Of a stretch of DNA of 30,749 bases, positions 1-30,749 are shown in pieces. The translations under genes and the position numbers were made by a program. The stretch's first letter is position 1. Each line of letters starts with the position of its first letter. The notes beneath the pieces were generated by a model. That model was not told the DNA's origin. It saw only the letters and a program-made list of their open reading frames with translations, and searched no databases. Source of the DNA: a virus; IMG/VR virus record IMGVR_UViG_3300021956_000054, positions 1 to 30,749 of that record. One strand, given 5' to 3'.

Positions 1-140
1 TGTGCCCATTCTGCGTCCTTGTCCAGGAGCACCCATGGTAATTGTTTCGCGTTCTTCTGAATCCATCTGTACTAGCACAGCAGGAAATTCTGTGATAGCA
101 ATGCGATCAGGTTCAAATGGCTCTCTAGTGGCAAGAGAAA
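1..140. repeat. contig-end overlap, left copy
   Basis: Bases 1-140 repeat at 30610-30749. The first 126 bases are identical. The last 14 differ at three places (127, 133, 138). The overlap lies in frame inside one coding gene, so it marks a circular or circularly permuted genome of about 30,609 bp rather than a functional long terminal repeat. Confidence 0.9.
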
Positions 141-222
141 TGCGAGGGTAAGTGACTTGCTTTAGAGTAGCAACAATAGCTTCTGCTATTTGTTCTCTAA
201 GACTGATGTTTTGTTGGTTCAT
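1..222 (-). CDS. tail terminator-like protein, 5' part (gene crosses the window ends)
   Basis: This is the first 74 codons of a gene that continues without a frame break at 30609 when the overlapping ends are joined; the whole protein is 151 aa. The ATG at 222-220 overlaps the TGA of the connector gene (ATGA), which fixes the start. The pattern is an N-terminal helix with Ile/Val/Leu spacing, a Pro-Ala-Val strand near residues 48-51, alternating beta strands and an ending with aromatic residues. This fits tail terminator or tail-completion proteins (lambda gpU type), which cap the tail tube and join it to the head. Its place between the connector and the tail tubes supports this. Assignment is by profile resemblance and gene order only; a neck or minor tail protein is the alternative. 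Confidence 0.6.
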   Translation of the reverse strand, partial: MNQQNISLREQIAEAIVATLKQVTYPRISLATREPFEPDRIAITEFPAVLVQMDSEERETITMGAPGQGRRMGT

Positions 223-680
223 CTGCGGATTCTCAAGTAAGTATCAGGAAGTTTTTCAAAGGGTGCTATGACGCCATCTAGGTTAATGTCGTACTGCACA
301 CCTTCGCGAATCGCTAGATCCATCTCATGATCAAAGCGTTGGCGATAGTATTCCATCATTACTTGAAACTTATCCGCATCAGGAGTAAATTTTGTTAGTT
401 TAGGGCAAATGTGATAGGCCAGTGCGTGATAGACTGTGGCCTGTGTCCATTGATCTCCATTTAGACGATTAGGATCCATTATTGCCATTTGACCTACGAT
501 GGTAATATTAACTTTGAACTGCTTTGAATATTGAGGCCACCAGCGGACGGATAAGATGCGATTGACTTCAGTCTGGCTTCTAGCCAATTCAAAGTCCCAA
601 TCTAGGTTTCCGTAATCTTGTATTGTAGGTTCAACTTGGAGTAAGTCATCCAGAGTTGCATAGGTATGGTTTAATGACAT
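219..680 (-). CDS. head-tail connector (adaptor) protein
   Basis: A 153-aa, mostly helical, acidic protein. It is the first gene after the major capsid protein and stops in an ATGA overlap with the tail terminator. Size, helical content and position match the small head-tail adaptor proteins (HK97 gp6 / SPP1 gp15 class) that form a ring under the portal. A good ribosome binding site (GAAGGACAG) lies just before the ATG at 680. The length is slightly above the usual 100-120 aa of the class. The role is inferred from context and general character; no catalytic motif is expected or seen. Confidence 0.6.
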   Translation of the reverse strand: MSLNHTYATLDDLLQVEPTIQDYGNLDWDFELARSQTEVNRILSVRWWPQYSKQFKVNITIVGQMAIMDPNRLNGDQWTQATVYHALAYHICPKLTKFTPDADKFQVMMEYYRQRFDHEMDLAIREGVQYDINLDGVIAPFEKLPDTYLRIRR

Positions 681-723
681 CGTCTGTCCTTCAGAGATTT
701 GCTGGCAAGTCCTTCTTGCTCAT

Positions 724-732
724 GTATTTAGT
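724..732 (-). promoter_or_regulatory. intergenic motif CTAAATACA, copy 1
   Basis: One of six intergenic copies of TAAATAC on the coding strand. It lies in the gap after the capsid terminator and about 40 bases before the connector start at 680. It resembles the -10 element of T4-type late promoters (TATAAATA). Promoter function is inference. Confidence 0.35.
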
Positions 733-755
733 TGAATTCGGATTTTAGCCGTGGA

Positions 756-783
756 AAACCCCGAATATTTCTACCCGGGGTTT
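756..783 (-). terminator. hairpin terminator after the major capsid gene
   Basis: A perfect 8-bp inverted repeat (AAACCCCG / CGGGGTTT) with a 12-base loop follows the capsid stop codon. Read on the coding strand, the stem ends in TTTTCC, a short U tract, so termination may be partial. On the opposite strand the same stem is followed by CTTTTTTT, a better terminator, which could block antisense transcription. Partial termination here would raise capsid transcript relative to tail transcript. Confidence 0.6.
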
Positions 784-846
784 CTTTTTTTAGCAATTTG
801 GAGAATTGTTAATGCCATCTTTTACAATGACATAACTATTTACCTA

Positions 847-1713
847 TTACAGAATTGTATCAGCAAGAATCTTCACGCCGAATGTTGGTTGTAGAACAGA
901 TGCACCAGCAACTGCTTTCAATACAACATCAGTTGCACGGTTAGCAGGTAGATACAATGTGTTCATTTCAACTGAACCACGCATTGCATGACCAATAGCA
1001 CCTGGAACGAACACGCCTGCGTTGGCATCATCATTACCATCAACTGGGATCAATGCAGATTCGAAGATTTGAATACCAGCTAATGAGCCGATATAGAAAC
1101 CACTTAGAACGCCTTCGCCAACATTGCTTAATGCTGGGTAAGAAGCAGCAGCACCACTGTAAGTGATAACTTTGCTTAGAGCATCTTTAACTGCATAGGC
1201 CTGTCCTGGATGAACAACAGCATAGAAAGGACCAGTTAACTTACGGCTGCGTAGAGTAGCTGCTGCTTTCAATAGTAAAGAAACAGTTAGTTCGTTACCA
1301 GCTGTGCCTAGGTCTGTAGTGAAGTCACTGAAAGTTGTGAACACTTGTGTGTCCATTGATTCAGCGATAGCACGACCTGATTGGTCACCAATTTGTGCGA
1401 ATACATTGCTGTAAGCACTGTCGCGTAATTGGTCAGTTACTTGATGGTAAACAACATGTTCTTTCAAAGTGATTGTGGCACTTGTGGTGTTAGTTGTTTT
1501 TGCAGTTGCGGCTGCTTCATCAGCAATCAACTGAGCACTGATGCTTGACCAGATTGGAACTTGTAGGTTCAAACCAGTGTTCATTGGTGCGTCAAAGACT
1601 GTTACTAGTTGACGAGCGATTGACTGCTCGTAGGCTGCGAACTGAGCTGCTGTAACAAGGTTTGCATACAGTTCGTTGTTGATATTGGTATTGTTATTTG
1701 ATGGATATGACAT
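847..1713 (-). CDS. major capsid protein
   Basis: A 288-aa protein directly downstream of a scaffold-like gene and upstream of the connector, the standard place for the HK97-fold shell protein. It is rich in Ala, Thr and Val. The N-terminal arm is Asn-rich (residues 5-13), and a stretch around residues 155-170 (LRSRKLTG..YAVVHPGQ) resembles the P-domain segments of many phage shell proteins. The start at 1713 is preceded by an AAGGAAA-type ribosome binding site, and a terminator hairpin follows. No N-terminal protease domain is visible and no head protease gene was recognised, so maturation may not involve a phage protease. The role rests on position, size and composition. Confidence 0.85.
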   Translation of the reverse strand: MSYPSNNNTNINNELYANLVTAAQFAAYEQSIARQLVTVFDAPMNTGLNLQVPIWSSISAQLIADEAAATAKTTNTTSATITLKEHVVYHQVTDQLRDSAYSNVFAQIGDQSGRAIAESMDTQVFTTFSDFTTDLGTAGNELTVSLLLKAAATLRSRKLTGPFYAVVHPGQAYAVKDALSKVITYSGAAASYPALSNVGEGVLSGFYIGSLAGIQIFESALIPVDGNDDANAGVFVPGAIGHAMRGSVEMNTLYLPANRATDVVLKAVAGASVLQPTFGVKILADTIL

Positions 1714-1731
1714 CTCTATTTTCCTTTAAAA

Positions 1732-2418
1732 TTATCTACCTTGTTGTGCCTTCCAATCCGCGTAGATCCTGCGATCGCCTGGCTTGGACATGTCTAACTT
1801 GGTAATATCTATTTTAGAGCTTGCTGAACTAGATCCCATTCCATTTTTTGTTTGAGTAGTACTTGGACCAGCGGCAACAAAGTGCGGGTTTGCATCTAGG
1901 AATGATTTCACTAGATCTTCTACACCCATTGGTTCTCCGTTATCTTTATATCGGGTTGTTCCATTGGTATCGACTACTTCTACCTCACCATCGCTGGTTA
2001 GTTTAATGCTGTTTCTCAACAAGGATTTAACTTGTTCAGGTGCAACGGCACGGTATTTGGCCGCTGTCTCTAGCAAAGGACTATCTACACGATATTGAGC
2101 AATGATTTGATCTCGTCTTGCAATCTCTGCGTCTTTTTTAGAAGCTAACTCTTTAAGAATATTTTCAAATTCGCCTTTGCCTGTTTGCTCTTCAAATCTT
2201 TTGGATTCGAACTGTTCCTTTAGTGCTCTAAGTTCTTCAGGGCTACCAAGTTCTGCATAGGCTTTGACTGCTTTGCGTTCAACGGCTGCACGGGTTTTAG
2301 CCATTGCATCGTCAAATTCTTTTTGTGAGTAAAACTTCTCTTGTGCCTGTCCTTCGCCATCTTGTGATGTGCCAGCGTCAGTTGCTGGTTGTTTGCTTGC
2401 CAATGTGTTTAAGTCCAT
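1732..2418 (-). CDS. capsid scaffold protein
   Basis: A 228-aa, strongly charged, mostly helical protein. It opens with a disordered Gln/Gly/Ser segment (residues 8-25), continues with a long coiled-coil-like region (about 33-108, rich in Glu, Lys and Ala) and ends with a Ser-rich linker and a basic tail. This is the usual build of scaffolding proteins, which fill the procapsid and leave before DNA packaging. It lies 18 bases before the capsid gene. An AGGAGG ribosome binding site precedes the ATG at 2418, one of the best in the window and consistent with high expression. Confidence 0.8.
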   Translation of the reverse strand: MDLNTLASKQPATDAGTSQDGEGQAQEKFYSQKEFDDAMAKTRAAVERKAVKAYAELGSPEELRALKEQFESKRFEEQTGKGEFENILKELASKKDAEIARRDQIIAQYRVDSPLLETAAKYRAVAPEQVKSLLRNSIKLTSDGEVEVVDTNGTTRYKDNGEPMGVEDLVKSFLDANPHFVAAGPSTTQTKNGMGSSSASSKIDITKLDMSKPGDRRIYADWKAQQGR

Positions 2419-2450
2419 TGTTGACTCTGCCTCCTAATGAGTTGTGTGCT

Positions 2451-2459
2451 GTATTTATA
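2451..2459 (-). promoter_or_regulatory. intergenic motif TATAAATAC, copy 2
   Basis: This copy is identical over nine bases to the one at the main promoter (18414-18422). It lies 33 bases before the scaffold start and so could drive scaffold and capsid expression. It matches the T4-type late -10 consensus TATAAATA. Function is inferred. Confidence 0.4.
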
Positions 2460-2462
2460 TGG

Positions 2463-2504
2463 TTAATACTTTTTTGGTGGTTTTACTGGTTTTTTCTTTT
2501 TCAT
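2463..2504 (-). CDS. possible 13-aa lysine/proline-rich peptide
   Basis: The reading frame from the ATG at 2504 encodes MKKKKPVKPPKKY and stops at 2463. It starts two bases after the stop of the 58-aa basic protein upstream, in keeping with the tight packing elsewhere. Six of 13 codons are AAA or AAG, and no clear ribosome binding site precedes it, so an A-rich chance frame is a real possibility. If made, it would be a very basic peptide beside the DNA-containing head genes. Confidence 0.2.
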   Translation of the reverse strand: MKKKKPVKPPKKY

Positions 2505-2505
2505 T

Positions 2506-2682
2506 TTATTTGTGTCCATGTTTAGATCCGGTGTGAGTCTTTGACCCCGTATAGCCATTAGCGTACATAGCCTTCATCTGCTTGATTGCACCTGCACGGG
2601 TAGGATATACATGTCCATGCGGTCCAAATTTATAACCCGGTTTCTTGCTGGGTCCCGGCATTGTTGTTTTCATTATTGGCAT
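2506..2682 (-). CDS. small basic protein of the head module
   Basis: A 58-aa protein, Gly/Lys/His-rich, with a central segment GPHGHVYPTRAGAIKQMKAM and repeated Gly-Ser-Lys-His near the end. The ATG at 2682 is chosen because CAAGGAGC sits seven bases before it; an upstream ATG at 2733 lacks a site and would overlap the previous gene more. The 5' end still overlaps the 62-aa gene by 53 bases in another frame. The function is not recognised. The high positive charge and the place between portal and scaffold suggest a nucleic-acid-binding or minor head protein, as inference only. Confidence 0.6.
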   Translation of the reverse strand: MPIMKTTMPGPSKKPGYKFGPHGHVYPTRAGAIKQMKAMYANGYTGSKTHTGSKHGHK

Positions 2683-2818
2683 TTGATTGCTCCTTGTTTT
2701 TCTTTCCAAAGATTCTGTCCCAGTTTTCTGCAAATTGATCTTTGTTTTCTACATCACGCTGGACATAGACTAATTCGCTCCATTTAATTTCACTGGAAGT
2801 TGTACGAATATCTCTCAT
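2630..2818 (-). CDS. hypothetical 62-aa protein
   Basis: It starts two bases after the Dps-like gene stops and overlaps the start of the next small basic gene. The N-terminal half is mixed alpha/beta; the C-terminal third (from about residue 40) is a disordered Asn/Glu/Gln-rich tail. No family is recognised. Tight packing and codon usage like its neighbours support a real gene. Confidence 0.55.
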   Translation of the reverse strand: MRDIRTTSSEIKWSELVYVQRDVENKDQFAENWDRIFGKKNKEQSNANNENNNAGTQQETGL

Positions 2819-2819
2819 A

Positions 2820-3317
2820 TTACATCTTTATTGGTTGAGTTTCTGGTTCGCCTATCTTGTCTTCAAAGGCCTGTTCTTCTGGACTTTCCATGCTAGCACC
2901 TATCATCCAGCATAGTTTTTCTATGGTTTGTAGATAATCAGCTAGAATATTTTGTAAGCCATAGCAGCGTTCTTTCTGGCACATATCAAATGCATCAGCT
3001 GCTGCCATTTTAATTGTTTCTAGGTCAGCATAAAGAATATTAACCATGTCTGATTCATCAGGAACCATCTTTTCATCTTTGACCTGACTTAGTTGTTGTA
3101 TGCGAGGTAAACTAAAAGGCACAACTTCTTTGAGTGTACGGATACCTTCAGCAATGGTATCAATATTTTCTTGTAGTTCTGTGTAGACTTTTTCAAACAA
3201 TTGATGCCACATAAAGAATTCGCAGTCTACTACATTGACATGGAAACCATGTGCTTTAGTATAGGCAGTAAAATTGTTGGCCCATACCACTTTCATTTGA
3301 TCTGATAATTTACTCAT
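2820..3317 (-). CDS. Dps-like ferritin-fold protein
   Basis: A 165-aa helical protein, the usual length of Dps (DNA-binding protein from starved cells). Residues H26, H38, E42, D53 and E57 reproduce the ferroxidase-site spacing of Dps (H-x11-H-x3-D/E-x10-D-x3-E), with Glu in place of the usual Asp at the third position. The motif D-T-I-A-E-G-I-R (53-60) matches the Dps D-x-x-A-E-R segment, and the C-terminal helix ends in WMIGASME, as Dps helices end in WFIE-type motifs. Dps proteins form 12-subunit shells that oxidise and store iron and shield DNA. The gene sits between portal and scaffold, so it may be carried in or on the head, or protect DNA during infection. The fold assignment comes from reading the motifs; role and activity are inferred. 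Confidence 0.75.
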   Translation of the reverse strand: MSKLSDQMKVVWANNFTAYTKAHGFHVNVVDCEFFMWHQLFEKVYTELQENIDTIAEGIRTLKEVVPFSLPRIQQLSQVKDEKMVPDESDMVNILYADLETIKMAAADAFDMCQKERCYGLQNILADYLQTIEKLCWMIGASMESPEEQAFEDKIGEPETQPIKM

Positions 3318-3318
3318 T

Positions 3319-4761
3319 TTATTGTCCTTGTTGTGTTATACCTTGTTCTGCTTGTTGTACTTCATTAGGAGTACCAACAGGCACTGGAGTAGGTGTTTGA
3401 TATTGCATTGGGTCAGTTAGATATTGTTCTAATTTTTCTTGTCCTAGAACAGTTTCCATAATCTCATAATCAAGCATACGCTGGAATTCTGGATCAGTGA
3501 CAGTGCTACGAGCATTGATAAGAACATCACTGTCATTACGCTTGTCTTGTAAGTGGAAACTATCTGGATAATTGATTTCACCATCCCAAACCTTACCTTG
3601 ATAAGCTGCAAAGAAATACCAAATATTATCTTCACATAGCTCTAGGTTATCTGCTTTGTCACTTAGGCGTGCATTTAGCATTTGGAATTCTGTTTCCATG
3701 GCCACACCACTTAGGGTATGTGTTGATAATGCACGAGCTGAACCTAGGTTAGCCATGCGGTCAATGGCTTCAACTCTATTCTTGATTGATTCATAGATAG
3801 CTGAAACATTTTGTCCACTAGGTTGTAATAGATATGGCTTCAAACCAGGATCAAGTGTGTCAGGTATTTGCACAATAGCACCGGCACCAGCAACTGCTTC
3901 TGTATCTGATGTCTTAACAAGGCTTGGGTGGCCACTGATGCGAATTGTCTGTTCTATTTCGCTGTATTCATTGTAGATAGCTCGCTGCACATCTGCAATG
4001 TCATCTATTTCACTAACACCAATACCACGCTTGGCGGATCTTTGACTGTAGCAAATAGTTACAGGAATATAACCTAGACCATTAACTTCTTCAATTTGAC
4101 TGGTAATCATTTGATCTTCTTTGTTGACCACACTAGTAACAATGCGATCTTTGTGCCATTCTTTAACAGTAAAAATATGACTGCGATCACTGTCTTCCAT
4201 GTATTTGAAATAGGTTAACTCATAATTGCCTGCTGGCATGCGTGTCCATTCCCAATCTAGAGCTGCCAATGGTGTTATCATACCAATGTAAGGTCTAGCA
4301 CCAATGCTCATTTCATCTGCTAGAGTTGCTGCACCTGTATTTGGCTTGACTAAGATTACCCATACATGACCAAAGACACCTGAGTAAATTGACACATCCT
4401 TCATAAAGCTATCAAAGCTCTGACCTTCAAAGTTTGCATCATCTAGGAAGTCTTGCAGTACAGGATCTCCTTCAAGGCTGGCAAAGTCTCTGTTAGGTGG
4501 ATTTCTAAACAAGAAAGCATTGTAAACTGAAAGCACACCTTTGGCATGGTTATCTAATGGAGTTGTCCACATACGAGTAATGTAGTCCATTTCGCTTTCA
4601 TTGGCATAGCGTGTTAGATATTGCCCTTGGCGATAAATTTCACCACCCATAAATGAGTTTAGGAGGAATCTCCAACGAGCATTTAAATTTTGATATTGTT
4701 CGTGAGTACCTAACAAGGCTTCATATTGCTTGCTGGCCCCTACTCCTGTATTACTTGGCAT
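3319..4761 (-). CDS. portal protein
   Basis: A 480-aa protein overlapping the end of the terminase large-subunit gene by 11 bases. Portal proteins form the 12-fold ring at one capsid vertex through which DNA is packaged and leaves. Supporting features are an N-terminal region rich in aromatic and Arg residues (YQNLNARWRFLLNSF, residues 23-37), a central mixed region, a long helical stem with repeated Ala/Leu/Asn near residues 330-380, and a Pro/Gln/Thr-rich disordered C-terminus. Length and order (terL, portal, scaffold, capsid) are typical. The pattern resembles portals of the DUF4055/SPP1 kind, but the subfamily is not certain. Confidence 0.85.
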   Translation of the reverse strand: MPSNTGVGASKQYEALLGTHEQYQNLNARWRFLLNSFMGGEIYRQGQYLTRYANESEMDYITRMWTTPLDNHAKGVLSVYNAFLFRNPPNRDFASLEGDPVLQDFLDDANFEGQSFDSFMKDVSIYSGVFGHVWVILVKPNTGAATLADEMSIGARPYIGMITPLAALDWEWTRMPAGNYELTYFKYMEDSDRSHIFTVKEWHKDRIVTSVVNKEDQMITSQIEEVNGLGYIPVTICYSQRSAKRGIGVSEIDDIADVQRAIYNEYSEIEQTIRISGHPSLVKTSDTEAVAGAGAIVQIPDTLDPGLKPYLLQPSGQNVSAIYESIKNRVEAIDRMANLGSARALSTHTLSGVAMETEFQMLNARLSDKADNLELCEDNIWYFFAAYQGKVWDGEINYPDSFHLQDKRNDSDVLINARSTVTDPEFQRMLDYEIMETVLGQEKLEQYLTDPMQYQTPTPVPVGTPNEVQQAEQGITQQGQ

Positions 4762-6043
4762 GTATATTATTCCTTAAATTATAATTCATTGTAGGTGATG
4801 CACCCTGTACTTGATGTCCCCAGGTTTTAGGCTGCGGCATGTTACCAGTGTCTCGTTTGATAGGGAAAAGGTAATCAACCATGTAGCCCAAGGCGTCCAT
4901 CATGTGATCATAACCACTTTCTTTGTCAGGTTGCACAGTGCCTTCCTTGTAGGTATGTCTCTCCAGACCTTCAATAGTGTATTTACACGATGGTAAAAGA
5001 AATAGGTGTTTAACACCGGTAGAATCACACAATCTAGAGTTGACTGCATTGATCCTATCTCTAACTGGAGTATGGCTGTGCGGCACCTTGACTACGAAGC
5101 CCGCATTTTGGAGGATGGTGACATCAGTAGCACCGCCTGCTGAGGTTTTTCGTTGGCGTGCTGCTGGGTCAGGGAATGCCCAGATTTTACTTTTGGGGTA
5201 TCTCGCCTTGATTTCATCCACCGCTTCTTGGGTGTTAGCAGAAAACATTCTAATTTCGTCGATGACACAGAGAGTATCTCCTTTTCTTACAGCAATTACC
5301 ACTGACATTGGGTCTATGTTAAAGTCCCAGCCAGTGTATAATATTGATAAATCTGTATCTGCAGGCTTGCCTTGTATGACATTTTCTTTGCGGTCAAAGG
5401 CGTAATAAATTCTACCTGCATAGGTTTCAAATGTTGCCATAAACTCCTGACGAAATGTTCTTTCATCAAGGTCTTGGCGTGCTGCATCTATTTCAGCCTG
5501 TGGTACATTGCCACCATCAATGGTTGTATAGGTAAAACTTGACCAACTGTCTGGACTTTCAAGAGGCATTTGATACAAATCATGAGCCCAGTTTGCCACA
5601 CCCTTAGGTGTGCCAATAAAAAGAGCACCACCTTGTTTGTCTGCCAAGGTTGGACGCAGAACTTCGTACCATGCTTCTGGATCTATATCTGCGAACTCGT
5701 CCATAACCATAAAATCAAGGCCAACGCCACGAAGACTGTCTGCATTGTCAGCTCCTTTTAGACTTATTATTGAGCCATTCTTTAAGATAACTGTTAGTTC
5801 AGCTTCATTGATCTTGGCCACCCACTTCTGATCCTGCAGTTTGTGCTTGAGTTTACGCCACACAATCTGCTTGGCCTGGCGGTAAGTAGGTGCAATGTAC
5901 CAAACTTCTTTGTCAGGCATGCGAGCGTGATAGCACAATTCGCGAATGGCAAGGTGTGTCTTACCCCATCGGCGACCAGCAATCACTACCTTAAAGCGGT
6001 GACTGTCTTTGACAACCTCATCCTGACACCAACTTAAGGGCAT
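4751..6043 (-). CDS. terL: terminase large subunit
   Basis: A 430-aa packaging motor with both expected domains. The ATPase has a Walker A loop AGRRWGKT (22-29), a Walker B FMVMDE (111-116) with catalytic E116, and a coupling motif GTPKG (144-148). The C-terminal RNase H-like nuclease shows acidic residues D240, D244, E263, D292 and the D379/D383 region, fitting a metal-binding site that cuts concatemers. The enzyme drives DNA through the portal into the procapsid. The start at 6043 overlaps the previous stop as TAATG, and the end overlaps the portal start. The small subunit candidate lies more than 10 kb upstream, which is unusual. Confidence 0.97.
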   Translation of the reverse strand: MPLSWCQDEVVKDSHRFKVVIAGRRWGKTHLAIRELCYHARMPDKEVWYIAPTYRQAKQIVWRKLKHKLQDQKWVAKINEAELTVILKNGSIISLKGADNADSLRGVGLDFMVMDEFADIDPEAWYEVLRPTLADKQGGALFIGTPKGVANWAHDLYQMPLESPDSWSSFTYTTIDGGNVPQAEIDAARQDLDERTFRQEFMATFETYAGRIYYAFDRKENVIQGKPADTDLSILYTGWDFNIDPMSVVIAVRKGDTLCVIDEIRMFSANTQEAVDEIKARYPKSKIWAFPDPAARQRKTSAGGATDVTILQNAGFVVKVPHSHTPVRDRINAVNSRLCDSTGVKHLFLLPSCKYTIEGLERHTYKEGTVQPDKESGYDHMMDALGYMVDYLFPIKRDTGNMPQPKTWGHQVQGASPTMNYNLRNNIHAK

Positions 6044-6381
6044 TAGGCTGAACGCTCTTCTATCTTGACTCTAAAACTTCTGCGATCTTGTAGGCCACTT
6101 GATGTGGTTATTGCTGCTGTTACAGTATAGATCTTACCTACTTGCCCACCGCTGAGTTCAACATAGGTAATATAACCGCTTTGAATACCGCTGTCTTCTT
6201 CTACAACAGGTGCAGGATCATTGGCACGAGCTTGAACTGAATAGCTGACCGCTGTGATTGTGTCACCTTCAGGTAGCCATTGGCTCCAATCCATTGAATA
6301 AATCAACTGTGCTAGGTTATCCTTAGGAATCCAAACGCCTGTGTTGTCTTTTTGGTATCCTGATCTTGTTAATGTTGTCAT
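6043..6381 (-). CDS. fibre-tail adaptor-like, Ig-fold protein
   Basis: A 112-aa protein. It opens with a short Trp-containing motif (DWSQWLPEGDTI, 31-42) and continues with beta strands including SGGQVGKIYTVTAAITTSSG (77-96) and a D-R-R-S-F ending. This is the layout of small phage proteins named fibre-tail adaptors, which carry an Ig-like domain recognising Gly/Thr strands. It sits between the 1336-aa fibre and terL and is joined to terL by TAATG. Assignment is by resemblance; it could also be a small head decoration protein. Confidence 0.6.
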   Translation of the reverse strand: MTTLTRSGYQKDNTGVWIPKDNLAQLIYSMDWSQWLPEGDTITAVSYSVQARANDPAPVVEEDSGIQSGYITYVELSGGQVGKIYTVTAAITTSSGLQDRRSFRVKIEERSA

Positions 6382-6384
6382 TTG

Positions 6385-9300
6385 TTAATCCTTAATGATA
6401 TTTACGCGAGTCTCTGCTTGTATGAGTAATTCGCGAGTTTCTTCTGCAATGGTAATTGTTCTTGTTTCTGCAGAAATCTTTAACTGTAATGCCGGATCAA
6501 TGTTAATAACACGACCAGCAACCAGCACAGTATCAAATGCTTCTAGGTGTACTTCAAATCTTACATAGACACCGCCTACTACAAATTCTGTAAATTCGCT
6601 TTGTAAATTAGCAGTGGCTAATCTTAAACGCTTGCCTGTGGCAGAAACTGTGGCAGTACTTGATAATGTTGCTTGACCAAATCTATTTCTCTTATTAACA
6701 GTAGTCTGTGTAAATGCTGAAAGCATTGTAGAACTAGTTTTAACATTCTTTTTAGCTACTATTGTTTCTGTAAATGCTGAAGTCAATGTAGCTTGGACAG
6801 CTTTTAATTTTGTAACATTGGCTGTTAGAGTCGCAGTAGATGTAACATTAGCTGCTAGACCTCTTAGTCGTTTATTAGTTGTAGAAACTGTAGCAGCACT
6901 GGTTAATGTGGCAGTGGCTTTGGTAAAGTTATAAGGTCTTGCTACCACTGTGACAGCACTGGTTAATGCAGCAGATCCAACAGCATCTTTTCTAGTAACA
7001 GCACTAACAGTAGCAGTTGATTGCAAGCTGACTAAAGTTCTACCAATCTTTGCCACAGCAGCCAATTCAGTGGCAAAGGCTGTTAATGCCGCAGTTGATT
7101 TCTGTATGCGTAATGCTGTGGCAGTTTCTGTAAATGCTGATGTTAATCCAGCAGTAGCTTTGGTAAAGTTATAAGGAGGTGCTGTTAAAGTAAATGCACT
7201 AGATACTGCACTGGCCATTCCTCTAGTGCGTTTGATAGTTGCAGATAGAGTAAATGCACTAGATGCAGCACTGGTAAATGTTTTATTAACTGAGCTTGCT
7301 GCAACATTAATTGAACTTATAGCTGTTGCTGTACAAGCCGAACTTCTAATTCTTGAGTTTGCCGCAGATAAACTTGCTGTGGTAGTTTGATAACTTTGAA
7401 GTTTTACATTTTTCTGAGCAACAATAATTTCTGTAAATGCCGAATTAATATTTGTAGGGTTTGGCGTCCTTAATCTATTTCCAGATGCAGTTATATTAGC
7501 TGTTGAAGATAATGCAGCATTATATAATTTTATTCGCTGGCCGCTGGCCGTTAAGGTAAATGCTGCTGGAATATCAGCACTTGCAATAGCACCAAGTACA
7601 AATGAGTAAGTTGTTCCAGTTGAAATAGCACTATTAATAGCAGAATATGTTTGAGTAAATGATCCATTATAAGGAACATAATATCCCGAAGCAGTTAATC
7701 CATAAGTATTAAGATTTGTTGCAGAAGCATCATCACCTGCAGTATAAAAGATTGCATCAGATACTGCGAATAAACTTGTTCCATCAATACTTGCAGATGT
7801 TCCTGATGGTTTAGTTGAAGAACTTGCTGATCCTGATGCCCAAGTTGTTGGCCAAGTTATTTGAAAACTATGATAGGTGTTTAAAGATATAGAATTAGTA
7901 TAAGAATTTGGTAAAGAGAATGTTATACCACGAGTTATTATTCTATATCTATTTGTTGAAACTTTTTCTAATTGTCTTAAATTAACATTCAAATAACTAC
8001 TACCAGACGAAATAGTTAAATCTGCATCTATTAATTCTGTTGCTGTGCTAAAATTTGATCGTGCAATTGATTGAAACCATCGAGCACCAGCAGATGCTGA
8101 TGTAGGTCTAAAATCAAGACTAAAAGTAAAATCTCTAAATGTTCGTGGAGTTGGATTTGGATTTTCATTGGCGTTTATGCTTGATGTAAAATTTGATGAT
8201 AAAATTCCAACACCACCTGCATATTTTCTTGTTAATGCTGCTGTTAATGTTGCTGTTGAAATTAAATTAACAGTTGCTAGATCTAAATCTAGTGCAAATG
8301 TAGTTTGAGTAAATGCCGAAGTTAATCCAGCAGATAATTGTTTAATTCTAACTGGTGTTGCTGTAACTGAAGCATTTGAAAATGCAGTTAATGTTTCTTC
8401 AGTGCTTTTTCTAGCTTGAGTTACTTGCGTAAATGCACTTGATAATGCAGCTAATGCTGGTTTAATACCAGCTGCTGGTGTAGCTGTAATTAAAGCAGTG
8501 CTGGTCAATGCTGCTTGTGCATCAGCAATCCAAGTCATGTCATCAGTATAATTTCCATCAAAGTGGAATAAAAATACTGTTGTTGAATCTTTACCTTGAG
8601 TTACAGGACCAGTATAGTTTCTTGAAACTCCTGTACCTTTGGCCATATAAAGTTCATCAATATAACCATAGAAACCATAACCATAACTATTGTTAGTGCG
8701 TGTTCCACCAATTCTTAAATTCTGTGATCTACCTGAAAGTTGAATTGCACTTGTATAGGTTGCACTAGTGGTTTGAATATTTGAATTATTTGCTGTTTTA
8801 TATTTTAGGCTAATAACACCACTTGTTCTACTTACGCTGATCCAGTTCCATTCATTTCTATCAAGCACAACTGTACTTGGGGCTAAAGAAAATAATTGAG
8901 TACTTGTATTATCAGCAGTGATTGTAAAATATGGATAACCACTGTCAGTTACAAAAATACCCCACCTACTACTTGTACTTGCTCCAGTATTTTCTAATTG
9001 AACAATTGGCCATAATCTACCATTTGCTGGCCATGTTGAATAAGTTGGACGCACCCAAGTTTCAATAACAAAGTCTTCATTGGTAGCAATTTCATAATCT
9101 TCACTGGCATTTAATAAAATACCATCAATGTTAATAATATCTGTTATGTCAAGACTATTAGTTCCGTATTTGAAATAAGGTACAAATGCAGGATTACCAT
9201 TAATTGCAAATATTTGTCTTGGACGCTTATTAGCAATATAAGCTGTGGTAGTTAAACTAAATGCAGATAATAGATTAGCACTAGTACCTTTTAATTTTAT

Positions 9301-10395
9301 TATATTTGCCGATAAGGTAAATGCTGAAGATTGATTTGAATTAATATTTCTAGTTCTAACAGCACTAGCAGATAAACTAAATGCTGATGATAATGCCGCT
9401 GGAGTTGATCTTAATCTATTAGCAGCAATGGTCATTGAAGCATTGGTAAATGCAGTCATATCAACGCCACGGATATCGCTGATAACACCAGACAATGTGG
9501 CAGTTGAAGTTAATGCTGCAAGACCTTTTCTTGTCACAACGCCAACAGCACTAACTGCGGCATTTGATGACCATGCCGCTGTAGTTGATTGAATTCTTAA
9601 TGCTGTTACAGAGACTGTGGCTGAACTAGATTGGTTTGAAGTTAATGCTCTAATTCTATTTGCATCTGCAGATACTGTAGCATTTGAGAAGGCTGTTAAG
9701 TCAGTACCATGGATGTTTATGATACTGCCAGCCAAAGTAAACGCTGAGGTCCAAGATCCTGATGCTGAAACAACAACTCCCCCTGGGATTCTTTCTGGAT
9801 CGCAATAGAATGCAGCGGTTGATGATAGTGCCGCTGATGTTCTGCGTAGATAATCTTCTGTTGATGTCTGAGTAAATGCTGATGATTGGTTTGCAACAAA
9901 TGATCTTATTCTTTCAATAGGTGTAGCCAAAGAAAAAGCCGCGTCCAATGCGGCTTGATCGTATCTAACCCTAAGATTGTCAGCAGCTACAGTAGCAGTC
10001 GAACTGGCAGCACTTGAATAATATCTCACACGCTCTGCGTTGGCAGTTATGGTATAGGCACTGGTGACTGCAATATTATTATCACGAAGACGCATGACCT
10101 GAATGGTCATAGTTGCCGAACTCAATGAATACAGGTCAGCACCTTCAATGTGACTAATTGTTGCACTTTGAGAGAAGGCTGAATTCAATGCTGCTACTGC
10201 CTGTGTTATCTTGGCAATTGACACAGATTCTGTAAACGCTGATGTCAGTGCTGCTGGTGTTGCTCTAAGTCTATTGGCTGTTATACTTGCTGTAAAGTTT
10301 GAACTAACAGCAGCTTCAGCATCAGCGGTATAGACAAAGTAACCAGTGTCAGGTGTAAAATATCCTGATTCGTAATAATATAAATCTTGTGTCAT
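6385..10395 (-). CDS. giant repetitive tail fibre with LamG-like domain
   Basis: A 1336-aa protein and the largest gene here. After a Tyr-rich N-terminus (5-22) come many copies of a roughly 22-25-residue unit of the form A-x-L-S/T-S-A-F-T-x-T-x3-A-x-R-I/L-R (residues about 25-390). A LamG/concanavalin-like domain follows (about 395-615, with Trp/Gly-rich strands and G-Y-I-D-E-L-Y). Then come more repeats, a second beta-rich island (about 745-905), another repeat block (to about 1290) and a tail of four E-T-R units. LamG domains bind carbohydrate, so receptor binding is likely; the repeats probably form a rigid beta stalk. It ends four bases before the adaptor gene. Repeat number likely varies between strains. 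Confidence 0.8.
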   Translation of the reverse strand: MTQDLYYYESGYFTPDTGYFVYTADAEAAVSSNFTASITANRLRATPAALTSAFTESVSIAKITQAVAALNSAFSQSATISHIEGADLYSLSSATMTIQVMRLRDNNIAVTSAYTITANAERVRYYSSAASSTATVAADNLRVRYDQAALDAAFSLATPIERIRSFVANQSSAFTQTSTEDYLRRTSAALSSTAAFYCDPERIPGGVVVSASGSWTSAFTLAGSIINIHGTDLTAFSNATVSADANRIRALTSNQSSSATVSVTALRIQSTTAAWSSNAAVSAVGVVTRKGLAALTSTATLSGVISDIRGVDMTAFTNASMTIAANRLRSTPAALSSAFSLSASAVRTRNINSNQSSAFTLSANIIKLKGTSANLLSAFSLTTTAYIANKRPRQIFAINGNPAFVPYFKYGTNSLDITDIINIDGILLNASEDYEIATNEDFVIETWVRPTYSTWPANGRLWPIVQLENTGASTSSRWGIFVTDSGYPYFTITADNTSTQLFSLAPSTVVLDRNEWNWISVSRTSGVISLKYKTANNSNIQTTSATYTSAIQLSGRSQNLRIGGTRTNNSYGYGFYGYIDELYMAKGTGVSRNYTGPVTQGKDSTTVFLFHFDGNYTDDMTWIADAQAALTSTALITATPAAGIKPALAALSSAFTQVTQARKSTEETLTAFSNASVTATPVRIKQLSAGLTSAFTQTTFALDLDLATVNLISTATLTAALTRKYAGGVGILSSNFTSSINANENPNPTPRTFRDFTFSLDFRPTSASAGARWFQSIARSNFSTATELIDADLTISSGSSYLNVNLRQLEKVSTNRYRIITRGITFSLPNSYTNSISLNTYHSFQITWPTTWASGSASSSTKPSGTSASIDGTSLFAVSDAIFYTAGDDASATNLNTYGLTASGYYVPYNGSFTQTYSAINSAISTGTTYSFVLGAIASADIPAAFTLTASGQRIKLYNAALSSTANITASGNRLRTPNPTNINSAFTEIIVAQKNVKLQSYQTTTASLSAANSRIRSSACTATAISSINVAASSVNKTFTSAASSAFTLSATIKRTRGMASAVSSAFTLTAPPYNFTKATAGLTSAFTETATALRIQKSTAALTAFATELAAVAKIGRTLVSLQSTATVSAVTRKDAVGSAALTSAVTVVARPYNFTKATATLTSAATVSTTNKRLRGLAANVTSTATLTANVTKLKAVQATLTSAFTETIVAKKNVKTSSTMLSAFTQTTVNKRNRFGQATLSSTATVSATGKRLRLATANLQSEFTEFVVGGVYVRFEVHLEAFDTVLVAGRVINIDPALQLKISAETRTITIAEETRELLIQAETRVNIIKD
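6528..10323 (-). repeat. degenerate coding repeats (SAFT units) of the giant fibre
   Basis: Repeats of about 66-75 bases encode the S-A-F-T / T-A-x-R-x-R unit, in two main blocks split by the LamG-like domain (about 8550-9215) and interrupted again near 7680-8160. Copies are diverged in DNA but keep the same residues, showing old expansion under selection. Recombination between copies may change fibre length. Confidence 0.75.
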
Positions 10396-10404
10396 CGTTT
10401 GTCC

Positions 10405-11826
10405 TTAGGTTAGTACCAATCTAAAACTGGCTAAACCATTTTGTCCTTGGTCTGTTGCTGAAATAGTTGAAGTAGCAAATGAAATTGAAGAATCAATTGC
10501 TTCAAATGTTTGAACTTGAAATCCATTAACAAATACTAAATTTCTAGTTACTGATGTAGTTGAGCTCATTGCTGTTCTAGTCTGTGTACTATTATAGTTA
10601 AAACTAAATGCAAGGAATGGTCCAGTTGAACCAGTCATTGTTAAAGTCTGATTAGTTGGAGCTGAAGCAGTTGCTTGTTGATTTACGCTGGCAGTTGAAA
10701 TTGAATAACTTCTACTTGGTCTATAAACAACAAGTCTTGAGGCTTGAGCAGCCGTTCCAGTCATACCAGTTATAGTTGAAGCACTTTCTGCAGCGGTTAA
10801 TACTTTGTAATGCACCATAATTCTTAAACCAGCAGTTGTTGATTGCGAACTATTAACAATATTTGTCCATCCTGTTGGTGTCACTGCTGTTGGAATAGTG
10901 GTCGTAGTATTATCTGCTCCTACAAATAATATTCCAATATCTCCATCTTCAACAGTAGGCACAGTTAATGATGTGGTTGTAGTTGTTGTACTTGTTACAT
11001 AATAAACAAAGTCATTAGTTACTGGATAACGCACAATAACTGCACCATCATTACCAACTGATCCACTACCGCTACCAGGTCCGCCGCCGCCATGAGTTGT
11101 ATTTGTTCCACTATTACCATTACCACCGCTAGCGTACACAGTTGAAGTACCAGTTATTGAACTTGTTGGACCAGTTGCACCAACACCTGCTGTACCTGAA
11201 GAACCACTAGTTCCTGCACCTGCATTTGAGCCACCACCGCCAGCTTGTCCATAAGGTGATTGAGCAGTGTTAAATCCATTTCCACCTGCGTAGGTCCCAG
11301 TACCACCACTATTTGTACCACCACCATTGGCATTACCCGCACCTCCTCCGCCACCTGCTGCACCACCTGGTTGTCCAGAAGTATTTGCATTCTGTGAACG
11401 AGCAGTTCCACCACCGCCACCACCAACTGATGTTGTGCCAAATGCTGAAGAACTTCCACCCGTGCCTGCATAGTACGGACTAACTGTGGCACTACCAGCA
11501 GTACCACCTGTACCTACTGTAATTGTATAAGTCTGTGCGGTTACACTTTGATTTGTTAAAGTTTGAACCTGGCCACCGCCTCCACCGCCACCTTGACTTC
11601 CTGTTCCTGAGGCTGCACCGCCTCCACCGCCTGCACCAACAATTAATGCATCAACAGTACCTGATCCTGAGACTACAAAGTTACTAGACCCAGAAGTGGT
11701 AAAGGTATGGATTTTATAACTTGAACTACCAGTTTTATAATAACTGATAGTTCCGCCTGTGGCAGTAATGCCAGTGGCAGCTAGGGCAGCACTTATGGTA
11801 TTGAGTCTAAATGCTCCAATTGGCAT
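10405..11826 (-). CDS. glycine-rich tail fibre protein
   Basis: A 473-aa protein. A short N-terminal segment is followed by a glycine-rich domain (about 48-270) with runs of five to seven Gly, of the type that folds as packed polyglycine helices at the tips of phage adhesins. A C-terminal beta-rich domain (about 275-473) is dense in Thr/Ser and contains I-G-I-L-F-V-G-A and L-V-V-Y-R-P strands, a module often found with glycine-rich phage tips. It likely binds the host surface. The start overlaps the upstream fibre stop as TAATG, so the two are probably made together. The receptor cannot be predicted. Confidence 0.75.
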   Translation of the reverse strand: MPIGAFRLNTISAALAATGITATGGTISYYKTGSSSYKIHTFTTSGSSNFVVSGSGTVDALIVGAGGGGGAASGTGSQGGGGGGGQVQTLTNQSVTAQTYTITVGTGGTAGSATVSPYYAGTGGSSSAFGTTSVGGGGGGTARSQNANTSGQPGGAAGGGGGAGNANGGGTNSGGTGTYAGGNGFNTAQSPYGQAGGGGSNAGAGTSGSSGTAGVGATGPTSSITGTSTVYASGGNGNSGTNTTHGGGGPGSGSGSVGNDGAVIVRYPVTNDFVYYVTSTTTTTTSLTVPTVEDGDIGILFVGADNTTTTIPTAVTPTGWTNIVNSSQSTTAGLRIMVHYKVLTAAESASTITGMTGTAAQASRLVVYRPSRSYSISTASVNQQATASAPTNQTLTMTGSTGPFLAFSFNYNSTQTRTAMSSTTSVTRNLVFVNGFQVQTFEAIDSSISFATSTISATDQGQNGLASFRLVLT

Positions 11827-12827
11827 TATGCAAATCCTTTGGCCAGTGAGGCGTAATAAGTTGATCCATCATAGAACACAGTCATGATGTCTATGGCGTT
11901 GGCACCAGTTGACAATGTTTTACTAGCACCTGAGAACTTCATTGTTGAAGTTAGTGTAAGGCCGCCACCTGAACTGTTGGTAATAATTAAGGTCATCGAT
12001 TGTCCAGCAACAGGATTGGCAAAGGCATTGAATGTAATGTTGCCAGTTAAGGTAATTTTCTGAACTGTACCATTGGCCACATCTGGAGTAATTGTTCCTG
12101 TGGTTGAACCGCTGGTATAGACAGTTTCTCTTAGATCCTTAATGGTCAATGCACCAGCAATATTAGCACCAAGGCAAGTTAAAAATCCAGCATCAGTTAG
12201 ACTAAAAATAGTTTGGCTATAAGCACTGTTGATGACTTCTAATTGTCCAGTTGAAGTTGTGCGAAATGTCTTATTGGCATTGGTTGCACCTGAGGTTGTA
12301 TTAGTTACTTTTAAGAAATCAATATAACCAACACCACCTTGACTATCTTTACCACTTATTTGTATGGCTGATCCGCTGGTTGCTGATGGATTATAGGTTA
12401 CATTAACTGCACCGCTGGTTGTTGTAGTAGTTGCTGATACTGTGGTAAATGCCGCAGTTGAAGGTGCTGTAGCTCCAATGGCAGGAGGACTTGATAAATC
12501 CAATGATCCGCCAAGTGTTAGGTTACCTGAGCTTGTTACTGTGCCGCTGAGACTAATGCCGCTGACAGTGCCTGTACCGCCAACTGAAGTTACTGTGCCA
12601 CTTTTAGTGCCAGTGACTGTGACAGCACCAGTTGATGAGTTTACGCTGATTGAAATATTTGTGCCTGCTGTAAATGTCAATGTGTCATTTAAATTCAGGG
12701 CTTTACTATTTGTTCCATCTGTGACGGTAATAGTCGCATCACGAAGATTTGTTAGGTTTGTATCGCCTTCTGTCCAAGTAAGGGCTGAGCCTTTTCCTGC
12801 ACGGGTTATAATTGTTGGCTTAGCCAT
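11826..12827 (-). CDS. tail fibre with shared N-terminal module
   Basis: A 333-aa, Thr/Ser/Gly-rich, beta-strand protein. Residues 1-75 form a module also found at the start of the 243-aa fibre at 13408-14139 (K-P-x-I-x-x-R-x-x-K-G...L-T...D-T-N-x-T-N-L...A-T-I). It probably anchors both fibres to the same virion site. The middle (80-150) is low-complexity Thr/Ser. The C-terminal third (about 225-333) looks like a trimeric fibre tip with T-L-T-G-N-I-T-F-N strands. It lies just after a strong terminator and has no upstream TAAATAC motif, so it probably depends on readthrough. Confidence 0.75.
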   Translation of the reverse strand: MAKPTIITRAGKGSALTWTEGDTNLTNLRDATITVTDGTNSKALNLNDTLTFTAGTNISISVNSSTGAVTVTGTKSGTVTSVGGTGTVSGISLSGTVTSSGNLTLGGSLDLSSPPAIGATAPSTAAFTTVSATTTTTSGAVNVTYNPSATSGSAIQISGKDSQGGVGYIDFLKVTNTTSGATNANKTFRTTSTGQLEVINSAYSQTIFSLTDAGFLTCLGANIAGALTIKDLRETVYTSGSTTGTITPDVANGTVQKITLTGNITFNAFANPVAGQSMTLIITNSSGGGLTLTSTMKFSGASKTLSTGANAIDIMTVFYDGSTYYASLAKGFA

Positions 12828-12850
12828 GTGACATGCTCCACTTTAAGTTA

Positions 12851-12888
12851 AGAAAAAAGGGTACGAGGAGTCCATGTCTCGTACCCTT
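12851..12888 (-). terminator. strong rho-independent terminator inside the gene array
   Basis: An 11-bp perfect stem (AAGGGTACGAG / CTCGTACCCTT) with a 10-base loop is followed on the coding strand by TTTT-C-T. It sits right after the 139-aa protein's stop at 12895 and before the next fibre. It is one of the clearest intrinsic terminators in the window and should isolate expression of the gene before it. Confidence 0.9.
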
Positions 12889-12894
12889 GGCTTA

Positions 12895-13314
12895 TTAGGC
12901 TAGGCTAATAGTTAGGTTGCCGCTGGTGATCTGGAATGTATCGCCAGTGTCAATGGTCTTAGAGGTTGTTACTGCACCCCAGAATAACACATTGCCTGCA
13001 CCTGCTGTGCCACCGTCCATGACAGCCACATGAGTAATAGTACCCCAAGATGCTGTTGCTGCATCAAAGGTCACTGTTGCTGAAGTTGCTGCTGTGCCAG
13101 AACTAGCTGCTGCAAAGGTCACTGCCTTACGAGTATAGGCTGTACCTGATGTTGATGTTTCATCAGTTAAGGTACCTGCTTCTAGGTTAGCTGCGGTGTT
13201 AGTTGATGTGTTGTTGAATAAGGCTAGGTATAAGCCTGATGGTTGTGTGTAAGCTGTGTTGCGTAGAACATGGTCAAGAACTTTGTTCTCTAAATAATTA
13301 CTTGCTGCGGTCAT
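12895..13314 (-). CDS. small fibre-associated structural protein
   Basis: A 139-aa protein with an N-terminal helix (A-S-N-Y-L-E-N-K-V-L-D-H-V-L, 4-17) and the motif G-L-Y-L-A-L-F (27-33), followed by beta strands ending in G-D-T-F-Q-I-T-S-G-N-L-T-I-S. This build recurs in small phage structural proteins coded beside fibres. An excellent TAAGGAG site precedes the start, a TAAATAC motif lies 41 bases upstream, and a strong terminator follows at 12851-12888. This looks like a separately controlled, highly expressed gene, so it may be an abundant virion protein. Location in the virion is inferred. Confidence 0.65.
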   Translation of the reverse strand: MTAASNYLENKVLDHVLRNTAYTQPSGLYLALFNNTSTNTAANLEAGTLTDETSTSGTAYTRKAVTFAAASSGTAATSATVTFDAATASWGTITHVAVMDGGTAGAGNVLFWGAVTTSKTIDTGDTFQITSGNLTISLA

Positions 13315-13345
13315 TTTAATCTCCTTAAGGTATTAATGATTGCGA

Positions 13346-13368
13346 TTCGCACTTGTATTTAGTGCAAA
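13346..13368 (-). promoter_or_regulatory. intergenic motif ACTAAATAC, copy 3, in a hairpin loop
   Basis: GCACT and AGTGC flank the 7-base loop AAATACA; the stem extends by a wobble and two A-T pairs. It lies about 40 bases before the start at 13314. A second copy of the motif, at 14143, is also in a hairpin loop, suggesting the surrounding symmetry matters. It may be a promoter, operator or RNA element. Confidence 0.4.
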
Positions 13369-13407
13369 CCTAAAAAATCATTGAAAAAAGCTAAAAAAAG
13401 ATTAAGG

Positions 13408-14139
13408 TCAGACTCTAGTTATTCTATAATTTGTACTGCCATAACCAAAGTATTCAATATCATAGATAAACAAACCTGTTTCTGCTGACTCAATATGGAT
13501 ACCTTGCCAACTACCCTGAACACCAAAGCCTACGCGGCCACTTCCTGATTTCTGAATCAATAATGTATATTTGGTTGCATAGTTTGTTGAACCGCTTGGT
13601 ACTTGAATATAACCATCACCTGTGGCTGTCCAGGTTGTATAAGTTATTGCATAATCAAAGAAATCAACGCCTGTGACCCAATTTCCACTTCCAATTTGCG
13701 AATTAGTAACTGAACCATTTAGACCGCTAGGTCTGCGTGATCTTTTATTACCAACATCTTGCCAGTTTACACCACCATCAGAACTGCGATGTCCCCAATA
13801 CTGTAGGATGTATTTGTCTGAATTATAAACTAGATAACCATCGGGTCTAGTTGTATCAGTATAACCTCCTGATGAATCTCTATTTGCTGTGGTCACTGAT
13901 GGTACCGAAGCGGATCCAGTTACTGTGATTGTTTTTGCTGAATTATTACCAGAAAGTGAAATACCTGTGCCAGCAACCAATGTTATAGTTCCATTGAGAT
14001 CGCTACTTACAGTTGTTCCGCCTGTGCCTGCTTGTAGGCTTATGGTAGCATTGTCTAGGTTTGTAAAATTAGTATCTAACTCATCAAAGGTTAGAGGAGT
14101 GCCCTTAGTGGCACGAAGAGTGATTGCTGGTTTAGTCAT
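13408..14139 (-). CDS. tail fibre with shared N-terminal module
   Basis: A 243-aa protein. Residues 1-75 are the same module as in the 333-aa fibre (M-T-K-P-A-I-T-L-R-A-T-K-G start), so the two are paralogous at their anchor. The C-terminal part (about 85-243) is different, with aromatic and Gly-rich strands (Y-T-D-T-T-R-P-D-G-Y-L, W-T-A-T-G-D-G-Y-I-Q-V), probably a receptor-binding or trimer tip. The ATG is fixed by the conserved module, yet no ribosome binding site lies before it, and the ATG sits in the 3' arm of a 16-bp hairpin. Translation is probably coupled, leaderless or controlled by that structure. Confidence 0.7.
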   Translation of the reverse strand: MTKPAITLRATKGTPLTFDELDTNFTNLDNATISLQAGTGGTTVSSDLNGTITLVAGTGISLSGNNSAKTITVTGSASVPSVTTANRDSSGGYTDTTRPDGYLVYNSDKYILQYWGHRSSDGGVNWQDVGNKRSRRPSGLNGSVTNSQIGSGNWVTGVDFFDYAITYTTWTATGDGYIQVPSGSTNYATKYTLLIQKSGSGRVGFGVQGSWQGIHIESAETGLFIYDIEYFGYGSTNYRITRV

Positions 14140-14170
14140 ACTGTATTTATTGGTATGACTAAAAACCAGC
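14126..14170 (-). promoter_or_regulatory. hairpin over a start codon, with TAAATAC in the loop (copy 4)
   Basis: An inverted repeat of 11 perfect pairs (TTTAGTCATAC / GTATGACTAAA) extends past a 2-base bulge by five more pairs (GCTGG / CCAGC). The 11-base loop contains AATAAATAC. The right arm holds the ATG of the 243-aa fibre. It could hide the start codon in long transcripts, be an operator on the DNA, or be a promoter whose transcript starts near the ATG. Confidence 0.6.
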
Positions 14171-14356
14171 TTATTTTAAAGGATGATTCTCCATATAGAG
14201 ATTCTGAAGTACCTGAATGGCTTCAAGCACAGTCTTCATTGTTTCCTGTTGATGATTAAGACCCTTGGCAATCTCATGCTGATTGCGTTCAAGTTGTTGT
14301 ATCCTTTGAGTCAAATTCTGCAGGTGGTCATAGGGATTGTAGTCTTGATTAATCAT
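14171..14356 (-). CDS. 61-aa coiled-coil protein
   Basis: The ATG at 14356 is chosen because it overlaps the previous stop by eight bases; the longer frame begins with TTG. Residues 10-50 are a continuous amphipathic helix with Leu/Ile/Met at heptad spacing and many Gln and Glu residues, so it likely forms a coiled-coil oligomer. The function is not recognised. It lies between unknown small genes and the fibre block; a small structural or fibre-assembly factor is possible. Confidence 0.55.
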   Translation of the reverse strand: MINQDYNPYDHLQNLTQRIQQLERNQHEIAKGLNHQQETMKTVLEAIQVLQNLYMENHPLK

Positions 14357-14777
14357 TTTCAACCTCAGCAATGTTTTCAAAGTTATTGTGAGTGTTGTAG
14401 GTCTGCATGAGAACTATTTCGTAGTCAGTGCCTTCAAACAGTCTATTCCAGCGATCAATAGGTGCCATGGCAAAGTCTTTGGGAATACCTGATTGCTTTC
14501 TGCGTCCATTGGCTTCATTGAGCATGTCATGCATGATATCGACCATTGATCGATTTTGGCCAGTTGTGGTCTTGAATCCTTTTAAGGGCAGTTCAACAAA
14601 CTCACGCCAGTCTGCGTCAGCTTGTATGCAGTCAGCAATCTCACCTATGCAGTTTCGAATGTGTTTGACTAATTCCTGTCTTTGCTCCAGTGTCTGCTTG
14701 AGATAACTGGTAGCATAAGCGAAACCATCACGGGGTTCCATCTTTGAAATCTTTTGATATCTAATCAGTTTTGCCAT
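14349..14777 (-). CDS. hypothetical 142-aa protein
   Basis: A mostly helical protein with Gln/Glu/Arg-rich helices (about 22-55), the sequence N-R-S-M-V-D-I-M-H-D-M-L-N-E-A-N (74-89) and an Asn-rich end. It overlaps the preceding HNH-like gene by 17 bases and the coiled-coil gene by eight, so it belongs to a coupled set. No family is recognised. The absence of a signal peptide or membrane segment argues against a holin or spanin. Confidence 0.55.
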   Translation of the reverse strand: MAKLIRYQKISKMEPRDGFAYATSYLKQTLEQRQELVKHIRNCIGEIADCIQADADWREFVELPLKGFKTTTGQNRSMVDIMHDMLNEANGRRKQSGIPKDFAMAPIDRWNRLFEGTDYEIVLMQTYNTHNNFENIAEVEND

Positions 14778-15174
14778 ATGTTCTCTTTGCCTTATAAATT
14801 TTCTTAGTACCTGTGGGTAATCTAAATTTTAAGTCTTCAGGGTCCCAGGTAAGTTCTGTATTTTTATTTGGATTTGATCTCTTGCGATTGGTCTTTAGAT
14901 GTTCAGCACGACTAATTACTTCCAGATTGCCTTCTATCCAACCTAGATCAGGGTTCTGTTGAATCATGCAGTAACCATGCTTATCATTGGTGCGTTCACT
15001 CCATCGACCACTGGCTTCCCAAGGTGCCCACCATTGTTCAAAGGTCAAATCCCAATGCTCCTTGCGATACTTGGCCTGTGCTTTGGCACGCAGATACTTC
15101 ATATAAGCACCTGTCTTGACTTCATCATAAGGAAATACCCATACACGAGGTCTTTGGCCTTTTGGTGCTCCCAT
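14761..15174 (-). CDS. possible HNH-derived phage protein
   Basis: A 137-aa basic protein with many aromatic residues. Residues 43-56 (F-E-Q-W-W-A-P-W-E-A-S-G-R-W) and the segment G-W-I-E-G-N-L-E-V-I-S-R-A-E-H-L-K-T (77-94) resemble the last beta strand and helix of HNH homing-type endonucleases, where such a segment follows the zinc or catalytic site. A full H-N-H triad is not convincing. It may be a degenerate nuclease or a DNA-binding protein. The start overlaps the upstream stop as TAATG. Confidence 0.45.
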   Translation of the reverse strand: MGAPKGQRPRVWVFPYDEVKTGAYMKYLRAKAQAKYRKEHWDLTFEQWWAPWEASGRWSERTNDKHGYCMIQQNPDLGWIEGNLEVISRAEHLKTNRKRSNPNKNTELTWDPEDLKFRLPTGTKKIYKAKRTYGKTD

Positions 15175-15428
15175 TACTTTCCCTTGCTGGTTTGGATCAC
15201 TGTAGTAGTTGATCCTTGCTTGGACACAAGAAATGTACCCTGTGGTGTGATCACAGTGCCAATGCCTGTTACAGAATTTACACTAGGTGTAACTGCTATG
15301 GGTCCGGCAGTGCCAGTTACCCAAGTTGTTGAACCACTTTGTGTAACCACTGATGTGCCTTTATTGGTAACAACAATTTCAGCTTGTGCTGTTGTTGCCA
15401 ATGCTAGAATAATTAATAGTTTTTTCAT
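15174..15428 (-). CDS. small secreted protein (signal peptide)
   Basis: An 84-aa protein with a classic Sec signal peptide: M-K-K-L, then a hydrophobic core to residue 12 and a likely cleavage after T-A-Q-A (13-16). The mature part is about 68 residues, Thr/Ser/Val-rich and beta-strand-like, without Cys or a lipobox. It would go to the periplasm or outside. It overlaps the upstream 69-aa gene by four bases. A role in lysis, superinfection exclusion or cell-surface change is possible, but nothing in the sequence decides between them. Confidence 0.6.
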   Translation of the reverse strand: MKKLLIILALATTAQAEIVVTNKGTSVVTQSGSTTWVTGTAGPIAVTPSVNSVTGIGTVITPQGTFLVSKQGSTTTVIQTSKGK

Positions 15429-15634
15429 TTTATTGGATACTCCAAATGGAAGATTTCAACACGATTGCCTTTTAATAATTCAAGAGTTTGAACATGCTGT
15501 GCCTGTTCTAGAGTTTTAAAATAACCTGGGCCGTATTCGCTGGTATTCATTGAGTACAGGCTAAAGGTACCAGTAGGTAATTGTTGTACAATTATCCAAG
15601 TATCAATGTGACTTTGGCGAGCTACGGGCTGCAT
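15425..15634 (-). CDS. hypothetical 69-aa protein
   Basis: A small alpha/beta protein with the strand I-D-T-W-I-I-V-Q-Q-L and a helix around residues 41-56. It starts nine bases after the FkbM gene stops and overlaps the secreted-protein gene by four bases. No family is recognised, and no membrane segment or signal peptide is present. Confidence 0.5.
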   Translation of the reverse strand: MQPVARQSHIDTWIIVQQLPTGTFSLYSMNTSEYGPGYFKTLEQAQHVQTLELLKGNRVEIFHLEYPIK

Positions 15635-15642
15635 ATTAGGCC

Positions 15643-16431
15643 TTAATTAATTTCAAATAAACTTGTAAACTGTGTATGGCGACGGCGTTCATTGGGTTGA
15701 AACCATAAATCCATTTCACCGCGGTACTTAACTCCATTATAGAGAAGTTCGCCATTAACTGTTGAAAATGCACCATAAAGTTCGCCACGCTTTTTACTAA
15801 CAACTGTGTAGTCCCATGAACGAATCTCTTCAATCATGTGCTCTGCTAGATAACCAAATGTACGGCATTGATGCCCCACAATCTCAAGTTGAATAGTTGG
15901 GCGTTGGCTTTGGATTAGTTGTTGTGCTCCGTCCAAGACAAACTTTTCATAACCCTCAACATCTACTTTGATAAAGCCCACATCACTAAAGTTGTAACTG
16001 TCTAGTGTTTCTATCTGCACAGAATATTTGTTCTTCTTTGTTGGGCGTGTGGATTTGACAATGTGATTGTGTCCACCATTCTTAGGATACTCAAGCATTT
16101 CCACAGTCTTAGTTGTTTCACCTAGGCCCACAGTGTACAAATTACAATTTTGAATCAGATTATCTTTTATGGTCAAAGACCAAAGCTGTTGTGCCAATGG
16201 TGTAGGTTCAAAGCATTCCACAACATCAAATACTTCTGCGTAATGCACAGCATTGCAGGCATTGTTTGATCCAATATCAATACAACGATGCCAGTTATCA
16301 ATCAAGGTCTGAGCAAAGAGCCAATTGGTCTTTTGGTATTGTCCGGCAGTGAGCCTTTCCTTGTAGAGACTATCACCTGACTCTATCCAGTAGACCTTGC
16401 CATTTTTGCTGTGTATTTGTTCTAGTGCCAT
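15643..16431 (-). CDS. FkbM-family methyltransferase
   Basis: A 262-aa class I SAM-dependent methyltransferase. Motif I is C-I-D-I-G-S-N-N (about 49-56), followed by the acidic strand end V-V-E-C-F-E-P (71-77). The later V-G-F-I-K-V-D-V-E-G-Y-E segment is the hallmark of FkbM enzymes. Members methylate hydroxyl groups of sugars or small molecules. Near the fibres, a role in changing host glycans or virion sugars is plausible but inferred. The ATG at 16431 is preferred over a TTG at 16518 because the longer form would overlap another gene. A perfect TATAAT lies six bases before the ATG, so the gene may have its own promoter and behave as a cargo gene. Confidence 0.85.
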   Translation of the reverse strand: MALEQIHSKNGKVYWIESGDSLYKERLTAGQYQKTNWLFAQTLIDNWHRCIDIGSNNACNAVHYAEVFDVVECFEPTPLAQQLWSLTIKDNLIQNCNLYTVGLGETTKTVEMLEYPKNGGHNHIVKSTRPTKKNKYSVQIETLDSYNFSDVGFIKVDVEGYEKFVLDGAQQLIQSQRPTIQLEIVGHQCRTFGYLAEHMIEEIRSWDYTVVSKKRGELYGAFSTVNGELLYNGVKYRGEMDLWFQPNERRRHTQFTSLFEIN

Positions 16432-16437
16432 AGAGTT

Positions 16438-16466
16438 ATTATATATGATGTATTTATGTAAAGCAA
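16438..16466 (-). promoter_or_regulatory. possible promoter for the FkbM gene; also TAAATAC copy 5
   Basis: On the coding strand TTGCTT is followed after 17 bases by a perfect TATAAT, which ends six bases before the ATG at 16431. A transcript would begin almost at the ATG, that is, leaderless. CATAAATAC (16450-16458) lies inside the spacer. The region is AT-rich, so chance is not excluded, and the -35 match is weak. Confidence 0.4.
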
Positions 16467-16481
16467 TTAAAAAGGGCTGAT

Positions 16482-16664
16482 TTATTGAAATATATCGCCA
16501 AACTCTAAAATTAACCAAATGTGTGTCTTAGAGCCTTTTTGGACGAAAAATGTTTGGTACGCTTCATCCCAGACTGAGTCTAGTCTAGAATGCAGAAAAG
16601 CCAATTGTAGTCCCAAATCAATTACATCAATGTAGTCCAGTCTGACCCAATCTTCTTTAATCAT
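16482..16664 (-). CDS. hypothetical 60-aa protein
   Basis: The ATG at 16664 overlaps the terminase small-subunit stop by eight bases (ATGATTAA), which favours it over an upstream ATG at 16712. The protein is hydrophobic-acidic and Trp-rich (Y-I-D-V-I-D-L-G-L-Q-L-A near residues 11-22, and an ending W-L-I-L-E-F-G-D-I-F). No family is recognised. Amphipathic rather than membrane-spanning character makes a holin unlikely. Confidence 0.5.
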   Translation of the reverse strand: MIKEDWVRLDYIDVIDLGLQLAFLHSRLDSVWDEAYQTFFVQKGSKTHIWLILEFGDIFQ

Positions 16665-17109
16665 CTGACCAAGGCAATGGTTGATTACCTTCGTTGTTGG
16701 TTGGGATATCACTCATACCCAATAAGTTCTTGGCTAGGAAGATTTGTAGGGCAGCATTGCCACCTAGGGCATTCTTAATCATAGCACGCCTAAGGCTATG
16801 CTTAAGGTCTTCACGGCCTTTTGCCATAATATCCGAGAAGTTGTTGCGTAAGGTGTCCTCATTCATATCAAACCAACGGGCAATCTCGCGATCATTACAA
16901 CCTATGACTGCTAGATTGTAGACATTATCTGGAACAACCACACGCTTGGTTCTGCCACGGCCTACTTCATAACCATAAACTTCTACAGCTACCAGCTTCT
17001 TGGGCTTGGGACCAGTCTTAGAGGGATCAACTACTGGTTCTTGATATGGCAGTAACTCATAGTCACTTTCTGGAAGATCTATGCTTTCTTCGTTGTTTTC
17101 TGGGTTCAT
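16657..17109 (-). CDS. terminase small subunit (candidate)
   Basis: A 150-aa protein with an acidic disordered N-terminus (1-35), a basic linker, and a helix-turn-helix-like region near residues 68-95 (N-D-R-E-I-A-R-W-F-D-M-N-E-D-T-L-R-N-N-F). A helical, Ala/Leu-rich end follows (A-A-L-Q-I-F-L-A-K-N). This matches small subunits that recognise phage DNA and present it to TerL, and the phrase A-L-x-I-F-L-A-K-N is typical of them. The oddity is location: over 10 kb of fibre genes lie between it and terL. A transcription regulator with the same fold is the main alternative. Confidence 0.75.
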   Translation of the reverse strand: MNPENNEESIDLPESDYELLPYQEPVVDPSKTGPKPKKLVAVEVYGYEVGRGRTKRVVVPDNVYNLAVIGCNDREIARWFDMNEDTLRNNFSDIMAKGREDLKHSLRRAMIKNALGGNAALQIFLAKNLLGMSDIPTNNEGNQPLPWSDD

Positions 17110-17117
17110 AATAATAT

Positions 17118-17483
17118 TTATGGGTTACGCTTAGAATCACGCTTTTTCTTTGCTCTTTTGCGTGATCTCTCAGCCCTTTCCTCAGCTGTTAGATGCGTAG
17201 GGTGTATGATGGGTTTGTAGTCCTTGACATAGTGCTCAAAGTTTCTAAGAATGTTGCTGAGTCTGCTAGGTGTAATTTTATTCCTAGCCATGTTGTTTTC
17301 CAATGCTCCTATATAGGCATTGCAACCTCTATGTAGAACACTGCGTATAAAACCGGTGCCATGATGATGATCTAGTACAACTTCATTAGCCAGTATAGGT
17401 TCCTTGCATAATGCACAAAGACCTAGTTGTTCTTTTAGCAGTTGTTCTCTTAGAGGTTTAATGTCTTTAGGTCGTAACTTCAT
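17118..17483 (-). CDS. recombination endonuclease VII-like nuclease
   Basis: A 121-aa protein of the T4 endonuclease VII (gp49) family, which cuts Holliday junctions and branched DNA before packaging. It has C23-x2-C26, the catalytic D-H-H-H (38-41), G-T-G-F-I-R and H-R-G-C-N (51-55). The second zinc pair is His51/Cys54 where T4 has two Cys, a substitution I believe also occurs in other phage members. The C-terminus (100-121) is strongly basic. The start overlaps the 42-aa gene by 13 bases. It is consistent with packaging from branched concatemers. Confidence 0.9.
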   Translation of the reverse strand: MKLRPKDIKPLREQLLKEQLGLCALCKEPILANEVVLDHHHGTGFIRSVLHRGCNAYIGALENNMARNKITPSRLSNILRNFEHYVKDYKPIIHPTHLTAEERAERSRKRAKKKRDSKRNP

Positions 17484-17595
17484 TTTTAGCTATCCATTTA
17501 ATCCAGCACTTGCATCTACGGCATATTAATTTAGCAGCATGTGGACCAAAGGGGCCTATAATAATCTGCTTGGGGTGTAAGAGGTGTTTGTTCAT
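17467..17595 (-). CDS. 42-aa zinc-finger-like protein
   Basis: The ATG at 17595 overlaps the stop of the 250-aa gene as ATGA, and the frame ends inside the start of the endonuclease gene. The sequence has G-P-F-G-P-H-A-A-K-L-I-C-R-R-C-K-C-W-I-K-W (14-34). The pattern G-P-H-x-A-K-L-x-C-x2-C-x-x-W/F-I-K-W is one I recognise in small phage proteins of unknown role. The paired Cys probably bind zinc with a second pair from a partner or His residues. Its place ahead of a Holliday nuclease suggests DNA metabolism. Confidence 0.7.
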   Translation of the reverse strand: MNKHLLHPKQIIIGPFGPHAAKLICRRCKCWIKWIAKNEVTT

Positions 17596-18344
17596 TTAGC
17601 AAAGCCCCTTTTCTGTGCCCAAGTTAATGGACGCACCTTTTTATCGTACTTTGGATTCTGCCAGTTGTCTTGGCATTTAACACCCATGGCTCTTTGTTTG
17701 GCAGTTAGGTATTCTGTGAATAAATCAAATTCATGAGCCCAATTCTGAAACTTAATAATGCCACTCCATCCTTTTTCTTCTGGATCCCACCAAACAATTA
17801 CAAATGTATCAGGTTCAATTTGACTATTACCCGTATTGCCTGTATTCAAGTGCAATTTACCACAGTAAGGAAAACTACCTGTAAGCTGTTTAATTCTGTG
17901 TCGTTCTTCCTGGACCATATCAATAATATCTTGGCGATAGGGTTCCGGTATGTACTTTTTAAAATTACGAAAGTCTTTGGTCAAGCTAGCAATAAACTCT
18001 GGATTGGTTTTATCTATTAAGTTAAGGCGGATTTTAAATTTGTATCTTTGGCGTGCTGTTTCTCCATTGTCAAACAGCTGAAAGATGCAACCTCGCAACT
18101 GGTCTTGATCAAGAGGTGTAGGTGCTCCTCCTGCCACTGATAGCTGAGACTCCGTCTCTCTCTTCTGGCAAGAAGACAAATCGTTTGTCTTTAGAGCCTC
18201 GTCTGAGGCGACGCCAAGAGAAATAAGTGAAACTGAGTTATTGTCTCTTAGACAATAATTATTTTTATTATCTTTGTTATCTCTATTATCTATATTATAA
18301 GTATCTACACCTTTTTGTAGAATTTCAATGAATTGATCTTGCAT
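17592..18344 (-). CDS. unrecognised 250-aa protein, first gene of the array
   Basis: The first gene after the main promoter, with AGAGGA eight bases before its ATG. The N-terminal third (about 17-80) is low-complexity and Asn/Asp/Ser-rich; its DNA holds 9-bp repeats and a palindrome cluster (18146-18301). The C-terminal two thirds look folded, with Arg/Lys-rich helices (about 90-155), Y-C-G-K-L-H-L-N (160-167), and W-W-D-P-E-E-K-G-W-S-G-I-I-K-F (about 184-198). No family is recognised. By analogy with lambda O, where the origin lies inside the initiator gene's low-complexity part, this could be a replication initiator; that is inference. A regulatory protein is the alternative. Confidence 0.75.
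   Translation of the reverse strand: MQDQFIEILQKGVDTYNIDNRDNKDNKNNYCLRDNNSVSLISLGVASDEALKTNDLSSCQKRETESQLSVAGGAPTPLDQDQLRGCIFQLFDNGETARQRYKFKIRLNLIDKTNPEFIASLTKDFRNFKKYIPEPYRQDIIDMVQEERHRIKQLTGSFPYCGKLHLNTGNTGNSQIEPDTFVIVWWDPEEKGWSGIIKFQNWAHEFDLFTEYLTAKQRAMGVKCQDNWQNPKYDKKVRPLTWAQKRGFAK
18146..18301. repeat. palindrome cluster next to AT-rich 9-bp direct repeats
   Basis: Five perfect short hairpins occur within 113 bases: GAGAC-tcc-GTCTC (18146-18158), TCTTCT-ggca-AGAAGA (18161-18176), AGACAAA-tcg-TTTGTCT (18174-18190), GCCTC-gtct-GAGGC (18196-18209) and TTATTGTCT-ctt-AGACAATAA (18238-18258). Most contain GTCT/AGAC. Three 9-bp units TTATCT-NNN and other A/T-rich sequence follow (to 18301). 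This resembles an iteron plus unwinding region, all inside a coding gene. Confidence 0.6.
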
Positions 18345-18360
18345 TTTAGAATTCCTCTTT

Positions 18361-18391
18361 AAAAATGATGATTTTTGCAGTTCATCAACTG
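18361..18391 (-). promoter_or_regulatory. two leader hairpins with complementary loops
   Basis: In the expected leader of the first gene, CAGTT-GATG-AACTG (18391-18378) is followed by AAAAAT-CATC-ATTTTT (18376-18361). The loops GATG and CATC are complementary, so a kissing-loop contact is possible. The ribosome binding site starts three bases after the second stem, so the structure could affect translation. Confidence 0.4.
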
Positions 18392-18419
18392 GTTGTTATT
18401 AAGCCTGTCATTAGTATTT

Positions 18420-18448
18420 ATAATAACATAAAAAAAGAGGGGTGTAAA
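18420..18448 (-). promoter_or_regulatory. main sigma70-like promoter; TAAATAC copy 6
   Basis: On the coding strand TTTACA (5/6 to consensus) is separated by exactly 17 bases from TATTAT (5/6), overlapping TATAAATAC (18414-18422). Transcription should start near 18413, about 70 bases before the first gene. It is the only promoter-like element in the sole large gap and points into the gene array. Confidence 0.75.
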
Positions 18449-18458
18449 TGAATTAGGC

Positions 18459-18489
18459 AAAGAAAAAGCCCACCTAGCGTAGTGGGCTT
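18459..18489 (-). terminator. rho-independent terminator at the end of the gene array
   Basis: An 8-bp perfect stem (AAGCCCAC / GTGGGCTT) with an 8-base loop is followed on the coding strand by TTT-C-TTT. It lies about 170 bases after the last gene's stop (18661) and 11 bases before the main promoter's -35 box, so it insulates the promoter from transcription coming around the circle. Confidence 0.9.
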
Positions 18490-18658
18490 GTTCCTATCAG
18501 CATTGCACTGAATGTCCGTTTTTTAGGTTTGAATAGGTGACAGCCTTAACAGAACCAATATAAGAGAAAAATATGCCACGGACGGTGTAGGGCAGAAAGG
18601 GTTAATGGCAGTAAACCCTAGAACAGAATAATCAAGAGAATTTTTATCTGCCCTACAC
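18490..18658 (-). other. structured non-coding region after the last gene
   Basis: No gene is visible here. A 12-bp perfect inverted repeat (GTGTAGGGCAGA at 18658-18647 with TCTGCCCTACAC at 18596-18585) encloses a second stem AGGGTT / AACCCT (18619-18614 with 18603-18598). Further on, GTCCGT near 18582 can pair with ACGGAC near 18520. Together with the terminator at 18459-18489 this could be a 3'-derived small RNA, an RNA-stabilising element, or a DNA site such as cos/pac or an origin. Confidence 0.6.
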
Positions 18659-18660
18659 AA

Positions 18661-19083
18661 TTATTTATCAGGGTCGTTGAGATTGTGGTATTTTTTCCAG
18701 GCCGTTTGTATGCTAACATTGTCTGTTAGATCAAACCGACCTGTGTTGGGATCCTTGTGAGCACCGCAGGAGCATTTCTCTCGCCAATGCGTCACTGGGT
18801 AATCTAGCTTACGACGACTAACCACTCTTGATTCAATGACTAGGTTGCAGTCTTCGCAGGCACGCAATTGGTTTTTGAATTTGACTATTCTTGGAGGAAC
18901 TGTGCTATTAGGACCATCGGGGTCAAGTTCCAGCTCCTCTTCTTCATCTTCCCAATCAATGTCTTCGCTGCTGATGGCCTTGACTTTTGATCTTGTGGTG
19001 CTGACTTTGCCCTTGGGTCCTATTGTGGGTATTTCCCACTCTACTAATTCACTTAATCGTTTTAGAAATTCTTTTTGATCCAT
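18661..19083 (-). CDS. zinc-ribbon protein, last gene of the array
   Basis: A 140-aa protein. The N-terminal half is helical and very acidic (a D/E run at about 41-55). The second half has C76-x2-C79 and C104-x-C106 separated by 24 residues, forming a four-Cys zinc ribbon or finger. It is the last gene before the terminator and follows tail genes, so it is not clearly part of the tail. DNA or RNA binding, or a regulatory role, is plausible from the zinc site; no family is named with confidence. Confidence 0.6.
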   Translation of the reverse strand: MDQKEFLKRLSELVEWEIPTIGPKGKVSTTRSKVKAISSEDIDWEDEEEELELDPDGPNSTVPPRIVKFKNQLRACEDCNLVIESRVVSRRKLDYPVTHWREKCSCGAHKDPNTGRFDLTDNVSIQTAWKKYHNLNDPDK

Positions 19084-19111
19084 CTTGTACTTATGGATCC
19101 GAAAAAATCAA

Positions 19112-19540
19112 TTAGGTCAAAGTGGTCCAAGAACTTAGAGCCACATACTTCCAATTAGTACCATCGTACATGGCCAGTTTTGGATTGGCACCTGTTAGAT
19201 CATCAGCGGCCAATGCAACATCACCGATCACAGATCCTGATCTAGCTATCAATGTGGCTTTAGGTACGATCTGCAGTCTTAGAATATCTTCAATTTTGAC
19301 CACACCGTCTACAGGTGCTAGGGTTAGATTACCTGTGGGTGTAAATGAGTTTGGAAATTGACTAGAATTAATCTGACCCGAACCATTTAGCACTGGCACA
19401 CCTAGGGCTTGATCCTTGCTGGCAATTAATTGATTTAAAGTTTGAATAGCCTGCAATAAATCAGCACGAGCTAGACTTGGATCATCTGCTGAACTGTTTA
19501 AATTGGCTTCTGAAATTGAAACACCTGTGGGAAATGCCAT
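19112..19540 (-). CDS. small tail-associated protein
   Basis: A 142-aa protein with an N-terminal segment G-V-S-I-S-E-A-N-L-N, a helix around residues 24-43, and C-terminal beta strands ending in M-Y-D-G-T-N-W-K-Y-V-A-L (about 124-135). That last motif is common at the end of phage fibre and tip proteins. It lies 10 bases after the 243-aa tail gene, downstream of the tip protein, so it is likely a virion accessory such as a fibre or attachment protein. Confidence 0.5.
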   Translation of the reverse strand: MAFPTGVSISEANLNSSADDPSLARADLLQAIQTLNQLIASKDQALGVPVLNGSGQINSSQFPNSFTPTGNLTLAPVDGVVKIEDILRLQIVPKATLIARSGSVIGDVALAADDLTGANPKLAMYDGTNWKYVALSSWTTLT

Positions 19541-19550
19541 GATATATCCT

Positions 19551-20282
19551 TTATCTTGTTGTTAAATTATTGCCATCCATGTATTGTTCTGGCAAGGCCC
19601 AAATAGCCACATCTACTACGCCATCTCTGGGTTGATTGTCTAGACCATACAGAGCAATCTGCGGCGTTGATGATTTACTTACTATTTGAGGAACTAATTG
19701 TGTACTGGTCTGAGTAGAACTCACATAAAGATCTAGCGTGTAAGCTGACGCTAATTTTTTAGGTGTTATGATCATGTCAATGACTCCACTGACTGCTCTA
19801 GGCAATGCTAGGGTTCTTGCTGCTGTAGTACCTGATAATGTACTGGTATCAATGTCTTTGAGTAATATGTTAACACGACTGTCATTGGCCTTGATTTCAA
19901 CAGAATCCAAGGTGTTAATGCCCTGTGTTCTTGTGACTTTGATTAATACAAAGGCCATAATAGCTGTAAAGCTAGGAATATTTGTGTCGCCTTGATTTAC
20001 GGTAGTTATGGTCTCTTCGCCAGTAAATGCACCAGTTGTGCTGGTATAAACATCATAGCTGACATTACCATTAGCAACTGTTGTTATCTTGAGGTTAAAT
20101 GTAGTTAATTCAGGAAAAATAAGAGGATCAGATAACCACTGTAAAATTGTCACAGGTTTTTGTGTCCAAGTTTTCCAACTGGCCCATGTAGTTCCAGAAA
20201 GGTCAGCCCAAGTGCCTGTGTTGTTAGGAAAGACTTGATTTAGATTTTGATCTAAGTAGCCTGTGTTATTTGGTAAACTCAT
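19551..20282 (-). CDS. tail structural protein
   Basis: A 243-aa, beta-rich protein. The N-terminus contains the motif P-N-N-T-G twice (4-8 and 19-23) and several Trp residues (25, 33, 36, 39). The middle has T-T-F-N-L-K-I-T-T-V and I-K-V-T-R-T-Q-G strands, and the end has V-D-V-A-I-W-A-L-P-E-Q-Y-M-D-G-N-N. Lying directly after the tip protein, it is likely part of the tail tip or a side fibre. No catalytic motif is seen. Confidence 0.55.
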   Translation of the reverse strand: MSLPNNTGYLDQNLNQVFPNNTGTWADLSGTTWASWKTWTQKPVTILQWLSDPLIFPELTTFNLKITTVANGNVSYDVYTSTTGAFTGEETITTVNQGDTNIPSFTAIMAFVLIKVTRTQGINTLDSVEIKANDSRVNILLKDIDTSTLSGTTAARTLALPRAVSGVIDMIITPKKLASAYTLDLYVSSTQTSTQLVPQIVSKSSTPQIALYGLDNQPRDGVVDVAIWALPEQYMDGNNLTTR

Positions 20283-20291
20283 ATTTTATCC

Positions 20292-23200
20292 TTAAACTAC
20301 GCTTGGACCAGTACTAGGTGTCGGAGGTGTATATCCAGCTGTACGACTGCTATTGGCCAACAAATTAGCATTGGCAATTGAAGATCTAGACTCCGTTAGT
20401 CTACGCAGGTATCCCACTGTTGTGGTATTGTAGTCCGCAACTGTAACTGTAGTTGGCTTGTTAACAGCGATACCATTTACTCTAGATGATAAAGGAGTTG
20501 CTGTTATTGGAGGCAAACGCAGAGCTTTTGCACTGTAGTTACCATTGCTCTTAACCACGACTATAAATTCATCATAACTGCCTGAAGAAAAACTAGGTGC
20601 TAGAGGTTTGTTAGTTGTGTACAAACTATTAACTAAAGTTCTACCTGTATATCCAGGAACATTGTAATAAGGATCAAATTCAGCATATCCGATACTTGAA
20701 CGCAGATTAACTGTGACAGTGCCAGTAGGTGCTGTTGTAGTTACAGTTACCTTTTCCCATTGACCCATACCATAATACAGGCTAGATGTAGTACCTGTAC
20801 CTATGCTTGATACATTGGGTGCAATATAACTGCGTCTATAGATTTCAATTAAATTGTAATTTGTAATATGCTGATGACTAAAGACTAATTCATAATAAGT
20901 TTTAGTTTGATCAGTTCCTGTATTATCTTGTTGTACACGAGTCCATGACTGTACCATAATTGTTGGATCAGTCTGTGGAAACGCACTACTGATATTACTT
21001 AGAGCAACATTGGTATCTAATAATTGTAGATTAAATGTTGATAACCAATTACCTGTGCTAGGATAATCTGTACTAGAAGTTCTATTATGCACATAACCAC
21101 GACCATACCATGCTTGTTTGGCTTCTGTTTTAGTGCCTGAATAATCAACAACTGGTACTAGAACATATTCACGAATTTCATCGTAATTAATTGCTAGGCT
21201 TAGATAACGACCAGTGGCATCACTAGGTACTGGTATAATATCAGTGCTGGTAAATGCAGGATTAGTACCTTCAATAACAGGTCTTGAATAAATTCTAACT
21301 CCGTACCAATTAGGTAAATTAGCAGCATTAGGTGGAGTAATTGCAAAGATAATTTTTGCAGGTAAACTAGTAGAGTTACTGATAGCAGTAACACCAATGG
21401 TCATATCTCTAGGATCTGCAACTGATCCAGGAGGTGCATTTGTTTCTGTGACAAACACAAAGTCAGTGACCTTTTCCTGAGGCAATGGAATCTTTTCGCT
21501 GAATGGATTAAAGTTATAAGTGCCAAATGCACTGTATTCTACATTGACATCAAGAATGCGATATTGCAAAGTACTTTCTGTACCATCATTGTATTTGAAT
21601 CTAAAAATAAAATCATAATTGTCAGCAGTACCTGGTGTAGTAGGATAACTTGGAACACCTAGTCCAAATGGCAAGGTAAATGTCTGTGCTGTTCCTTCAT
21701 TATAGGGTTGAGCAAATTGTACAGAAGATTCTTTCCAATAAGTTGCAGCTGAAGATTTGTAATAAATCTTCATACCGTCAACATAGCCATTTATAGGTTT
21801 ATTAAGAATGTCCTGTGTGACAGTTACGCTTAGTGTTCTAGGATTAGTTGGTTGTCCACCTGATAAAATAGTAGCAGCAGTCATTTCTCTAACAATGGTA
21901 TCGCGACTGTTGGGTAAAGGAGTTGTATTTGGTGTCCAACCTGATCCAATTGTTTCTGCGTAGTCAGTGGGATTCTCATTGGTATTGGCCACAACATTAA
22001 GACTAAATGTTCCTGCTAGAGTACTTTGTTGTTGTGTTGAGTATTTGACACGAGTTTTTAAACTGTAAGTGGCAGCAATCAATGGACCTATCTTGGCAGT
22101 GATCTTTTGACCAATTCCTGGTACATCATTTGATTCGTATAATTTCCAAACAGTCTCACTGGCAATGTTACGCTTGTAATAAAAGATTACACCTGAATAC
22201 AAACTGCTGTCAGGTTGTGTAAATTCTAGCAAGGCATAGATCTGACCATTTTCAACAACATAACTGGCTTTGTCTAGTTTAATCACATGATTTAGAGTAG
22301 CAGTAGTTGTTGGTGCAGGTGCAGGACTGGTATTGGTTGTTGTGTTATTTGTAGTACCACCATTGCCACCTCCATCTGTTGTGGGATTGGTTGTAGTGGG
22401 ATTGGTTGTGGTATTAGTTGATCCAGTTGCGGGTAATACAGCATTGGTTGGAGGAACTAGACCTACTGGAACTCCTGTAGGATTAGTTGGATAATAAATC
22501 TCAGCACCCTTAGGCACATAAGTTGGATTGATTTGATCAATTTCACCTACACGCACATGCGGATACAAGAAGTCTGGATTACGCACACAGCCTATGTCAA
22601 AGGTATAATCATTGTTTAATTTGATTGAAACAATACGCCATGGAATAGCACCTGCATTAGGATCTGTACCAAAGTTTAAGACATTGGCAGCAATATAGAC
22701 ATTGTCGCCAGGCTCTAATTTAAATGCTGAACTATCTGCTCTGAATGAGCATGATTCTTGATAACGACTTTTGTTAAAAATTAATTTAGCAAAGTCCTTG
22801 GCAATGGCGTAGTTGGTACAACCGGGGAATGTGATTTCAGCTTTGTTTTCTCTACCACCATCGCGTGTAACAAAGGTAATTCTTTCTGCTTCTGTTTCAG
22901 GATAAACAACCTGTTGCACTGACCATTTTTGATCAGGATCAACATAGCTGACCACAACCTGACTGTACTTGGCACTTCGCTCAATGCCTGTATAGGTTAT
23001 GTCACCAACAATGTTGTCTTTGGTAAATGTTGCTGCAATTGATGCTGAGCCACTGAGAATATCTGTGTCATTGCCAGCATCTTCAATTCTTAATTTGTAT
23101 TTGCCCTGCACATAAGGCAAGTAACCACGCATGTTGGTCAATAAAACTTTGACATTGTTAAAAATAGTCTGACCTGTGTCAACAACATAGTTAGTGGTCA

Positions 23201-24098
23201 ATATAGGACCTGAAACACCTGCAATATATTCTACAGTCTGATTGCATTTGGCAGCAGCTTTGGTAAAACTATCCCAGTCAATTTCTGTATTGCTTAGACC
23301 TTTACCATAATTAGGATTGCGTAGATAATCCAGCACAATTTCTGCTGGATTAGTTGAATAACGCACAGGTGCATTTGCATAACTGTAACTGTCAGGATTG
23401 CTGATAGTTAAACTGGCAATACGCTTGCCTAATAGACCTACTTGAACTGCTGGAATACCGCCACCAAATGGGTTATTATCGCTGTCTGCTTGAGTAACAA
23501 TCTGTTTCCATTCATAGCGAGCAAATAGAACTGCTAAGCCATTGAAATGATTGGTAGTTTTCCAACTTGGTGCTTCTTTAAGAATACTGTTGGCAGCAAT
23601 AGTTGTATCAGCAGGATTGCTAAACAGAACACCTGGATACCATTGCATTCTAACACGACCATTGTATTTGCCTTCTGTAATATTAACAATCTTACCTGCA
23701 TTTAGATCAGCAACAATGGTATTTGGCAATTGATTATCATCAATAAAAACTTCTCTTAGACCTTCTACAAGACCTTCAGCAAATACATAAGCTACCCATA
23801 GGTATTGATTGTTTGTTGAACCTGTTTCAACATAGACAACTGCACCCGCTAATTTTCTATAGCCATAAACTACAGGAATATCTACATTACTGCCTTGTTG
23901 TTGAACTAGAATACCTTGTTGCCGCGAGCTTTCCGAGGTATCTGAGGGCATATCCGGAACACCAAACAAGCCCATAAAAGGACTGGCAACGAAATTGATA
24001 ACTGCGGATACTACTGATCCAATGGCCTTGACAACACCTGTGACAACACCAACAACAGCCTTGACAACACTTTTAACTGCTTTGACTACGAAACTCAT
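20292..24098 (-). CDS. tail tip / central hub protein (lambda J-like)
   Basis: A 1268-aa protein in the standard place for the tip attachment protein. The N-terminus (1-46) is a striking amphipathic V-V-K-A-V / G-V-V repeat. Residues about 60-530 carry the conserved hub core: I-P-V-V-Y-G-Y-R-K-L-A-G (74-85), A-Y-V-F-A-E-G-L (103-110), and A-E-I-V-L-D-Y-L (252-259). A Thr/Asn/Gly/Pro linker (about 558-601) leads to beta-sandwich, fibronectin-III-like domains (about 605-1200) for host contact. The start overlaps the GNAT gene as ATGA. Host range probably depends on the C-terminal part, together with the fibres at 6-14 kb. Confidence 0.88.
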   Translation of the reverse strand: MSFVVKAVKSVVKAVVGVVTGVVKAIGSVVSAVINFVASPFMGLFGVPDMPSDTSESSRQQGILVQQQGSNVDIPVVYGYRKLAGAVVYVETGSTNNQYLWVAYVFAEGLVEGLREVFIDDNQLPNTIVADLNAGKIVNITEGKYNGRVRMQWYPGVLFSNPADTTIAANSILKEAPSWKTTNHFNGLAVLFARYEWKQIVTQADSDNNPFGGGIPAVQVGLLGKRIASLTISNPDSYSYANAPVRYSTNPAEIVLDYLRNPNYGKGLSNTEIDWDSFTKAAAKCNQTVEYIAGVSGPILTTNYVVDTGQTIFNNVKVLLTNMRGYLPYVQGKYKLRIEDAGNDTDILSGSASIAATFTKDNIVGDITYTGIERSAKYSQVVVSYVDPDQKWSVQQVVYPETEAERITFVTRDGGRENKAEITFPGCTNYAIAKDFAKLIFNKSRYQESCSFRADSSAFKLEPGDNVYIAANVLNFGTDPNAGAIPWRIVSIKLNNDYTFDIGCVRNPDFLYPHVRVGEIDQINPTYVPKGAEIYYPTNPTGVPVGLVPPTNAVLPATGSTNTTTNPTTTNPTTDGGGNGGTTNNTTTNTSPAPAPTTTATLNHVIKLDKASYVVENGQIYALLEFTQPDSSLYSGVIFYYKRNIASETVWKLYESNDVPGIGQKITAKIGPLIAATYSLKTRVKYSTQQQSTLAGTFSLNVVANTNENPTDYAETIGSGWTPNTTPLPNSRDTIVREMTAATILSGGQPTNPRTLSVTVTQDILNKPINGYVDGMKIYYKSSAATYWKESSVQFAQPYNEGTAQTFTLPFGLGVPSYPTTPGTADNYDFIFRFKYNDGTESTLQYRILDVNVEYSAFGTYNFNPFSEKIPLPQEKVTDFVFVTETNAPPGSVADPRDMTIGVTAISNSTSLPAKIIFAITPPNAANLPNWYGVRIYSRPVIEGTNPAFTSTDIIPVPSDATGRYLSLAINYDEIREYVLVPVVDYSGTKTEAKQAWYGRGYVHNRTSSTDYPSTGNWLSTFNLQLLDTNVALSNISSAFPQTDPTIMVQSWTRVQQDNTGTDQTKTYYELVFSHQHITNYNLIEIYRRSYIAPNVSSIGTGTTSSLYYGMGQWEKVTVTTTAPTGTVTVNLRSSIGYAEFDPYYNVPGYTGRTLVNSLYTTNKPLAPSFSSGSYDEFIVVVKSNGNYSAKALRLPPITATPLSSRVNGIAVNKPTTVTVADYNTTTVGYLRRLTESRSSIANANLLANSSRTAGYTPPTPSTGPSVV

Positions 24099-24559
24099 TC
24101 AGGTAACTCCTTAACCATTAATAATGCTTCTTTGAAGCCAAAGTGTTCATAGAGCTTTTTTAATCTCGCAGGATCAATGCCTATATCACCAGCAGTTAAT
24201 TTTGTGCATTTATTGGCCTTAGCCCAAGCAGTAAATGCATCTAATAAACTTCTAAAATTATCAAGATTTCTATGACTTTCTAACAAGAATACCATGTCAA
24301 TATGTCCATGAAATATATCTTTATTCCAAGGACATTGTGTAACACAACCTGCAATTAGGCCTATGGGTCTTTGACCTTCATAGGCATTCATCCATACATA
24401 TTCATTATGAGTTGCGTACAATCGAATAAATTCAAGCACACTATTCTCATCATATTCTTCACTGATTGAAGGAATACTTTCAACAGCTTGATCTACATAA
24501 TAATTGAAGAGATTGATTGTGGCATCCATCTCTTGGGGCAATATTTTTCTTACAATCAC
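24095..24559 (-). CDS. GNAT-fold acetyltransferase-like protein in the tail tip module
   Basis: A 154-aa protein with the GNAT layout: an N-terminal V-R-K-I-L-P-Q-E strand, a central strand G-L-I-A-G-C-V (about 67-73), a helix around residues 101-118, and motif B L-Y-E-H-F-G-F-K-E (136-144). The usual acetyl-CoA loop (R/Q-x-x-G-x-G/A) is replaced by a sequence without glycines (E-S-H-R-N-L-D-N), so catalysis is doubtful. It is coupled on both sides (GTGA and ATGA), between the hub and tip genes, where many phages carry a peptidase. It may be a structural or assembly factor that kept the fold. The start is GTG. Confidence 0.7.
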   Translation of the reverse strand: MIVRKILPQEMDATINLFNYYVDQAVESIPSISEEYDENSVLEFIRLYATHNEYVWMNAYEGQRPIGLIAGCVTQCPWNKDIFHGHIDMVFLLESHRNLDNFRSLLDAFTAWAKANKCTKLTAGDIGIDPARLKKLYEHFGFKEALLMVKELPE

Positions 24560-25143
24560 AGTCTACCCCATTTAAATTCTGTTGTGCCTACAAAGCCTGC
24601 CTTTTCAAAGCAGGTATCCGCAGTTGTTCCTTGAAATAGCCAGTTAGAACCATTGTTTGTTTTGCGGCCACTTGTGCGTTCAAAGTCAGCAAATAAAGTT
24701 GCACAATCAACATTAATGCTGCTGCTGTTACGACTTTCAGTTATGCTGATATTGTATATTTGACCATCAAATATTGTTATTGGAGCGTCTATGACGGCCA
24801 GTGTTCCAGCGTCTATGTTAAGGAATGCTTTTCTAATAATGACTCTGCGACCTTCAAAGTCTGTGTCAACAAATTTGCTGACATAGTTGTTACCTACTGC
24901 ACTTAGATAAATTGAAAATCGACCGACTTTGACATCAAAGTCTTCTGCCACTGAACTAAATCCAATAAAATCACCTTGTGCAGTATAGGTGATGCTGTTA
25001 TAGGTAACATCAAAGCCACCTGTGCAAAGATATAGTGTTGCAGCATTATAGCTTGTATCAAGCAAATATAATTCTACAAGATCAACTGCAACGAATCTAT
25101 CGCTGTTGAATTGATTACTGATTGCTGTTGAATAACTTTTCAT
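24556..25143 (-). CDS. baseplate hub / distal tail protein (DUF2163-like)
   Basis: A 195-aa, beta-rich protein. The start at 25143 overlaps the upstream stop as TAATG; the longer frame would need a TTG. Features include A-V-D-L-V-E-L-Y-L-L (near residue 20), Y-N-S-I-T-Y-T-A-Q-G-D-F-I-G (49-62), G-R-F-S-I-Y-L, and a C-terminal C-A-T-L-F-A-D-F-E-R-T-S-G-R-K-T-N. This matches the DUF2163/hub family of gene-transfer-agent and siphophage tails, which link the distal tail ring to the tip. Confidence 0.7.
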   Translation of the reverse strand: MKSYSTAISNQFNSDRFVAVDLVELYLLDTSYNAATLYLCTGGFDVTYNSITYTAQGDFIGFSSVAEDFDVKVGRFSIYLSAVGNNYVSKFVDTDFEGRRVIIRKAFLNIDAGTLAVIDAPITIFDGQIYNISITESRNSSSINVDCATLFADFERTSGRKTNNGSNWLFQGTTADTCFEKAGFVGTTEFKWGRL

Positions 25144-25745
25144 TACCAAACTTCTCGCATGTCTAAGGTTATCACTGAAATACCACCAGCACCAACTGTG
25201 TATTCTTGAATTTCATTTTCAAAGATCACAGTGAATGGAACTGCTGTAATAGTTAGCTGAGTTGAACTAGGCACTGAGGAAACAAGGCCTCCACTAAAGT
25301 ACAGAGTAGCTACTCCACTGGAATTACTGGTACAGTCAGTGGTACACATATAGACCTTGCTGTGGTTGGCAAATTTAAAAAAGTCACCAGCTGCTAGAAC
25401 CATTTTGGTATTGCCACAATTGCCTAATAGAATACTAGTTGCACCTATGGCAGTGGTATTGGTCACTGTAGGTGTTGTTGAAGGTGCATTAGTTGATTTA
25501 GAATAACTAATCTCTGGCAAGGTAATTTGAAAACTGTTTAATGAACCAAACTGTTGTGCAACAAATCCACTGACAGCTCCAAAGTCTCTAGCAGTTTGAT
25601 TGGTCATTTTAGCTGAAAAGGTATAGAAGCTATGCCCCATGCCTACCCTTCGTCGCTTGCCACTTAATGTTTCGCTAGAAATGGTTGGTGTATTAATTTT
25701 AAAATTAACTGTTTCAAATGCTGTTGATGGAAATGTTCCTGACAT
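25143..25745 (-). CDS. distal tail / minor tail protein
   Basis: A 200-aa protein directly after the tape measure. The N-terminus has F-P-S-T-A-F-E-T-V-N-F (5-15) and the motif K-R-R-R-V-G-M-G-H-S-F-Y-T-F (29-42). A central Ser/Thr-rich insert (about 80-150) precedes A-V-P-F-T-V-I-F-E-N-E-I-Q-E-Y. It resembles phage minor tail proteins coded between tape measure and hub. It overlaps its neighbours by one base or three (TAATG), so they are probably made together. Confidence 0.65.
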   Translation of the reverse strand: MSGTFPSTAFETVNFKINTPTISSETLSGKRRRVGMGHSFYTFSAKMTNQTARDFGAVSGFVAQQFGSLNSFQITLPEISYSKSTNAPSTTPTVTNTTAIGATSILLGNCGNTKMVLAAGDFFKFANHSKVYMCTTDCTSNSSGVATLYFSGGLVSSVPSSTQLTITAVPFTVIFENEIQEYTVGAGGISVITLDMREVW

Positions 25746-28381
25746 TATAGTACCCTTTGTCCTTTTTCAACCATTGCATCAGAAATCATCTGCGTAATCA
25801 TTCCTCTGCGTTGTATTAGTAAATCATCAAAGCCCTGTGCATCATTGGCTTGAATATTGAAATTAATAGTTGTTGCACCACCACCTAGGTCTTGATTGCG
25901 TGTTATTCTTCCAGCTGTATTAGGTGTAAACAGTTCTGGACCATTCTCACCAACAATGTATGGACTATTGCCCATAACTGGTCCACCAAGAGCACGACCT
26001 GAATAATTCTGACTGCGAATAGCAGCTACCTGTGCCATACCTGTGGCCACCGCAGCGGCAGCAGCAATTAGACCAAATGGCCATGGATATGTGGCCAATG
26101 CCTTGGTAGCACCCATGTAGGTGTTCATAATAGCGTTGGCAATATTAAATGCCTTGGCAGCTTCAAATGCTTTCTTGTTCTGTGCACCTAGTGCAGAGAA
26201 TATTTGTATGCCTTGTTCAAGAACAAATTGTGATTTCTGTAGTTCTGTTTGTTTTTCGAAATTAGCACGATCAACAGCAATTTGTTTAATTTGTTCATTG
26301 TTAAACATTTCATTGCCAAAGATATCTTTTTGCATACGCAGAGTAGCAGCATAAGTTTCAGCAGCTCGCTGAACTTTCATATCTTCGTATTTGCTAAATT
26401 CTTGGAATCTCTGAGAATCTAATTCATCAAGTGCATAATTTGCATCTAATTTTAGTTGAGTAATTGCATCTGTGATTTGTTTTTCGTAGGCAAATTCTTT
26501 ATCAAGGCCAGCAAGTTTTAATTGAAGCTGAATAATTTCAAGATCATTTATTTTTTTACTGTATTCTGATCTAATGGCAAGTTCTTTACTACCTTGACCA
26601 ATAACACCTTGAATAGCACGATCAAGATTACCTTTATTAAGTGTTTCACCATAACCTTGACCACCTGTCTTATCTTGACTACGATAAAGTTTAAGTGCAT
26701 CAATTTCAGGTTGTACACCAAGATTTTTTAATTGATCAATATTTCTTTGACGCAGTGCATCAATTTCTTTATTGGCCTGAGCAATTTGTAATGTTGCACG
26801 ATATTGTTTTTCTAATTCGCCTGTAAATGCTGAACCTAATTCATTGCGTTTAGCTAAAACACTGGCTTCTATCTCACGCTGTTTAACATCAGCAATAGTT
26901 AATAGATTTATTTCTTGTTCTAAATTCTTAACTGCATCACGAATATTTCTAGATGCTTCATCTGCAACATTTTGTTTAATTGCTGCTTCTAGTTCACCTT
27001 TACGAGCTGCAAAGGCAGCTTCGCCGTATTGTTTTCTTGCAGATTCTAATTCTGTGGCAATCTTTCTTTGTGCAACATCTTCTATGTTTAACACAACACG
27101 CATCTTGGCATCATCAGTTAATGCCTTATCAATAGCAACCATTTGCTTATTGAATTCAATCATTTGTAAAAGATTGCGGATTTGTTTTTCTTGAGCCGCA
27201 GTCATTTGACCTTCAAGTTGTTTCTTATAGGTCAAGATTTGATTTTCTATTTGGTACTGATCAGCAGCTACCTTACTTAGACCAACTTGTGCATTTAGGT
27301 CTTTTAATATTTCTTTGTACTTGTCGCCAACGCCTTGTAATTGACCAGCAGTATTACCAACACCTTTTTGTGCTTCAACACCTGCTTGTTTTAAATCAAC
27401 AGTAGTCTTAGTTACTGACTTGTCTACTTTATCAAATAATAATTCTGCACCTGCATAGGCAGCAGCAGCACCAGCAAGAGCTGTAATAGCTGATACACCA
27501 CCTGTGGCCAATGCTTCTGTAACAGCAGCAGCAATACCAACTGCACGAACAGCTTTGACAACTTCATATAATTCAAGTGCAATAGCACCTATGCGAGCTC
27601 CTACCCAGAAGCCAACAAAGGATGCAATTAATGGAAGTACTACATCAATATTTTTAGCCAGCCATGACATGGCATCGCCAAGAATTGTAGTAAAGCCTGT
27701 GGCTTTGTCTAAACCAATAACAAAGTCACTGAAACTATTTTGTATTCTTTGTAGGTTTTGACCTAGAGTTGGCAATGCTTTGCCACTCATGTTGTCAAGT
27801 TCGCCCATTGATCTAATTAAGGCATCAGTAAAGTCCTTGGCACCTATTAGACCTTTCTCTTTTAACTTCATCAATTCAGCAGTGGTCACGCCCATGTTCT
27901 TGGCCACAAGATCCATAACTGGACCGCCAAGATTTTCCATGATTGTGGTAAACTCATCACCATTGACCTTGCCTTTGGCAAGTATCTGGCTGAATTGATA
28001 CATTACTGAACGACTACCTTCAGCAGAAGCACCACTGGCCTTTAAGGCTGTGGCCATTGCATTGGTTACTGTGGCTACCTGAGCAGTATTATAACCTAAT
28101 TTTTCTGCATTACGACTGACAGCAGCGTATAAATCACCAGTGGCCTGTAGACTTTGACCAGTTTTATCAGCAATGGCTTTGACATAGGCCATGCTTTGAT
28201 TAAATTCTTCTGTGCTCTTACTGGCAATTAATAATTTGTTCTGCATGTTCTGCAGATCATCAACTAACTTGAATAAGCTAGCACCGACTACAGCAGCACC
28301 AATACCACCAATTGCCCTTTTAAGGCTTTCAACGGCACGCTCTGCTTGGCTTGTATCTGCTGTAAATTTAATTTCGGCCAC
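25745..28381 (-). CDS. tape measure protein
   Basis: An 878-aa protein whose length sets the tail length. The N-terminal domain (about 1-215) is the tape-measure domain, with Q-S-L-Q-A-T-G-D-L-Y and N-G-D-E-F-T-T-I-M-E-N-L-G-G-P-V. Hydrophobic segments follow (about 235-315, Ala/Val/Leu-rich), then a very long coiled coil rich in Glu, Lys and Gln (about 320-760). The end has A-L-G-G-P-V-M-G-N-S-P-Y-I-V-G-E-N-G-P-E (801-820), typical of tape-measure C-termini. At the usual 1.5 angstrom per residue it predicts a tail near 130 nm. The start is GTG and overlaps the GT stop (TAGTG), so it is coupled to the chaperone frame. Confidence 0.93.
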   Translation of the reverse strand: MAEIKFTADTSQAERAVESLKRAIGGIGAAVVGASLFKLVDDLQNMQNKLLIASKSTEEFNQSMAYVKAIADKTGQSLQATGDLYAAVSRNAEKLGYNTAQVATVTNAMATALKASGASAEGSRSVMYQFSQILAKGKVNGDEFTTIMENLGGPVMDLVAKNMGVTTAELMKLKEKGLIGAKDFTDALIRSMGELDNMSGKALPTLGQNLQRIQNSFSDFVIGLDKATGFTTILGDAMSWLAKNIDVVLPLIASFVGFWVGARIGAIALELYEVVKAVRAVGIAAAVTEALATGGVSAITALAGAAAAYAGAELLFDKVDKSVTKTTVDLKQAGVEAQKGVGNTAGQLQGVGDKYKEILKDLNAQVGLSKVAADQYQIENQILTYKKQLEGQMTAAQEKQIRNLLQMIEFNKQMVAIDKALTDDAKMRVVLNIEDVAQRKIATELESARKQYGEAAFAARKGELEAAIKQNVADEASRNIRDAVKNLEQEINLLTIADVKQREIEASVLAKRNELGSAFTGELEKQYRATLQIAQANKEIDALRQRNIDQLKNLGVQPEIDALKLYRSQDKTGGQGYGETLNKGNLDRAIQGVIGQGSKELAIRSEYSKKINDLEIIQLQLKLAGLDKEFAYEKQITDAITQLKLDANYALDELDSQRFQEFSKYEDMKVQRAAETYAATLRMQKDIFGNEMFNNEQIKQIAVDRANFEKQTELQKSQFVLEQGIQIFSALGAQNKKAFEAAKAFNIANAIMNTYMGATKALATYPWPFGLIAAAAAVATGMAQVAAIRSQNYSGRALGGPVMGNSPYIVGENGPELFTPNTAGRITRNQDLGGGATTINFNIQANDAQGFDDLLIQRRGMITQMISDAMVEKGQRVL

Positions 28382-28889
28382 TATCTGCTCCTAGCTTGTT
28401 GCATCTGCTTCTTGTGTTCTTCAGCTTCCATTTTATAAAAAGCTGCCCAACCAAGAAATTCATCTGTTGTCATTTCTAAAACTTGCTCTACTAGCAGACC
28501 CAAATCCTTTGCTAGCCTATAGGCGAACATAAGATCTGGATCTGCTTTTAGTTTTTTTCTGCGTCTTCAATACTGTCGTTATTACTACCAAATTCGCCAA
28601 CAACACGGATGATTACTTCTGGATCAACTTCATTCATAAACACTGCTTTGTCAGCAATGCTAAACATCTTTGAACCATCTTCATTGCGTGCCTTAACGAT
28701 TAATGTTTCTACTAAGGCTTCAACACTTTTACCAGCAGCGGCTAATTCAACAATCTTGCCTTGTTCACGCAAGGTAATGCTGTTCTTAAAGTAGATTTTA
28801 GTCTTCCACTCTGGTACTTCAATGGATTTCATTTCACCGCCAATGCGATTACGAAAATGTGCTGTTGCGTTTTCTAATACTTTACTCAT
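28381..28889 (-). CDS. tail assembly chaperone, frameshift form (GT)
   Basis: If ribosomes slip by -1 at AAAAAAC (28557-28551), the 113-aa chaperone is extended by 56 residues beginning L-K-A-D-P-D-L and stopping at 28381. The extension is a helical acidic/basic tail with E-F-L-G-W-A-A-F-Y-K-M-E-A-E-E, a pattern matching the T part of lambda-like G-T chaperones. Such GT proteins wrap the tape measure and recruit tail-tube subunits. The extension has no start codon of its own in a good context, and its stop touches the tape-measure start, which supports the recoding reading. Confidence 0.85.
28495..28557 (-). promoter_or_regulatory. programmed -1 frameshift site
   Basis: The slippery heptamer A-AAA-AAC is in the correct zero-frame phase (GAA AAA AAC TAA), right before the G stop. 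Six bases on, CAGATCC (28544-28538) can pair with GGGTCTG (28501-28495) or with GGATTTG (28507-28501), enclosing a small GCC-TATA-GGC hairpin. Spacing and stem are typical of a stimulator; the fold was judged by eye. Confidence 0.8.
28548..28889 (-). CDS. tail assembly chaperone, short form (G)
   Basis: A 113-aa protein just before the tape measure, ending with E-D-A-E-K-N at the slippery site. It has a helical, charged core (L-R-E-Q-G-K-I-V-E-L-A-A-A-G-K near residues 41-55) and V-D-P-E-V-I-I-R-V-V-G-E-F-G-S. Both G and GT are needed in known phages for tail tube and tape measure assembly, and neither ends up in the virion. It is coupled to the gp10-like gene by ATGA. Confidence 0.85.
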   Translation of the reverse strand: MSKVLENATAHFRNRIGGEMKSIEVPEWKTKIYFKNSITLREQGKIVELAAAGKSVEALVETLIVKARNEDGSKMFSIADKAVFMNEVDPEVIIRVVGEFGSNNDSIEDAEKN

Positions 28890-29176
28890 TTATATTTTCC
28901 TTTTATTTGGGTTAGAGTTGGTCCTATGATTCCCTTCGGTGCCTTGCGGCTCGCTCCGGCCTCTAGTCTTTCAATATAAGGAACCTTGTTTGATACATTA
29001 AATGTACGGGCAGAAACTGCTTCCTGCCATTTTGATCTTGCATTACCACTACGCACTGGCGTGTTTGCCTTGGCTGTTTTATAAACATCATCTGCTACTT
29101 GCTTGACTAGTTTTGCCAGTTCAGCTTGCAGATTCATGCCATCAGCATCAACACCAGTGACAGTGAATTTAAGCAT
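28886..29176 (-). CDS. HK97 gp10-like protein
   Basis: A 96-aa protein with a long N-terminal helix (K-L-V-K-Q-V-A-D-D-V-Y-K-T-A-K-A-N-T-P-V-R-S-G, 22-43), then S-K-W and P-Y-I-E-R-L-E-A-G-A-S (66-76). The sequence A-K-A-N-T-P-V-R-S-G-N-A plus Y-I-x-R-L-E-x-G is characteristic of the HK97-gp10/neck family. Such genes usually come before the tail terminator; here it lies between the second tail tube and the chaperone. It overlaps both neighbours (TAATG and ATGA). Confidence 0.75.
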   Translation of the reverse strand: MLKFTVTGVDADGMNLQAELAKLVKQVADDVYKTAKANTPVRSGNARSKWQEAVSARTFNVSNKVPYIERLEAGASRKAPKGIIGPTLTQIKGKYK

Positions 29177-29622
29177 TATGGATATACTACATTACTTGTA
29201 GAATAAGTGATTGCATCACTACCTTGGAAGCTGATACTGGCTTCAACCATACCATCAAATGATGATTTGATTGAATAACCTGTGACAATTACTGTACCAG
29301 TAAATGTTTTGTCAGCATTTGTACCTGTTCCATCGTAGTCAATGTAAAACTTACCAGTAACACCTGAAGCACCAACTAGGCTACTGCCATCTGTTGGATT
29401 CCAAGTTGTATTTTCACCTGAAGTATCCCAATCACTGCTATCCCAATAGATATCTGCTGAACCACTAAAGCTGCTTAGGCCTTTGACATAAGTTCTTACA
29501 TCAACACCCATAGTTGTAGTTTCAATAGTATCAGCTGTAATGTCTATTGACCAGTTTTTAACTGCGGCCACGGCTTTTCCATTTACGGAAACAGCACCGT
29601 TATTACCTGTTATTGTTGCCAT
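29176..29622 (-). CDS. tail tube protein, second copy
   Basis: A 148-aa protein, paralogous to the adjacent 140-aa one: both begin M-A-T-I-T-G-N-N-G and share D-T-I-E-T-T-T-M-G-V-D-V-R-T-Y (residues 32-46 here), K-G-L-x-S-x-S-G-S-A-D, and G-M-V-E-x-S-I-S-F-Q-G. The central part differs, with a Trp-containing insert (D-W-D-T-S-G-E-N-T-T-W). The conserved parts match the tail-tube beta-barrel seen in siphophages. It could be an alternative tube subunit, a decorated variant or a tube initiator. Confidence 0.8.
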   Translation of the reverse strand: MATITGNNGAVSVNGKAVAAVKNWSIDITADTIETTTMGVDVRTYVKGLSSFSGSADIYWDSSDWDTSGENTTWNPTDGSSLVGASGVTGKFYIDYDGTGTNADKTFTGTVIVTGYSIKSSFDGMVEASISFQGSDAITYSTSNVVYP

Positions 29623-29634
29623 AATCTAATCTCC

Positions 29635-30057
29635 TTAGGCTGTGTAAGTAATTGCACCAGTTCCTTGGAAACTGATACTACCTTCAACCATGCCGTCCAT
29701 TGAGCTCTTAACAGAGAAACCAGTAACAATAACATTACCGCCCCATTTCTTGCCGCTTGGTGAACCTACTTGATCTAGATATGCTTCAAATGCAGCTGAT
29801 GTATCACCTACTGCACCGCCAGTGCTGATTAGTTTAGCAATAGCACTTGCACCACCGGTTAGGTTAGCTGTGTCAACATAGACATCAGCAGAGCCTGACC
29901 AAGAAGCTAGACCTTTTAAGTATGTGCGAACATCTACGCCCATAGTTGTTGTTTCAATTGTATCACTAGTGATATCAATAGTGTAGTTCTTAACTGCAAG
30001 AACTTCTACTGCACCAATGGTGATTTTACCATTATTACCTGTTATTGTTGCCATCAT
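29635..30057 (-). CDS. tail tube protein, first copy
   Basis: A 140-aa protein closely related to its downstream neighbour. It has the same N-terminus and the same D-T-I-E-T-T-T-M-G-V-D-V-R-T-Y block, but a shorter, Ala/Gly-rich central loop without the Trp insert. The start has two ATGs in tandem (30057 and 30054); the first makes an ATGA overlap with the upstream stop. The gap between the two tube genes is 12 bases and holds a good TAAGGAGA ribosome binding site for the second. It probably forms the main tube. Confidence 0.85.
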   Translation of the reverse strand: MMATITGNNGKITIGAVEVLAVKNYTIDITSDTIETTTMGVDVRTYLKGLASWSGSADVYVDTANLTGGASAIAKLISTGGAVGDTSAAFEAYLDQVGSPSGKKWGGNVIVTGFSVKSSMDGMVEGSISFQGTGAITYTA

Positions 30058-30242
30058 TCGTCTCCTATATTATCGTTGGCTTCTTCTAAGATTTTTGCGG
30101 TGTTCTTAGTTTTCACCGTTGGCTTGAGGCGAATGATTTCGTCTTGGGCCTGTTCTACAACTGGAATCCATCCTGCTGCGGAATACTTTGCTATTTGATT
30201 GTCATCAAGATCTTTGACGACACCATCTTTGGTATATTTCAT
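30054..30242 (-). CDS. hypothetical 62-aa protein in the tail operon
   Basis: It runs from an ATGA overlap with the 46-aa gene to an ATGA overlap with the first tail tube. The N-terminus (K-Y-T-K-D-G-V-V-K-D-L, 2-12) is followed by a short helix D-N-Q-I-A-K-Y-S-A-A-G-W (14-25) and a disordered charged tail. The D-N-Q-I-x-x-Y-x-x-x-G-W motif resembles small phage proteins that sit before tail tubes. Function unknown. Confidence 0.6.
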   Translation of the reverse strand: MKYTKDGVVKDLDDNQIAKYSAAGWIPVVEQAQDEIIRLKPTVKTKNTAKILEEANDNIGDE

Positions 30243-30379
30243 TTAGATTTCCTTTGTCTAGTTCTGCGGGGTTTGTTTTCTGTTACCACTGGCCCAGGCT
30301 CAACAACAGCAATTTCTTGCTGCTGCTGAGACTTACCAAGTCCAATCCGCTCCCAGATCTTTTTAATTAATGAAATCAT
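30239..30379 (-). CDS. hypothetical 46-aa protein
   Basis: The ATG at 30379 overlaps the tail terminator's TGA (ATGA), and its own TGA overlaps the next start (ATGA). It encodes a short amphipathic helix (I-S-L-I-K-K-I-W-E-R-I-G-L), a Gln run (17-20) and a basic tail ending R-R-T-R-Q-R-K-S-K. Coupling on both sides makes it a real gene despite its length. No family is recognised. Confidence 0.65.
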   Translation of the reverse strand: MISLIKKIWERIGLGKSQQQQEIAVVEPGPVVTENKPRRTRQRKSK

Positions 30380-30749
30380 AATTGACCTCTCAAATAATTG
30401 TATCTTACATGAAATTCTATTTTTATTTCTGCAAGTGGAGGAAGTCTGTTAATGACTTCTACTCTGACAAATTGACTATCAATGACACCTGAACTTTGTA
30501 GGCCTAGATATCGATCTAGATCTAATTGTTCTTCGATGCCAGTTATTAATTCTGTTCGCTTTGAATCTAATTCTGTGCCACGCACATAACCTCTAATGCC
30601 ATAGATGATTGTGCCCATTCTGCGTCCTTGTCCAGGAGCACCCATGGTAATTGTTTCGCGTTCTTCTGAATCCATCTGTACTAGCACAGCAGGAAATTCT
30701 GTGATAGCAATGCGATCAGGTTCAAATGGCTCTCTGGTGGCTAGAGCAA
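30376..30749 (-). CDS. tail terminator-like protein, 3' part
   Basis: This is the rest of the gene whose first 74 codons lie at 1-222; bases above 30609 duplicate 1-140. Joined, it encodes 151 aa and stops at 30376 in an ATGA overlap. The copy here differs from the left copy by one amino acid (Ser29 to Ala) and two silent changes. An internal ATG at 30687 is not the real start. Confidence 0.75.
   Translation of the reverse strand, partial: ALATREPFEPDRIAITEFPAVLVQMDSEERETITMGAPGQGRRMGTIIYGIRGYVRGTELDSKRTELITGIEEQLDLDRYLGLQSSGVIDSQFVRVEVINRLPPLAEIKIEFHVRYNYLRGQL
30610..30749. repeat. contig-end overlap, right copy
   Basis: This matches 1-140 with three differences in the last 14 bases. See the left copy; together they show that the molecule closes on itself. 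Confidence 0.9.

Follow-up and report, generated by a model that had tools for sequence, protein, structure and literature searches.

The window analyzed here, a 30,749-nucleotide stretch of viral DNA (IMG/VR record IMGVR_UViG_3300021956_000054), encodes a Dps-family ferritin-like protein between the portal and scaffold genes of a tailed-phage head module, and this protein ends in an acidic extension that is found in all intact head-linked relatives and in none of the others examined. The explanation that we favor, and to which we give about an even chance, is that a Dps shell is docked by its tails to the procapsid or virion, where it would keep iron and peroxide from harming DNA in or near the particle. 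More tentatively, at a little under an even chance, the cages may be enzymatically active, docked to the head via a dedicated C-terminal tail that possibly mimics a scaffold segment, and may give a virion that detoxifies iron and peroxide, a natural phage counterpart of ferritin-loaded encapsulins.

The genes of the module lie on the minus strand in the order terminase, portal, Dps, 62-aa ORF, small basic protein, scaffold, and capsid (group A is a set of relatives described below):

4751..6043, minus strand: terminase large subunit (PF03237, 1.6e-14; PHROG_2, 1.5e-46)
3319..4761, minus strand: portal protein, directly upstream of Dps (PHROG_145, 8.6e-52)
2820..3317 (stop codon included), minus strand: Dps-family ferritin-like protein, 165 aa (Pfam, PHROG, PDB, AF2, Foldseek, and VIA)
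2630..2818, minus strand: 62-aa small ORF, no family match, found in several relatives
2506..2682, minus strand: small basic protein (PHROG_31267, 0.0023), syntenic in group A
1732..2418, minus strand: head scaffolding protein (PHROG_2303, 1.5e-5), aligning with annotated HTVC phage scaffolds
847..1713, minus strand: major capsid protein, HK97-type (PF25209, 4.9e-9; PHROG_267, 1.5e-10)
219..680, minus strand: conserved protein after the capsid gene, syntenic in relatives; by position, probably a head completion protein

The portal and scaffold matches confirm the location given for the gene in a preliminary description of this DNA. The Dps ORF is read 3317→2820, and the plus strand of the same stretch is full of stops. 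Gaps of 1 nt separate the portal stop from the Dps start and the Dps stop from the start of the 62-aa ORF, giving the region an operon-like layout, and an AAGGAC stretch upstream of the Dps start presumably acts as its ribosome-binding site. A promoter scan returned candidates no better than shuffles, and terminator-like sites numbered 8 versus 4.4 expected, with 2 on the coding strand, both within genes. The small basic protein is conserved from an internal ATG of a 75-aa ORF, which in its entirety has a pI of 10.4. Elsewhere on the minus strand, the tail gene module includes a gene for a GNAT acetyltransferase (24095-24559; PF00583, 1.2e-7), an FkbM-type methyltransferase is encoded at 15643-16518 (PF05050, 2.4e-11), and a 1336-aa protein with recurring “LTSAFT” units (6385-10395), which has no Pfam match and is highly variable across relatives, adjoins a gp77-like fiber-tail adaptor (6043-6381; PF23148, 1.9e-18) and is probably a tail fiber.

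Relatives were gathered by scanning IMG/VR with Dps and portal alignments. The order portal–Dps–scaffold–capsid is also present in 33 other viral contigs, which form two lineages with portals only about 49% identical; both flanks of Dps are visible in 32 contigs. Group A, with portals 69–90% identical to that of the window, has exactly this order, while in group B (portal about 49%) several small ORFs separate the portal from Dps, which is followed by a small basic ORF, scaffold, and capsid. Every portal-clade contig that covers the sequence past the portal has Dps there. The Dps proteins of groups C, D, and E (34–47% identity) are encoded outside the head module: close to tail-fiber-like genes, in a set of small ORFs upstream of the terminase, or next to nucleotide-metabolism genes. 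Phylogenetically, the head-slot Dps proteins make up one side of a branch (support 90/91) in a wider phage clade (100/99). Short ORFs resembling the 62-aa ORF of the window (...NWDxxFKKKE...) were also observed close behind Dps in two unrelated phages with nucleotide-metabolism genes (L137:2903-3076 and L138:7682-7768), and an ORF of this type is possibly a recurring Dps neighbor.

In bacterial genome assemblies, the portal profile found no match, and the sole match of the Dps profile was a partial Dps of this clade (L085:5714-5815), located at one end of a contig assigned by binning to uncultured Legionella. That contig is possibly a phage contig and offers a weak hint of the host; on these results, we rejected the identification of a host or prophage in bacterial genomes.

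Family profiles, a search of solved structures, the predicted fold, and conserved ligands together identify the window protein as a Dps, in agreement with what had been proposed for positions 2820-3317 from inspection. The protein matches Pfam Ferritin PF00210 (E = 1.4e-14, 54.7 bits, above the curated cut-off of 24.5), PHROG_3636 in a profile search (2.6e-27), and the sequences of PDB entries 8ff9 (3.3e-17) and 3iq1 (1.9e-13), a similarity well outside what chance would produce. An AlphaFold (AF2) model of the monomer, built from 20 related sequences (mean pLDDT 85.8, pTM 0.80), displays a four-helix bundle (residues 3–28, 34–60, 88–116, and 119–142) with the short BC helix typical of Dps (residues 70–76), a Dps-like last helix, as the preliminary description had noted, and no fifth C-terminal helix within the core. 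Beyond the core, the model places a low-confidence helix at residues 146–155 in a tail of low pLDDT that is disordered from residue 158. The top Foldseek matches are Dps proteins (8ff9, 1.1e-7, RMSD 1.5 Å), dozens of solved dodecameric Dps superimpose at 1.4–1.7 Å, and VIA-align gives Z of about 20–22 for dozens of Dps chains. P. aeruginosa PA0962 Dps (8ff9), V. cholerae Dps (3iq1), and B. subtilis MrgA (2chp) have this fold in common with the window protein (1.4–1.6 Å); the PF00210 Dps also resemble it in the BC helix and the ligand spacing, and differ in that the window protein has about 24 additional acidic C-terminal residues, Val instead of the usual Trp after the first ligand His, and a place in a phage head operon. 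From its family, it would be expected to form a 12-subunit shell and to perform iron chemistry. The MuF domain PF04233 is not among its Pfam matches, nor was it found in six Dps-carrying relatives. Among the BFVD matches of the model are several uncultured Caudovirales proteins (290–763 aa) that include a domain like Dps, and three carry the name “Prohead protease”. A fusion of Dps to a head protein, if real, would favor head targeting, but we could not confirm one, as the contigs examined contain only stand-alone Dps.

Five residues, H26, H38, E42, D53, and E57, occupy the ligand positions of the Dps ferroxidase site:

3240..3242, minus strand: codon of ligand H26, invariant in 39 aligned Dps
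3204..3206, minus strand: codon of ligand H38, invariant in 39 aligned Dps
3192..3194, minus strand: codon of the third ligand, E42, Glu as in 8ff9, 3iq1, and 2fjc
3159..3161, minus strand: codon of ligand D53, invariant in 39 aligned Dps
3147..3149, minus strand: codon of ligand E57, invariant in 39 aligned Dps

Their spacing (+12, +4, +11, +4; pattern H-x11-H-x3-[DE]-x10-D-x3-E) is exactly that of Dps, as the preliminary description had stated. Its further suggestion, that the change from Asp to Glu at the third ligand may alter metal use, did not hold up: Glu is ordinary at this position, and among phage Dps the residue varies (E/Q/K/S/G/D). In the 39-sequence alignment, Glu occupies position 42 throughout group A as well as in 8ff9 and 3iq1, group B has Gln or Lys instead, and the remaining sequences show Ser, Gly, Gln, Glu, or Asp. 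The complete five-ligand set is kept in group A, window included. The residue after the first ligand His is Val in the window and group C versus Trp in bacterial-type Dps. The ferroxidase site of Dps is shared between two subunits (as the title of PDB entry 1qgh also states); hence, a single monomer need not bring the five ligands together, and the earlier proposal that their lying far apart in a predicted structure would refute the assignment was mis-specified. Head-slot Dps is under purifying selection (dN/dS 0.01–0.14, some dS saturated), which marks the protein as important without telling a docked from a soluble Dps.

The feature that sets the head-linked proteins apart is the C-terminal tail:

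2823..2888, minus strand: acidic C-terminal extension, residues 144–165, proposed docking tail
2838..2855, minus strand: conserved tail motif IGEPET ([LIM]GxPE[ET])

We compared 66 Dps sequences of the same wider clade (65 contigs plus the window), 34 head-linked and 32 not. The [LIM]G-x-PE[ET] extension, about 22 residues long, is present in 32 of the 34 head-linked proteins, the exceptions being one at a contig end (L106) and one that is frameshifted (L068), and in 0 of the 32 located outside head modules. As a control, bacterial-type phage Dps (sets of 66 and about 60) terminate within about 1–7 residues past the last helix, a single odd frame (L194) aside. The tail is the mark of one clade, so its link to head location represents at most one or two evolutionary events and may represent a single one. 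The window tail has a net charge of −5 in its 22 residues, the N-terminal 12 residues have a net charge of +1, and the whole protein is acidic (pI 4.56); the basic flexible N- or C-terminal tail of E. coli-type DNA-binding Dps is lacking, and DNA condensation via such a tail is not favored. The role in the head envisaged in the preliminary description is partly supported: membership of Dps in the head becomes more likely given the conserved synteny and the restriction of the tail to head-linked copies, whereas shielding of DNA by direct binding is not favored (pI 4.6, no basic tail).

A segment resembling the tail motif is also found in the scaffold:

2233..2250, minus strand: scaffold segment LGSPEE, like the Dps tail motif

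The motif, defined on Dps tails, recurs in the scaffolds of most phages with a head-slot Dps as LGSPEEL or, in group B, LGDPEEL (the scaffold of L005 reads LGDLEE). It was not seen in the scaffolds of the Dps-less HTVC phages and DSL-LC06 or, Dps tails aside, in other ORFs of the loci gathered by then. Control ORFs totaling 156,071 aa contain 2 occurrences, in near-identical proteins, corresponding to about 0.003 expected per scaffold length (228 aa). The resemblance, a post hoc comparison of sequences, is suggestive of mimicry of the scaffold by the tail.

What occupies the portal–scaffold slot varies among phages. Cultured pelagiphages HTVC026P, 111P, 112P, and 202P, related in portal and capsid, encode a 329–608 aa protein of unassigned family there and no ferritin-like gene, and DSL-LC06 has two short ORFs. 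As these HTVC phages and DSL-LC06, all portal relatives, are without Dps, Dps is not essential to this head type. A MuF protein (PF04233, 1.8e-20) fills the slot in Microcystis phage Mae-JY09, which has a related capsid protein. A MuF identity for the HTVC slot proteins found no support in profile searches: an “NCRH” stretch looks alike by eye, but they match neither PF04233 nor a profile of the Mae-JY09 MuF protein. The HTVC026P protein (gp30; L082:6384-8210) consists of a common 340-aa part and a C-terminal HExxH metallopeptidase-like domain with a weak zincin-type Pfam match, an arrangement like that of a head protein extended by a cargo domain. In SPP1, it is the portal that targets the MuF protein gp7 into the procapsid (PMC6316719). 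By analogy, the slot is plausibly a place for head cargo, without this being proof; Dps would be like gp7 in gene slot and as a proposed procapsid-associated protein, and unlike it in having no MuF domain and an unrelated fold. The same head-gene stretch of SPP1 also holds inserted genes, ORFs 8-10 (PMC6316719), and unessential ORFs (PMC6316719; PMC5576092), and phage heads tolerate such unrelated insertions, a point against docking.

The MuF protein in the Mae-JY09 slot, the similar LG[SD]PEE segment of the scaffold, and the Gln or Lys at the third ligand in group B would all suit a purely structural or assembly protein, in which the Dps bundle serves as scaffold, spacer, or portal-bound minor head protein and the iron chemistry is secondary or lost. 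We consider this unlikely, as an inert bundle would need no ligands, yet four are invariant overall and all five are present in group A, including the window.

Phage Dps genes as such are common, with at least 540–590 matching stretches per scan, tail-less where examined outside the head-slot group. PHROG_3636, the phage “DNA binding protein” (phage Dps), is the same family as the window protein, and the Dps of the three isolates examined, Salmonella phage 7-11, Streptomyces phage Kenrey, and Synechococcus phage S-EIVl, are encoded in metabolic or other non-head regions and, unlike that of the window, have no tail. Dps genes outside head modules, beside ThyX and other nucleotide-metabolism genes, indicate that an intracellular role is common, which counts against head docking, and published readings for gut and Lactobacillus phages are likewise intracellular (PMC8008677, PMC6669764). 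The window protein could accordingly be a soluble, late-expressed enzyme that takes up iron and peroxide during host collapse and protects replicating or newly packaged DNA; being encoded in the head operon would then only ensure late, high expression, and the tail would be incidental. The intact enzyme site and the hundreds of phage contigs with Dps, tail-less in those examined, fit such a role, which we regard as the chief rival, though at below even probability, since it leaves unexplained both a tail conserved in all intact head-linked copies and only there, and a constant portal–scaffold place across lineages whose portals are about 49% identical.

Many larger T4-like freshwater contigs (L219-L296; e.g., L243:2007-9576 and L219:189-10161) encode a Dps without the tail shortly after virion structural genes (phrog_1645), among proteins starting MLTFRGWITE, MKTFSSWLKE, and MNKFTQYLAE. 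These N-termini presumably resemble the T4 capsid targeting sequence, and this set may represent a second, independent link between Dps and phage heads. For T4 internal proteins, a short terminal capsid targeting sequence brings a foreign protein into the head (PMC3012670); that sequence is T4's own, conserved, and N-terminal, while the window tail is C-terminal and unrelated, so that only the idea is shared.

A closer parallel to docking by a C-terminal tail is found in encapsulins, where the Dps-related cargo IMEF is not loaded into its HK97-type shell unless a C-terminal peptide is present (PMC6668986). Like IMEF and ferritin-like encapsulin cargo, the window Dps is encoded beside an HK97-fold shell and has a conserved C-terminal peptide after a linker. 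Here, however, the shell is not one lacking portal and terminase but a genuine phage capsid whose portal, terminase, and scaffold genes lie alongside, the loading is a proposal, and the tail (GEPETQPIKM-like, [LIM]GxPE[ET]), conserved nonetheless, is unlike the IMEF targeting peptide (...GFTVGSLIQ).

In the mechanism that we favor, a Dps-type iron/peroxide cage protein would have been recruited into the head-morphogenesis operon of a tailed-phage lineage. It would form the usual 12-subunit shell, the flexible tails of which would dock it to a procapsid component, be it scaffold, portal, or capsid, so that Dps would be carried in or on the virion. The docked enzyme would oxidize Fe(II) with peroxide and so curb the Fenton damage that packaged DNA, or the particle at entry and release, would suffer. 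We infer virion packaging from the gene order and the tail. A folded cage about 9 nm wide would hardly pass the tail, which makes a role in the particle or its assembly more likely than injection into a new host. An iron-bearing decoration on the particle exterior could instead aid adsorption via iron uptake systems (“Ferrojan horse”), as a ferritin-like protein found by mass spectrometry in a Vi01-like phage was interpreted (PMC10892097). For the window, this is highly improbable: the Dps gene lies in the head module and not the tail module, nothing in the window points to tail or receptor interaction, and no pathway dependence was seen in the one host tested (PMC10892097).

Phage Dps genes are already known, but the head-slot, tailed form appears to be new: in the open literature, we came across no report of a Dps that keeps a place between portal and scaffold and bears a conserved tail of its own, and, PMC10892097 apart, none of virion-located Dps. 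Should the tail indeed dock Dps to the procapsid, there are phages whose particles contain an antioxidant or iron-handling enzyme of their own. This would be relevant to how virions survive where the water contains much iron or reactive oxygen, would bear on the debate over phages as carriers of iron, and would add a new natural peptide for head targeting. It would also link encapsulins, whose HK97-fold shells hold ferritin-like cargo, with a viral capsid that behaves in a comparable way.
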